Shown: positions 1 through 41,603 of the stretch, one piece after another
How positions within the stretch are numbered: position 1 is the first letter of the stretch
Layout: each line of letters opens with the position of its first letter
NCBI GenBank assembly: GCA_020061705.1
Contig: JAGUXT010000006.1
Location: 1 to 41,603, forward strand
Direction: 5' to 3'
Length of the DNA stretch: 41,603 bases
DNA from: Halothiobacillus sp.
GTDB lineage: Bacteria; Pseudomonadota; Gammaproteobacteria; Halothiobacillales; Halothiobacillaceae
Notes under the pieces: generated by a model
Databases searched by the model: none
What the model saw: only the letters and a program-made list of their open reading frames with translations
Told to the model about the DNA's origin: nothing
Position numbers and translations under genes: made by a program

Positions 1-762
1 AAATTCCCAGACCTGGCGATAACCCACCGCACGCATCGACGGCAAAGCAAGATGCAAATCGCCGCGTGCGCGCAAGGTTTCAACTTCATCAATCAGACCA
101 TCGCGCAGCATCAACTCAAAACGCTCGGCAATACGACGGCGCACTAGTTCACGCTCAGGCAAAATCGCCAGCTTCAAAACCCGCCCCACATCCGGCGCGG
201 CCTGCTCACGCCCAAGCGCCTGCAAAGTCGATAATGGCACCCCAGTCTGTCTCCAAACCTCCAAGGCACGCCCCACGCGCTGGGGGTCATTCGGATGCAG
301 GCGCGCCGCAATCAACGGATCAACCTCGGCCAGTTTGGCGTGCATCGCCGCCCACCCCAACTGCGCCGCCTCCGCCAAAACGGCCTCGCGCACCGCCGGA
401 TCCGATACGGGCAACTCCGCCAGCCCATCCTGTAATGCACGGAAATACAGCATCGTACCTCCCACCAGCAAGGGAATCCTGCCGCGCGCATGAATCTCGC
501 GCATCGCAGCAAGGGCTTCCGCACGAAAGCGTGCCGCCGAATAGGCCTCAATCGGGTCGATAATATCCACCAAATGATGAGGGAATTCGCGCAGGGTTGC
601 TGCATCCGGCTTGGCGGTACCAATATCCATACCTCGATACACCAACGCCGAATCGACGCTAATCAGTTCCACGGGCAACTGCTGCGCCAACTCCAGCGCC
701 AATCCGGTTTTGCCCGAGGCCGTTGGCCCCATCAGCCAGATGGATTGCATTTTCAATTGCAT
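1..762 (-). CDS. miaA: tRNA dimethylallyltransferase, 3' end cut by the window edge
   Basis: MiaA transfers a dimethylallyl group to the exocyclic amine of A37 in tRNAs that read codons starting with U. The N-terminal P-loop GPTASGKT lies at residues 12-19, followed by the [19 protein letters not shown] stretch that contains the conserved substrate-binding Asp. The last visible residues include [12 protein letters not shown], another MiaA hallmark. About 254 residues are present of a usual 300-320, so the C-terminus lies outside the window. The start ATG at 762 is 2 bases beyond the mutL stop; an in-frame ATG at 750 is a possible alternative. It is probably cotranscribed with mutL, as in many proteobacteria. 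The reading frame is intact throughout. Confidence 0.95.
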
Positions 763-764
763 AC

Positions 765-2546
765 TTATTGGCCACGCATAAACATTTTATCCAACTGTGC
801 CATGCTCAGGCGCGTCCACGTTGGGCGGCCGTGATTGCATTGGTCGGAGCGCGGCGTGGCTTCCATATCGCGCAGCAAGGCATTCATTTCACTAATACTC
901 AAACGCCGCCCGGCGCGCACCGAACCGTGACAGGCCATGCGGGACAACGCCGCGTTGAAGGCTTCTTCGATATGGCGAGAATGACCATGCATTGCCAATT
1001 CCTCAAGTGTGTCGCTCACCAGCCGACTGATATTCGACTGCGCCAGCAAGGTGGGCACTTCACGCACCACCCAGGTGCCTGGTCCGAGCTGATCGAGCAC
1101 CAAGCCAAGCTGACTCAACATTTCACCGTATTCGCACGCGGCGTCCGCATGGCGCGCTTCGAGCTCAAGCGTGATCGGCACCAGCAAGGGCTGGCGGCGG
1201 ATGCCGTCATGCTCCAAAGCCTGTTTGAAACGCTCGTAGGTTACGCGCTCGGCGGCGGCGTGCATGTCCACAATAATCAGCCCTTCGGCATTTTCAGCCA
1301 AAATGTACACGCCGTGGAGTTGAGCAATAGCAAAGCCCAAAGGCGGTATTTCAGGCGCTTGCTCTGATTTTTGCAGTGCATCCGAGCCAGGACGGGCAAG
1401 AGCCTGATAATTCACCAGCGTTTCTTGCACCTGGGATGCTGCCAAGGGCAAAGGTAGGCGGGTTTGATAAGCATGTGGCACTGACAGAAGAGCGTTCTGT
1501 GCTCGCGGAATGTCTGAATCCAGCGTCGTCGGCGCGCTTTCACGCGCCCCTGCGCCTTGATCCGCCATGACGTGATGCAAGGTCGAAAACAAAAAGTCAT
1601 GCACGCGGCGCGCTTCACGAAAGCGCACTTCGAGCTTGGCGGGATGCACATTGACATCCACGCTTTCCGCATCGAGTGCCAGATGCAGCACATACGAAGG
1701 TTGGCGTGCACCGTGCAACACATCCGCATAAGCTTGGCGCACGGCGTGAATTAGCACTTTGTCGCGCACGGCACGGCCATTGACGAAGAAATATTGCGTG
1801 TCGCTGCGCTCGCGTGCCAAAGTCGGCGGCTGCAGCCAGCCCCACAAATGCAAACCCTCGCGCTCGTGCTCAAAAAACAGTGCGCTATCGGCAAAACCCG
1901 CGCCACTCAGGGCGCGCAGGCGTTGCTGGGCATCGGCGGCTTCGTCGGTGCGCCATTGATTTTTACCCGCCACATTCAAGCTAAAACCGACATCCGGGCG
2001 AGCTAAAGCCATACGGCGCAGCACTTCGTCCAGATGATGCAACTCGGTGCGTTCGGCGCGCAAAAACTTGCGCCGGGCGGGGACATTGAAAAATAGGTCG
2101 CGTACTTCAATTGTCGTGCCTTGCGGGTGCGCGGCGGGGGCAATCTCGGCCTGTTGCGGATTGCCTGGACTGTGGATGCGCCAGGCATGCGCTGCGCCGC
2201 TCGCCTGCGAGATCAAACTAAAATCCGCCACCGAGGCGATACTCGCCAAGGCTTCGCCGCGAAAGCCGAAGCTACCCACGCACAATAAATCATCCAGTGA
2301 TTGGATTTTGCTGGTGGCATGACTGGCAATGGCGAGTGGCAGTTCTTCTTGGGGAATGCCCTTGCCGTTATCGCGCACGCGCAGCAGTCGAACTCCGGCA
2401 TCCTCGATATCCACGTCGATGCGCGTTGCGCCCGCATCAAGACTGTTTTCAACCAGTTCTTTCAGCACGCTGGACGGGCGTTCAACCACCTCGCCAGCGG
2501 CGATTTGGTTAATAAGTTGCGGGGGAAGGATTTGAATGACGGCCAT
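765..2546 (-). CDS. mutL: DNA mismatch repair protein MutL
   Basis: MutL couples MutS mismatch recognition to strand incision and excision. The GHKL ATPase core is clear: the Glu/Asn region [11 protein letters not shown] near residues 30-40, DNGKG at 59-63 and GFRGEAL at 94-100. The C-terminal part has [12 protein letters not shown] (427-438) and CNHGRP (570-575). Versions of these motifs are metal-site elements of endonuclease-competent MutL, as in Neisseria and Pseudomonas, so this protein probably nicks DNA itself rather than relying on MutH. I chose the ATG at 2546, giving 593 residues, because [20 protein letters not shown] is the family N-terminus; an upstream in-frame TTG at 2588 adds 14 unlikely residues. 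No strong ribosome site is visible. Confidence 0.96.
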
Positions 2547-2661
2547 GCCAACGTGCAGGTAATGAATCAGGCGCGCAGGATGAGACAAGCGCGGTTTTGA
2601 TTCAAGCAGTTGAGGTGTGACACGTGTCTGTGCCTGTTTGCAGACTCAATGAGCTGTTTAC

Positions 2662-2705
2662 CAAACGAAGGTGTGTTTGACACTTGCACCAAAGGCGCAA
2701 ATTTC
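2662..2705 (+). repeat. 44-base dispersed repeat, copy A
   Basis: This sequence in the mutL-amiC gap matches 36 of 44 positions of 41329-41372 near the other end of the window, with no gaps. The shared start is CAAACGAAGGT and the shared middle includes ACACTTGC. It reaches the last base of the gap and slightly overlaps the amiC stop codon. The function is unknown. It may be a small interspersed repeat. Confidence 0.5.
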
Positions 2706-4050
2706 AAAGCATGGCGAAATGCGTGCCTTCCATTGCCTTGCTGGCGTAGTAATCGTGCAGGCCACGGAAAACCGACTGCGCAACTTTCTGTTGATGCGCG
2801 GGGGAACGCAGTTTGCGCTCTTCTTCGGGGTTGGACAGGAAGGCGCTCTCCACCAACATCGACGGGATATCGGGCGATTTGAGTACCATAAAACCCGCCT
2901 GTTGCACGCTACGCTTATGCACCGAACCGATTTCACCCAGCTCGGTCAAAATGCGCTGTCCGGCATCCATACCCGCCTGCATACTGGCCGATTGCGAAAG
3001 ATCGAGTAACACGGAAGCCAAGCTGTCAGAACGCTCATTCAAGCTCACGCCGCCAACCAGGTCTGCCGAGTTTTCCTTATCCGCCATCCGACGTGCAGCT
3101 TCGGAGCTTGCGCCATTGAGCGACAAACAAAACACTGACGCGCCGCGCGCATCCGGGTCGCTAAACGCATCCGCATGGAGCGAAATAAACATATCCGCCT
3201 TGTTGCGGCGGGCAATGTTCGTGCGTTCACGCAAGGGAATAAATACATCTGTACGGCGGGTTAACACGGCCTTAAAGCCGCGCTCTTCCTGAATCAATGA
3301 CTCCAATTTGCGCGCGATCGCCAAGGTGACATCTTTCTCGCGTGTGCCATCCTGCCCGACCGCACCGGGATCCTTGCCGCCATGACCGGCATCAATGGCA
3401 ATCACCAACTTGCGCGCACCTTGGCGGGGCGATTCTTGACGTGCCATCTGGCGCTCGGTTTGACGTTCAGTTTCGCGCACATCCCTCGCTGTCGGCTCGG
3501 GGCGCTGCTCTTCATTTTGAGCCGAAGGCAGCAACTTGGACTCACGCTCGGCCGCTTTCTCGGCAAAGGCGCGTTTGGCCTCACTGTCTTTCACTGCGAC
3601 CGTTGGCATACCGAGCGGTTTGTGTGCCAACTCAAGCACCAGCTTAAAGCCTTTGCCATTTGCCTCTGGAATCATCAATACCGAGGGCGTGGCGGGCTGC
3701 TGCACATCAAACACAAGGCGCAGGTCATTGCCATTTTGGATGCCACTGCGCAAGCGCGACACCACCACGCCTTCAGGCAGCTGCATTTCAAAACTTTTGG
3801 GCAGCGCAGTTTCTTTCAAATCAAGCACCACGCGTTCCGGATTGCTCAAGGTAAAAACCTTGTGATCGGTCGGCGCGGTCAAATTGAACACCAGACGCGA
3901 GCCACGCTCACTAACACTGGCTTCACCGGCATTGATGGCCGGTCGAACAGCAGCATACGCCGTGGCCGGCAACCACAAAAAAGATGCACCGCCGCCCAAA
4001 AGTTTTAGCAGAAATTGACGGCGCGCGTTGATTTGTAATGATGTTTGCAT
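2704..4050 (-). CDS. amiC: N-acetylmuramoyl-L-alanine amidase, AmiB/AmiC type
   Basis: A periplasmic zinc amidase that cleaves the stem peptide from muramic acid and helps daughter cells separate. The N-terminus has an Arg-Arg motif (ARRQFLLKLLGG, residues 9-20) followed by a hydrophobic stretch ending near AYA at 33, which looks like a Tat signal as in E. coli AmiC. An AMIN septal-targeting domain covers about 45-145, then a charged linker (150-212), then the Amidase_3 domain. Likely zinc and catalytic residues are H223 (DAGHGG), E238, H292 (SLHAD) and E401 (VESAF). The ATG at 4050 is supported by GAGGTGG about 4 bases upstream and gives 448 residues. It could equally be named AmiB; the Tat-like signal favours AmiC. 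Confidence 0.93.
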   Translation of the reverse strand: MQTSLQINARRQFLLKLLGGGASFLWLPATAYAAVRPAINAGEASVSERGSRLVFNLTAPTDHKVFTLSNPERVVLDLKETALPKSFEMQLPEGVVVSRLRSGIQNGNDLRLVFDVQQPATPSVLMIPEANGKGFKLVLELAHKPLGMPTVAVKDSEAKRAFAEKAAERESKLLPSAQNEEQRPEPTARDVRETERQTERQMARQESPRQGARKLVIAIDAGHGGKDPGAVGQDGTREKDVTLAIARKLESLIQEERGFKAVLTRRTDVFIPLRERTNIARRNKADMFISLHADAFSDPDARGASVFCLSLNGASSEAARRMADKENSADLVGGVSLNERSDSLASVLLDLSQSASMQAGMDAGQRILTELGEIGSVHKRSVQQAGFMVLKSPDIPSMLVESAFLSNPEEERKLRSPAHQQKVAQSVFRGLHDYYASKAMEGTHFAML

Positions 4051-4121
4051 AGTCCACCTCACCCAATGCGGGGGCAGTTCCCGATAGTTGGGTGAAGTTA
4101 TAGTCCAATAATCAACAAAAT

Positions 4122-4631
4122 TCAATCGAATGAATAAGATATGTTGTTTTTCTTCAGCATGTTCTTAACATCACTCAACCAAACGCCACCCAAAGTGCTG
4201 ATCGCCTGCATATGCGCACGCCGCGAGTCGCCTTCATGCAGCAAATGAAGCTCCAGATCTGGCGGCGGCAACACGCCAGCACCGCGCTCTGGCCATTCAA
4301 CCAAACACAGCGTATCGCCGCCAAAATCCTCGCGTGCGCCCATCCATTCCAGCTCTTCAGGGTCATTCAGTCGGTAAAGATCGTAGTGCGCAATACGCCG
4401 GCCGGACGTTTTGCCAGTGATATCATAGGTTTCAACCAAGGTGTAAGTCGGGCTAACCACTCGCCCGGCATAGCCCAAAGCCCGCAAGAAGGAACGCACC
4501 AAGGTGGTTTTCCCCGCGCCCAAATCACCATGCAAAGCCAGCCAGCCTGAGATGGGTGCCGTTGCAGCAAGCGCTGCCCCCAGGGATTGTGTGGCGCTCT
4601 CATCAGGCAAGTGTAAATTCAGCATGGGCAT
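4122..4631 (-). CDS. tsaE: tRNA threonylcarbamoyladenosine biosynthesis ATPase TsaE
   Basis: TsaE is the ATPase partner of TsaB and TsaD in making t6A37 of ANN-decoding tRNAs. At 169 residues it has family length. Visible motifs are the P-loop GDLGAGKTT (35-43), the SPTYTLVETY segment (60-69), HYDLYRL (82-88) and VEWPERG (111-117). The start is either ATG 4631 or ATG 4625; a GGAGGGG ribosome site lies just upstream of both, and the gene overlaps the end of nnrD by 7-13 bases, suggesting translational coupling. Its place between nnrD and amiC mirrors the E. coli yjeF-yjeE-amiB order. Confidence 0.95.
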   Translation of the reverse strand: MPMLNLHLPDESATQSLGAALAATAPISGWLALHGDLGAGKTTLVRSFLRALGYAGRVVSPTYTLVETYDITGKTSGRRIAHYDLYRLNDPEELEWMGAREDFGGDTLCLVEWPERGAGVLPPPDLELHLLHEGDSRRAHMQAISTLGGVWLSDVKNMLKKNNISYSFD

Positions 4632-5458
4632 ATCCCCTCCAGCAAGCGTCGCGCGTAGGGCAGCAGATCCAGTGCAAGCAAACCGCGTCCACCCTCGCAT
4701 TTCGCCGCCGCCTCGCCCGCCGCTGCGTGCAAGGCCACAGCAAGGCGCGCGGCATCGCTAGCGCTCAAACCTTGCGCCCGCAATGCAGCAAGAATTCCCG
4801 CAAGCGCATCACCCATGCCAGCGGAGGCCATGCTTGGGTGGCCATGTTCACATGCAAATAGCCCCGCATTGCCGAGAATCAGGGTTCCCGGCCCCTTTAG
4901 CACCCAGCCCCCCCCATACCTTTGGCGCAAACGTGTCACCACATCCAGCCGGTCAATTACCACGCCATCCCGACCACTATTCAACAAGCGCGCAGCTTCC
5001 CCCTCGTGAGGTGTAAGTACATCGTCATCACCCAAACGCTGCGGAGTCAAAGCGAGCAGATTCAAGGCATCGGCATCAATCACTTTGGGCTTATGGGTGT
5101 TTATCGCGGCACTAAACATGGCGTGCGCCCAATCGTCCCGTCCAAGACCGGGGCCAAGCACAATGACCGTGGCGCGTTCCAGCAGGGCTTGCAGTACATC
5201 AATTGATTCAACGCCATGCAGCATCAATTCGGGACGACCTGCGCCGATGAACATGGCATGGGCAGCACGGGTGGCCACACTGACCCGCCCGGCACCCAAA
5301 CGTGCAGCGCTCTCGGCCGCCAAGCGAGCCGCCCCTGCCATACCGTGATTTCCACCAATCACCAGCACATGCCCATAGTCACCCTTATGGCTATGGCGCT
5401 GGCGGGGCGGCAATATTCCACGCAAATCGTCAAGCCGGTATGGTGTGACCTGCATCAT
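4619..5458 (-). CDS. nnrD: ADP-dependent (S)-NAD(P)H-hydrate dehydratase, stand-alone
   Basis: NnrD repairs hydrated NADH and NADPH, using ADP as phosphate donor. This 279-residue protein corresponds to the C-terminal carbohydrate-kinase-like half of E. coli YjeF. Motifs seen are [12 protein letters not shown] near the N-terminus, [29 protein letters not shown] and [13 protein letters not shown] with the catalytic Asp. The N-terminal epimerase half (NnrE) found in bifunctional YjeF is absent here and must be elsewhere or lost. The start ATG at 5458 overlaps the trpS stop by four bases; a second ATG follows directly at 5455. Confidence 0.92.
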
Positions 5459-6480
5459 CGGCGCGGAATAAAGCCAAGCACATCCATTGCACGACGCAGG
5501 GTGACTTCGGCGCGCTCAGCCGCCTTGTCTGCGCCCTCATGCAGAATGCGCATAAGTTCGCTGTTGTCCGAACGCAGGGCGTGATAACGCTGTTGCACTG
5601 GTTCCAGGAAGGCCACTACCGCATCGGCTGTGGTCTTTTTCAAGTTGCCATAACCCTGTCCAGCCAGTTGCGCCTCCCAATGGGCAATCGACTCGCCCGA
5701 AACGGTCGCCAGCAAGGTCAACAGATTGGAAACCCCCGCTTTATTTTGCACATCAAAGCGGATTTCATTATCCGAATCGGTGACAGCACGCATGAGTTTT
5801 TTGCGCACTTTGGAAGGCTCATCCAGCAAGGCGATGGAGGCTTGCTCATTTGGATCGGATTTCGACATCTTCTTTTCAGGGTCTTGCAGGCTCATGATGC
5901 GCCCGCCGACTTCGGGAATCATCGGTTCAGGAACGGTGAACACATTGCCATACAGGTTGTTGAAGCGCATGGCAAGATCGCGCGCCAGCTCCAGATGCTG
6001 CTTCTGATCGTGCCCCACAGGAACAAGATCCGATTGGTACAGCAAAATATCCGCCGCCATCAGCACCGGGTAATCAAACAGACCAACGTTAATATTTGCC
6101 TCATGCTGTGCCGACTTATCCTTGAACTGAGTCATACGGCTAAGCTCACCCATGTAGGCATAGCAATTCAACAACCAACCCATTTCAGCGTGGGCGGGCA
6201 CATGCGACTGCACAAACAGGGTGGATTTAGTCGGATCAATGCCGCAAGCCAAGTACAGTGCAATAAAATCCAGGCTGCGCTCACGCAGAATTTTTGGGTC
6301 TTGGCGCACGGTAATCGCGTGCAAATCCACCAGCATGAACAAGCTGTCGTGGGTTTCCTGCAACTTGACCCAATTTTTGATCGCGCCAATGTAGTGTCCA
6401 ATCAGCAAGTTACCCGAAGGCTGAATCCCGGAAAGAACCACCGGGCGGGCATGAATAGGTTTTGGAGAAACAGATGTCAT
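5455..6480 (-). CDS. trpS: Tryptophanyl-tRNA synthetase
   Basis: This class I aminoacyl-tRNA synthetase charges tRNA-Trp. It has 341 residues, the usual bacterial length. The HIGH-type motif GHYIG is at 28-32, within [17 protein letters not shown], and the KMSKS loop is at 204-208. [14 protein letters not shown] and [17 protein letters not shown] are also typical. It appears to be the first gene of the minus-strand operon running into nnrD, tsaE, amiC, mutL and miaA. It diverges from the antiporter gene across a 98-base gap that should hold promoters for both directions. Confidence 0.97.
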
Positions 6481-6578
6481 AAAAATTCGCTACAGTTCAG
6501 AGGACGAAAACGCCGCTCATGATAGGCTGGGGCACCGAATAAGCCAAAACGACACGATCAAGCAATCACACCAACATC

Positions 6579-8549
6579 ATGCACCAAAGCGCCCTGATTG
6601 AAGTCCTCCTTTTGCTCGCCATTTCCGTGATTGCAGTCACGGTGTTTCGTCGTATCCATTTGCCACCAATATTGGCGTATTTGGGCGTTGGCGCACTGAT
6701 AGGGCCACACGCACTGGGTTGGGTGGCTGAGTCTGAAAACACTCGCGTACTGGCCGAGTTCGGCGTGGTCTTCCTGCTGTTCACCCTGGGGCTGGAGTTT
6801 TCCATCAGCAAACTCAGCTCCATGCGCAAAGCCGTTTTGGGTATGGGCGGCGCACAAGTCGTCATCACGACCTTGGTCGCAGGCTTTGCGGCATGGGCGC
6901 TTGAACTTTCCTTGCCTGCGGCCTTGGTGATTGGCGGCGTATTGGCCATGTCGTCAACGGCCATTGTTATCAAGTTGTTGGCCGAACAAACAGAAATCAA
7001 TTCGCGGCACGGGCGCGCCGCCGTAGGTATTCTGTTATTCCAGGATCTTGCCGTTATACCCTTCCTGATCGTGATTCCAGCCCTTGCCTCAGGGGATGAC
7101 GACATCGGGGTTGATCTCGTGCTTGCGCTTGTAAAGGGCATTGCGGTCACCGCTGCCATGCTGGCCGGGGGGCGCTGGTTATTGCGCCCCATGTTCAATG
7201 AGATTGCCAAAGCGCGTTCGCCGGAACTGTTCACCCTGGCGGTGCTATTGGTCGCGCTTTCATCAGCTGCGCTCACCCAGGCCGCCGGTTTGTCTCTGGC
7301 ACTGGGGGCATTTTTAGCCGGCATCATGCTCTCGGAAACCGCCTTCAGACACCAGATTGAAAGCGATATTCGCCCGTTTCAAGATGTGCTTCTGGGTTTG
7401 TTTTTTATCACTATCGGCATGTTGCTCGACATGCATGCCCTGCCCCAATACTTGCCACCAGCACTATTGCTTTTGGTGCTACTGGTAGTAATGAAAACCC
7501 TGATTATTTACGTAGTCGGCATCAGCTTGAAGCAAGAACCGGGCGTAGCTCTGCGTACCGGACTGGTTTTGGCTCAAGGTGGCGAGTTTGGTTTTGCCCT
7601 GCTTTCTCTTGCCACCCGAGACCATCTTCTTGACCATGACACCACACAGATTGTGCTCACAGCCGTACTGATGAGCATGATATTGACGCCATTCCTCGTG
7701 CGCTGGAACGGGCGCATCGCAAAAATTCTGGTGCGTAGCTACCAGCAAAACTATGTCGAAATGCGTGAAGGCATTTCACAAAAGAATACCGATATGAGTG
7801 ACCACGTCATCATCACCGGTTTCGGTCGCGTCGGGCAAAATCTTGCCTACCTGCTCGACCAGGAAGACGTGCCCTATATTGCGCTAGAGGTCGATCCCGA
7901 CATTATCGCCAAAGCGCAAAGCGCCGGTTACAACGTGCATTTCGCCAACGCGACCCACGCCGACATGCTGCACGCTGCGGGCATCGACAAAGCGCGCGCC
8001 CTCGTCATTACCCACCATGACACCGACGCGGCGATCAAAACCCTGCACGTCGCCCGCCTGCACCACACCGAGCTGCCTATATTTGTGCGCGCACTCTCCG
8101 TCAATCGACTGGATGAGATCATCGCGGCAGGCGCAACGGAGGTCGTTCCCGATGCGTTTGAGGCAAGCTTAATGCTGGGCTCGCACCTCATGAGCCACAT
8201 GGGTATCCCGATGCGGCGCATTTTTCACCGCACACAGCGTATCCGCCAGGATAACTACAGCTTGCTGCGCCATATTTTTCAGGGGCGTGGCGAAGCGGTG
8301 GATGCCGCCCATGCCTTGCGTGGCTCTCTGGCCAGTATTGACCTTGCTTCCGGTGCATGGGCAGTGGGACGCACCCTGGGCGAAGCACTTGACGGCATAA
8401 AAGTCTTCCCGGATGCCATTCGTCGCGGGGGAATCAAAGGCGAAATGCCCTCGCCATCGACTGTATTGCAAGAAGACGATGTACTTATTCTTTACGGCAC
8501 GGAGGCCGATTTAGCCCGTGCCGAACAACGCCTTTTGGGCGGACGTTAA
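6579..8549 (+). CDS. Kef/CPA2-type cation:proton antiporter with TrkA domains
   Basis: A 656-residue inner-membrane transporter of the monovalent cation:proton antiporter-2 family, similar in layout to KefB, KefC and YbaL. Residues 1 to about 385 are a series of hydrophobic segments containing LPPILAYLGVGALIGP and the LLFQDLAVIP stretch typical of the family. A cytosolic TrkA-N nucleotide-binding domain begins near 407 with HVIITGFGRVGQNL, and a TrkA-C domain follows (about 560-656). It probably exports K+ or exchanges Na+/K+ for H+; which ion cannot be read from sequence. No clear ribosome site precedes the ATG. The cydA gene follows after 28 bases. Confidence 0.9.
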   Translation: MHQSALIEVLLLLAISVIAVTVFRRIHLPPILAYLGVGALIGPHALGWVAESENTRVLAEFGVVFLLFTLGLEFSISKLSSMRKAVLGMGGAQVVITTLVAGFAAWALELSLPAALVIGGVLAMSSTAIVIKLLAEQTEINSRHGRAAVGILLFQDLAVIPFLIVIPALASGDDDIGVDLVLALVKGIAVTAAMLAGGRWLLRPMFNEIAKARSPELFTLAVLLVALSSAALTQAAGLSLALGAFLAGIMLSETAFRHQIESDIRPFQDVLLGLFFITIGMLLDMHALPQYLPPALLLLVLLVVMKTLIIYVVGISLKQEPGVALRTGLVLAQGGEFGFALLSLATRDHLLDHDTTQIVLTAVLMSMILTPFLVRWNGRIAKILVRSYQQNYVEMREGISQKNTDMSDHVIITGFGRVGQNLAYLLDQEDVPYIALEVDPDIIAKAQSAGYNVHFANATHADMLHAAGIDKARALVITHHDTDAAIKTLHVARLHHTELPIFVRALSVNRLDEIIAAGATEVVPDAFEASLMLGSHLMSHMGIPMRRIFHRTQRIRQDNYSLLRHIFQGRGEAVDAAHALRGSLASIDLASGAWAVGRTLGEALDGIKVFPDAIRRGGIKGEMPSPSTVLQEDDVLILYGTEADLARAEQRLLGGR

Positions 8550-8577
8550 CCCCCCATTTCGATAGGAACCCATCCAC

Positions 8578-9990
8578 ATGGATATGCTACAAAATTCTGA
8601 GTTTCTATCGAGATTACAATTTGCTTTCCTCGCCATGTTTCATATCCTCTGGCCACCGTTAACCGTTGGCCTAGCGATTATTATTCTCGGCCTGGAAGCG
8701 ACATGGCTAAAAACAAAACAGATTGTCTATTACCACCAAACGCGCTTCTGGATTCGTATCTTCATGATTAACTTTGGCGTGGGGGTGATTAGTGGCATTC
8801 CCATGGAGTTTGCCTTTGGCACCAACTGGGGGCCATTCTCCATAGCCAGCGGCGATTTCTTTGGCAATATTTTAGGCTTTGAAACAGCGATGGCATTTAT
8901 GCTCGAAGCAGGTTTCCTGGGCATTATGTTATTTGGCTGGAATCGAGTGAGCAGCGGTATGCATCTGTTTGCCACCAGCATGGTGGTCTTGGGCAGCACC
9001 CTCTCCGTATTCTGGATTATGGTGGCCAATTCCTGGATGCAAACGCCAAGTGGCGTTGAATATATCAACGGCAAATTCATTGTCACCGATTATCTCGCCG
9101 CCGTGTTCAACCCTGACCTTGCTCACGGATTTTGGCATATGTTTATGGCTTGCATTGAGCTTAGTCTGGTCGTCGTCGCAGGAATCAGTGCCTATTACTT
9201 ACTAAAAGAACGAGAAGTCGCTTTCTTTTTGCCATCATTTAAAATTTCTGTTCTCGCCCTTGTGCTGATTTCCCCGCTACAAATCATCATCGGTGACTCA
9301 GCCGGAGGCGCACTGGCCAAAACCCAACCCGCCAAACTCGCAGCCATAGAGTCACACTGGGATACCAACCCGCCCGGCGAAGGCGCGGACTGGGCACTCC
9401 TGGCTATTCCTGACCAAAAGAACCAGCGTAATTTGTGGGAATGGACCATTCCTGACGCACTGAGCCTTATTGTCACCCACTCCCTTACCGGCACAGTTGT
9501 TGGCCTAAGTGACTTCAAACCTGAAGACCAACCACCCATCTGGATACCTTTTTACGCCTTTCGCATAATGATTGCTGCCGGTGTATTTATTGCATTTATG
9601 GCGCTTTGGACACTTTGGTTGCTTTGGCGCAAAAAACATCAAATGAATCCTGAGAACATAAGCCAAAACACGTGGTTACTGCGTGGCTGGATACTTACTA
9701 TTCCCGCTGCATACATTGCTGTAGAAATGGGCTGGCTGGTACGAGAAATTGGGCGACAGCCGTGGATAGTGTACGGCATGATGCGCACGCAACATGGCGT
9801 ATCTGCGCTTCCGCTTGAGACCGTGCAATGGTCTTTACTCTCATTTTTCGTTTTTTACCTCGCTATCGGCATCGCCGCATTTTATTTTATGCGCCATGTA
9901 CTTCGTCAGGGCCCAGCCTATGAGGCAGCTCCAAAATATATTAAAAATAAAAACCGACCCATGTCTTCCATGAACGATGGAGGATACTAA
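8578..9990 (+). CDS. cydA: Cytochrome bd-type quinol oxidase subunit I, short Q-loop (CIO-like)
   Basis: The catalytic haem-carrying subunit of a bd-type quinol oxidase in the inner membrane. H22 (AMFHILW) matches the axial haem ligand of E. coli CydA, E102 and E110 match its conserved membrane glutamates, K253 and E258 (PAKLAAIESHW) match the quinol-binding pair K252/E257, and M331 (FRIM) matches the b558 ligand. The distance from E258 to M331 is about 62 residues shorter than in E. coli, so the Q-loop is short, as in the cyanide-insensitive (CioA) group. GRQPW is present. The length is 470 residues. Base composition is visibly more AT-rich than in selO downstream. The stop shares one base with the cydB start. 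Confidence 0.95.
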   Translation: MDMLQNSEFLSRLQFAFLAMFHILWPPLTVGLAIIILGLEATWLKTKQIVYYHQTRFWIRIFMINFGVGVISGIPMEFAFGTNWGPFSIASGDFFGNILGFETAMAFMLEAGFLGIMLFGWNRVSSGMHLFATSMVVLGSTLSVFWIMVANSWMQTPSGVEYINGKFIVTDYLAAVFNPDLAHGFWHMFMACIELSLVVVAGISAYYLLKEREVAFFLPSFKISVLALVLISPLQIIIGDSAGGALAKTQPAKLAAIESHWDTNPPGEGADWALLAIPDQKNQRNLWEWTIPDALSLIVTHSLTGTVVGLSDFKPEDQPPIWIPFYAFRIMIAAGVFIAFMALWTLWLLWRKKHQMNPENISQNTWLLRGWILTIPAAYIAVEMGWLVREIGRQPWIVYGMMRTQHGVSALPLETVQWSLLSFFVFYLAIGIAAFYFMRHVLRQGPAYEAAPKYIKNKNRPMSSMNDGGY

Positions 9991-11021
9991 TGGACGTATT
10001 CAGTTTCGATGATCCCCACCATTTATTGGCCAGCGTCTGGTTTGCCATTATTGGCTTATTCCTGATTTTCTATGTTGTACTCGATGGCTTTGATTTAGGC
10101 ATGGGGATATTATCGCTTGCTGCACCCAGTGAAAAATATCGTGGTGCAATGATGAGCAGTATTGGCAGCATTTGGGATGCCAATGAAACCTGGCTGGTCA
10201 TTGTTGGTGGCACGCTATTTGGTGCTTTCCCCTTGGTATATGGCACTGTTTTACATGGGCTTTACATCCCAATAACCCTTATGCTTTTGGGTTTTATGTT
10301 GCGCGGTGTGTCCTTTGAATTTTATGTACTTTCATCACGCAAAAAACTCTGGGGTACAGCATTTGGCCTTGGCAGTTTAATCGCCGTGATTGCCCAGGGT
10401 TTCGCATTGGGTGGCCTGCTTAATGGCATGAAAATTGAAAATGGATTGTTCATTGGCGGTGTATTTGACTGGTTTTCACCTTTTAGCCTGATGGTCGTTT
10501 TGGGCGTGATTGCGGGATACAGTGTACTCGGCGCCAATTACATGATTCTAAAATTCCATGGTGAGCTGCAAAACCATGCTTATGCACGCAGCAAAATATT
10601 TAGCCTGTTGATGTTGTGCTTTGCTGCTATCGTTACGGTATGGACACCCCTGCAATACCCCAGTATTTATGAACGCTGGTTCACCCTGCCTAATTTCTTT
10701 GCATTCGCCCTGCTCCCTCTTGCTGCCTTAGTGTGTTTTTTCATGCTATTCAAGGCGCTTATGCGACGCGAGGAGCGTGCCCCATTCATCTGGAGTCTCC
10801 TTATTTTCCTATTCTCCTTTATCGGTCTTGCCGCGACCTGGTTTCCATATATCGTTCCCGGAGCAATTACGATTGACCAAGCTGCCGCACCAACCAACAC
10901 TCTTGTTTTCATGCTCCTCGGCATTGGCATGTTGATTCCGGTAATGATTGCTTACAACATTTATCAATATAGTGTTTTTAGCGGAAAAATTAATCCCGAC
11001 ACACCGGAACAAAACGATTAA
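9990..11021 (+). CDS. cydB: Cytochrome bd-type quinol oxidase subunit II
   Basis: The non-haem-ligating membrane partner of subunit I. It has 343 residues with about nine hydrophobic segments. The N-terminal YVVLDGFDLGMGIL and SIGSIWDANETWLV blocks are family signatures. Its start overlaps the cydA stop by one base (TAATG), which implies coupled translation and equal amounts of the two subunits. No CydX-like small reading frame is evident after it; the glycosyltransferase starts 26 bases on. It shares the AT-rich composition of cydA, so the pair may have been acquired together. Confidence 0.95.
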   Translation: MDVFSFDDPHHLLASVWFAIIGLFLIFYVVLDGFDLGMGILSLAAPSEKYRGAMMSSIGSIWDANETWLVIVGGTLFGAFPLVYGTVLHGLYIPITLMLLGFMLRGVSFEFYVLSSRKKLWGTAFGLGSLIAVIAQGFALGGLLNGMKIENGLFIGGVFDWFSPFSLMVVLGVIAGYSVLGANYMILKFHGELQNHAYARSKIFSLLMLCFAAIVTVWTPLQYPSIYERWFTLPNFFAFALLPLAALVCFFMLFKALMRREERAPFIWSLLIFLFSFIGLAATWFPYIVPGAITIDQAAAPTNTLVFMLLGIGMLIPVMIAYNIYQYSVFSGKINPDTPEQND

Positions 11022-11047
11022 TAAACCGATAACTTCAGGGAAGACCC

Positions 11048-12250
11048 ATGCGACTCTTGATGATTTCCGATGTGTATTTTCCACGCGTCAACGGTGTTTC
11101 AACCTCGATTGAAACCACGCGCCATGCGCTCGAAAAACTGGGGCATGAGATTACATTGATCGTGCCTGATTACCCGCAACAAGAAGAATCTACCGATCCC
11201 CATGTCATGCGTATCCCCGCGCGCAAAGTTCTTTTCGATCCAGAAGACCGTTTAATGGCCTGGCGTGACTTGCGTCGCACGATGCGCGCACTTGCCCCGC
11301 AACAATTTGATTTAATTCATATTCATACGCCATTTATTGCTCACTACGCCGGCACGCGCATGGCACGCAATCTCAAATTACCCGTAGTGGAGACCTACCA
11401 CACGTTTTTTGAGCAATATCTTGAACATTACATTCCCTTTCTTCCCGATCCGATGCTGCGCCTCGTGGCGCGCCGCCTGACCGCAAACCAGGGCAACGCC
11501 GTGAACGCCTTGATTTCACCTTCCATTGCCATGCGCGATATTTTGCGCCGCTATGGAGTGCGCACCCCCATCAGTGTCATTCCCACCGGCATTGATCTTG
11601 AAAATTGGCGCGCGCCCACGGCGCCCGACCCGCGTCATGCGCTTGGCCTGTCCAGCACTCAACCCATGCTGCTGTTTGTTGGACGGCTGGCGTTTGAAAA
11701 AAACATCGAATTTTTGCTCAACATGCTTACCAGGCTGATTGAACAGCGCCCTGATACCTGCCTGGTGCTTGCGGGCGAAGGGCCGGCGGAAAAACATCTG
11801 CGCAAACTCACCGCACAACTTGGATTGGAAGCGCATGTACATTTTGTCGGCTACCTGCCGCGCGATGGCCAACTGCAAGCCTTGTACCGCGCCGCCGATG
11901 CCTTTGTATTCGCCTCGGCCACCGAAACCCAAGGCCTCGTCCTCGTCGAAGCCCTGGCTCTCGGACTCCCCGTGGTCGCCCTGGCGGAAATGGGCACGCG
12001 CGATGTGGTGCGCGAAGGTGAGGGCTGTCTGATTGCACCCAATGATCCACAAGGCTTTGCTGCCCGCGTCGTGGAACTATTCGACCACCCGCACGAAACC
12101 ACTCGACTTGCCGCACAAGCTGTCATTGCTGCCGACGCGTGGCAAGAAGAGCGCGTCGCCGAACGCCTGGTCGCGTTTTACCAGGAAACCATCGACCGTG
12201 GCGAAAGCGCGCCTGTGCGCAAACGCTGGCGGCGCAGGCAAGAAGCATGA
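11048..12250 (+). CDS. GT4-family glycosyltransferase
   Basis: A 400-residue GT-B fold glycosyltransferase of family GT4. The N-terminal acceptor domain starts MRLLMISDVYFPRVNGVSTS, typical of enzymes close to diacylglycerol glucosyltransferases and mannosyltransferases. The donor domain has LFVGRLAFEKN, AGEGPAEKHL and the E-x7-E type segment ETQGLVLVEA. No signal peptide or transmembrane segment is seen, so it is cytosolic or peripheral on the membrane. The acceptor is not determinable; a glycolipid is a plausible guess. An AGGGA ribosome site sits 7 bases before the ATG, and the stop overlaps the selO start by four bases. Confidence 0.85.
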   Translation: MRLLMISDVYFPRVNGVSTSIETTRHALEKLGHEITLIVPDYPQQEESTDPHVMRIPARKVLFDPEDRLMAWRDLRRTMRALAPQQFDLIHIHTPFIAHYAGTRMARNLKLPVVETYHTFFEQYLEHYIPFLPDPMLRLVARRLTANQGNAVNALISPSIAMRDILRRYGVRTPISVIPTGIDLENWRAPTAPDPRHALGLSSTQPMLLFVGRLAFEKNIEFLLNMLTRLIEQRPDTCLVLAGEGPAEKHLRKLTAQLGLEAHVHFVGYLPRDGQLQALYRAADAFVFASATETQGLVLVEALALGLPVVALAEMGTRDVVREGEGCLIAPNDPQGFAARVVELFDHPHETTRLAAQAVIAADAWQEERVAERLVAFYQETIDRGESAPVRKRWRRRQEA

Positions 12251-13839
12251 AACTCAACCAACTCAAGCTCGATAACAGCTATGTGCGTGAATTGCCCGCC
12301 GACCCGGACGCGCACAATGGATCACGCCAAATTTACGCTGCCAGCTACTCGCGCATCCACCCTACCCCGGTCAAATCACCGCAACTTCTAGCTTGCTCAG
12401 CAGAAACTGCCGCCCTGCTTGGTCTGGATGAGAGTGAATGCCACACCCGGCACTTCGCCGAAGTCTTCGGCGGCAATGCCCTCCTCCCCGCCATGCAGCC
12501 TTATGCCGCCTGCTACGGCGGCCACCAATTCGGCCACTGGGCGGGACAGCTCGGTGACGGGCGCGCCATCAATCTCGGCGAAGTCATCAACCCACACGGC
12601 CAGCGCTGGACACTGCAACTCAAAGGCGCGGGACGCACCCCGTATTCGCGCGGTGCAGACGGTCGCGCCGTGTTGCGCTCTTCTGTGCGCGAATTTCTCT
12701 GCTCCGAAGCCATGCACCATCTCGGTATCCCGACGACCCGCGCCCTGAGCCTTGTTGCAACCGGTGATGGGGTGCTGCGCGATATGTTTTACGATGGCCG
12801 CCCGCAAATCGAACCCGGCGCCATAGTCTGCCGCGTCGCGCCTTCCTTCACCCGTTTTGGCAACTTCGAACTCTTCGCGCATCGCGGCGACCGCCACACC
12901 CTGCGCCTGCTGGCTGACTACACCATTCGTCACGATTTCCCCGAACTGCTCGCTGCCGATGCTACTCCCACGTCTGAAACCTACCTCGCCTGGTTCCGCG
13001 AAATCGTGCGCCGCACAGCGGAAATGATTGTCCATTGGATGCGTGTCGGCTTCGTACACGGCGTGATGAACACCGACAACATGTCGATCCTTGGCCTGAC
13101 CATCGACTACGGCCCCTACGGCTGGCTCGAAGGCTACGACCCGCACTGGACACCCAATACCACTGATGCGCAAGGCCGCCGCTACTGCTTTGGCAGCCAG
13201 CCACAAATCGGCGAATGGAACCTCGTGCGCTTGGCCAACGCCCTGCGACCGCTTGTTGGCGCAACTGAACCGTTGCAAGAAGCCCTTCTGGCCTATCAGC
13301 ACGACTACGACCAAGCTTACGATGGCATTATGGTCGCCAAACTCGGCCTCAAAAACCATCAAGGCCATAGCGATGATGTACTCATCGAAGCCATGCACAG
13401 CATGCTCAGCCTGACCGAGACGGACTACATCCTGTTCTTCCGCGCCCTCGCCGACCTGCCTGATGGACACGATGATGAAACCCTGCTCAACATCATCAGC
13501 CCGGCGTGGTATGCCCCGCATGAAGTGCAAAACGAGGTGCGCCACGGCATTCTCGACTGGCTGCACGCCTACCTCAAGCGCCGCAGCCAAGACGGACGTG
13601 ACACAGCCAAACGCCGCGCCGCCATGCACGCCGTCAATCCCAAATACGTGTTACGCAACTACCTCGCTCAACAAGCCATCGACCGCGCCGAAAACGGCGA
13701 CACGTCGATGATAAGTGAACTCCTCAACCTGCTGCGCCAACCCTACGCTGATCAACCCGACAACGAGCACTATGCCGCCAAACGCCCCGAATGGGCACGC
13801 GTCAAAGCCGGTTGCTCCATGCTGTCGTGTAGCTCGTAA
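12247..13839 (+). CDS. selO: SelO/YdiU pseudokinase-fold protein AMPylase
   Basis: SelO transfers AMP from ATP to Ser, Thr or Tyr of target proteins and is linked to oxidative stress. The start is the ATG at 12247, overlapping the glycosyltransferase stop (ATGA), and gives 530 residues; an in-frame extension upstream is not family sequence. Seen motifs: YGGHQFGHWAGQLGDGRA (90-107), KGAGRTPYSRGADGR (126-140), HGVMNTDNMS (271-280, metal-binding Asp at 277) and DYGPYGWLEGYDP (287-299). The C-terminus ends SCSS, with Cys where vertebrate SelO has selenocysteine. Convergent with the phosphatase gene, 14 bases away. Confidence 0.96.
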   Translation: MKLNQLKLDNSYVRELPADPDAHNGSRQIYAASYSRIHPTPVKSPQLLACSAETAALLGLDESECHTRHFAEVFGGNALLPAMQPYAACYGGHQFGHWAGQLGDGRAINLGEVINPHGQRWTLQLKGAGRTPYSRGADGRAVLRSSVREFLCSEAMHHLGIPTTRALSLVATGDGVLRDMFYDGRPQIEPGAIVCRVAPSFTRFGNFELFAHRGDRHTLRLLADYTIRHDFPELLAADATPTSETYLAWFREIVRRTAEMIVHWMRVGFVHGVMNTDNMSILGLTIDYGPYGWLEGYDPHWTPNTTDAQGRRYCFGSQPQIGEWNLVRLANALRPLVGATEPLQEALLAYQHDYDQAYDGIMVAKLGLKNHQGHSDDVLIEAMHSMLSLTETDYILFFRALADLPDGHDDETLLNIISPAWYAPHEVQNEVRHGILDWLHAYLKRRSQDGRDTAKRRAAMHAVNPKYVLRNYLAQQAIDRAENGDTSMISELLNLLRQPYADQPDNEHYAAKRPEWARVKAGCSMLSCSS

Positions 13840-13853
13840 CGCGAGTTGCCGGA

Positions 13854-14357
13854 TTATCGACGCTCGATACGTTCCTGCTGAATTTGCGCCAACAAGCCCT
13901 CAGCAGCCGCCTCGATCATATCCAATACCCGTTCAAAGCCTGCTTCCCCACCGTAGTACGGGTCGGGCACTTCACGTGCAAAACCGGCCTCCGCGGCAAA
14001 GTCCATGAACAGTCCCAAATGCGTCTGCACACCCTCCGTTTGGGCGCGCAGGGTTTTGAGTATGGACAAATTATCTTCATCCATCGCCAACACATAATCA
14101 AAGCGAGTGAAATCCTGCGCTTCAACTTTGCGCGCACGCTGAGTTGATAAATCGTACCCGCGGCGCAGAGCCGAACGTTGAGTCCGCTCATCCGGTGGAT
14201 TACCGATGTGATAGGCATGCGTCCCCGCCGAGTCAATGCGAATGCGCTCACTCAAACCAGCTTCACGCACTTTGTGCACAAACACGCCTTCGGCGGTCGG
14301 CGAGCGGCAAATGTTGCCCATGCAAACGAATAAAACGCGCACTTCATGATCGTTCAT
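13854..14357 (-). CDS. Low-molecular-weight protein-tyrosine phosphatase
   Basis: A 167-residue cytosolic phosphatase of the LMW-PTP (arsenate-reductase-like) family. The P-loop CMGNICRS starts at C12 with R18 completing the C-x5-R signature, and the general-acid Asp is in DPYYGG (132-137). A strong GAGGAGGA ribosome site lies 7 bases upstream of the ATG. It is the last gene of the gnd-zwf-pgi transcription direction, separated from pgi by 24 bases. No tyrosine kinase or exopolysaccharide genes are beside it, so its substrate is unknown. Confidence 0.93.
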   Translation of the reverse strand: MNDHEVRVLFVCMGNICRSPTAEGVFVHKVREAGLSERIRIDSAGTHAYHIGNPPDERTQRSALRRGYDLSTQRARKVEAQDFTRFDYVLAMDEDNLSILKTLRAQTEGVQTHLGLFMDFAAEAGFAREVPDPYYGGEAGFERVLDMIEAAAEGLLAQIQQERIERR

Positions 14358-14381
14358 GAAACGTTCCTCCTCAAATGCACA

Positions 14382-16031
14382 TCAAGCATGCATCAAACTT
14401 TTTACCAATTGAATCAGACCATTGGTCGAGGCATCGTATTGGTTGACGGCTTCGCTTTCCGCCAGGCGCGGCAAAATATCATTGGCCATTTGCTTGCCCA
14501 ACTCCACGCCCCACTGATCGAAAGAGTTTATGCGCCAGACAATGCCCTGCACAAAAATCTTGTGCTCGTACAGCGCCAGCAACATGCCCAGGGTATAGGG
14601 CGTATGGTCACGCATCACAATGGTGCTGCTGGGTTTATTGCCCTCAAACACTCGATGCGGTGCAAGCTCGGCAATCCTGGCTTCATCCAGACCCTGCGCA
14701 CGCATTTCGGCCTCCACCTCCTCGCGTGTGCGTCCCCACATCAAGGCGCGGCTTTGCGCAAACAGGTTGGCCAGCAGCATGGCGTGTTGCTGCCCTAGCG
14801 GGTTGTGCGTGTTGGCGGCGGCGATAAAGTCGCAGGGAATCAAGCGAGTGCCTTGATGGATAAGCTGGTAGAAAGCGTGCTGTCCATTGGTTCCGTTTCC
14901 GCCCCACAAAATCGTGCCGGTGCTGTAATTTACCGTTTCACCATCGCGATCAACCGATTTGCCATTGCTCTCCATGTCAGCCTGCTGCAAATAGGCTGGC
15001 AGGGCGCGCAAGCGTGTGCCATAAGGCAAAACAGCATGGGTTTCGGCAGCAAAAAAATTGGCATACCACACGCCAAGCAAGGCCATAATCACCGGCATAT
15101 TGCGTTCGAGCGGTGCTTCGTGGAAGTGTCGATCCATGGCATACGCACCTTCGAGCATCTTTTCAAAGTGCTCAAAGCCCACATGCACCGCAATCGACAG
15201 GCCAATCGACGACCACAGCGAATAGCGCCCGCCAACCCAATCCCAAAACTCGAACATATTTTCCGGCGCGATACCGAAAGTACTGACCAGCTCAAGGTTG
15301 GTGGATACGGCGGCAAAATGTTTGGCAACATGTGCCTCATCCCCAGCAGCCTGCAGGAACCAGGCTCGTGCTGCATGGGCATTCGCCATGGTTTCCTGAG
15401 TCGTAAAGGTCTTGGAGGCCACGATAAACAACGTAGTTTCAGGATTGAGCTGCTTGAGCGTACTGCTAATGTCCGACGGCGCAACATTAGATACAAAATG
15501 CGCTCGCAAATCAGGCTTGGCATAGGAGGCCAGTGCCTCACAGACCATTTTTGGCCCCAAATCCGAGCCTCCCACACCGATATTCACCACATCGGTAATT
15601 GTCTTGCCGCTATATCCCAACCACGCACCGCTGCGCACGGCTTGGGAGAATGTTTTCATGCGTGCCAGCACACCATTCACCAGAGGCATGACATCTTCGC
15701 CATCGACAAAAATCGGGCTATTGCTGCGGTTGCGCAAGGCAATATGTAATACGGCGCGATCTTCAGTGAAATTGATTTTCTGACCACTAAACATTTTTTC
15801 ACGCCAGCCTTCCAAGTCAGCCTCGCGCGCCAGTTGCAGCAAAAGTTGCATAGTGTGAGCGTTCACCCGCTGCTTGGAATAATCCAAAAACAACTCCCCT
15901 GCGCGCATGCTGAAGTTTTCAAAGCGCTTCGGATCGTCCGCAAACAAATCGCGCATCGGCGTATAGGCAAAATCACTGTGGTGCGCACGAAGAGCCTTCC
16001 AGGCAGGAAGTTGGGTAAGTGGAAGCGGCAT
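14382..16031 (-). CDS. pgi: Glucose-6-phosphate isomerase
   Basis: Interconverts glucose 6-phosphate and fructose 6-phosphate in the cytosol. The protein is 549 residues, like E. coli Pgi. Recognisable blocks are the [14 protein letters not shown] sugar-phosphate site, [29 protein letters not shown] and, near the C-terminus, [12 protein letters not shown] with the catalytic Lys. The ATG at 16031 is preceded by GAGGAA at 7 bases, so the longer in-frame reading from 16076 is rejected. It follows zwf, separated by about 200 bases that carry a miniature inverted-repeat element. Confidence 0.97.
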
Positions 16032-16086
16032 AAGTTGTTTCCTCAATGCAGTGAGTATGGGACTTAAACAATTCAATCAAAAAATA

Positions 16087-16223
16087 TTAGCCACAGATGG
16101 CACAGAGTTCTCAGCGAAAAAAACCTGTAGGTGCGAATTCACTCGCACGCGGCCAGTTCCATGTGCGCATGAATTCGCACCCACGAACCTTCGCCCGTAT
16201 TGCTCTGTGATCTCTGTTGCTAA
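16087..16223. repeat. 137-base MITE-like element with nested inverted repeats
   Basis: The outer ends 16087-16107 and 16203-16223 are inverted repeats matching at 17 of 21 positions (TTAGC-ACAGA----CACAGAG pattern). Inside lies a perfect 12-base inverted repeat, GGTGCGAATTCA (16130-16141) and TGAATTCGCACC (16170-16181). It fills most of the zwf-pgi gap and ends 6 bases before the zwf stop codon. It encodes nothing. It resembles palindromic intergenic repeats common in environmental proteobacteria. Confidence 0.75.
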
Positions 16224-16229
16224 AAAACA

Positions 16230-17747
16230 TTACAAGGCATTACGCCAGACATGGTCTTCTTTATCAAACAGGCGGCTGGCTTCGTCCGGCCCCCAGCTTC
16301 CCGCTGGATAGGTGTGGATAAAATCACGCTCCTGCGACCACAACTTGAGTACTGGATCGACCGCACGCCACGCCCACTCCACCTCGTCATAGCGCAAAAA
16401 CAGCGACTGATCGCCGTGCATAACGTCCAGCAACAAGGCTTCATAGGCTCCCAGGCGCGTGGCTTCGTTTTCACAATAGGTCGCATCCAACTGCGTAGTG
16501 GTGGTGCGCAACTCCAGGCCTTCACGCTTGGTTTGCACCTCCAGGCGCAGGCTTTCGCAGGGCTGAATACCGAGCAGCAACCAGTTCGGCTCGAGTTGCT
16601 CGATAGGCGTTTCACGGAAAAGCTGCTGCGGCGGGTGACGGAAGCGAATACTGACCATCGAAGTACCTTCCGGCAGGCGCTTGCCTGTACGGATGTAAAA
16701 CGGCACGCCACGCCAACGCCAGTTGTCAATATACAACTTCAACGCGGCATAGGTTTCCGTGGTGCTGTGCGCATCCACACCTTCTTCTTCCAAATAGCCC
16801 GGCACGGTTTTGCCTCGAATCTGTCCGCGCGTGTATTGCGCACGAAAGGCGTGGGCATGGACGGCACGCGGCGGAATCGGGCGTATGGAGCGCAGCACCT
16901 TGACCTTTTCATCACGCAAGGCTTCTGCATCCAGAATCGGCGGGGGTTCCATGGCCACCAGGGTGAGCATTTGCAGCAAATGACTCTGAATCATGTCGCG
17001 TAGCGCGCCGGCCTGATCGTAATAGCCCGCACGGCGGCCGATTCCCTTGTCTTCAGCGTGCGAAATCTGCACATGGTCAATGTAGTTGCGGTTCCAGAGC
17101 GGTTCGAGCAGCAAATTGGCAAAACGGAACACCAAAATGTTTTGCACCGTGGATTTACCGAGGTAGTGGTCAATACGGAAAATCTGCTTCTCGGAAAAAT
17201 GCCGATGCAGGCGCGCATCCAGCATTTTGGCGCTTTCCAGATCGTAGCCAAACGGCTTTTCCACCACCAGACGCCGCCAGCCATCAAATTCGTCATTCAA
17301 CTCCGCTGCCGCAAGCTGCTCAGCCACCGCCGCATACATATCCGGCGCAACCGCCAGATAAAACAACAAATTCATGCTCATGCCGTTTTCCGACACGCGC
17401 GCGCCCAGCTCCTGATAATCCTCAGCGGTTTCCAAATCGCCTTTCACAAAGCGTTGTCGCGCCAGAAAACGCGTCAAGACAACTTCATCAACCGCCGTAC
17501 CAAGGCGCTCGCGTAACACACCATCGACATAACCGCGCCAGTCTTCATCCGTCCACTCGCGCCGACCAAAACCAAACACGAGCACCCCCGCATCTACACG
17601 GTCATGCCGATCCAGGTTGTACAAAGCCGGCAATAATTTTTGAGCCGCAAGATTGCCCGTTGCGCCAAAAATGACAAAACCGCATTTCACCGGCGAAGCG
17701 TTGACACTGCCAAACGTTGCGTCTTTACTCGAACTGACGGGAGACAT
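16230..17747 (-). CDS. zwf: Glucose-6-phosphate 1-dehydrogenase
   Basis: Oxidises glucose 6-phosphate to 6-phosphogluconolactone with reduction of NADP+, opening the oxidative pentose phosphate pathway. At 505 residues it has family length. The Rossmann motif GATGNLA is at 28-34, EKPFGYD at 163-169 and the active-site RIDHYLGK at 191-198. Its ATG lies 5 bases after the gnd stop, so the two are cotranscribed. No 6-phosphogluconolactonase gene lies between zwf and gnd or anywhere else in the window. Confidence 0.97.
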
Positions 17748-17752
17748 GGCTG

Positions 17753-18673
17753 TTACTCCGCTTCAGATTGGGTAATCGCATGACCGCCAAACCCTTTACG
17801 CATCATCGCCAAGGCCTTGTTGCCATAATCCGCATTACCCTGGCTGGCAAAGCGCATTTGCAACGCCAGGGTCATCACGGGTGCCGCCACGCCCAAATCA
17901 ATGGCTTCCTTGGCCGTCCAGCGTCCTTCGCCCGAATCCGCCACCACTGGCGCAACACTCGCCAGCTCCTGATCTTGCGCCAGAGCGTCCGCCGTCAAAT
18001 CCAGCAACCAGCTTTGCACGACCGAGCCATGCCTCCACAACTCGGAAATTTGCGCCAAATCCAGCGCGAATGGCTCCTTGGCCTTAAGTACCGCCAAGCC
18101 TTCGGCCAGCGCCTGCATCATGCCGTACTCAATGCCGTTATGAACCATTTTGGTGAAATGTCCCGAACCCAACGGCCCTACATGCGCCCAACCCGTGCTC
18201 TCAGAAGGTGCAAGCGCTTTAAGAATGGGCGTTAAGCGCGCAGCGTCTTCATCCGTACCGCCCGCCATCACGCAATAACCATTTTTCAAACCCCACACGC
18301 CACCCGACACGCCGACATCCATAAAGCGCACGCCGCATGCTGCCGCGCGCTCGCCATGTCGAGTCGCATTCTGGTAAAAATCATTCGCACCATTGACCAA
18401 CAGATCGCCAGCCGCCATCAAGGGCAGCACCGCATCCAGCGCCGCTTCGGTCGCCGCGCCCGCAGGCAACATCAACCAGACGATACGCGGCGCGGGCAGT
18501 TGCTCGATAAATTCAGCCAGAGAATACGCTGGCATAAAACCTGCACCCTCTTCACGCAACTCATCCACCGGCGCAGCACTGCGGTTATGTCCGACCACCT
18601 CAACCCCTGCACGCACTAGGCGACGCACCATGTTGCCACCCATCCGACCCAAACCATAGATACCGATACGCAT
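17753..18673 (-). CDS. gnd: 6-phosphogluconate dehydrogenase, decarboxylating, short form
   Basis: Converts 6-phosphogluconate to ribulose 5-phosphate and CO2. The 306-residue length is that of the short, often NAD-linked, 6PGDH group, not the 470-residue E. coli Gnd. Seen: GLGRMGGN (7-14), [18 protein letters not shown] (122-139, with SGG at 123-125) and the catalytic pair K175/N179 in HFTKMVHNG. The usual DGGNS segment reads NGAND here (94-98), keeping the Asn. The ATG at 18673 has GAGGA 8 bases upstream; a longer in-frame reading to 18790 has no homology signal. First gene of the gnd-zwf-pgi-phosphatase series. Confidence 0.92.
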
Positions 18674-18738
18674 GATGCAAATCCTCACAAAGATTGATGA
18701 AAAAAACACTGGTACCACGATGAGTACATCAATGACGC

Positions 18739-18744
18739 TATAAT
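18739..18744 (+). promoter_or_regulatory. Candidate sigma-70 -10 element upstream of ppc
   Basis: A perfect TATAAT in the context GACGCTATAATGCC. No good -35 hexamer is found at 16-18 bases upstream, so the call is tentative. If active, the ppc leader would be about 400 bases and would run through the hairpin block. Confidence 0.35.
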
Positions 18745-18960
18745 GCCTGCGTTTTATGAAGCTAAATAGATGCCAAAAACGCGAGAGCATCGTAAATTCG
18801 TTATTTCGTGGCGAATAAGGAACACTTCAATAAATTCGATCAAGGCGTTGATGACCAGACAGAATGCGGCGAAAAGGTGCGGTATACGTGCAGTATGTGA
18901 GCATTTTGAGCTGTACATTGGCGTAGCAAGCCCGGCTTCAGCGGATTTATATGAAGCGCC

Positions 18961-19121
18961 CTAACAGGATGTTGAAAAAGGGCTTTCCTGCCCTTTTTCA
19001 ACTCGCATCGTCGCGGTACGCGCCCGCGACGGACTCCGAAGATTAAGCACTTAGCGTGCTTAATCTTCGTGCAAGCCATCCATGGCTTGCCTTAGCAGGG
19101 TGTTTTTAACACCCTGCTAAG
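18961..19121. repeat. 161-base element of five consecutive perfect hairpins
   Basis: Stems are: 18971-18983/18990-19002 (13 bp, 6-base loop), 19009-19016/19024-19031 (8 bp), 19037-19050/19056-19069 (14 bp), 19071-19079/19082-19090 (9 bp) and 19091-19104/19108-19121 (14 bp, 3-base loop). All are perfect. The outer ends are inverted copies of each other: CTAACAGGATGTTGAAAAA on the left and CTTAGCAGGGTGTTAAAAA read inward from the right. This looks like a miniature mobile or interspersed element sitting in the ppc leader. Confidence 0.8.
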
Positions 19122-19156
19122 CCTTCACCCAAGACCTCGAACAAGGAAGCAAAACC

Positions 19157-22048
19157 ATGTCCAAACAGCAAATCCTCATGACCCGCAATGATGCCGCACT
19201 GCGCACGCGTGTCCGACTTTTCGGACAGCTTTTGGGCGAGGTCATGTGGGAACATGCGGGCGAAGAGGTTTACACCGTGGTCGAAGCTTTGCGCAAAGGC
19301 TTTATTCGCCAGCGCCAGCGTCAAAAAATCAGCACACGCCAACACGCACGCCTGATGGGCCTGATTAACGAGCTTCCTGCCGAGAAACTCACCCAAGTGG
19401 TGCGTGCCTTCAGTTTGTATTTCAACCTGGTCAATATCGCCGAAGAGGAGTTGATGCACCAGGATCGCCGCAGCATGGTGCGCCGTGGCCTGGACTTCTG
19501 GAACGGCTCGTTTCACGACACCTTGCGCGGATTCAGCAAGGATGGCATGAACGCCGAGCAACTACAGACCTTACTCAATCATCTGCAATACATTCCGGTA
19601 TTCACCGCCCACCCCACGGAAGCCAAGCGCCGCACCGTGATGGATCAGCAACGTCGCGTCTACCTGCTTTCAAGCGAACTCAACCGCCCGGGTCTCGGCG
19701 ACAACGAGCGTCAGGAGATTGAAGCAGCTATCAAAATGCACATTCTCGCGCTGTGGAAGACCAACGAAGTGCGCAGCGTACGCCCCAAAGTCGAAGACGA
19801 GATTCGTCAAGGACTGTACTACTTCCGCCAGAGTATCTTTGCCGCCGTGCCAACGGTGTACCGCTATCTGGAAAAAGCGGTCAAAACCAACTTCGGTCGT
19901 GATCTTGCCCAACAGGTCAAGGTTCCCAGTATTCTGCGTTTCGGTTCCTGGATTGGCGGCGACCGTGATGGCAACCCTTTCGTCACTCCGGAAACCACCG
20001 AAAACGCAGTGGGCATGGCGGCGGAAATGATTTTGGATGAATACAAGCAGCGCATTTTTGCCCTTGGACGCATCCTCACCCATTCCATCAGCCTCTGCCC
20101 CAATATCTGTATTCACCAGTTGGCGCTGGAAAATGACCAACGCTTTATTGATGCTGTATTTGGCAGCGAAAATGACGAGCACTTTGAAGACGAACCGTAC
20201 CGCAGCAAGCTTCGAATCATGCAGTACCGCCTCAAGCTCAATCTGGCCTACGTACGCCAACTTCAAGCTGAACATACCGGCGAACTGTCCTCTGAAGCCT
20301 ACGCCAATGCGAATGAATTCATTGCCGACCTGTATCGCATCCGCGACTCCTTGCTGGCGAACAACGACGAACTATTGGCGAATGGAGATCTTAAAGACCT
20401 GATCCGCCTGGCCGAAACCTTTGGCTTCCACCTGTTTCAACTGGATATTCGCCAGGAATCCACTCGTCACACCGATGCTGTGGCCGAAATTCTCGACCAG
20501 ATTGAGCCAGGCCTGAATTACCTCAATCACAGTGAAGAAGATCGCATCGCTCTTCTTGCCGAGCGTATCAAGCACCCCGCGCCACGCATGGATGCCAGTT
20601 TGATGGCGCAAAATTCGGGCAATCTTTGCATCAACCGTGCATGGGGCGCCCGCATCAAGGCCGACGACCTCACGCCGGAGACCTTGCAAACCCTGCGCGT
20701 GTTCGAGGTGATGTGCCGTATGCGTCAAAACGTCAGTCCCGATGCGTTTGGTGCCTATGTTATTTCCATGACTCATACTGCAAGCCACGTCATGGAAGTC
20801 CTTTACCTTGCGCATCGCAGTGGTCTGGCGGGCTTCGATGCCAAAGGCCGACCTTACTGCAATATCAGGATTTCGCCGCTGTTCGAGACCATCGAAGACC
20901 TCGAACACATCGAGCAAGTGCTTACCCTGTTGCTCGACAACCCGATCTACCGTGAGCTGCTCGCTGTGTCAGGCAACATGCAGGAAGTCATGCTGGGCTA
21001 CTCCGACTCCTGCAAGGACGGCGGCGTGCTGGCCTCCGTGTGGAATCTGTACCAGGCGCAGCTCAAAGTGCTTGAACTTACCCAAAAGCGTGGAGTTGAG
21101 TTCCGCCTGTTCCATGGGCGCGGCGGCACCGTAGCACGTGGTGGTGGCCCGACGCACGAATCCATGCTCTCACTCCCGGTGGGAACAGTGCTTGGCCAAA
21201 TCAAGTTCACGGAACAAGGCGAGGTGTTGTCATCCAAGTACAGCAACACCGAAACCGCCGTATACGAGCTGATCATGGGTGCGACCGGCCTGATGAAAGC
21301 CTCACGTCACCGCGTAATGAACGTAGCGCGCCCCAACCCGGCCTTTGAGCGGGCGATGGCCGAGATTGCCGAGCTGGGAGAGCAAAGCTATCGACAACTC
21401 ACCGACCAAACACTCGGTTTCATACCCTATTTCTATGAAGCCACACCGGTACGTGAAATTGGTTTGATGAATATCGGCTCACGTCCATCGCACCGCAAGC
21501 AAGGTGATATTTCCAAATACTCGGTTCGCGCCATTGCCTGGGTTTTCGGCTGGGCACAGTCGCGTCACACCCTACCCGCCTGGTACGGTATCGGCAGCGC
21601 CTTGCGCCAATGGCAAGCCAAGCACCCTAAGGACACGGACACACTTAGTGCCATGTTCAAGCAGTGGCCATTCTTCCACAGTCTGTTACGCAACACACAA
21701 ATGTCGCTGACCAAGGGCGAGATGCACATTGCTGGGGAATACGCCGAACTGGTCAAGGATCGCGAGCTGGCCGAACAGGTTTACGGCATGATTTCCGGCG
21801 AATACCGCTGCACGCTTGACGAAGTACTGCGCGTATCCGGCGTGAATGATCTGGTTGAGATCGACCCGGTGCTGGGTACGTCCATGCAGCGCCGCAACCC
21901 TTATCTTGATCCCCTCAATCACATCCAGATCACTCTGCTCAAGCGCTACCGCGACGAGAACTTGAGTGATACCGAGCGTGAAAAATGGCTGATCCCCTTA
22001 CTGCGCTCCATTAACGCCATTGCTGCCGGAATGCGCAACACAGGCTGA
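19157..22048 (+). CDS. ppc: Phosphoenolpyruvate carboxylase
   Basis: Carboxylates phosphoenolpyruvate to oxaloacetate with bicarbonate, refilling the TCA cycle. The protein is 963 residues, full family length or slightly longer. The catalytic His is H152 in VFTAHPTEAKRRT, and the mobile glycine loop HGRGGTVARGGGPTHES lies near 652-668. The C-terminal segment ends GMRNTG as expected. An AAGGAAG ribosome site precedes the ATG. It is the first gene of an operon with the DUF971 gene (3-base gap), ubiE, ubiJ and ubiB. The upstream hairpin block may affect its transcript. Confidence 0.98.
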   Translation: MSKQQILMTRNDAALRTRVRLFGQLLGEVMWEHAGEEVYTVVEALRKGFIRQRQRQKISTRQHARLMGLINELPAEKLTQVVRAFSLYFNLVNIAEEELMHQDRRSMVRRGLDFWNGSFHDTLRGFSKDGMNAEQLQTLLNHLQYIPVFTAHPTEAKRRTVMDQQRRVYLLSSELNRPGLGDNERQEIEAAIKMHILALWKTNEVRSVRPKVEDEIRQGLYYFRQSIFAAVPTVYRYLEKAVKTNFGRDLAQQVKVPSILRFGSWIGGDRDGNPFVTPETTENAVGMAAEMILDEYKQRIFALGRILTHSISLCPNICIHQLALENDQRFIDAVFGSENDEHFEDEPYRSKLRIMQYRLKLNLAYVRQLQAEHTGELSSEAYANANEFIADLYRIRDSLLANNDELLANGDLKDLIRLAETFGFHLFQLDIRQESTRHTDAVAEILDQIEPGLNYLNHSEEDRIALLAERIKHPAPRMDASLMAQNSGNLCINRAWGARIKADDLTPETLQTLRVFEVMCRMRQNVSPDAFGAYVISMTHTASHVMEVLYLAHRSGLAGFDAKGRPYCNIRISPLFETIEDLEHIEQVLTLLLDNPIYRELLAVSGNMQEVMLGYSDSCKDGGVLASVWNLYQAQLKVLELTQKRGVEFRLFHGRGGTVARGGGPTHESMLSLPVGTVLGQIKFTEQGEVLSSKYSNTETAVYELIMGATGLMKASRHRVMNVARPNPAFERAMAEIAELGEQSYRQLTDQTLGFIPYFYEATPVREIGLMNIGSRPSHRKQGDISKYSVRAIAWVFGWAQSRHTLPAWYGIGSALRQWQAKHPKDTDTLSAMFKQWPFFHSLLRNTQMSLTKGEMHIAGEYAELVKDRELAEQVYGMISGEYRCTLDEVLRVSGVNDLVEIDPVLGTSMQRRNPYLDPLNHIQITLLKRYRDENLSDTEREKWLIPLLRSINAIAAGMRNTG

Positions 22049-22051
22049 TCC

Positions 22052-22414
22052 ATGTCCAGACACCACCCCACGGATATTCAATTGCATCGCGCCAGCCGCG
22101 TGCTTGACGTGCATTTCGATGATGGTTATCAGTGTGCACTGCCCTGCGAATATCTGCGTGTATTCTCCCCTTCCGCCGAAGTTCGCGGCCATGGTTTACC
22201 TGAACCGCTGTTGGTGATCGGCAAACAAGACGTCAACATTGATGCCATTGAGCCCGTCGGCCAATACGCCATCAAACTGGTCTTCGACGACGGTCACGAC
22301 AGCGGCTTGTATGATTGGGATTTCCTGTACCAGCTTGGACAGGATTACAGCAGCAACTGGACGCGATATCTTGAACGACTCGCCGCTGCCGACATGAAAC
22401 GAGAAAACACATGA
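22052..22414 (+). CDS. DUF971 family protein
   Basis: A 120-residue small cytosolic protein of the DUF971 family, related to the N-terminal domain of gamma-butyrobetaine hydroxylase and to domains fused with Mrp/ApbC proteins. Typical pieces are L-V-FDDG-type strands ([30 protein letters not shown] starts at about 17) and the C-terminal [13 protein letters not shown]. Biochemical role unknown; links to iron-sulfur protein handling in the family are only suggestive. The ubiE start overlaps its stop by four bases, so the two are translationally coupled. Confidence 0.85.
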
Positions 22415-23172
22415 ATACGACCGAAACGCAGCACGACACCACCCACTTCGGCTACCGCCAAGTCCCGCTCGGCGAAAAAGCCCGGCTGGTGCGCGGTGTA
22501 TTTGATTCCGTGGCGGGCAAATACGATTTGATGAACGATCTCATGTCCCTGGGCATTCATCGTTTATGGAAGCGAATCACCCTCTCGCGTACCGGCCTGC
22601 GCCCCGGTATGCGCGCGCTTGATCTGGCGGGCGGCACTGGCGACTTATCCTCCGGCATGTTGCACCAAGTGGGGCGCACAGGTCTGGTAGTACTGTCTGA
22701 CATCAACGCCGAAATGCTGACCCGTGGGCGCGACCGCCTGATTAACGAAGGTGCCAGCCAGGAAGCGCAAAGCGCATTGGTGAATGCCGAAGCCATCCCC
22801 TTCGCCGATAACAGCTTCGATGCCGTCACCATCAGCTTCGGCCTGCGCAATGTCACCGACAAGGACAAGGCGCTAAGCGAGATGCTGCGCGTACTCAAAC
22901 CCGGTGGCCGCGCGCTGGTGCTGGAGTTTTCCAAACCGCGCCACGATCTGACCCAGAAAATCTACGACCTGTATTCATTCAAGGCGCTACCGCTGATGGG
23001 CAAACTGGTGGCCAAGGACGAAGCCAGCTACCAGTATCTTGCCGAATCCATTCGCATGCACCCCGATCAGGACACCCTCAAAGACATGATGGAAAACGCG
23101 GGCTTTGTTAACTGCGACTACCTGAATATGTCCGATGGCATCGTGGCCCTGCACTGGGGCTTCAAAGCGTGA
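22411..23172 (+). CDS. ubiE: Ubiquinone/menaquinone C-methyltransferase UbiE
   Basis: A SAM-dependent C-methyltransferase acting on the benzoquinol ring in ubiquinone synthesis, and on demethylmenaquinol where menaquinone is made. It has 253 residues. Typical features are the [18 protein letters not shown] stretch, the SAM loop [12 protein letters not shown], and [14 protein letters not shown]. It overlaps both the upstream DUF971 gene and ubiJ downstream. With ubiJ and ubiB it makes the standard ubiEJB operon of proteobacteria. Confidence 0.97.
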
Positions 23173-23783
23173 TCCCTGAACTGGCCGAACTCGCACGCCT
23201 TGGGCTGGAAAAAGCCTTCAATGCCGCACTGGCGACCGACCCCGACGCGCAAGCCAGCCTGGCTGCACTGAATGGCAAGCGCCTACGCATCGAATTCAAA
23301 GGCTTGTTCAGCCTGGATTTTTTGCCGCAAGGCGACCAGGTGATCATTGCCGCAGTGGGCATCGACACGCCCGATGCCACCCTGCGCGCCTCTCCCTTCG
23401 GCTTTGTACGCGCCAAAATGCGTGGCGATTTAATGCATGGCGATCTTGAGTTGTTGGGCGACAGCCATACCAGCATGCGTTTCTCTCGGCTGCTGAGCAG
23501 CCTCAACCCCGACATTGAACTCGCATTGGCACCCAAAGTCGGCAACCTGCTCGCGCATCAAATCGCCCGTGTATGGCACGCGATGCGCTTTGAACTGGCG
23601 CGCTTGGTGCAACACCACACCCACAACAAAGCCGATTTTTTGCACGATGAGCTCGATGTCAGCCCGCGCCAAATCGAGCTCGAAATCTGGTTGGATGCCA
23701 TCGACCCGTTGCAAAACCGTATCGCCGCACTGGATGCGCGCATCCGCGCCCTGGAAGCCGGAATGTCAGGAAAGAACACATGA
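23169..23783 (+). CDS. ubiJ: Ubiquinone biosynthesis accessory factor UbiJ
   Basis: UbiJ binds lipid intermediates and helps organise the soluble Ubi enzyme complex. It has 204 residues with an N-terminal SCP2 sterol-carrier-like domain and a C-terminal heptad-like segment ([16 protein letters not shown]) that could form a coiled coil. The start codon is GTG at 23169, inside the ubiE stop overlap (GTGA). It overlaps ubiB by four bases. Sequence conservation of the family is low, so the assignment rests on the SCP2 pattern plus the position between ubiE and ubiB. Confidence 0.9.
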
Positions 23784-25348
23784 GCCACCCGCGCCAATTT
23801 ATGCGCCTGTTTACCATCCAGTGGGTGCTGATGCGCCACGGCCTCGACGAACTGCTGTTTGCCATCCCCTGGTTCAAGCCCGCCAGTTTCCTCATGCGCC
23901 TCTCACCTTGGCGTCTGTTTGGCAAAAGCACGCTCCGCCCGCGCGCCGAACGCATCCGTCTCGCCCTCGAAGAACTCGGCCCCATCTTCATCAAATTTGG
24001 ACAGGCGCTCTCCACCCGCCGCGACCTGTTGCCGGAAGACATCGCCGACGAACTGGCCAAACTGCAAGACCGCGTGCCGCCTTTCCCCGGCGAGCAAGCG
24101 CGGCAGATCATTGAAGCCGCGCTCAAAAAACCGGTCAGCGAACTGTTTTTGGACTTCAACGAAATCCCATTGGCCTCCGCCTCCATCGCCCAGGTTCACC
24201 CCGCCACCCTCAAGGATGGACGCGACGTCGTGGTCAAGGTCGTGCGCCCGAATATCCTGCCGGTGATCGAACGCGACCTCGAAGTGCTGCACACCCTCGC
24301 CTATCTGGCGGAAAAATCCTCCGCCGACATCCGCCGCCTGCACCCGCAGGATGTCGTCGGTGAATTCGACAAAACCATCCACGACGAACTCGACCTGGTG
24401 CGCGAAGCAGCCAACTGCGGCCTGCTGGCGCGCAACTTCGAAGGCTCGCCGCTGCTGCACGTCCCCGCCATCGACTGGGATTACAGCCACCCCAACGTCA
24501 TGGTGCAAGAACGCATTTACGGCATCCAGATCAGCGATGTCGAAGGACTCAACGCCGCCGGAATCAACATGAAAGTCCTCGCCGAACGCGGCGTGGAAAT
24601 CTTCTTTACCCAAGTCTTCACCCACAACTTCTTCCACGCCGACATGCACCCCGGCAACGTCTTCGTCTCGCCGGACACCCCCGACACACCGCGCTACATG
24701 GCCGTGGACTTCGGCATCATGGGCAGCCTCACCCCCGACGACCAACGCTATCTGGCCGAAAACTTCCACGCCTTCTTCAACCGCGACTATCGCCGCGTGG
24801 CCGAACTGCACATCGAATCCGGCTGGGTGCCCGCCGACACCCGCCTGAATGAATTTGAAGCCGCCATCCGCACCATCAGCGAACCCATATTCCAGCGCCC
24901 GATCCGCGACATTTCCTTTGGCAAATTCCTCTTGCGCCTGTTCCAGACCGCACGCCGCTTCAATATGGAAGTACAGCCACAGCTGGTGCTGCTGCAAAAA
25001 ACCCTGCTCAATATCGAAGGACTCGGCCGCCAGCTCTACCCCGACCTCGACCTGTGGACGACCGCCAAACCCTTTATCGAACGCTGGATGATCGAACGCG
25101 TCGGCCCCAAAGCCGCCCTTAAAACCCTGCGCCACGAACTGCCGCGTGTCTTGGCCTTGTTACCCGAAATGCCGCGCCTCACCCACGAAGCCCTCACCGC
25201 CCAAAGCAAACAAGCCGAACTCATGCAACGCCAAACCGCCGAACTGAATACCCTGCGCCAGCAAATGGAGCGTGGGCAGCGTTGGATGATAGTGATGTTT
25301 GGTGTGCTAGTAGTGTTGGCGGGGGTGATTGCTTATGCTCTGCTTTGA
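23780..25348 (+). CDS. ubiB: Ubiquinone biosynthesis kinase-like protein UbiB
   Basis: A membrane-anchored ADCK/ABC1-family atypical kinase-like ATPase needed for ubiquinone synthesis. Motifs: KFGQ (72-75, the KxGQ element), the alanine-rich loop ASASIAQVH (132-140), the ATP-binding Lys in VVKVV (151-155), HADMHPGN and VDFGIMGS. The C-terminal 25 residues are a transmembrane segment ([20 protein letters not shown]). The length of 522 is slightly below the E. coli 546. It is the last gene of the ppc-ubiB operon. G+C is high and codon use matches ubiE. Confidence 0.97.
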
Positions 25349-25456
25349 CAAGCAAGGCACAGGCATCACAAGGAATGACGCGCCGGGTTTATTGTCTTCA
25401 CAAGCCCTGATTTTATTGTTCCCACGCTCCCTACTAGACCAGCAAATGCTACCACT

Positions 25457-26218
25457 ATGACAGCGCCGTTCTTGGAGCGTCTCTCGCTCAAGGAGAATGC
25501 CGAATTATCGCAAGCCGAATTCCCCGGCAATCTGCCGTTTGTCCGCACTCTTGACATACGGTTCACGAACGCTGTGACCTTCTTCGTCGGGGAGAATGGC
25601 TCGGGAAAGTCGACCGTGATGGAAGCTATCGCCTCATTATGTGGGCTGCCGACCGCTGGCGGCGGTCGTAACGAACTTGCAGACATCAAGGCACCGCACG
25701 CACACAGCGAGCTGGCGCCGTTCGTGCGGGGCGCCTTTCGGCGCAAACCCCGGGACGGGTACTTTTTCCGAGCCGAATTTCAGGCGCATTTCGCGACTCT
25801 GCTCGATGAGCGCCGCGCGGATCCCGACTTTTTGGGCAATCCCTACGCGCGATACGGCGGACGCTCCTTACACACCAGATCCCATGGTGAAGCGTTCCTC
25901 GAGGTATTTTCTGCATGGCTCAACCCTGGGATAATCCTCATGGACGAACCCGAGGCAGCCCTCTCCCCTCAGCGTCAACTCGCCTTGCTCAGCAAGATGG
26001 GCAAACTGGCAAAATCTGGTGACATCCAGTTTGTTGTGGCAACGCACTCACCCATCATTTTGACATTCCCGAACGCGACGCTGCTTTCCTTTGATGGCGA
26101 GTGCATTGAATCAACTCATCTCGAAGAGACATCCCATTTCCACATCACCAAGGGCATCCTTGATGCTCCCGATCGTTTCTGGAAACACCTCCTCGCTGAC
26201 GATGAGGAGGGCTATTGA
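25457..26218 (+). CDS. COG3910-type AAA ATPase
   Basis: A 253-residue soluble ATPase with a single ABC/SMC-like nucleotide domain. The P-loop GENGSGKST is at 45-53, the signature-like RSLHTRSHGEAFL comes in the middle, and the Walker B IILMDEPE at about 157-164 is followed by ALSPQRQLALL and the switch His of ATHSPI. This is the predicted-ATPase family COG3910, of unknown substrate. No convincing ribosome site precedes the ATG and no partner gene is adjacent, so it looks like an isolated insertion between ubiB and the flavoprotein. Role in defence or DNA metabolism cannot be shown. Confidence 0.8.
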   Translation: MTAPFLERLSLKENAELSQAEFPGNLPFVRTLDIRFTNAVTFFVGENGSGKSTVMEAIASLCGLPTAGGGRNELADIKAPHAHSELAPFVRGAFRRKPRDGYFFRAEFQAHFATLLDERRADPDFLGNPYARYGGRSLHTRSHGEAFLEVFSAWLNPGIILMDEPEAALSPQRQLALLSKMGKLAKSGDIQFVVATHSPIILTFPNATLLSFDGECIESTHLEETSHFHITKGILDAPDRFWKHLLADDEEGY

Positions 26219-26341
26219 TCCAGCCCGCGAGGGTGGAATAACCAATAAAATAACCAATGCGACTGAAGAAAGCCCCAGCTATGGTTAAGTAAACTGGTGC
26301 CGGAATGATTGAACCGGGTAAGAGATAAACCCCGCGTCTCC

Positions 26342-27469
26342 CTAACGGTATTTTTTGAGATACATCACTTCAAACATGCGCTTGCCCCAGTGCAGCAGGC
26401 GGCATGGAGGAAGAATGAACATGCGCTTGTGGTCGCGGTACACAAGAATGCCTTTGTTGAGTGAGTCCATAATGCAAATCAGCTCCCAACGAAAGGTTTT
26501 GTTTGTAGGGGTGCCGCGTATTTCGGCGAGGAGGTTTTGCGCCGCTGCCACGGCTTGCAGATCGGCCATGTGCGCCTGCTTCGGCGCCCAATCCGGGCCG
26601 GGGAAGCTGCCGGAATCGCCTGCGACATAAACCTTGTCAAAGCCTGCCACGCGGCAATGTGCATCGGCCTGGATCAGGCCACCCGGCGAGGTGGGGAGGC
26701 CGCTGCCTTCCATCCACGTCGGGCCGGTCATGCCCGGCATGAACAGGATCAGATCGGTGGCAAACTCCCCGCCTTCGGTCACGACTTTGTCGGCTTCAAA
26801 GCGCACCATTTTGTGCCCGAGTTGCGTTTGGATGTCCAGCTTGGCCATACGCTTGAGCAGTGCGTCAACCGCAGCTTCGCCGAGACGGTTGCCCGGACGC
26901 GCTGCGGGATTAAAGAACACCAGTTTGAATTTATCGCGTCGCCCCTGGCGGCGCAGCATGGTGTCCAGACCAAGCATGAGTTCGAAGACCGGACCACCGC
27001 GCACGGCGGAGGGTTCGTTGGGGTTGCCGCCAAAGCCGAGTGCGATGGTGCCGCCGTCCATGCTTTCAATGCGGTCACGGATGCGTTCAGCAGCATCAAT
27101 CCCTTCGCACAGGGTGATGGCGTGTTCGATGCCGGGCAGTCGCTTGATAAAACGCCCGCCGCTGGCAATGATGAGGCCATCGTTGCTCACTTCGCCATTC
27201 TCGGTCATTACGATGCGACCACCATCCTTGAGGCCGGTCACGCGCCCGGCGTGGAATTGAACACGTTGACGGGCAAGGAAATTGCGCAAATCAATACGCA
27301 GATCGTCACCCTTGCGCAGGCGTGACGGAATCCAGATCAGGCTTGGTGCATAGATCAACTCAGCCTTGGGCGCGATCAGGGTAAGCTCGGCTTCGGGGTC
27401 TTGTTTACGCAGCTCGATGACGGCGGTCAGGGCGGCAAAGCCAGCCCCAATGATAGTGATGCGACTCAT
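26342..27469 (-). CDS. SQR-like FAD/NAD(P)-dependent oxidoreductase
   Basis: A 375-residue flavoprotein of the two-dinucleotide-binding-domain family, nearest in pattern to sulfide:quinone oxidoreductases. The FAD motif IIGAGFAALTAV starts at 6, the second FAD motif is YVAGDSGSFPGPDWAPKQAHMADLQ (about 281-305), and the C-terminus is basic and aromatic, suited to membrane contact. Cysteines C121 (TLCEG) and C332 (ELICIMD) sit where SQRs have their first and third conserved Cys. The middle Cys region reads AVRGGP without Cys. The ATG at 27469 starts MSRITIIGAG; the longer in-frame reading is less likely. Substrate uncertain. Confidence 0.75.
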   Translation of the reverse strand: MSRITIIGAGFAALTAVIELRKQDPEAELTLIAPKAELIYAPSLIWIPSRLRKGDDLRIDLRNFLARQRVQFHAGRVTGLKDGGRIVMTENGEVSNDGLIIASGGRFIKRLPGIEHAITLCEGIDAAERIRDRIESMDGGTIALGFGGNPNEPSAVRGGPVFELMLGLDTMLRRQGRRDKFKLVFFNPAARPGNRLGEAAVDALLKRMAKLDIQTQLGHKMVRFEADKVVTEGGEFATDLILFMPGMTGPTWMEGSGLPTSPGGLIQADAHCRVAGFDKVYVAGDSGSFPGPDWAPKQAHMADLQAVAAAQNLLAEIRGTPTNKTFRWELICIMDSLNKGILVYRDHKRMFILPPCRLLHWGKRMFEVMYLKKYR

Positions 27470-27822
27470 GTTCAGGCGGTCTCTTGGACTTTGTTGCGGG
27501 ACTTTTGTTGCGGATTTAGCCGTTGCCAGGAATGCTGCCAGGCGCCGCAACCCAAAAAATCAAGGCTTAGTCATAAAAATTAAGTATATGCCCATACCAT
27601 TTAAAAATCACACTCCCCCTTCGTGCCTGTCACACCAAACAGGGCGAGCCCGATGACAAAGTTCGTTAAGATCACCGGGTTAATCCATCACACCAAGCAA
27701 ACATTTTTCACGTCGGTCAATGCGGAATGAGTTAGGCGACTTGAACAAATGTCTATTTCGCCTCAAGCAAACGATCCAGCCGCTAGCAGCCTGTCATCCA
27801 CGTCCAGTTCACCAGACTCGGT
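27470..27822. other. 353-base non-coding region with a fetB remnant
   Basis: This gap lies upstream of the flavoprotein gene and downstream of the unknown gene, both on the minus strand. It should contain the flavoprotein promoter. AGTATA at 27583-27588, TATACT on the minus strand, is a possible -10. It also holds the short fetB 3' remnant described separately. No other gene or RNA is seen. Confidence 0.6.
27753..27792 (-). pseudogene. Remnant of a fetB 3' end
   Basis: Read on the minus strand, 27753-27782 encodes RLDRLLEAK and a TAG stop; the intact fetB at 30952-30981 ends RLDRLMEAK and TAA. The 12 bases 27771-27782 are identical to 30970-30981, and the other differences are mostly synonymous. 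After a CTAG insertion (27783-27786) the match continues for six bases. Nothing further upstream of the gene is recognisable here. Confidence 0.6.
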
Positions 27823-28728
27823 TTAAACCACAGACGGCTTGAAATCCCTTAACAAAAAGCCCGGAAAATGCGCAGAACAGGCCATGACATGGGTGATGGC
27901 TTCACGGTCGTATTGATCGCCAGACTGATAATGTTCAAAGAAGGTGTGCAGCCGCTGCACGCGTTGCGCCATGGCGTGCACGGCTTGCAGGCCGATCGAC
28001 ACGCCGTAATTCGTGAAGGCAAACTTGACCTGCGGATACCCCGGCTCCCGGCAGAAATATCCTTGCTCCATCCACATGTGCTCAAGCATTTCCAGGCAGC
28101 GCTCCTGTTGGCTGACCGACCATGCTTCCTGCGGGAAAAAATGGGACATCCAGAGCATCATGCCCAAGCCCAAATCCTGACTAATCAACAAGCTGGGCTC
28201 CATGCGTTCGATCAGCCGCCGCATATCGTCAATTTCACGCGCCAAACCCTGCTCATCAAGCAGCCGATAGGCCAGATAACCATCAAACGGATCAAGCGCA
28301 CCGAAACCATACCCCGGATAAGGATGGCTGAGATTTTCAGCCATCTTCCAAAAGACACCCCGATTGGGTACGACAAAGGCATCGTGAATCTGGTGCACAA
28401 GATCAATACCCTGCTGGCGATACCTTGGGATATATCGACCGAGTATGGCCAAGGCGAATAACCACATGGCGAGATAATGAAAATATTGTCCGTCTCGGTC
28501 ATCGGCTTCGCCAATCCGAATCCCGCGCGCTCGCCCCAAAACCCGATCAACCTCACTCACCAGCCACTCAGCTTCATCCAGATAGCGCTTTTCGCCGGTT
28601 TCGGCATATAGCGATACCAGAAGCACAACGCCAAACGCGTCCGTCCAGAGGTAACGTAAACCATTCGGCCATATCTGTTGCTCACGCATCCAGGCCAATT
28701 TATCGAGCACATAACTTATGTTCACCAT
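27823..28728 (-). CDS. Protein of unknown function, 301 residues
   Basis: I do not recognise this family. The protein is soluble, with no signal peptide or transmembrane segment, and rich in Trp, Tyr and His. Repeated helix-pair-like segments (YLDEAEWLVSEVDRVLG, EQGLAREIDDMRRLIERM) suggest an alpha/alpha-barrel fold like that of six-hairpin glycosidases and epimerases, which is only an impression. The ATG has a strong GGAGGA ribosome site 5 bases upstream. It lies 18 bases after the methyltransferase-esterase gene, so the two are surely cotranscribed. Its stop is about 30 bases from the fetB remnant. Confidence 0.7.
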   Translation of the reverse strand: MVNISYVLDKLAWMREQQIWPNGLRYLWTDAFGVVLLVSLYAETGEKRYLDEAEWLVSEVDRVLGRARGIRIGEADDRDGQYFHYLAMWLFALAILGRYIPRYRQQGIDLVHQIHDAFVVPNRGVFWKMAENLSHPYPGYGFGALDPFDGYLAYRLLDEQGLAREIDDMRRLIERMEPSLLISQDLGLGMMLWMSHFFPQEAWSVSQQERCLEMLEHMWMEQGYFCREPGYPQVKFAFTNYGVSIGLQAVHAMAQRVQRLHTFFEHYQSGDQYDREAITHVMACSAHFPGFLLRDFKPSVV

Positions 28729-28746
28729 CTGTTCCTCCCAATAAGT

Positions 28747-30750
28747 TTAGAGGCCAAACGGATAAGTATCGGGCAATCCTTCAAGCGCTTGGGTTTTTAA
28801 CGGCGTCACGGCGGTTGTCTGGTCAAACCAGACGTATTCATCAAACTGTTTAGGCAATATCGACTGAAAATAATGACTCTGTCGTTCGCTCTCGGGGCGG
28901 TAAATCACGCCGATGGCGCGCTCCAATCGCGGTTTTTGCAACTTCGCAATCAAGGACGGCCTGGGCGAGTCGCGCAGGGGCAGCAAAAAACGGGCGACGC
29001 CGGACTCATGACACAGCAGTTCATAGCTATCCTTAAGCGACGGGCGCACTGACATCACCTCCATGGGTGCATCCCAGTTGGATGCCGCAGCGACGGTCCC
29101 CGTATGGGTACCAAAACCAATGATGTAAGCCGCCTCACCGAATTTCGCACGGCAGAGTTGGCCGATATTGAATTCTCCGCGCAAGGACATCTCGGTGGCT
29201 TTTGCATTCCCCACATGCGAGTTATGCGCCCAAACAATGGCTTTACTGTTGGCGCCGTGGTGCTGCAACAGGCTTTCCAGTGTTTCGAACATATGGCTAT
29301 CACGCAGATTCCACGAGCTGCGTGAACCGTAATACATGATTCGATAATAATGCTCGGCGTTGGCGACCAGTTTGGCATTCTGCACAACATCCAGAAAGCG
29401 CTCGCCATCGTGTGCAGCATAAGCCTGCCGTTTGCTTAGCAAGTCCTTAAGCATGGCAACCACCTCCTGCTCGCAGGTGCGGTAGCGTTCGGTCAGCGCC
29501 GCATGACCATAGGCTGCCGGGTCTGATTGCCAGGGTGTCAGGCAACCGTATCGCATGCGCGCCGTCTCGGCGGTCGCCGGATCAACTTTTTCGAGATAAG
29601 CCAAAATCGAGCGAATCGAGGTGTAAAGGCTGTACATATCCAAGCCGTAAAATGCGACGCGCTGGATTGGCTCAAGATGCGAATTGTGCATGCGCAACCA
29701 TTCGGTAAAGGTGCGAACCTCTTCATTTCGCCACATCCAGGTGGGAAAGCGGGCAAAGGCCGTCCATTCCGACGGCGGATATTCCGCATGCCTGACATAG
29801 TGGTCGATGCGAGCCGCATCCGGCCAGTCGCCTTCAATGGAAACAAAGGAAAAGCCTTTTTGCTCAATCAAGGCCTGGGTAATGCGGGCACGTGATTGGT
29901 AAAACTCCGATGTGCCATGCGATGCCTCACCCAGCAACACAACCCGCGCATCACCGATGCGTTCCAACAGCGGGGCAAGATCGATGGAGTCTATGGATGA
30001 AAAGGACTCACAGGCTTCGCCTATCGCAGCGGCCAAGCGAGCCTCATCAGGTTGAAGGACTGGGGTCGGCTTGCGAGCCCCAGCCTCAGGCTTTCCCGGT
30101 TGCCAGCCCTCCTCGCCAAGGAGCGGCACAAAGCGCACATCAGCCAGTTCTTCGGTTTGGTATTGATGCTCGGAAACTCGCACGATTCGAATCAACTCTT
30201 GCGAGTACTGATCGGACCCGACGGGAATCACCAGGCAGCCGCCAAATTTAAGTTGACTCTTGAGTGACTCCGGCACCTTGGGGCCGCCCGCTGCGACGAC
30301 GATGGCATCGTAAGGCGCATGTGCTGACCAACCGAGCGTCCCGTCGCCTACCAATATCTCCACATTGTTAATTCCCTCAGCGGCCAAGGTTGCCTTGGCT
30401 TGCTGAGCAAGCTCGTCAACCCGTTCAACGCTGAACACATGCGCGGCAATATGCGACAAAACCGCTGCGGCGTAACCTGATCCGGTACCAATATCGAGGA
30501 CGGTCTCCCCGCCTTTTAAATTCAGTGCGTCAACCATCATGGCGACAATATACGGTTGCGAAATGGTTTGCCCCGCCGCGATGGGCAACGGTGCATCCTC
30601 ATAGGCAAACTCACGTAATTCTTCGGGTAGGAATGCCTCGCGATGGACAAGATCCAAAGCCTTAAGCACCAAGGGGGAAGACACGCCACGAGCCTTGATT
30701 TGATGTTCAATCATCCATCGACGTTGTTGGGCGTAATCAATCGCATTCAT
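28747..30750 (-). CDS. PCMT methyltransferase fused to erythromycin-esterase-family domain
   Basis: A 667-residue two-domain protein. Residues 1 to about 215 are a protein-L-isoaspartate O-methyltransferase domain (QTISQPYIVA at 61-70, SAM loop VLDIGTGSGYAAAV at 84-97). A Pro-rich linker follows (about 217-235), then an erythromycin-esterase-like domain with GEASHGT (274-280), the EGDWPDA segment at 306-312 and WAHNSHVGNA near 504. The known family roles are repair of isoaspartyl residues and hydrolysis of lactones or esters; what the fusion acts on is unknown. The ATG at 30750 is preceded by GAGGTG at 7 bases. It is cotranscribed with the unknown gene downstream. Confidence 0.88.
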   Translation of the reverse strand: MNAIDYAQQRRWMIEHQIKARGVSSPLVLKALDLVHREAFLPEELREFAYEDAPLPIAAGQTISQPYIVAMMVDALNLKGGETVLDIGTGSGYAAAVLSHIAAHVFSVERVDELAQQAKATLAAEGINNVEILVGDGTLGWSAHAPYDAIVVAAGGPKVPESLKSQLKFGGCLVIPVGSDQYSQELIRIVRVSEHQYQTEELADVRFVPLLGEEGWQPGKPEAGARKPTPVLQPDEARLAAAIGEACESFSSIDSIDLAPLLERIGDARVVLLGEASHGTSEFYQSRARITQALIEQKGFSFVSIEGDWPDAARIDHYVRHAEYPPSEWTAFARFPTWMWRNEEVRTFTEWLRMHNSHLEPIQRVAFYGLDMYSLYTSIRSILAYLEKVDPATAETARMRYGCLTPWQSDPAAYGHAALTERYRTCEQEVVAMLKDLLSKRQAYAAHDGERFLDVVQNAKLVANAEHYYRIMYYGSRSSWNLRDSHMFETLESLLQHHGANSKAIVWAHNSHVGNAKATEMSLRGEFNIGQLCRAKFGEAAYIIGFGTHTGTVAAASNWDAPMEVMSVRPSLKDSYELLCHESGVARFLLPLRDSPRPSLIAKLQKPRLERAIGVIYRPESERQSHYFQSILPKQFDEYVWFDQTTAVTPLKTQALEGLPDTYPFGL

Positions 30751-30767
30751 TTCACGCACCTCGCACA

Positions 30768-30803
30768 TTGATAAATCTATCAAAAGAGCAGAAATACAAA
30801 CAA
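30768..30803 (-). promoter_or_regulatory. Candidate promoter with palindromic operator for the PCMT-esterase gene
   Basis: On the minus strand TTGTTT (30798-30803) and TAGATT (30774-30779) are spaced by 18 bases and fit a weak sigma-70 promoter. A perfect palindrome, TTGATA-AATC-TATCAA (30768-30783), covers the -10 element, a typical repressor position. A further inverted repeat, TTATGTC/GACATAA, lies upstream at 30840-30864. No regulator gene is adjacent. Confidence 0.35.
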
Positions 30804-30951
30804 GATTTGCGGCCACCACTGAATCAGAGTCTTAGCCACTTATGTCTGTTATGCAAGGACATAAATCGGCGAGGCTCACGACCTTTCCCTCAATAAATAT
30901 TAAGAATCGGTCATTGCTGCATCGACAGTTTCCGCGAGTCTTTACCTGACC

Positions 30952-31752
30952 TTATTTAGCCTCCATTAGACGATCCAGCCGCAGCCTTTGGCGTTCGTCA
31001 AACAGGCGGCGCGTACCTAACTCAATTGCCAGCATGGTGCCCAGACCGGTGGCACTGGTAATCAAAAACATGAGCAAAATCTGATATTTTACCGCTTCAA
31101 TCGGCGACGTTCCGGCCAGAATTTGCCCGGTCATCATCCCTGGCAAACTCACTACCCCGGCGACGGTAAGCATATTGATGGTCGGCACCATGGCGGTGTG
31201 CAGGCTGTCCTGGCGTAATTTGCGCGAGGCTTGGCGCATGTCGTAACCGAGCAGTAACTGTGCTTCGATTTCTCGTCGGCTCGCCGCCGCGCCCAAAGTC
31301 AGGCGGTTGAAGCCCAAGCCGATTCCGGTCATGGTATTACCCAGAATCATGCCCAACAGCGGAATGGCATACTGCGGCGTGTACCACGGCTGCACACCGA
31401 CCAATACCACCAAGGTGAACAAGGTCAGCGTAAACGCAGGCAAGGCCATCGCCACCAGACCGATGCCATAGCCCCAGCCGCCGCGCAAACGCCGCTTTTG
31501 CCGTGCTACCACTTCCCAGCCTGCCACCGCGAGCATCACCAACCCCATCAGCACCACCAGCCACGGGTTATTCAGCCGGAACAGCGCCTCCAGCACTACG
31601 CCGATCAGCAGCAATTGCAGCGTCATGCGCAACGATGAGACATACAAAGAACGCGTCAGCCCCAATCCGCTCAAGGCGATAAGCGCGCCAAGAATCAGCA
31701 CCAACAAGGCCGCCATGCCAAGATCAAGCGCACTCAACTGGATCAAGTTCAT
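30952..31752 (-). CDS. fetB: FetB-type ABC exporter permease
   Basis: The membrane subunit of the FetAB (UPF0014) transporter, linked in E. coli to iron export and oxidative-stress resistance. It has 266 residues and about seven hydrophobic segments. Family blocks seen include ALSGLGLTRSLYVSSLRMTLQ, GMILGNTMTGIGLGFNRL and the conserved MLTVAGVVSLPGMMTGQILAG. Its ATG overlaps the fetA stop by four bases. The last codons (RLDRLMEAK) also occur as a remnant about 3.2 kb away. Confidence 0.92.
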   Translation of the reverse strand: MNLIQLSALDLGMAALLVLILGALIALSGLGLTRSLYVSSLRMTLQLLLIGVVLEALFRLNNPWLVVLMGLVMLAVAGWEVVARQKRRLRGGWGYGIGLVAMALPAFTLTLFTLVVLVGVQPWYTPQYAIPLLGMILGNTMTGIGLGFNRLTLGAAASRREIEAQLLLGYDMRQASRKLRQDSLHTAMVPTINMLTVAGVVSLPGMMTGQILAGTSPIEAVKYQILLMFLITSATGLGTMLAIELGTRRLFDERQRLRLDRLMEAK

Positions 31753-32366
31753 CTCATTGCCTCCGTATTGAGCAAGGGCATATCCATGCTTCGATCAGCG
31801 ATTCGCGCACGCTGCAATGGATCATGACTGACCCAAATTGCCGCCGCCTGAGCCTCGCGCACATACGCACGTACCACCTGCTCCATTTTCAGGGTGCTTT
31901 CCGGGTCAAGATTGGCGCTCGGCTCATCCAGTAAAATCACTTGCGGTCGCTGTACCAACAGGCGCAACAGACCCAAACGCTGGCGCTCGCCGCTGGAAAT
32001 GCCATCGACTTCACGCGCCAAAATACTCGCCTCCAAACCAAGGCTTGCAAGCTCATCCGCGCTGGGAGGTGTCGCAAAATGGTTCCCCACCCGCGCCGCC
32101 CACCACCCCGATTCCGCCGGAAGATACGCCACCTTGCGCCGCCACAGGTTTGCAAGCATCTGCTGTTGCTCGACACCGTGCAAAAACACCGCGCCCTGAT
32201 GCGGCTCAAGATCAACCAAGGCACGCAAAAACTGCGATTTACCGCTGCCGGAAACCCCAAACAGGCACAGCACTTCGCCCGCAACAAGCTGAAGGCTTAT
32301 CGGCGCAAAATACGCCCCGGACAATGCGCGCACATCCAGCACAATCGACTTCTGCACGTTACTCAC
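31749..32366 (-). CDS. fetA: FetA-type ABC transporter ATPase
   Basis: The cytosolic ATPase partner of FetB. At 205 residues it is a compact ABC domain with Walker A GVSGSGKS (37-44), signature ISSGERQ (123-129) and Walker B ILLDEP (144-149). H-loop His is in WVSHDP. It diverges from the peroxiredoxin gene across a roughly 200-base gap; a shared redox or iron response would make sense, but no known operator is evident there. Confidence 0.92.
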   Translation of the reverse strand: MSNVQKSIVLDVRALSGAYFAPISLQLVAGEVLCLFGVSGSGKSQFLRALVDLEPHQGAVFLHGVEQQQMLANLWRRKVAYLPAESGWWAARVGNHFATPPSADELASLGLEASILAREVDGISSGERQRLGLLRLLVQRPQVILLDEPSANLDPESTLKMEQVVRAYVREAQAAAIWVSHDPLQRARIADRSMDMPLLNTEAMR

Positions 32367-32563
32367 TTCCCCCCCTTGGCAGCCAGATCGCCTTAAGTCC
32401 GGCAGGCTGCAAGCACAAAACTCATAGCCAGCCGATGTGCCAATATAGAAAACCTATCAACCCCATGCCGAAATACAATTTCATATTGATACCAGCATTC
32501 ACTACATTAATCACACGCACCACGCCGTGATGTGTTATCCACTTGAAACTTGAGGAAAACCCC

Positions 32564-33208
32564 ATGTCCGAAATGACCGTCTCCCTGCCCCGTCTCAACG
32601 AGCGTGCTCCCGAATTCGACGCACCCACCACCTATGGCCGCAAAACCCTGAAAGACTACGAAGGCAAGTGGCTGGTGCTGTTCTCGCACCCTGCAGACTT
32701 CACCCCGGTATGCACCACTGAATTCACCGCTTTCGCCAAAGCGCACAAGGACTTCCTGGCCATCAACTGCGAGCTGCTCGGCCTGTCCATCGATAGCCAC
32801 TACTCGCATATCGCCTGGGATCGCAACATCAAGGAGAAATTCGGCGTCGAGATCACCTTCCCGATCATCGCCGACCTGTCCATGAACGTTGCCAAATCCT
32901 TCGGCATGGTGCACCCGGGCGCTTCCGACACGCAAGCCGTGCGCGCGACCTTTGTGATCGACCCGCAAGGCGTGCTGCGCGCCATGCTCTACTACCCGAT
33001 GAGCAATGGCCGTTCGATTCCGGAAATCCTGCGTCTGGTCAAGGCGCTGCAAACCTCCGCCGAGCATGGCGTCGCCACCCCGGAAGGCTGGCAGCCCGGC
33101 GACAAGGTCATCGTACCGCCGCCCGCCACCGCCGAAGAGGCCGAGCGTCGCTTCAATAGCGGAGAATACGAGTGCGTGGACTGGTACTTCTGCAAGAAGT
33201 CCATCTAA
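32564..33208 (+). CDS. Peroxiredoxin, Prx6/1-Cys-like with C-terminal cysteines
   Basis: A thiol peroxidase reducing H2O2 and organic peroxides. The 214-residue length and layout match the Prx6 group, including the archaeal enzymes. The peroxidatic Cys is C50 in HPADFTPVCTTEF. Two further cysteines, C204 and C210 in YECVDWYFCKK, match the C-terminal pair of archaeal Prx such as that of Aeropyrum pernix. The ATG at 32564 is preceded by GAGGA at about 8 bases; a start 21 bases upstream is less likely. A strong terminator follows the gene. Confidence 0.94.
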   Translation: MSEMTVSLPRLNERAPEFDAPTTYGRKTLKDYEGKWLVLFSHPADFTPVCTTEFTAFAKAHKDFLAINCELLGLSIDSHYSHIAWDRNIKEKFGVEITFPIIADLSMNVAKSFGMVHPGASDTQAVRATFVIDPQGVLRAMLYYPMSNGRSIPEILRLVKALQTSAEHGVATPEGWQPGDKVIVPPPATAEEAERRFNSGEYECVDWYFCKKSI

Positions 33209-33234
33209 TCCGTTCGGTTTAGGCTGAATCGTCC

Positions 33235-33260
33235 AACCCCGGCAATTGTCGGGGTTTTTT
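33235..33260 (+). terminator. Rho-independent terminator after the peroxiredoxin gene
   Basis: A hairpin with stem AACCCCG (33235-33241) and CGGGGTT (33250-33256), an 8-base loop, and a T-run to 33260. It lies 27 bases after the peroxiredoxin stop. Confidence 0.88.
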
Positions 33261-33329
33261 CTATCCGCCTTCTACGGCATTCACGTATTCTTGCAATACC
33301 ACATTAATCATTTTTATGGAGCTTACCTC

Positions 33330-33644
33330 ATGGCACCCTGGTCACTGCGCCACCTCAGCCTCATGGCACTGGTCGAAGCGGGTTCACTCATCGCCCTCTT
33401 CCTGATCGCCATGCCCCTCAAATATATGGCCGACCTGCCCATCGCCGTCAAAATTGTCGGCCCGATTCATGGCGCACTCTTTTTATGGACTTTGGGTTTT
33501 TTGATGTTCGTGCTGGCACGCCGTCAACTGCCGCTACTCAAGGGTTTGCTGTTTTTTATTGCCATGCTGATTCCCTTTGCCGGCCTGTTGTCGCACCGCA
33601 TGGTTGACAAGCGCATCGCGGAATACAACAACGCGACGGCTTAG
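33330..33644 (+). CDS. DUF3817 small integral membrane protein
   Basis: A 104-residue inner-membrane protein with three hydrophobic segments (about 8-28, 43-62, 72-92). LVEAGSLIALFLIAMPLKY and the PIHGALF segment are typical of DUF3817 proteins. Function unknown. The ATG at 33330 has GGAG 9 bases upstream; an in-frame reading from 33246 would begin inside the terminator region and is rejected. The gene ends just before the promoter region of the dienelactone hydrolase gene. Confidence 0.8.
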   Translation: MAPWSLRHLSLMALVEAGSLIALFLIAMPLKYMADLPIAVKIVGPIHGALFLWTLGFLMFVLARRQLPLLKGLLFFIAMLIPFAGLLSHRMVDKRIAEYNNATA

Positions 33645-33757
33645 TGCCTGTTGCGCCATCAGCGTGCATGGTCGAAAACAGGATGATTCGCGGGGGCAAG
33701 CTTTGGCGGGTGTATCGCTATACTCAGTCTGGTCTTTATCTTCACGAGGTATTCGCT

Positions 33758-34543
33758 GTGCGCCAGTTTTTGATCGCTATTTTTGCCCTTGCAAGCATGA
33801 GTGCGGCGCACGCCGCCGTTAAAACACAAGAAACCAGTTATGAAGTCGATGGCCAGCGCCATGTGGCTTTCATCGCTTATGACGACACATTCAAGGGCAA
33901 GCGCCCCGGCGTGCTGGTGGTGCATGAGTGGTGGGGACACACGCCTTATGTACGCGAGCGCGCCAAAATGCTGGCCAAAATGGGCTATGTCGGCCTGGCT
34001 CTGGATATGTACGGCGATGGTAAAACCGCCAATCACCCCAAGGATGCGGGCAGTTTTGCCAAGGCGGCGCTCGCTGACTTTCCCATGGCGAAAAAGCGTT
34101 TTGAGGCGGCGCGTGATCTGCTTGCGAAACAACCACAGACCGACAGCAAGCATATTGCCGCCATTGGCTATTGCTTCGGTGGCGGCGTGGTGCTGAATAT
34201 GGCGCGCGCGGGTGCTGATCTTGATGCGGTCGCCAGTTTCCACGGCAGCCTGGCCAGCGCCATGCTGGTTGAACCGGGTTCGATGAAAGCCAAGGTGTTT
34301 GTCGCCAATGGTGCCGCCGACCCGATGGTGAAAGCCGAAGATGTCATCAAGTTCAACGAAGAAATGCGCGAAGCCAAGGTGGAATACACCTATATCGAAT
34401 ACCCCGGCGTGAAACATGGCTTCACCAACCCGGAAGCGGATCATTTTGCCAAGGAATTCAGTATGCCGCTTGGCTTCGATGCTCATGCCGATGCGAATTC
34501 CTGGGCGATGATGCAAACCTTTTTGCAACAGGCGTTCAAATAA
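33758..34543 (+). CDS. Secreted dienelactone hydrolase family protein
   Basis: An alpha/beta hydrolase of the dienelactone hydrolase family, 261 residues, probably periplasmic. Catalytic triad by alignment of motifs: C139 in GYCFGGG, D188 in GAADPM and H220 in GVKHGFTN. HEWWG at 56-60 is also typical. I take the GTG at 33758 as start because it gives a clean signal peptide (MRQFLIAIFALASMSAAHA, cleavage about 19/20) and has GAGGT 8 bases upstream; the longer reading has a non-signal N-terminus. TATACT at 33719-33724 may be its -10. Substrate unknown. Confidence 0.88.
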   Translation: MRQFLIAIFALASMSAAHAAVKTQETSYEVDGQRHVAFIAYDDTFKGKRPGVLVVHEWWGHTPYVRERAKMLAKMGYVGLALDMYGDGKTANHPKDAGSFAKAALADFPMAKKRFEAARDLLAKQPQTDSKHIAAIGYCFGGGVVLNMARAGADLDAVASFHGSLASAMLVEPGSMKAKVFVANGAADPMVKAEDVIKFNEEMREAKVEYTYIEYPGVKHGFTNPEADHFAKEFSMPLGFDAHADANSWAMMQTFLQQAFK

Positions 34544-34598
34544 ACGCAAAGCCCGCTCGTTGATGGCTGCAATGCTTTTTTCATGAGCTTTTTCCCCG

Positions 34599-34622
34599 GC
34601 GCCTCGTTTGAGGCGCTTTTTT
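34599..34622 (+). terminator. Rho-independent terminator after the dienelactone hydrolase gene
   Basis: A perfect stem GCGCCTC (34599-34605) and GAGGCGC (34610-34616), a 4-base loop and a run of six T. It lies 56 bases after the hydrolase stop. Confidence 0.9.
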
Positions 34623-34691
34623 CATGCTCAGGCAGCACCCAGACCGAAACAGGCTTTATCATGCGCCAATCCAATCAGTAATCCCGAACCC

Positions 34692-35237
34692 ATGACCCCA
34701 CTTCAACAGCAAATTGCCGCCAGTCATGGCGATCTGATCCGCCTTGTCCTTGCCAGCGCCAGCGATGCACAAGCCATCCCCGCCCTTTCAGCCCTGCTCG
34801 ACGACATGCACGATAACGGCTGGAGCGCCCTCACCTTCACCCTGCGTCAACGCATCCTGCCCGCACAGGCGCAGGGTGAGATTCCGCCGCTGGATGACGA
34901 AGATCACGCCATCCTTCAACTTATTGAATATTTTGAAGAAAACACGCAGGAACTCGACACGCTGGACACCCACGGCGCAGCACAAAACACCCAGTTTGCC
35001 GGACAAGCCCTCGCCGCCGTGGTATACGCCGCCACTCAGGGCGAACGCGAAGCGCTGGAAACCATCGCCGAACTGCACCAGGCCGCCGACACCCCCGCCG
35101 CGCGCGCCACCAGTGCCGCGCTGATTCGCATGATTGAAGGCGAACGCGCCGCCGAAACCCTTAGCCAAGACCTGCCCGCCGAACAGGCCGCCCTCATCCA
35201 TGCGGTGCTTGACGCGCTGCATGTCCTTGAAAACTAG
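34692..35237 (+). CDS. Protein of unknown function, 181 residues
   Basis: I do not recognise the family. The protein is soluble, acidic and rich in Ala, Leu and Gln, and looks mostly helical (IAASHGDLIRLVLASASDA, ATQGEREALETIAELHQAAD). There is no signal peptide or transmembrane segment. The ATG at 34692 follows the terminator of the preceding gene; the longer frame would begin inside that terminator and is rejected. No strong ribosome site is visible. The stop codon overlaps the convergent comEC stop by four bases. Codon use matches its neighbours, so it is probably real. Confidence 0.65.
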   Translation: MTPLQQQIAASHGDLIRLVLASASDAQAIPALSALLDDMHDNGWSALTFTLRQRILPAQAQGEIPPLDDEDHAILQLIEYFEENTQELDTLDTHGAAQNTQFAGQALAAVVYAATQGEREALETIAELHQAADTPAARATSAALIRMIEGERAAETLSQDLPAEQAALIHAVLDALHVLEN

Positions 35238-37585
35238 GACCCGGCAAGCTCGACTGGAACCCGCCACGCCCAAGGCCATAAATCACGCGCACAACGCACC
35301 TCCGGCGCGTGTCCCTCGCGTAAACGCAGCTGCATACGCCCACACGAGGGCGTATCGAATACCTGCACACCACGCGCCACATAGCGCGTCACCACCTCCG
35401 GGCGCGGATGCCTGAACGCATTGCGATAGCCTGCCGAAACTACGGCAATCTGCGGATCCACTGCCGCCAGAAAACGCATATCCGATGATGTCTTGCTGCC
35501 ATGATGCGGTACTTGCATCACCTCGGCGCGCACATCCTCCCCCGAATGCAGCAAGGCCATCTCGGCGCGTGACTCCACATCGCCGGTCAACAACACTCGT
35601 CCGCCCGGCGCGTCAATCCTGAGCACACAGCTCCAGTCATTTCCCTTGGCGCTGACAAATCCTTCCCCCGGATGCAACACTTTGAAACCCACCCCATCCC
35701 AGCCCCAATACAAGCCCTGACGACAGCGTTGCCCCAAAGCCTGCGCCTCACCGCCCGCCCAAACTTCATTGACCGCAACCCCCGCCAACACCGCCGCCAA
35801 ACCGCCCGAATGGTCACGGTCTGCGTTACTCAACATCACCACATCCAGCCGCTTGACCCCCAGACCACGCAACAGCGGCAACACCACCTCCGCTCCCGCA
35901 TCACGCCCGGCAAAATTCACCGGCCCCGCGTCGTACAGCATGGAATGGCTCGCCGTGCGCAGCAAAACTGCCTGTCCCTGCCCCACATCCAGCCAGTCCA
36001 GCCACAACTCACCCGCTGCGGGCACCTCCAGTCGCGGAAAAATCAGCGGCAAGAACAACAGCACCGCCAAACCACGCAGCGGCATTCCACGCGGTGCAAG
36101 CAGCCACAGCGTCCCCAGCAGCGCCAAGGCAAGCGCCCATACGCTCGGAATCGGTGGAAACCACAACGCCCACGGCCAGGCCGTCAACTGCGTCAACAAC
36201 CACATCAGGCCATCCAGCGAGCGCAGCGCCAGCCACAACAGCGCGCCACCGAGCGGCTGCCACAGCAAGCCAAGCAGCGTCCCCAGCAGGGCCAGCGGCG
36301 TAACCCACAAACTCACCCAGGGAATCGCCAAAACATTCGCCAGGGGACTGACCCACGAGCCGCGCTGAAACAACCACAGCGTCAGCGGCATCAAACCAAC
36401 AAACACCGCCCACTGCGCCGCGCCCGCTTCCTGCCACCACGGCGGCCTCTGCACCCGCCCGCTGGCCGCATAAATCAACACCCCCACTGCCGCAAATGAC
36501 AGCCAGAACCCCACATCCAACAGCGACAACGGATCCCACAGCAGCACCAGCAACAGCGCCAGCCCCAACACATCACGCGCCACCAGCTCGCGCCGCGCCA
36601 CCACAGCCAGAACCAGCGCCAGCAACATGAACAAGGTGCGCTGCGTCGGCACCGAAAACCCGGCCAGCAAGCTATACGCCAGCGCCGCCAACAGCCCCGC
36701 CAGCGCCCCTGCCACCTGTGCCGGAAGCCACAACGCCAGACGCGGCACCCGTCGCCAGACCCAGGCCACCACCCACCACATCATCCCGGCAATCATCGTC
36801 ACATGCAGCCCGGAAATCGCCAGCAAATGATTGGTGCCACTGGCCAGCAAAACCTCCCACTGTGCCTGCGTCATCAACGAGCGATCACCCAGCACCAGCC
36901 CCAACACCAGACCCGCCGACGGTTCGCCCGCCATCTGCATCATCAAATGCTCGCGCACCTGCCAGCGCAAGGCATCCACGCTCCATGCCACGGGCGCGGC
37001 CACACGCTCCCCCGATGAGACCGAACCCGTGGCCTGCACCCCATGCCGAAACAGCCAGGCCTCATAATCCATACCCACGCCGTTCACTGCGCCGTGCGGA
37101 CGCTTCAGCCGCGCCGTCACCCGCCATCCCTCCCCCGGTCGCAACACGGGCGGCTCGTCATACCAATTCAGGCGCAAGGTTCCCGGAAAGACCTCAACCC
37201 CCTGCGGCGCAGCCACCACCCGCGCCGCAAACGCCGTCCCACGTTCATCCGGCTCGGGCAAACCGAGCACACGCACCTCAAACGTGAGCTTTTGCACCTC
37301 CAAAGCCGCCGGCAGCCAGGCACTACGGACTTCATGCACTGCCAACCCACCCCAGGCCATGCCCAGCACAAACCACATGCCCGCAGCCAACAATGCACGA
37401 TGAAGCGAGGATCGCCCCCAGCGCCATCGAAGCAAAGCCAACACCAGCGCCCCCGCTCCCAGCCAGACGATATGTGTCGGCACCCCAGGCACAGCCAACG
37501 CCACAGCAATGCCCAATAGCAGCACAACGGCAAGCTGCCATAAGGCCAGACTCGGCCATGAAGCAACAAAGTTGGTGTGGCGCAT
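35234..37585 (-). CDS. comEC: DNA internalization competence protein ComEC/Rec2
   Basis: The inner-membrane channel that takes up single-stranded DNA during transformation. About 783 residues. It has an N-terminal DUF4131-type region, a Competence domain with many transmembrane segments (TNHLLAISGLHVTMIAGMMW is a signature), and a C-terminal metallo-beta-lactamase domain (DVGQGQAVLLRTASHSMLYD, SNADRDHSGG, PHHGSKTSSD). The domain looks intact, so the gene is probably functional. The ATG at 37585 has AGGTGA 5 bases upstream; an in-frame GTG at 37618 is possible. It diverges from gloB. Confidence 0.93.
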   Translation of the reverse strand: MRHTNFVASWPSLALWQLAVVLLLGIAVALAVPGVPTHIVWLGAGALVLALLRWRWGRSSLHRALLAAGMWFVLGMAWGGLAVHEVRSAWLPAALEVQKLTFEVRVLGLPEPDERGTAFAARVVAAPQGVEVFPGTLRLNWYDEPPVLRPGEGWRVTARLKRPHGAVNGVGMDYEAWLFRHGVQATGSVSSGERVAAPVAWSVDALRWQVREHLMMQMAGEPSAGLVLGLVLGDRSLMTQAQWEVLLASGTNHLLAISGLHVTMIAGMMWWVVAWVWRRVPRLALWLPAQVAGALAGLLAALAYSLLAGFSVPTQRTLFMLLALVLAVVARRELVARDVLGLALLLVLLWDPLSLLDVGFWLSFAAVGVLIYAASGRVQRPPWWQEAGAAQWAVFVGLMPLTLWLFQRGSWVSPLANVLAIPWVSLWVTPLALLGTLLGLLWQPLGGALLWLALRSLDGLMWLLTQLTAWPWALWFPPIPSVWALALALLGTLWLLAPRGMPLRGLAVLLFLPLIFPRLEVPAAGELWLDWLDVGQGQAVLLRTASHSMLYDAGPVNFAGRDAGAEVVLPLLRGLGVKRLDVVMLSNADRDHSGGLAAVLAGVAVNEVWAGGEAQALGQRCRQGLYWGWDGVGFKVLHPGEGFVSAKGNDWSCVLRIDAPGGRVLLTGDVESRAEMALLHSGEDVRAEVMQVPHHGSKTSSDMRFLAAVDPQIAVVSAGYRNAFRHPRPEVVTRYVARGVQVFDTPSCGRMQLRLREGHAPEVRCARDLWPWAWRVPVELAGS

Positions 37586-37652
37586 GGCATCACCTAAACT
37601 TTCAGGCAGTTTTTGCACCTAATACCCCAACACCCAATCAATACCCACCATC

Positions 37653-38435
37653 ATGCATATCCACCCCATCCCCGCCTTTGAAGACAATTACATCTGGCTT
37701 GTGATCGAAGGCCAAAACGCCGCCGTGATTGACCCCGGCCAGGCCGATCCGGTCATCGACTATCTCGAAAAGCATCAGCTCAACCTCAAGGCCATCCTGC
37801 TCACCCATCATCACTACGACCATATCGACGGCGCTCAAACCCTGCGCGAACGCTACGCCTGCCCTGTTTATGGCCCCAAAATGCGCGAAATCGACACTAT
37901 TTCGCAAGCTGAAGGCGAGGGCATCGACCTAAGCAGCGAAGGCCTGGGGCAGTGGCAAATCATCACCACCCCCGGCCACACACTCGACCATCTCGCTTAC
38001 TTTAGTTCGTCTTCGCCGCCCGTGCTGTTCTGCGGCGACACCCTGTTCGGCGCAGGCTGCGGCAAATTGTTCGAAGGCACAGCGGAGCAAATGCAAGACT
38101 CGCTGCAAAAAATCCGCAACCTGCCCGACGACACGCTCATCTACTGCGGCCACGAATACACCGAAGACAACCTGCGCTTTGCCTCTTTGGCCGAGCCTGA
38201 TAATGCCGACATTCACCAGCGTGTCGCCAGCTCGCACGCCCAACGCACACAAAACCAGCCGACGCTACCCAGCACTCTGGCACTTGAGAAAGCCACCAAC
38301 CCCTTCCTGCGTTGGGACAATGCCGAACTTCTGGCTCAGGCTGAACAACACGCCCGACATAGCCTGGACACTCCCGCCGCAATATTCGCTGCCGTGCGTG
38401 CATGGAAGGACGCGTTTGACAGCCGACCCCAATGA
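37653..38435 (+). CDS. gloB: Hydroxyacylglutathione hydrolase (glyoxalase II)
   Basis: Hydrolyses S-lactoylglutathione to lactate and glutathione in methylglyoxal detoxification. It has 260 residues. The binuclear metal motif THHHYDH is at 51-57, with TPGHTLDHLAY and FCGDTLFGAGCGK further on and CGHEYTEDNLRFA after that. The C-terminal substrate-binding helices (NPFLRWD) are present. Cytosolic. The opposite-facing comEC start is about 67 bases upstream. Confidence 0.96.
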   Translation: MHIHPIPAFEDNYIWLVIEGQNAAVIDPGQADPVIDYLEKHQLNLKAILLTHHHYDHIDGAQTLRERYACPVYGPKMREIDTISQAEGEGIDLSSEGLGQWQIITTPGHTLDHLAYFSSSSPPVLFCGDTLFGAGCGKLFEGTAEQMQDSLQKIRNLPDDTLIYCGHEYTEDNLRFASLAEPDNADIHQRVASSHAQRTQNQPTLPSTLALEKATNPFLRWDNAELLAQAEQHARHSLDTPAAIFAAVRAWKDAFDSRPQ

Positions 38436-38449
38436 AACAAGAGTTATTC

Positions 38450-38550
38450 AGGACTTACGCAAAAGTGCTCCGGCAAGGCAAAGCGACGAAGACAGTACAC
38501 TTGTACGGTGAGGTGCTTTAACGCCGCCGGGACGGTTTTGCGTAAGTCCT
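38450..38550. repeat. 101-base MITE-like element with 15-base perfect terminal inverted repeats
   Basis: AGGACTTACGCAAAA (38450-38464) and TTTTGCGTAAGTCCT (38536-38550) are exact inverted repeats. The interior has no coding content, with a small palindrome GTACACTTGTAC. Transposon-like ends of this kind suggest a non-autonomous element moved by an IS transposase elsewhere in the genome. It begins 14 bases after the gloB stop and ends 100 bases before mltD. Confidence 0.8.
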
Positions 38551-38650
38551 ATTATGCTGCTTGCATCAAAGCTCAATTCATTCAATGCCTTGCCTCATCC
38601 CGCCCGGCTCGGTACGATGTTTATTTGTTACCCTTGAGTTCAAGGCATCC

Positions 38651-40330
38651 ATGCGCCTGTTATTTATTTTTTTGCTTCTCCCCCTTCTCGCTCTCACTGG
38701 CTGTGCGCAAATGGACACGCGCGACGACGACACTCTTGCTCAAGGTGAGTTAAGTCGCGAACAACTCTACCGCCTACCCGCCACGCCAACACCCACGCAA
38801 CAAGACAACACGACCCCACGTGCGGATTATGGCCTGTGGACGCGCCTTGGTCAGAACTTCACCATGCACACCATAGAAAATGAGCGCATTGATGCTGAAG
38901 TCTTTTTCTACCAAGCACGCCTTGACCAGCTGAATCGCACCAGCAAACGCGCCGAGCCTTACCTGTTTTTTATTGTTGAACAACTGCGCGAACGTGGTAT
39001 GCCACTGGAGTTAGCCCTACTTCCCATTGTGGAAAGCTCCTATCAACCACAAGCCACCTCACGCTCACAGGCCGCCGGATTGTGGCAGTTCATCCCCAGT
39101 ACCGGCACACAATACGGCTTGAAGCAAAACTGGTGGTACGACGGCCGCCGCGATGTGCAAGCCTCCACCCAAGCCGCACTCGACTACCTGCAATACCTCA
39201 ACAACATGTTTAATGGCGACTGGGCACTCAGCCTCGCGGCCTACAACGCTGGCGAAGGCACCATCAGCCGTGCGGTGCAAAAAGCTCAGGCCAAAGGCGA
39301 ACCCAGCGATTACTGGTCACTCGACCTGCCGGATGAAACCGAACACTACGTCCCGCGTCTGCTGGCGCTGGTGCGAATGTTCCACAACCCCGAAAGCTGT
39401 GGCCTGACACCACACCGCGTTGAAGACATCCCTGTCTTCACCCAGGTCACCTTCGACAAACCGCTGGATTTATCCAAAATTGCCAGCGCCGTGTCCATGA
39501 GCGAAGCCGACTTGTATCGTTTCAACCCGGCCTTCAAGCGCGGCGTCAATGGACACGGTCAAGACGTTGTCGCCTTGTTATTGCCGCATGACAAAGCCGA
39601 ACAACTGCGAGGCCGCGACATGGAAGACTTCTGCGTCACCCTCGCGCCGCCACGCCAGGTGACCCTAAAAAGGGCCGAAAGCCTTGCCTCTGTCGCCAAA
39701 CGCTACGGAGTCAGCCAAAGCGAGATTCGTGAGATCAACCCTGCTCTTGGCACGAAGCTCAAGCATGGTCAGAGCCTGCTTATTCCTTCCAACCGCATGA
39801 TCGCGGGACGCAGCAACAGCACCGTCGTCGCCGAAGCAGAAACACCCGCGCAGCCTGACCCACTCAAACTACCCGCCAAGGAGCGGTATGCCGTCGCACC
39901 GAAAATCACCCATTCGGTCAGTGCGGGCGATAGCCTTTTCAATATTTCGCGCAAATATGGGGTTACACCCAACGAGTTGGCCTCCTGGAACAAGCTTAAT
40001 ACCAAGTCCACACTCAAAACCGGCCAGAAACTAACCGTGTACTGTGAACTTCCAAACAGCGCAAGGGCAAGCACAAAAACCAAAAACGATGGCAGTTTGG
40101 CCAATGAAAGCGCCCAATCCACACCAAAATCAAGCGCCGAAAAACCCGCTGTCAAAACCACCACCTACATCGTCAAAAAGGGTGACACTCTGCACTCGAT
40201 TGCCCAACGTTTCAAAGTCACGGTCGCTCAACTACGTGACTGGAACCATCTCAAAGCGAACGACAGCATCAACCAGGGACAGAAGATCATCGTAGCCTTG
40301 GCCGAAAAAAAGTCGGCCATCATCTCGTAA
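38651..40330 (+). CDS. mltD: Membrane-bound lytic murein transglycosylase D
   Basis: A lipoprotein that cleaves glycan strands of peptidoglycan. The ATG at 38651 gives a lipoprotein signal with lipobox LTGC (C18). The SLT domain follows, with catalytic E128 in LLPIVESSYQPQATSRSQAAG and GLWQFIPSTGTQYGL (143-157), then three LysM domains near 336-380, 418-460 and 504-548 separated by Ser/Thr/Lys-rich linkers. The length is 559 residues. An in-frame extension upstream to 38561 would start next to the inverted-repeat element and is rejected. The ribosome site is weak (AAGG). Confidence 0.95.
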   Translation: MRLLFIFLLLPLLALTGCAQMDTRDDDTLAQGELSREQLYRLPATPTPTQQDNTTPRADYGLWTRLGQNFTMHTIENERIDAEVFFYQARLDQLNRTSKRAEPYLFFIVEQLRERGMPLELALLPIVESSYQPQATSRSQAAGLWQFIPSTGTQYGLKQNWWYDGRRDVQASTQAALDYLQYLNNMFNGDWALSLAAYNAGEGTISRAVQKAQAKGEPSDYWSLDLPDETEHYVPRLLALVRMFHNPESCGLTPHRVEDIPVFTQVTFDKPLDLSKIASAVSMSEADLYRFNPAFKRGVNGHGQDVVALLLPHDKAEQLRGRDMEDFCVTLAPPRQVTLKRAESLASVAKRYGVSQSEIREINPALGTKLKHGQSLLIPSNRMIAGRSNSTVVAEAETPAQPDPLKLPAKERYAVAPKITHSVSAGDSLFNISRKYGVTPNELASWNKLNTKSTLKTGQKLTVYCELPNSARASTKTKNDGSLANESAQSTPKSSAEKPAVKTTTYIVKKGDTLHSIAQRFKVTVAQLRDWNHLKANDSINQGQKIIVALAEKKSAIIS

Positions 40331-40401
40331 TGAAGGGCTGAAACATCCCCGTCACATAAATCCCGCAGGCTTGCAGCATTTTCACCTCCAGGGAACATGC
40401 C

Positions 40402-41316
40402 ATGCCAACGAATGACGATATGCAGCACCGCCTCAACAACGAACGCCTCGACAGCTTCGACGAGTCATTTGAACTTGAGCTTGAAGACGATCTGGCTGAC
40501 CACGTTCTTGGTTTGGACGCCACGCCGCTTGATGAAGCCAGCCGCAACCAGCGCCTGCACTATTTCCGTGAACTGCTGCGTTTGCAAGGCGAACTGGTCA
40601 AACTGCAAGACTGGGTGCAACACACCAAGCAAAAGATCGTCATCCTGTTTGAAGGCCGCGATGCCGCCGGCAAAGGTGGCGTGATCAAACGCATCATGCA
40701 GCGCCTCAACCCGCGTGTTTGCCGTGTGGTTGCCCTGCCCGCACCCAACGACCGCGAGCGCACCCAGTGGTACTTCCAGCGTTATGTGCCGCACCTGCCC
40801 GCCGCCGGTGAAATCGTGCTGTTTGACCGCAGCTGGTACAACCGCGCCGGCGTTGAGCGCGTGATGGGCTTCTGCACCGACCACGAATATGAAGAATTCT
40901 TCCGCAGTGTGCCCGAGTTTGAACGCATGCTGGTGCGCTCCGGCATGACCGTGATCAAATACTGGTTCTCGATTACCGACGACGAGCAACACATGCGCTT
41001 CACCAGCCGCATTCAAGACCCGCTCAAGCAATGGAAACTCAGCCCGATGGATCTCGAATCCCGCCGCCGCTGGGAGGACTACACCAAGGTCAAGGAAATC
41101 ATGCTTGAGCGCACGCATATTCCCGAAGCACCGTGGTGGATTGTCGAAGCGGTGGACAAGAAAAAAGCGCGCCTCAATTGCATCCATCACCTGCTCAGCC
41201 AGTTCGATTATTTTGAAGTTGAGCGTCAGATGGTCGTACTCCCCGAACGGGTACGCAACGCCGAGTATTACCGCCAGCCGGTACCAGCCGAGATGATCGT
41301 ACCGGAAGTGTATTGA
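40402..41316 (+). CDS. ppk2: Polyphosphate kinase 2
   Basis: Transfers phosphate between polyphosphate and nucleotides in the cytosol. The 304-residue single-domain form fits class I PPK2, which usually makes GTP or ATP from the diphosphates. The P-loop EGRDAAGKGG is at 84-93 and the Walker B segment FDRSWYNRAG at 141-150. The acidic N-terminal 45 residues are extra to the core fold. An AGGGA ribosome site lies 7 bases upstream. It begins about 71 bases after mltD. Class specificity needs assay. Confidence 0.93.
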   Translation: MPTNDDMQHRLNNERLDSFDESFELELEDDLADHVLGLDATPLDEASRNQRLHYFRELLRLQGELVKLQDWVQHTKQKIVILFEGRDAAGKGGVIKRIMQRLNPRVCRVVALPAPNDRERTQWYFQRYVPHLPAAGEIVLFDRSWYNRAGVERVMGFCTDHEYEEFFRSVPEFERMLVRSGMTVIKYWFSITDDEQHMRFTSRIQDPLKQWKLSPMDLESRRRWEDYTKVKEIMLERTHIPEAPWWIVEAVDKKKARLNCIHHLLSQFDYFEVERQMVVLPERVRNAEYYRQPVPAEMIVPEVY

Positions 41317-41328
41317 TCGGATGTCCGT

Positions 41329-41372
41329 CAAACGAAGGTTTGTTGAACACTTGCGCCAAGGGCGCGGATTTG
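41329..41372 (+). repeat. 44-base dispersed repeat, copy B
   Basis: This copy matches 2662-2705 at 36 of 44 positions, same orientation in the window. It begins 12 bases after the ppk2 stop. It contains a small GCGCC-AAG-GGCGC hairpin that is degraded in copy A. Confidence 0.5.
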
Positions 41373-41395
41373 GATTTGGGCTTCCCTCCCCTTTT

Positions 41396-41584
41396 GATGC
41401 CGCCGTGAACTGGCCTGTGGAGGCCGGGTAAAAGCGCCATGGATGGCGCATTTAGTCTCTCCGCGACAGGATGTTGCGTTGAGACGACCCTGCTGGAGCA
41501 GGCTAGTTCACGGCTTGCCCGAAGGGCGGCATCAACGGGGTGTCTTTCTTTGGTTCCTTTCTTTGGACAAGCAAAGAAAGGAAC
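41396..41584. repeat. Complex palindromic element at the window end
   Basis: Several inverted repeats are stacked here. GATGCCGCCGTGAACT (41396-41411) pairs with AGTTCACGG (41505-41513) and GGCGGCATC (41525-41533) across a small hairpin. Inner hairpins are 41412-41425 (GGCCT/AGGCC) and 41434-41449 (GCGCCAT/ATGGCGC). A final 13-bp perfect stem is 41553-41565/41572-41584 (GTTCCTTTCTTTG). There is no coding signal; the element may continue past the window. Confidence 0.65.
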
Positions 41585-41603
41585 TCGTCCGTAACAAACA
41601 TGG

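Follow-up and report, generated by a model that had tools for sequence, protein, structure and literature searches.

Integrase-type genomic islands that enter a gene's 3' end leave a partial copy of that gene end at their far boundary. The cross-over cores of site-specific integration are identical when they form. A comparable scar also arises by a route that involves no integrase, as in orphan Rhs tips and in the displaced effector 3' ends of V. cholerae type VI secretion (T6SS) loci, where incoming DNA that shares a conserved stretch of a gene comes in behind that stretch and moves the former 3' end downstream (PMC5361080, PMC3240628). The displaced effector ends in the T6SS loci have been attributed, tentatively, to homology-facilitated illegitimate recombination (PMC5361080), in which one junction is made by homology and the other without it (PMC3240628).

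Here we describe a locus in the sulfur bacterium Halothiobacillus in which a two-gene operon separates the iron-export permease gene fetB from a copy of fetB's own end that still borders a Uma2 gene. We consider it moderately likely that the operon was inserted once behind fetB, by recombination anchored in fetB and with a non-homologous far junction, in the lineage of the window organism and its congener G004. Compared with the T6SS and Rhs scars, the gene concerned is a housekeeping permease gene, the cargo is unrelated to it, and a single event in one genus is involved; the homologous anchor is something we infer. The window, by which we mean the whole stretch of 41,603 nucleotides analysed, corresponds to contig C28 in a genome of 2.27 Mb. 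Its features around the insertion are as follows.

26342 to 27469, minus strand: flavoprotein gene (pyridine nucleotide-disulphide oxidoreductase, PF07992, sulfide-quinone-reductase-like), across the insertion from fetB
27704 to 27739, minus strand: 12-codon scrap of a Uma2 (PF05685) gene, SPNSFRIDRREK, located by tblastn with the Uma2 protein of the congener G003 (10 of 12 residues identical)
27753 to 27782, minus strand: stub, the last 9 codons and stop of fetB (RLDRLLEAK-stop); 24/30 bases shared with the fetB end, 28/30 with the stub of G004
27823 to 28728, minus strand: one of the two cassette genes, 301 aa, no Pfam or NCBIfam match above cut-off, predicted (alpha/alpha)6 barrel (hereafter the putative barrel gene)
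28747 to 30750, minus strand: fusion of a protein-L-isoaspartate O-methyltransferase (PCMT) domain (PF01135, E 3e-62) and an erythromycin-esterase domain (PF05139, E 8e-139), 667 aa; NF001453 over cut-off
30952 to 31752, minus strand: intact fetB, UPF0014 permease (PF03649, E 2e-81), single copy in the genome
31749 to 32366, minus strand: fetA-like ABC ATPase gene (PF00005), overlapping fetB; best NCBIfam match FetA, below cut-off

A sequence-only reading of this DNA had proposed that a duplicated fetB end, RLDRLLEAK-stop against RLDRLMEAK-stop, frames a two-gene cassette, and that chance similarity was unlikely. All of this was borne out: the putative barrel gene and the fusion occupy the gap, in the order given. 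The minus-strand sequence of 27753-27782 is CGG CTG GAT CGT TTG CTT GAG GCG AAA TAG, and the intact gene ends, at 30952, in CGG CTG GAT CGT CTA ATG GAG GCT AAA TAA. The stub and the last 30 bases of fetB (30952-30981) agree at 24 positions, 12 of them contiguous. The runner-up match to the fetB end, over the whole window and both strands, has 18/30, and 300 shuffles of the gap gave best matches of 16 to 20, never more. A motif of 28 stub bases, with at most 3 mismatches allowed, finds one site in the genome of the window and one in G004, and is absent from the other three congeners. In G004 the likeness to fetB reaches about 33 bases (an extra CTG), and in the window it is extended by AGGCT with a 4-base interruption; going towards the insert, similarity between stub and fetB ends some 33 bases in. 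A sequence search of the gap between stub and fetB found no further fetB fragment. A promoter scan, uninformative here, gave no sigma-70-like site in the region.

The stub is just 30 bases long, which leaves room to suspect a chance match or a faulty assembly. Chance is contradicted by the shuffles and the runner-up. The stub is not an assembly artefact, because G004, a metagenome-assembled genome (MAG) that was put together independently, has the same gene order and the same stub. Both origins are effectively ruled out.

What did the site look like before the operon was there? Four congeners (G001 to G004) were compared. The same-genus relative G004 (matching contig DYLI01000069 from a MAG that bears the label Halothiobacillus neapolitanus isolate SulCav_AS07-7) has a filled site, with the order Uma2, fetB stub, putative barrel gene, fusion, fetB, fetA, peroxiredoxin; its contig begins inside Uma2, and the linkage to the flavoprotein falls outside it. 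In G003 the order is flavoprotein, Uma2, fetB, fetA, peroxiredoxin, with a single fetB end; both cassette genes are absent and there is no trace of the operon. A different gene follows fetB in G002, and G001 gave no fetB match. The flavoprotein of the window is 95% identical to that of G003, which lies beyond Uma2, and the Uma2 scrap of the window sits directly beyond the stub, at the place and on the strand expected from G003. Taken alone the scrap has an E value of 0.037, and it is position and strand that carry weight. Most simply, the ancestral order was fetA-fetB-Uma2-flavoprotein. Since Uma2 follows fetB in G003, adjoins the stub in G004 and persists as a scrap in the window, the stub occupies the position of the ancestral fetB end, and an insertion is therefore supported.

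That the two cassette genes came in together at the end of fetB, as the earlier reading had it, is supported by the empty site of G003 with its single fetB end, and further by the stub beside Uma2 in G004, the wide occurrence of the operon and a gene tree pointing to horizontal transfer. That reading had also looked for a strain with fetB directly beside the flavoprotein gene and one copy of the end. G003 supplies the single end and lacks the cassette, but its Uma2 gene and repeat elements intervene between fetB and the flavoprotein. The Uma2 gene of G003 is flanked by two direct repeats of about 120 bp, at L051 6469-6590 and 7421-7545 (GATCCGGTCAGCTTTATCCGTGATTGTCC...GTGCGCATGGCGCACCCTACG...), between flavoprotein and fetB.

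In the history we favour, the incoming DNA would have carried the 3' part of a fetB gene followed by the operon. The first junction would have formed by homologous recombination within fetB, and the second, non-homologous, 30 to 33 bases before the stop of the recipient's own fetB. The gene would thereby have remained whole, closing with the incoming end, and the final 9 codons of the recipient's own copy would have come to lie beyond the operon, still beside Uma2; near-complete deletion of Uma2 in the window would be a later step. Like the products of homology-facilitated illegitimate recombination, the locus has a far junction without long homology and an old end displaced downstream, with the stub lying by the native Uma2 in G004. 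Divergence taken segment by segment along fetB gave no clear step, and no breakpoint is visible. We infer that homology on one side was the cause, with the stub as the native end and the current fetB end as the incoming one. The fetB end of G003 shares 24/30 bases with the stub and 21/30 with the fetB end of the window, a length of 30 bases being too short to tell which of the two is native; on visual inspection, the sequence immediately after the G003 stop seems slightly closer to the sequence that follows the current fetB.

A different sequence of events would begin with a tandem duplication of fetB, or of its 3' end, after which the arriving operon separated the two copies, or took the place of the second one, and left only the stub. 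An old duplicate could explain why stub and current fetB end are about as far apart as the fetB genes of sister species; when the window and G004 are compared, moreover, the stubs group together and so do the fetB ends. This course requires an extra step, however, and the gap holds no other piece of fetB. The genome has one fetB, and no same-family relative searched showed two strong fetB matches. A transient duplication is possible, and we regard the duplication history as a whole as unlikely, though it deserves a hearing. The proposal that a second fetB had been lost by deletion found no support on the same grounds, and the same holds for a second full fetB within the gap.

The timing of the insertion can be questioned as well. 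Median fourfold-site identity is 0.63 between the window and G003, 0.64 between the window and G004, and 0.59 between G003 and G004, and the pooled values are about 0.60-0.64 for every pair. By this measure of sequence the three species appear about equally diverged, too evenly to give a branching order. Near-equal divergence would suit an insertion that predates the separation of all three species, with loss of the operon from G003 through recombination between the two fetB ends. The intact Uma2 gene of G003, the repeat elements beside its fetB and the traceless absence of the operon speak against such a loss, and we think it rather improbable.

Could the end of fetB instead have served as an attachment site, as the earlier reading suggested? 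A site-specific, integrase-type element might have used the fetB 3' end, so that the repeat would represent attL and attR, and then have lost its recombinase gene. The geometry fits, one end restoring the gene and the other being a partial copy, and integrase genes are present elsewhere in the genome (seven PF00589 matches). The 41.6-kb contig, however, has no match to this integrase domain, which confirms for the contig the earlier remark that no integrase is present; the inserted DNA consists of the two operon genes only, with no PF00589 integrase in or beside it. The two copies of the repeat share only 24 of 30 bases. The empty site with one fetB end in G003 agrees with an attachment site and is compatible with other explanations too.

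The same cargo at other sites provides the more direct evidence. A flank-to-flank comparison, run on operon copies with enough flank, is weak for diverged copies and barely detected the repeat of G004. We therefore rely on a direct comparison of neighbouring gene ends with the opposite flank, in 37 operon copies from several phyla (185 ends, 35 loci). The window (24/30) and G004 (22/30) were the only ones to stand out; everything else gave at most 19/30, the level of the control. A copy of a flanking gene end is found in two of the 37 operon copies, both from congeners and both at fetB, and in none of the remaining 35. The search for the same two genes bounded by gene ends elsewhere thus returned the window and G004 alone, and the attachment site is left unsupported. 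The repeat belongs to one insertion, not to the operon. Integrase-type islands resemble the locus in the partial gene-end copy at the far boundary; here, by contrast, the contig lacks an integrase, the repeat copies are not identical, and the same cargo occurs elsewhere without a repeat. We reject the attachment site as the main reading because of the count of two in 37 and the contig without an integrase, and give an integrase-type origin a low probability. Most likely the stub is the scar of a one-off recombination rather than a place where a mobile element docks.

Where did the operon come from? In a tree of the putative barrel gene, the window and G004 group with G022 and G010, members of another genus of Halothiobacillaceae (support 99/94), and two further members of that genus, G014 and G006, fall outside this group. 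Between the window and G022 the fusion is 88% identical and fetB 61%. Because the gene tree nests this genus inside another, transfer of the operon is indicated, and horizontal transfer between the genera is the simplest reading. The donor-like copies known in the genus of G022 and G010 do not adjoin fetB, and a history in two steps is needed for that reason.

Between the window and G004 the operon is among the least diverged regions, with fourfold-site identities of 0.77-0.80 for the cassette genes, 0.56 for the adjacent fetB and a background median of 0.64. The background genes had been filtered against antisense shadow reading frames, which inflate identity, and most of these were removed; two background genes come close at 0.75 and one lies higher at 0.81. 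The sequence comparison suggests that the cassette may have been exchanged between the two lineages after the species split. A recent transfer between them is not claimed, as the low synonymous divergence lies within the upper range of background genes. On the other side of the insertion, four genes at 22411-27469 of the window are much closer to G003 (fourfold identity 0.78-0.82) than the genes either side (0.39-0.67). This step in similarity stops at the insertion site and looks like a recombination tract.

Both domains of the fusion are full length and far over the Pfam cut-offs. The PCMT domain spans residues ~12-214 (210 bits against 20.3; profile positions 5-209 of 210) and the erythromycin esterase domain residues 295-645 (464 bits against 26.4; positions 1-358 of 358). 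Here they are joined in one protein, which is paired with a putative epimerase-fold protein. The fusion falls short of the macrolide-resistance models EreA, EreB and EreD, with at most 42.5 bits against NCBIfam cut-offs of 750-800. For the putative barrel protein, an AlphaFold2 model (pLDDT 94) aligns with 3wkf over 290 residues (VIA-align Z 23.4, rmsd 3.3, 11% identity). It is predicted to be an epimerase-fold protein like the N-acylglucosamine/cellobiose 2-epimerases and GH76 enzymes, which would share its overall fold at a Z of about 23. Compared with those enzymes it is shorter and only 7-12% identical, and the likeness is one of predicted fold, not of sequence family. A reading as a defence system was set aside: PADLOC returned nothing for the putative barrel gene, and for the fusion a methyltransferase-domain match (mad2) only.

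A scan with the putative barrel protein found 78 loci. In about half of them the fusion lies directly upstream on the same strand, ~25 bp apart, and the pair is conserved in Pseudomonadota, Planctomycetota, Gemmatimonadota and others. Recurrent neighbours of complete operons are FtsH (5), Lon (3), universal stress protein (3), DnaJ (2) and nitroreductase (3), as raw counts without a random-neighbour control. Judging from domains and neighbours, the operon likely helps stressed cells to repair or turn over damaged proteins. More speculatively, and with less than even confidence, it may be an undescribed, horizontally spreading protein-damage-response unit whose insertions recur next to genes of quality control (FtsH, Lon, DnaJ, Usp), and its two proteins may share a single substrate, a damaged or glycated protein. 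A literature search over titles and abstracts found no description of the fusion or of the operon, which is widespread and apparently undescribed.

The locus shows, cleanly and in a natural setting, how a chromosome can gain a small operon that has no mobility genes, and the evidence of addition consists of filled and empty sites together with a scar that preserves the old gene end. It reveals no new mobile element. The scar is ordinary in kind; what it points to is a widespread operon, little described and possibly stress-related, in which a protein-repair methyltransferase fused to an esterase-like domain is paired with a predicted epimerase-fold protein.

Incomplete relatives of the operon occur as well. 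In genomes of genus g4, of the same family (L037-L043), the fusion is 63-65% identical and the putative barrel gene is missing. Another family member (L234 7131-7652, G018:C60) carries a decayed piece of the latter gene with stops, likely a degenerate copy. FtsH precedes the putative barrel gene in at least two loci that lack the fusion: at L161 3896-5935 and L177 3916-5976 it lies directly after a gene for an FtsH-type protease.
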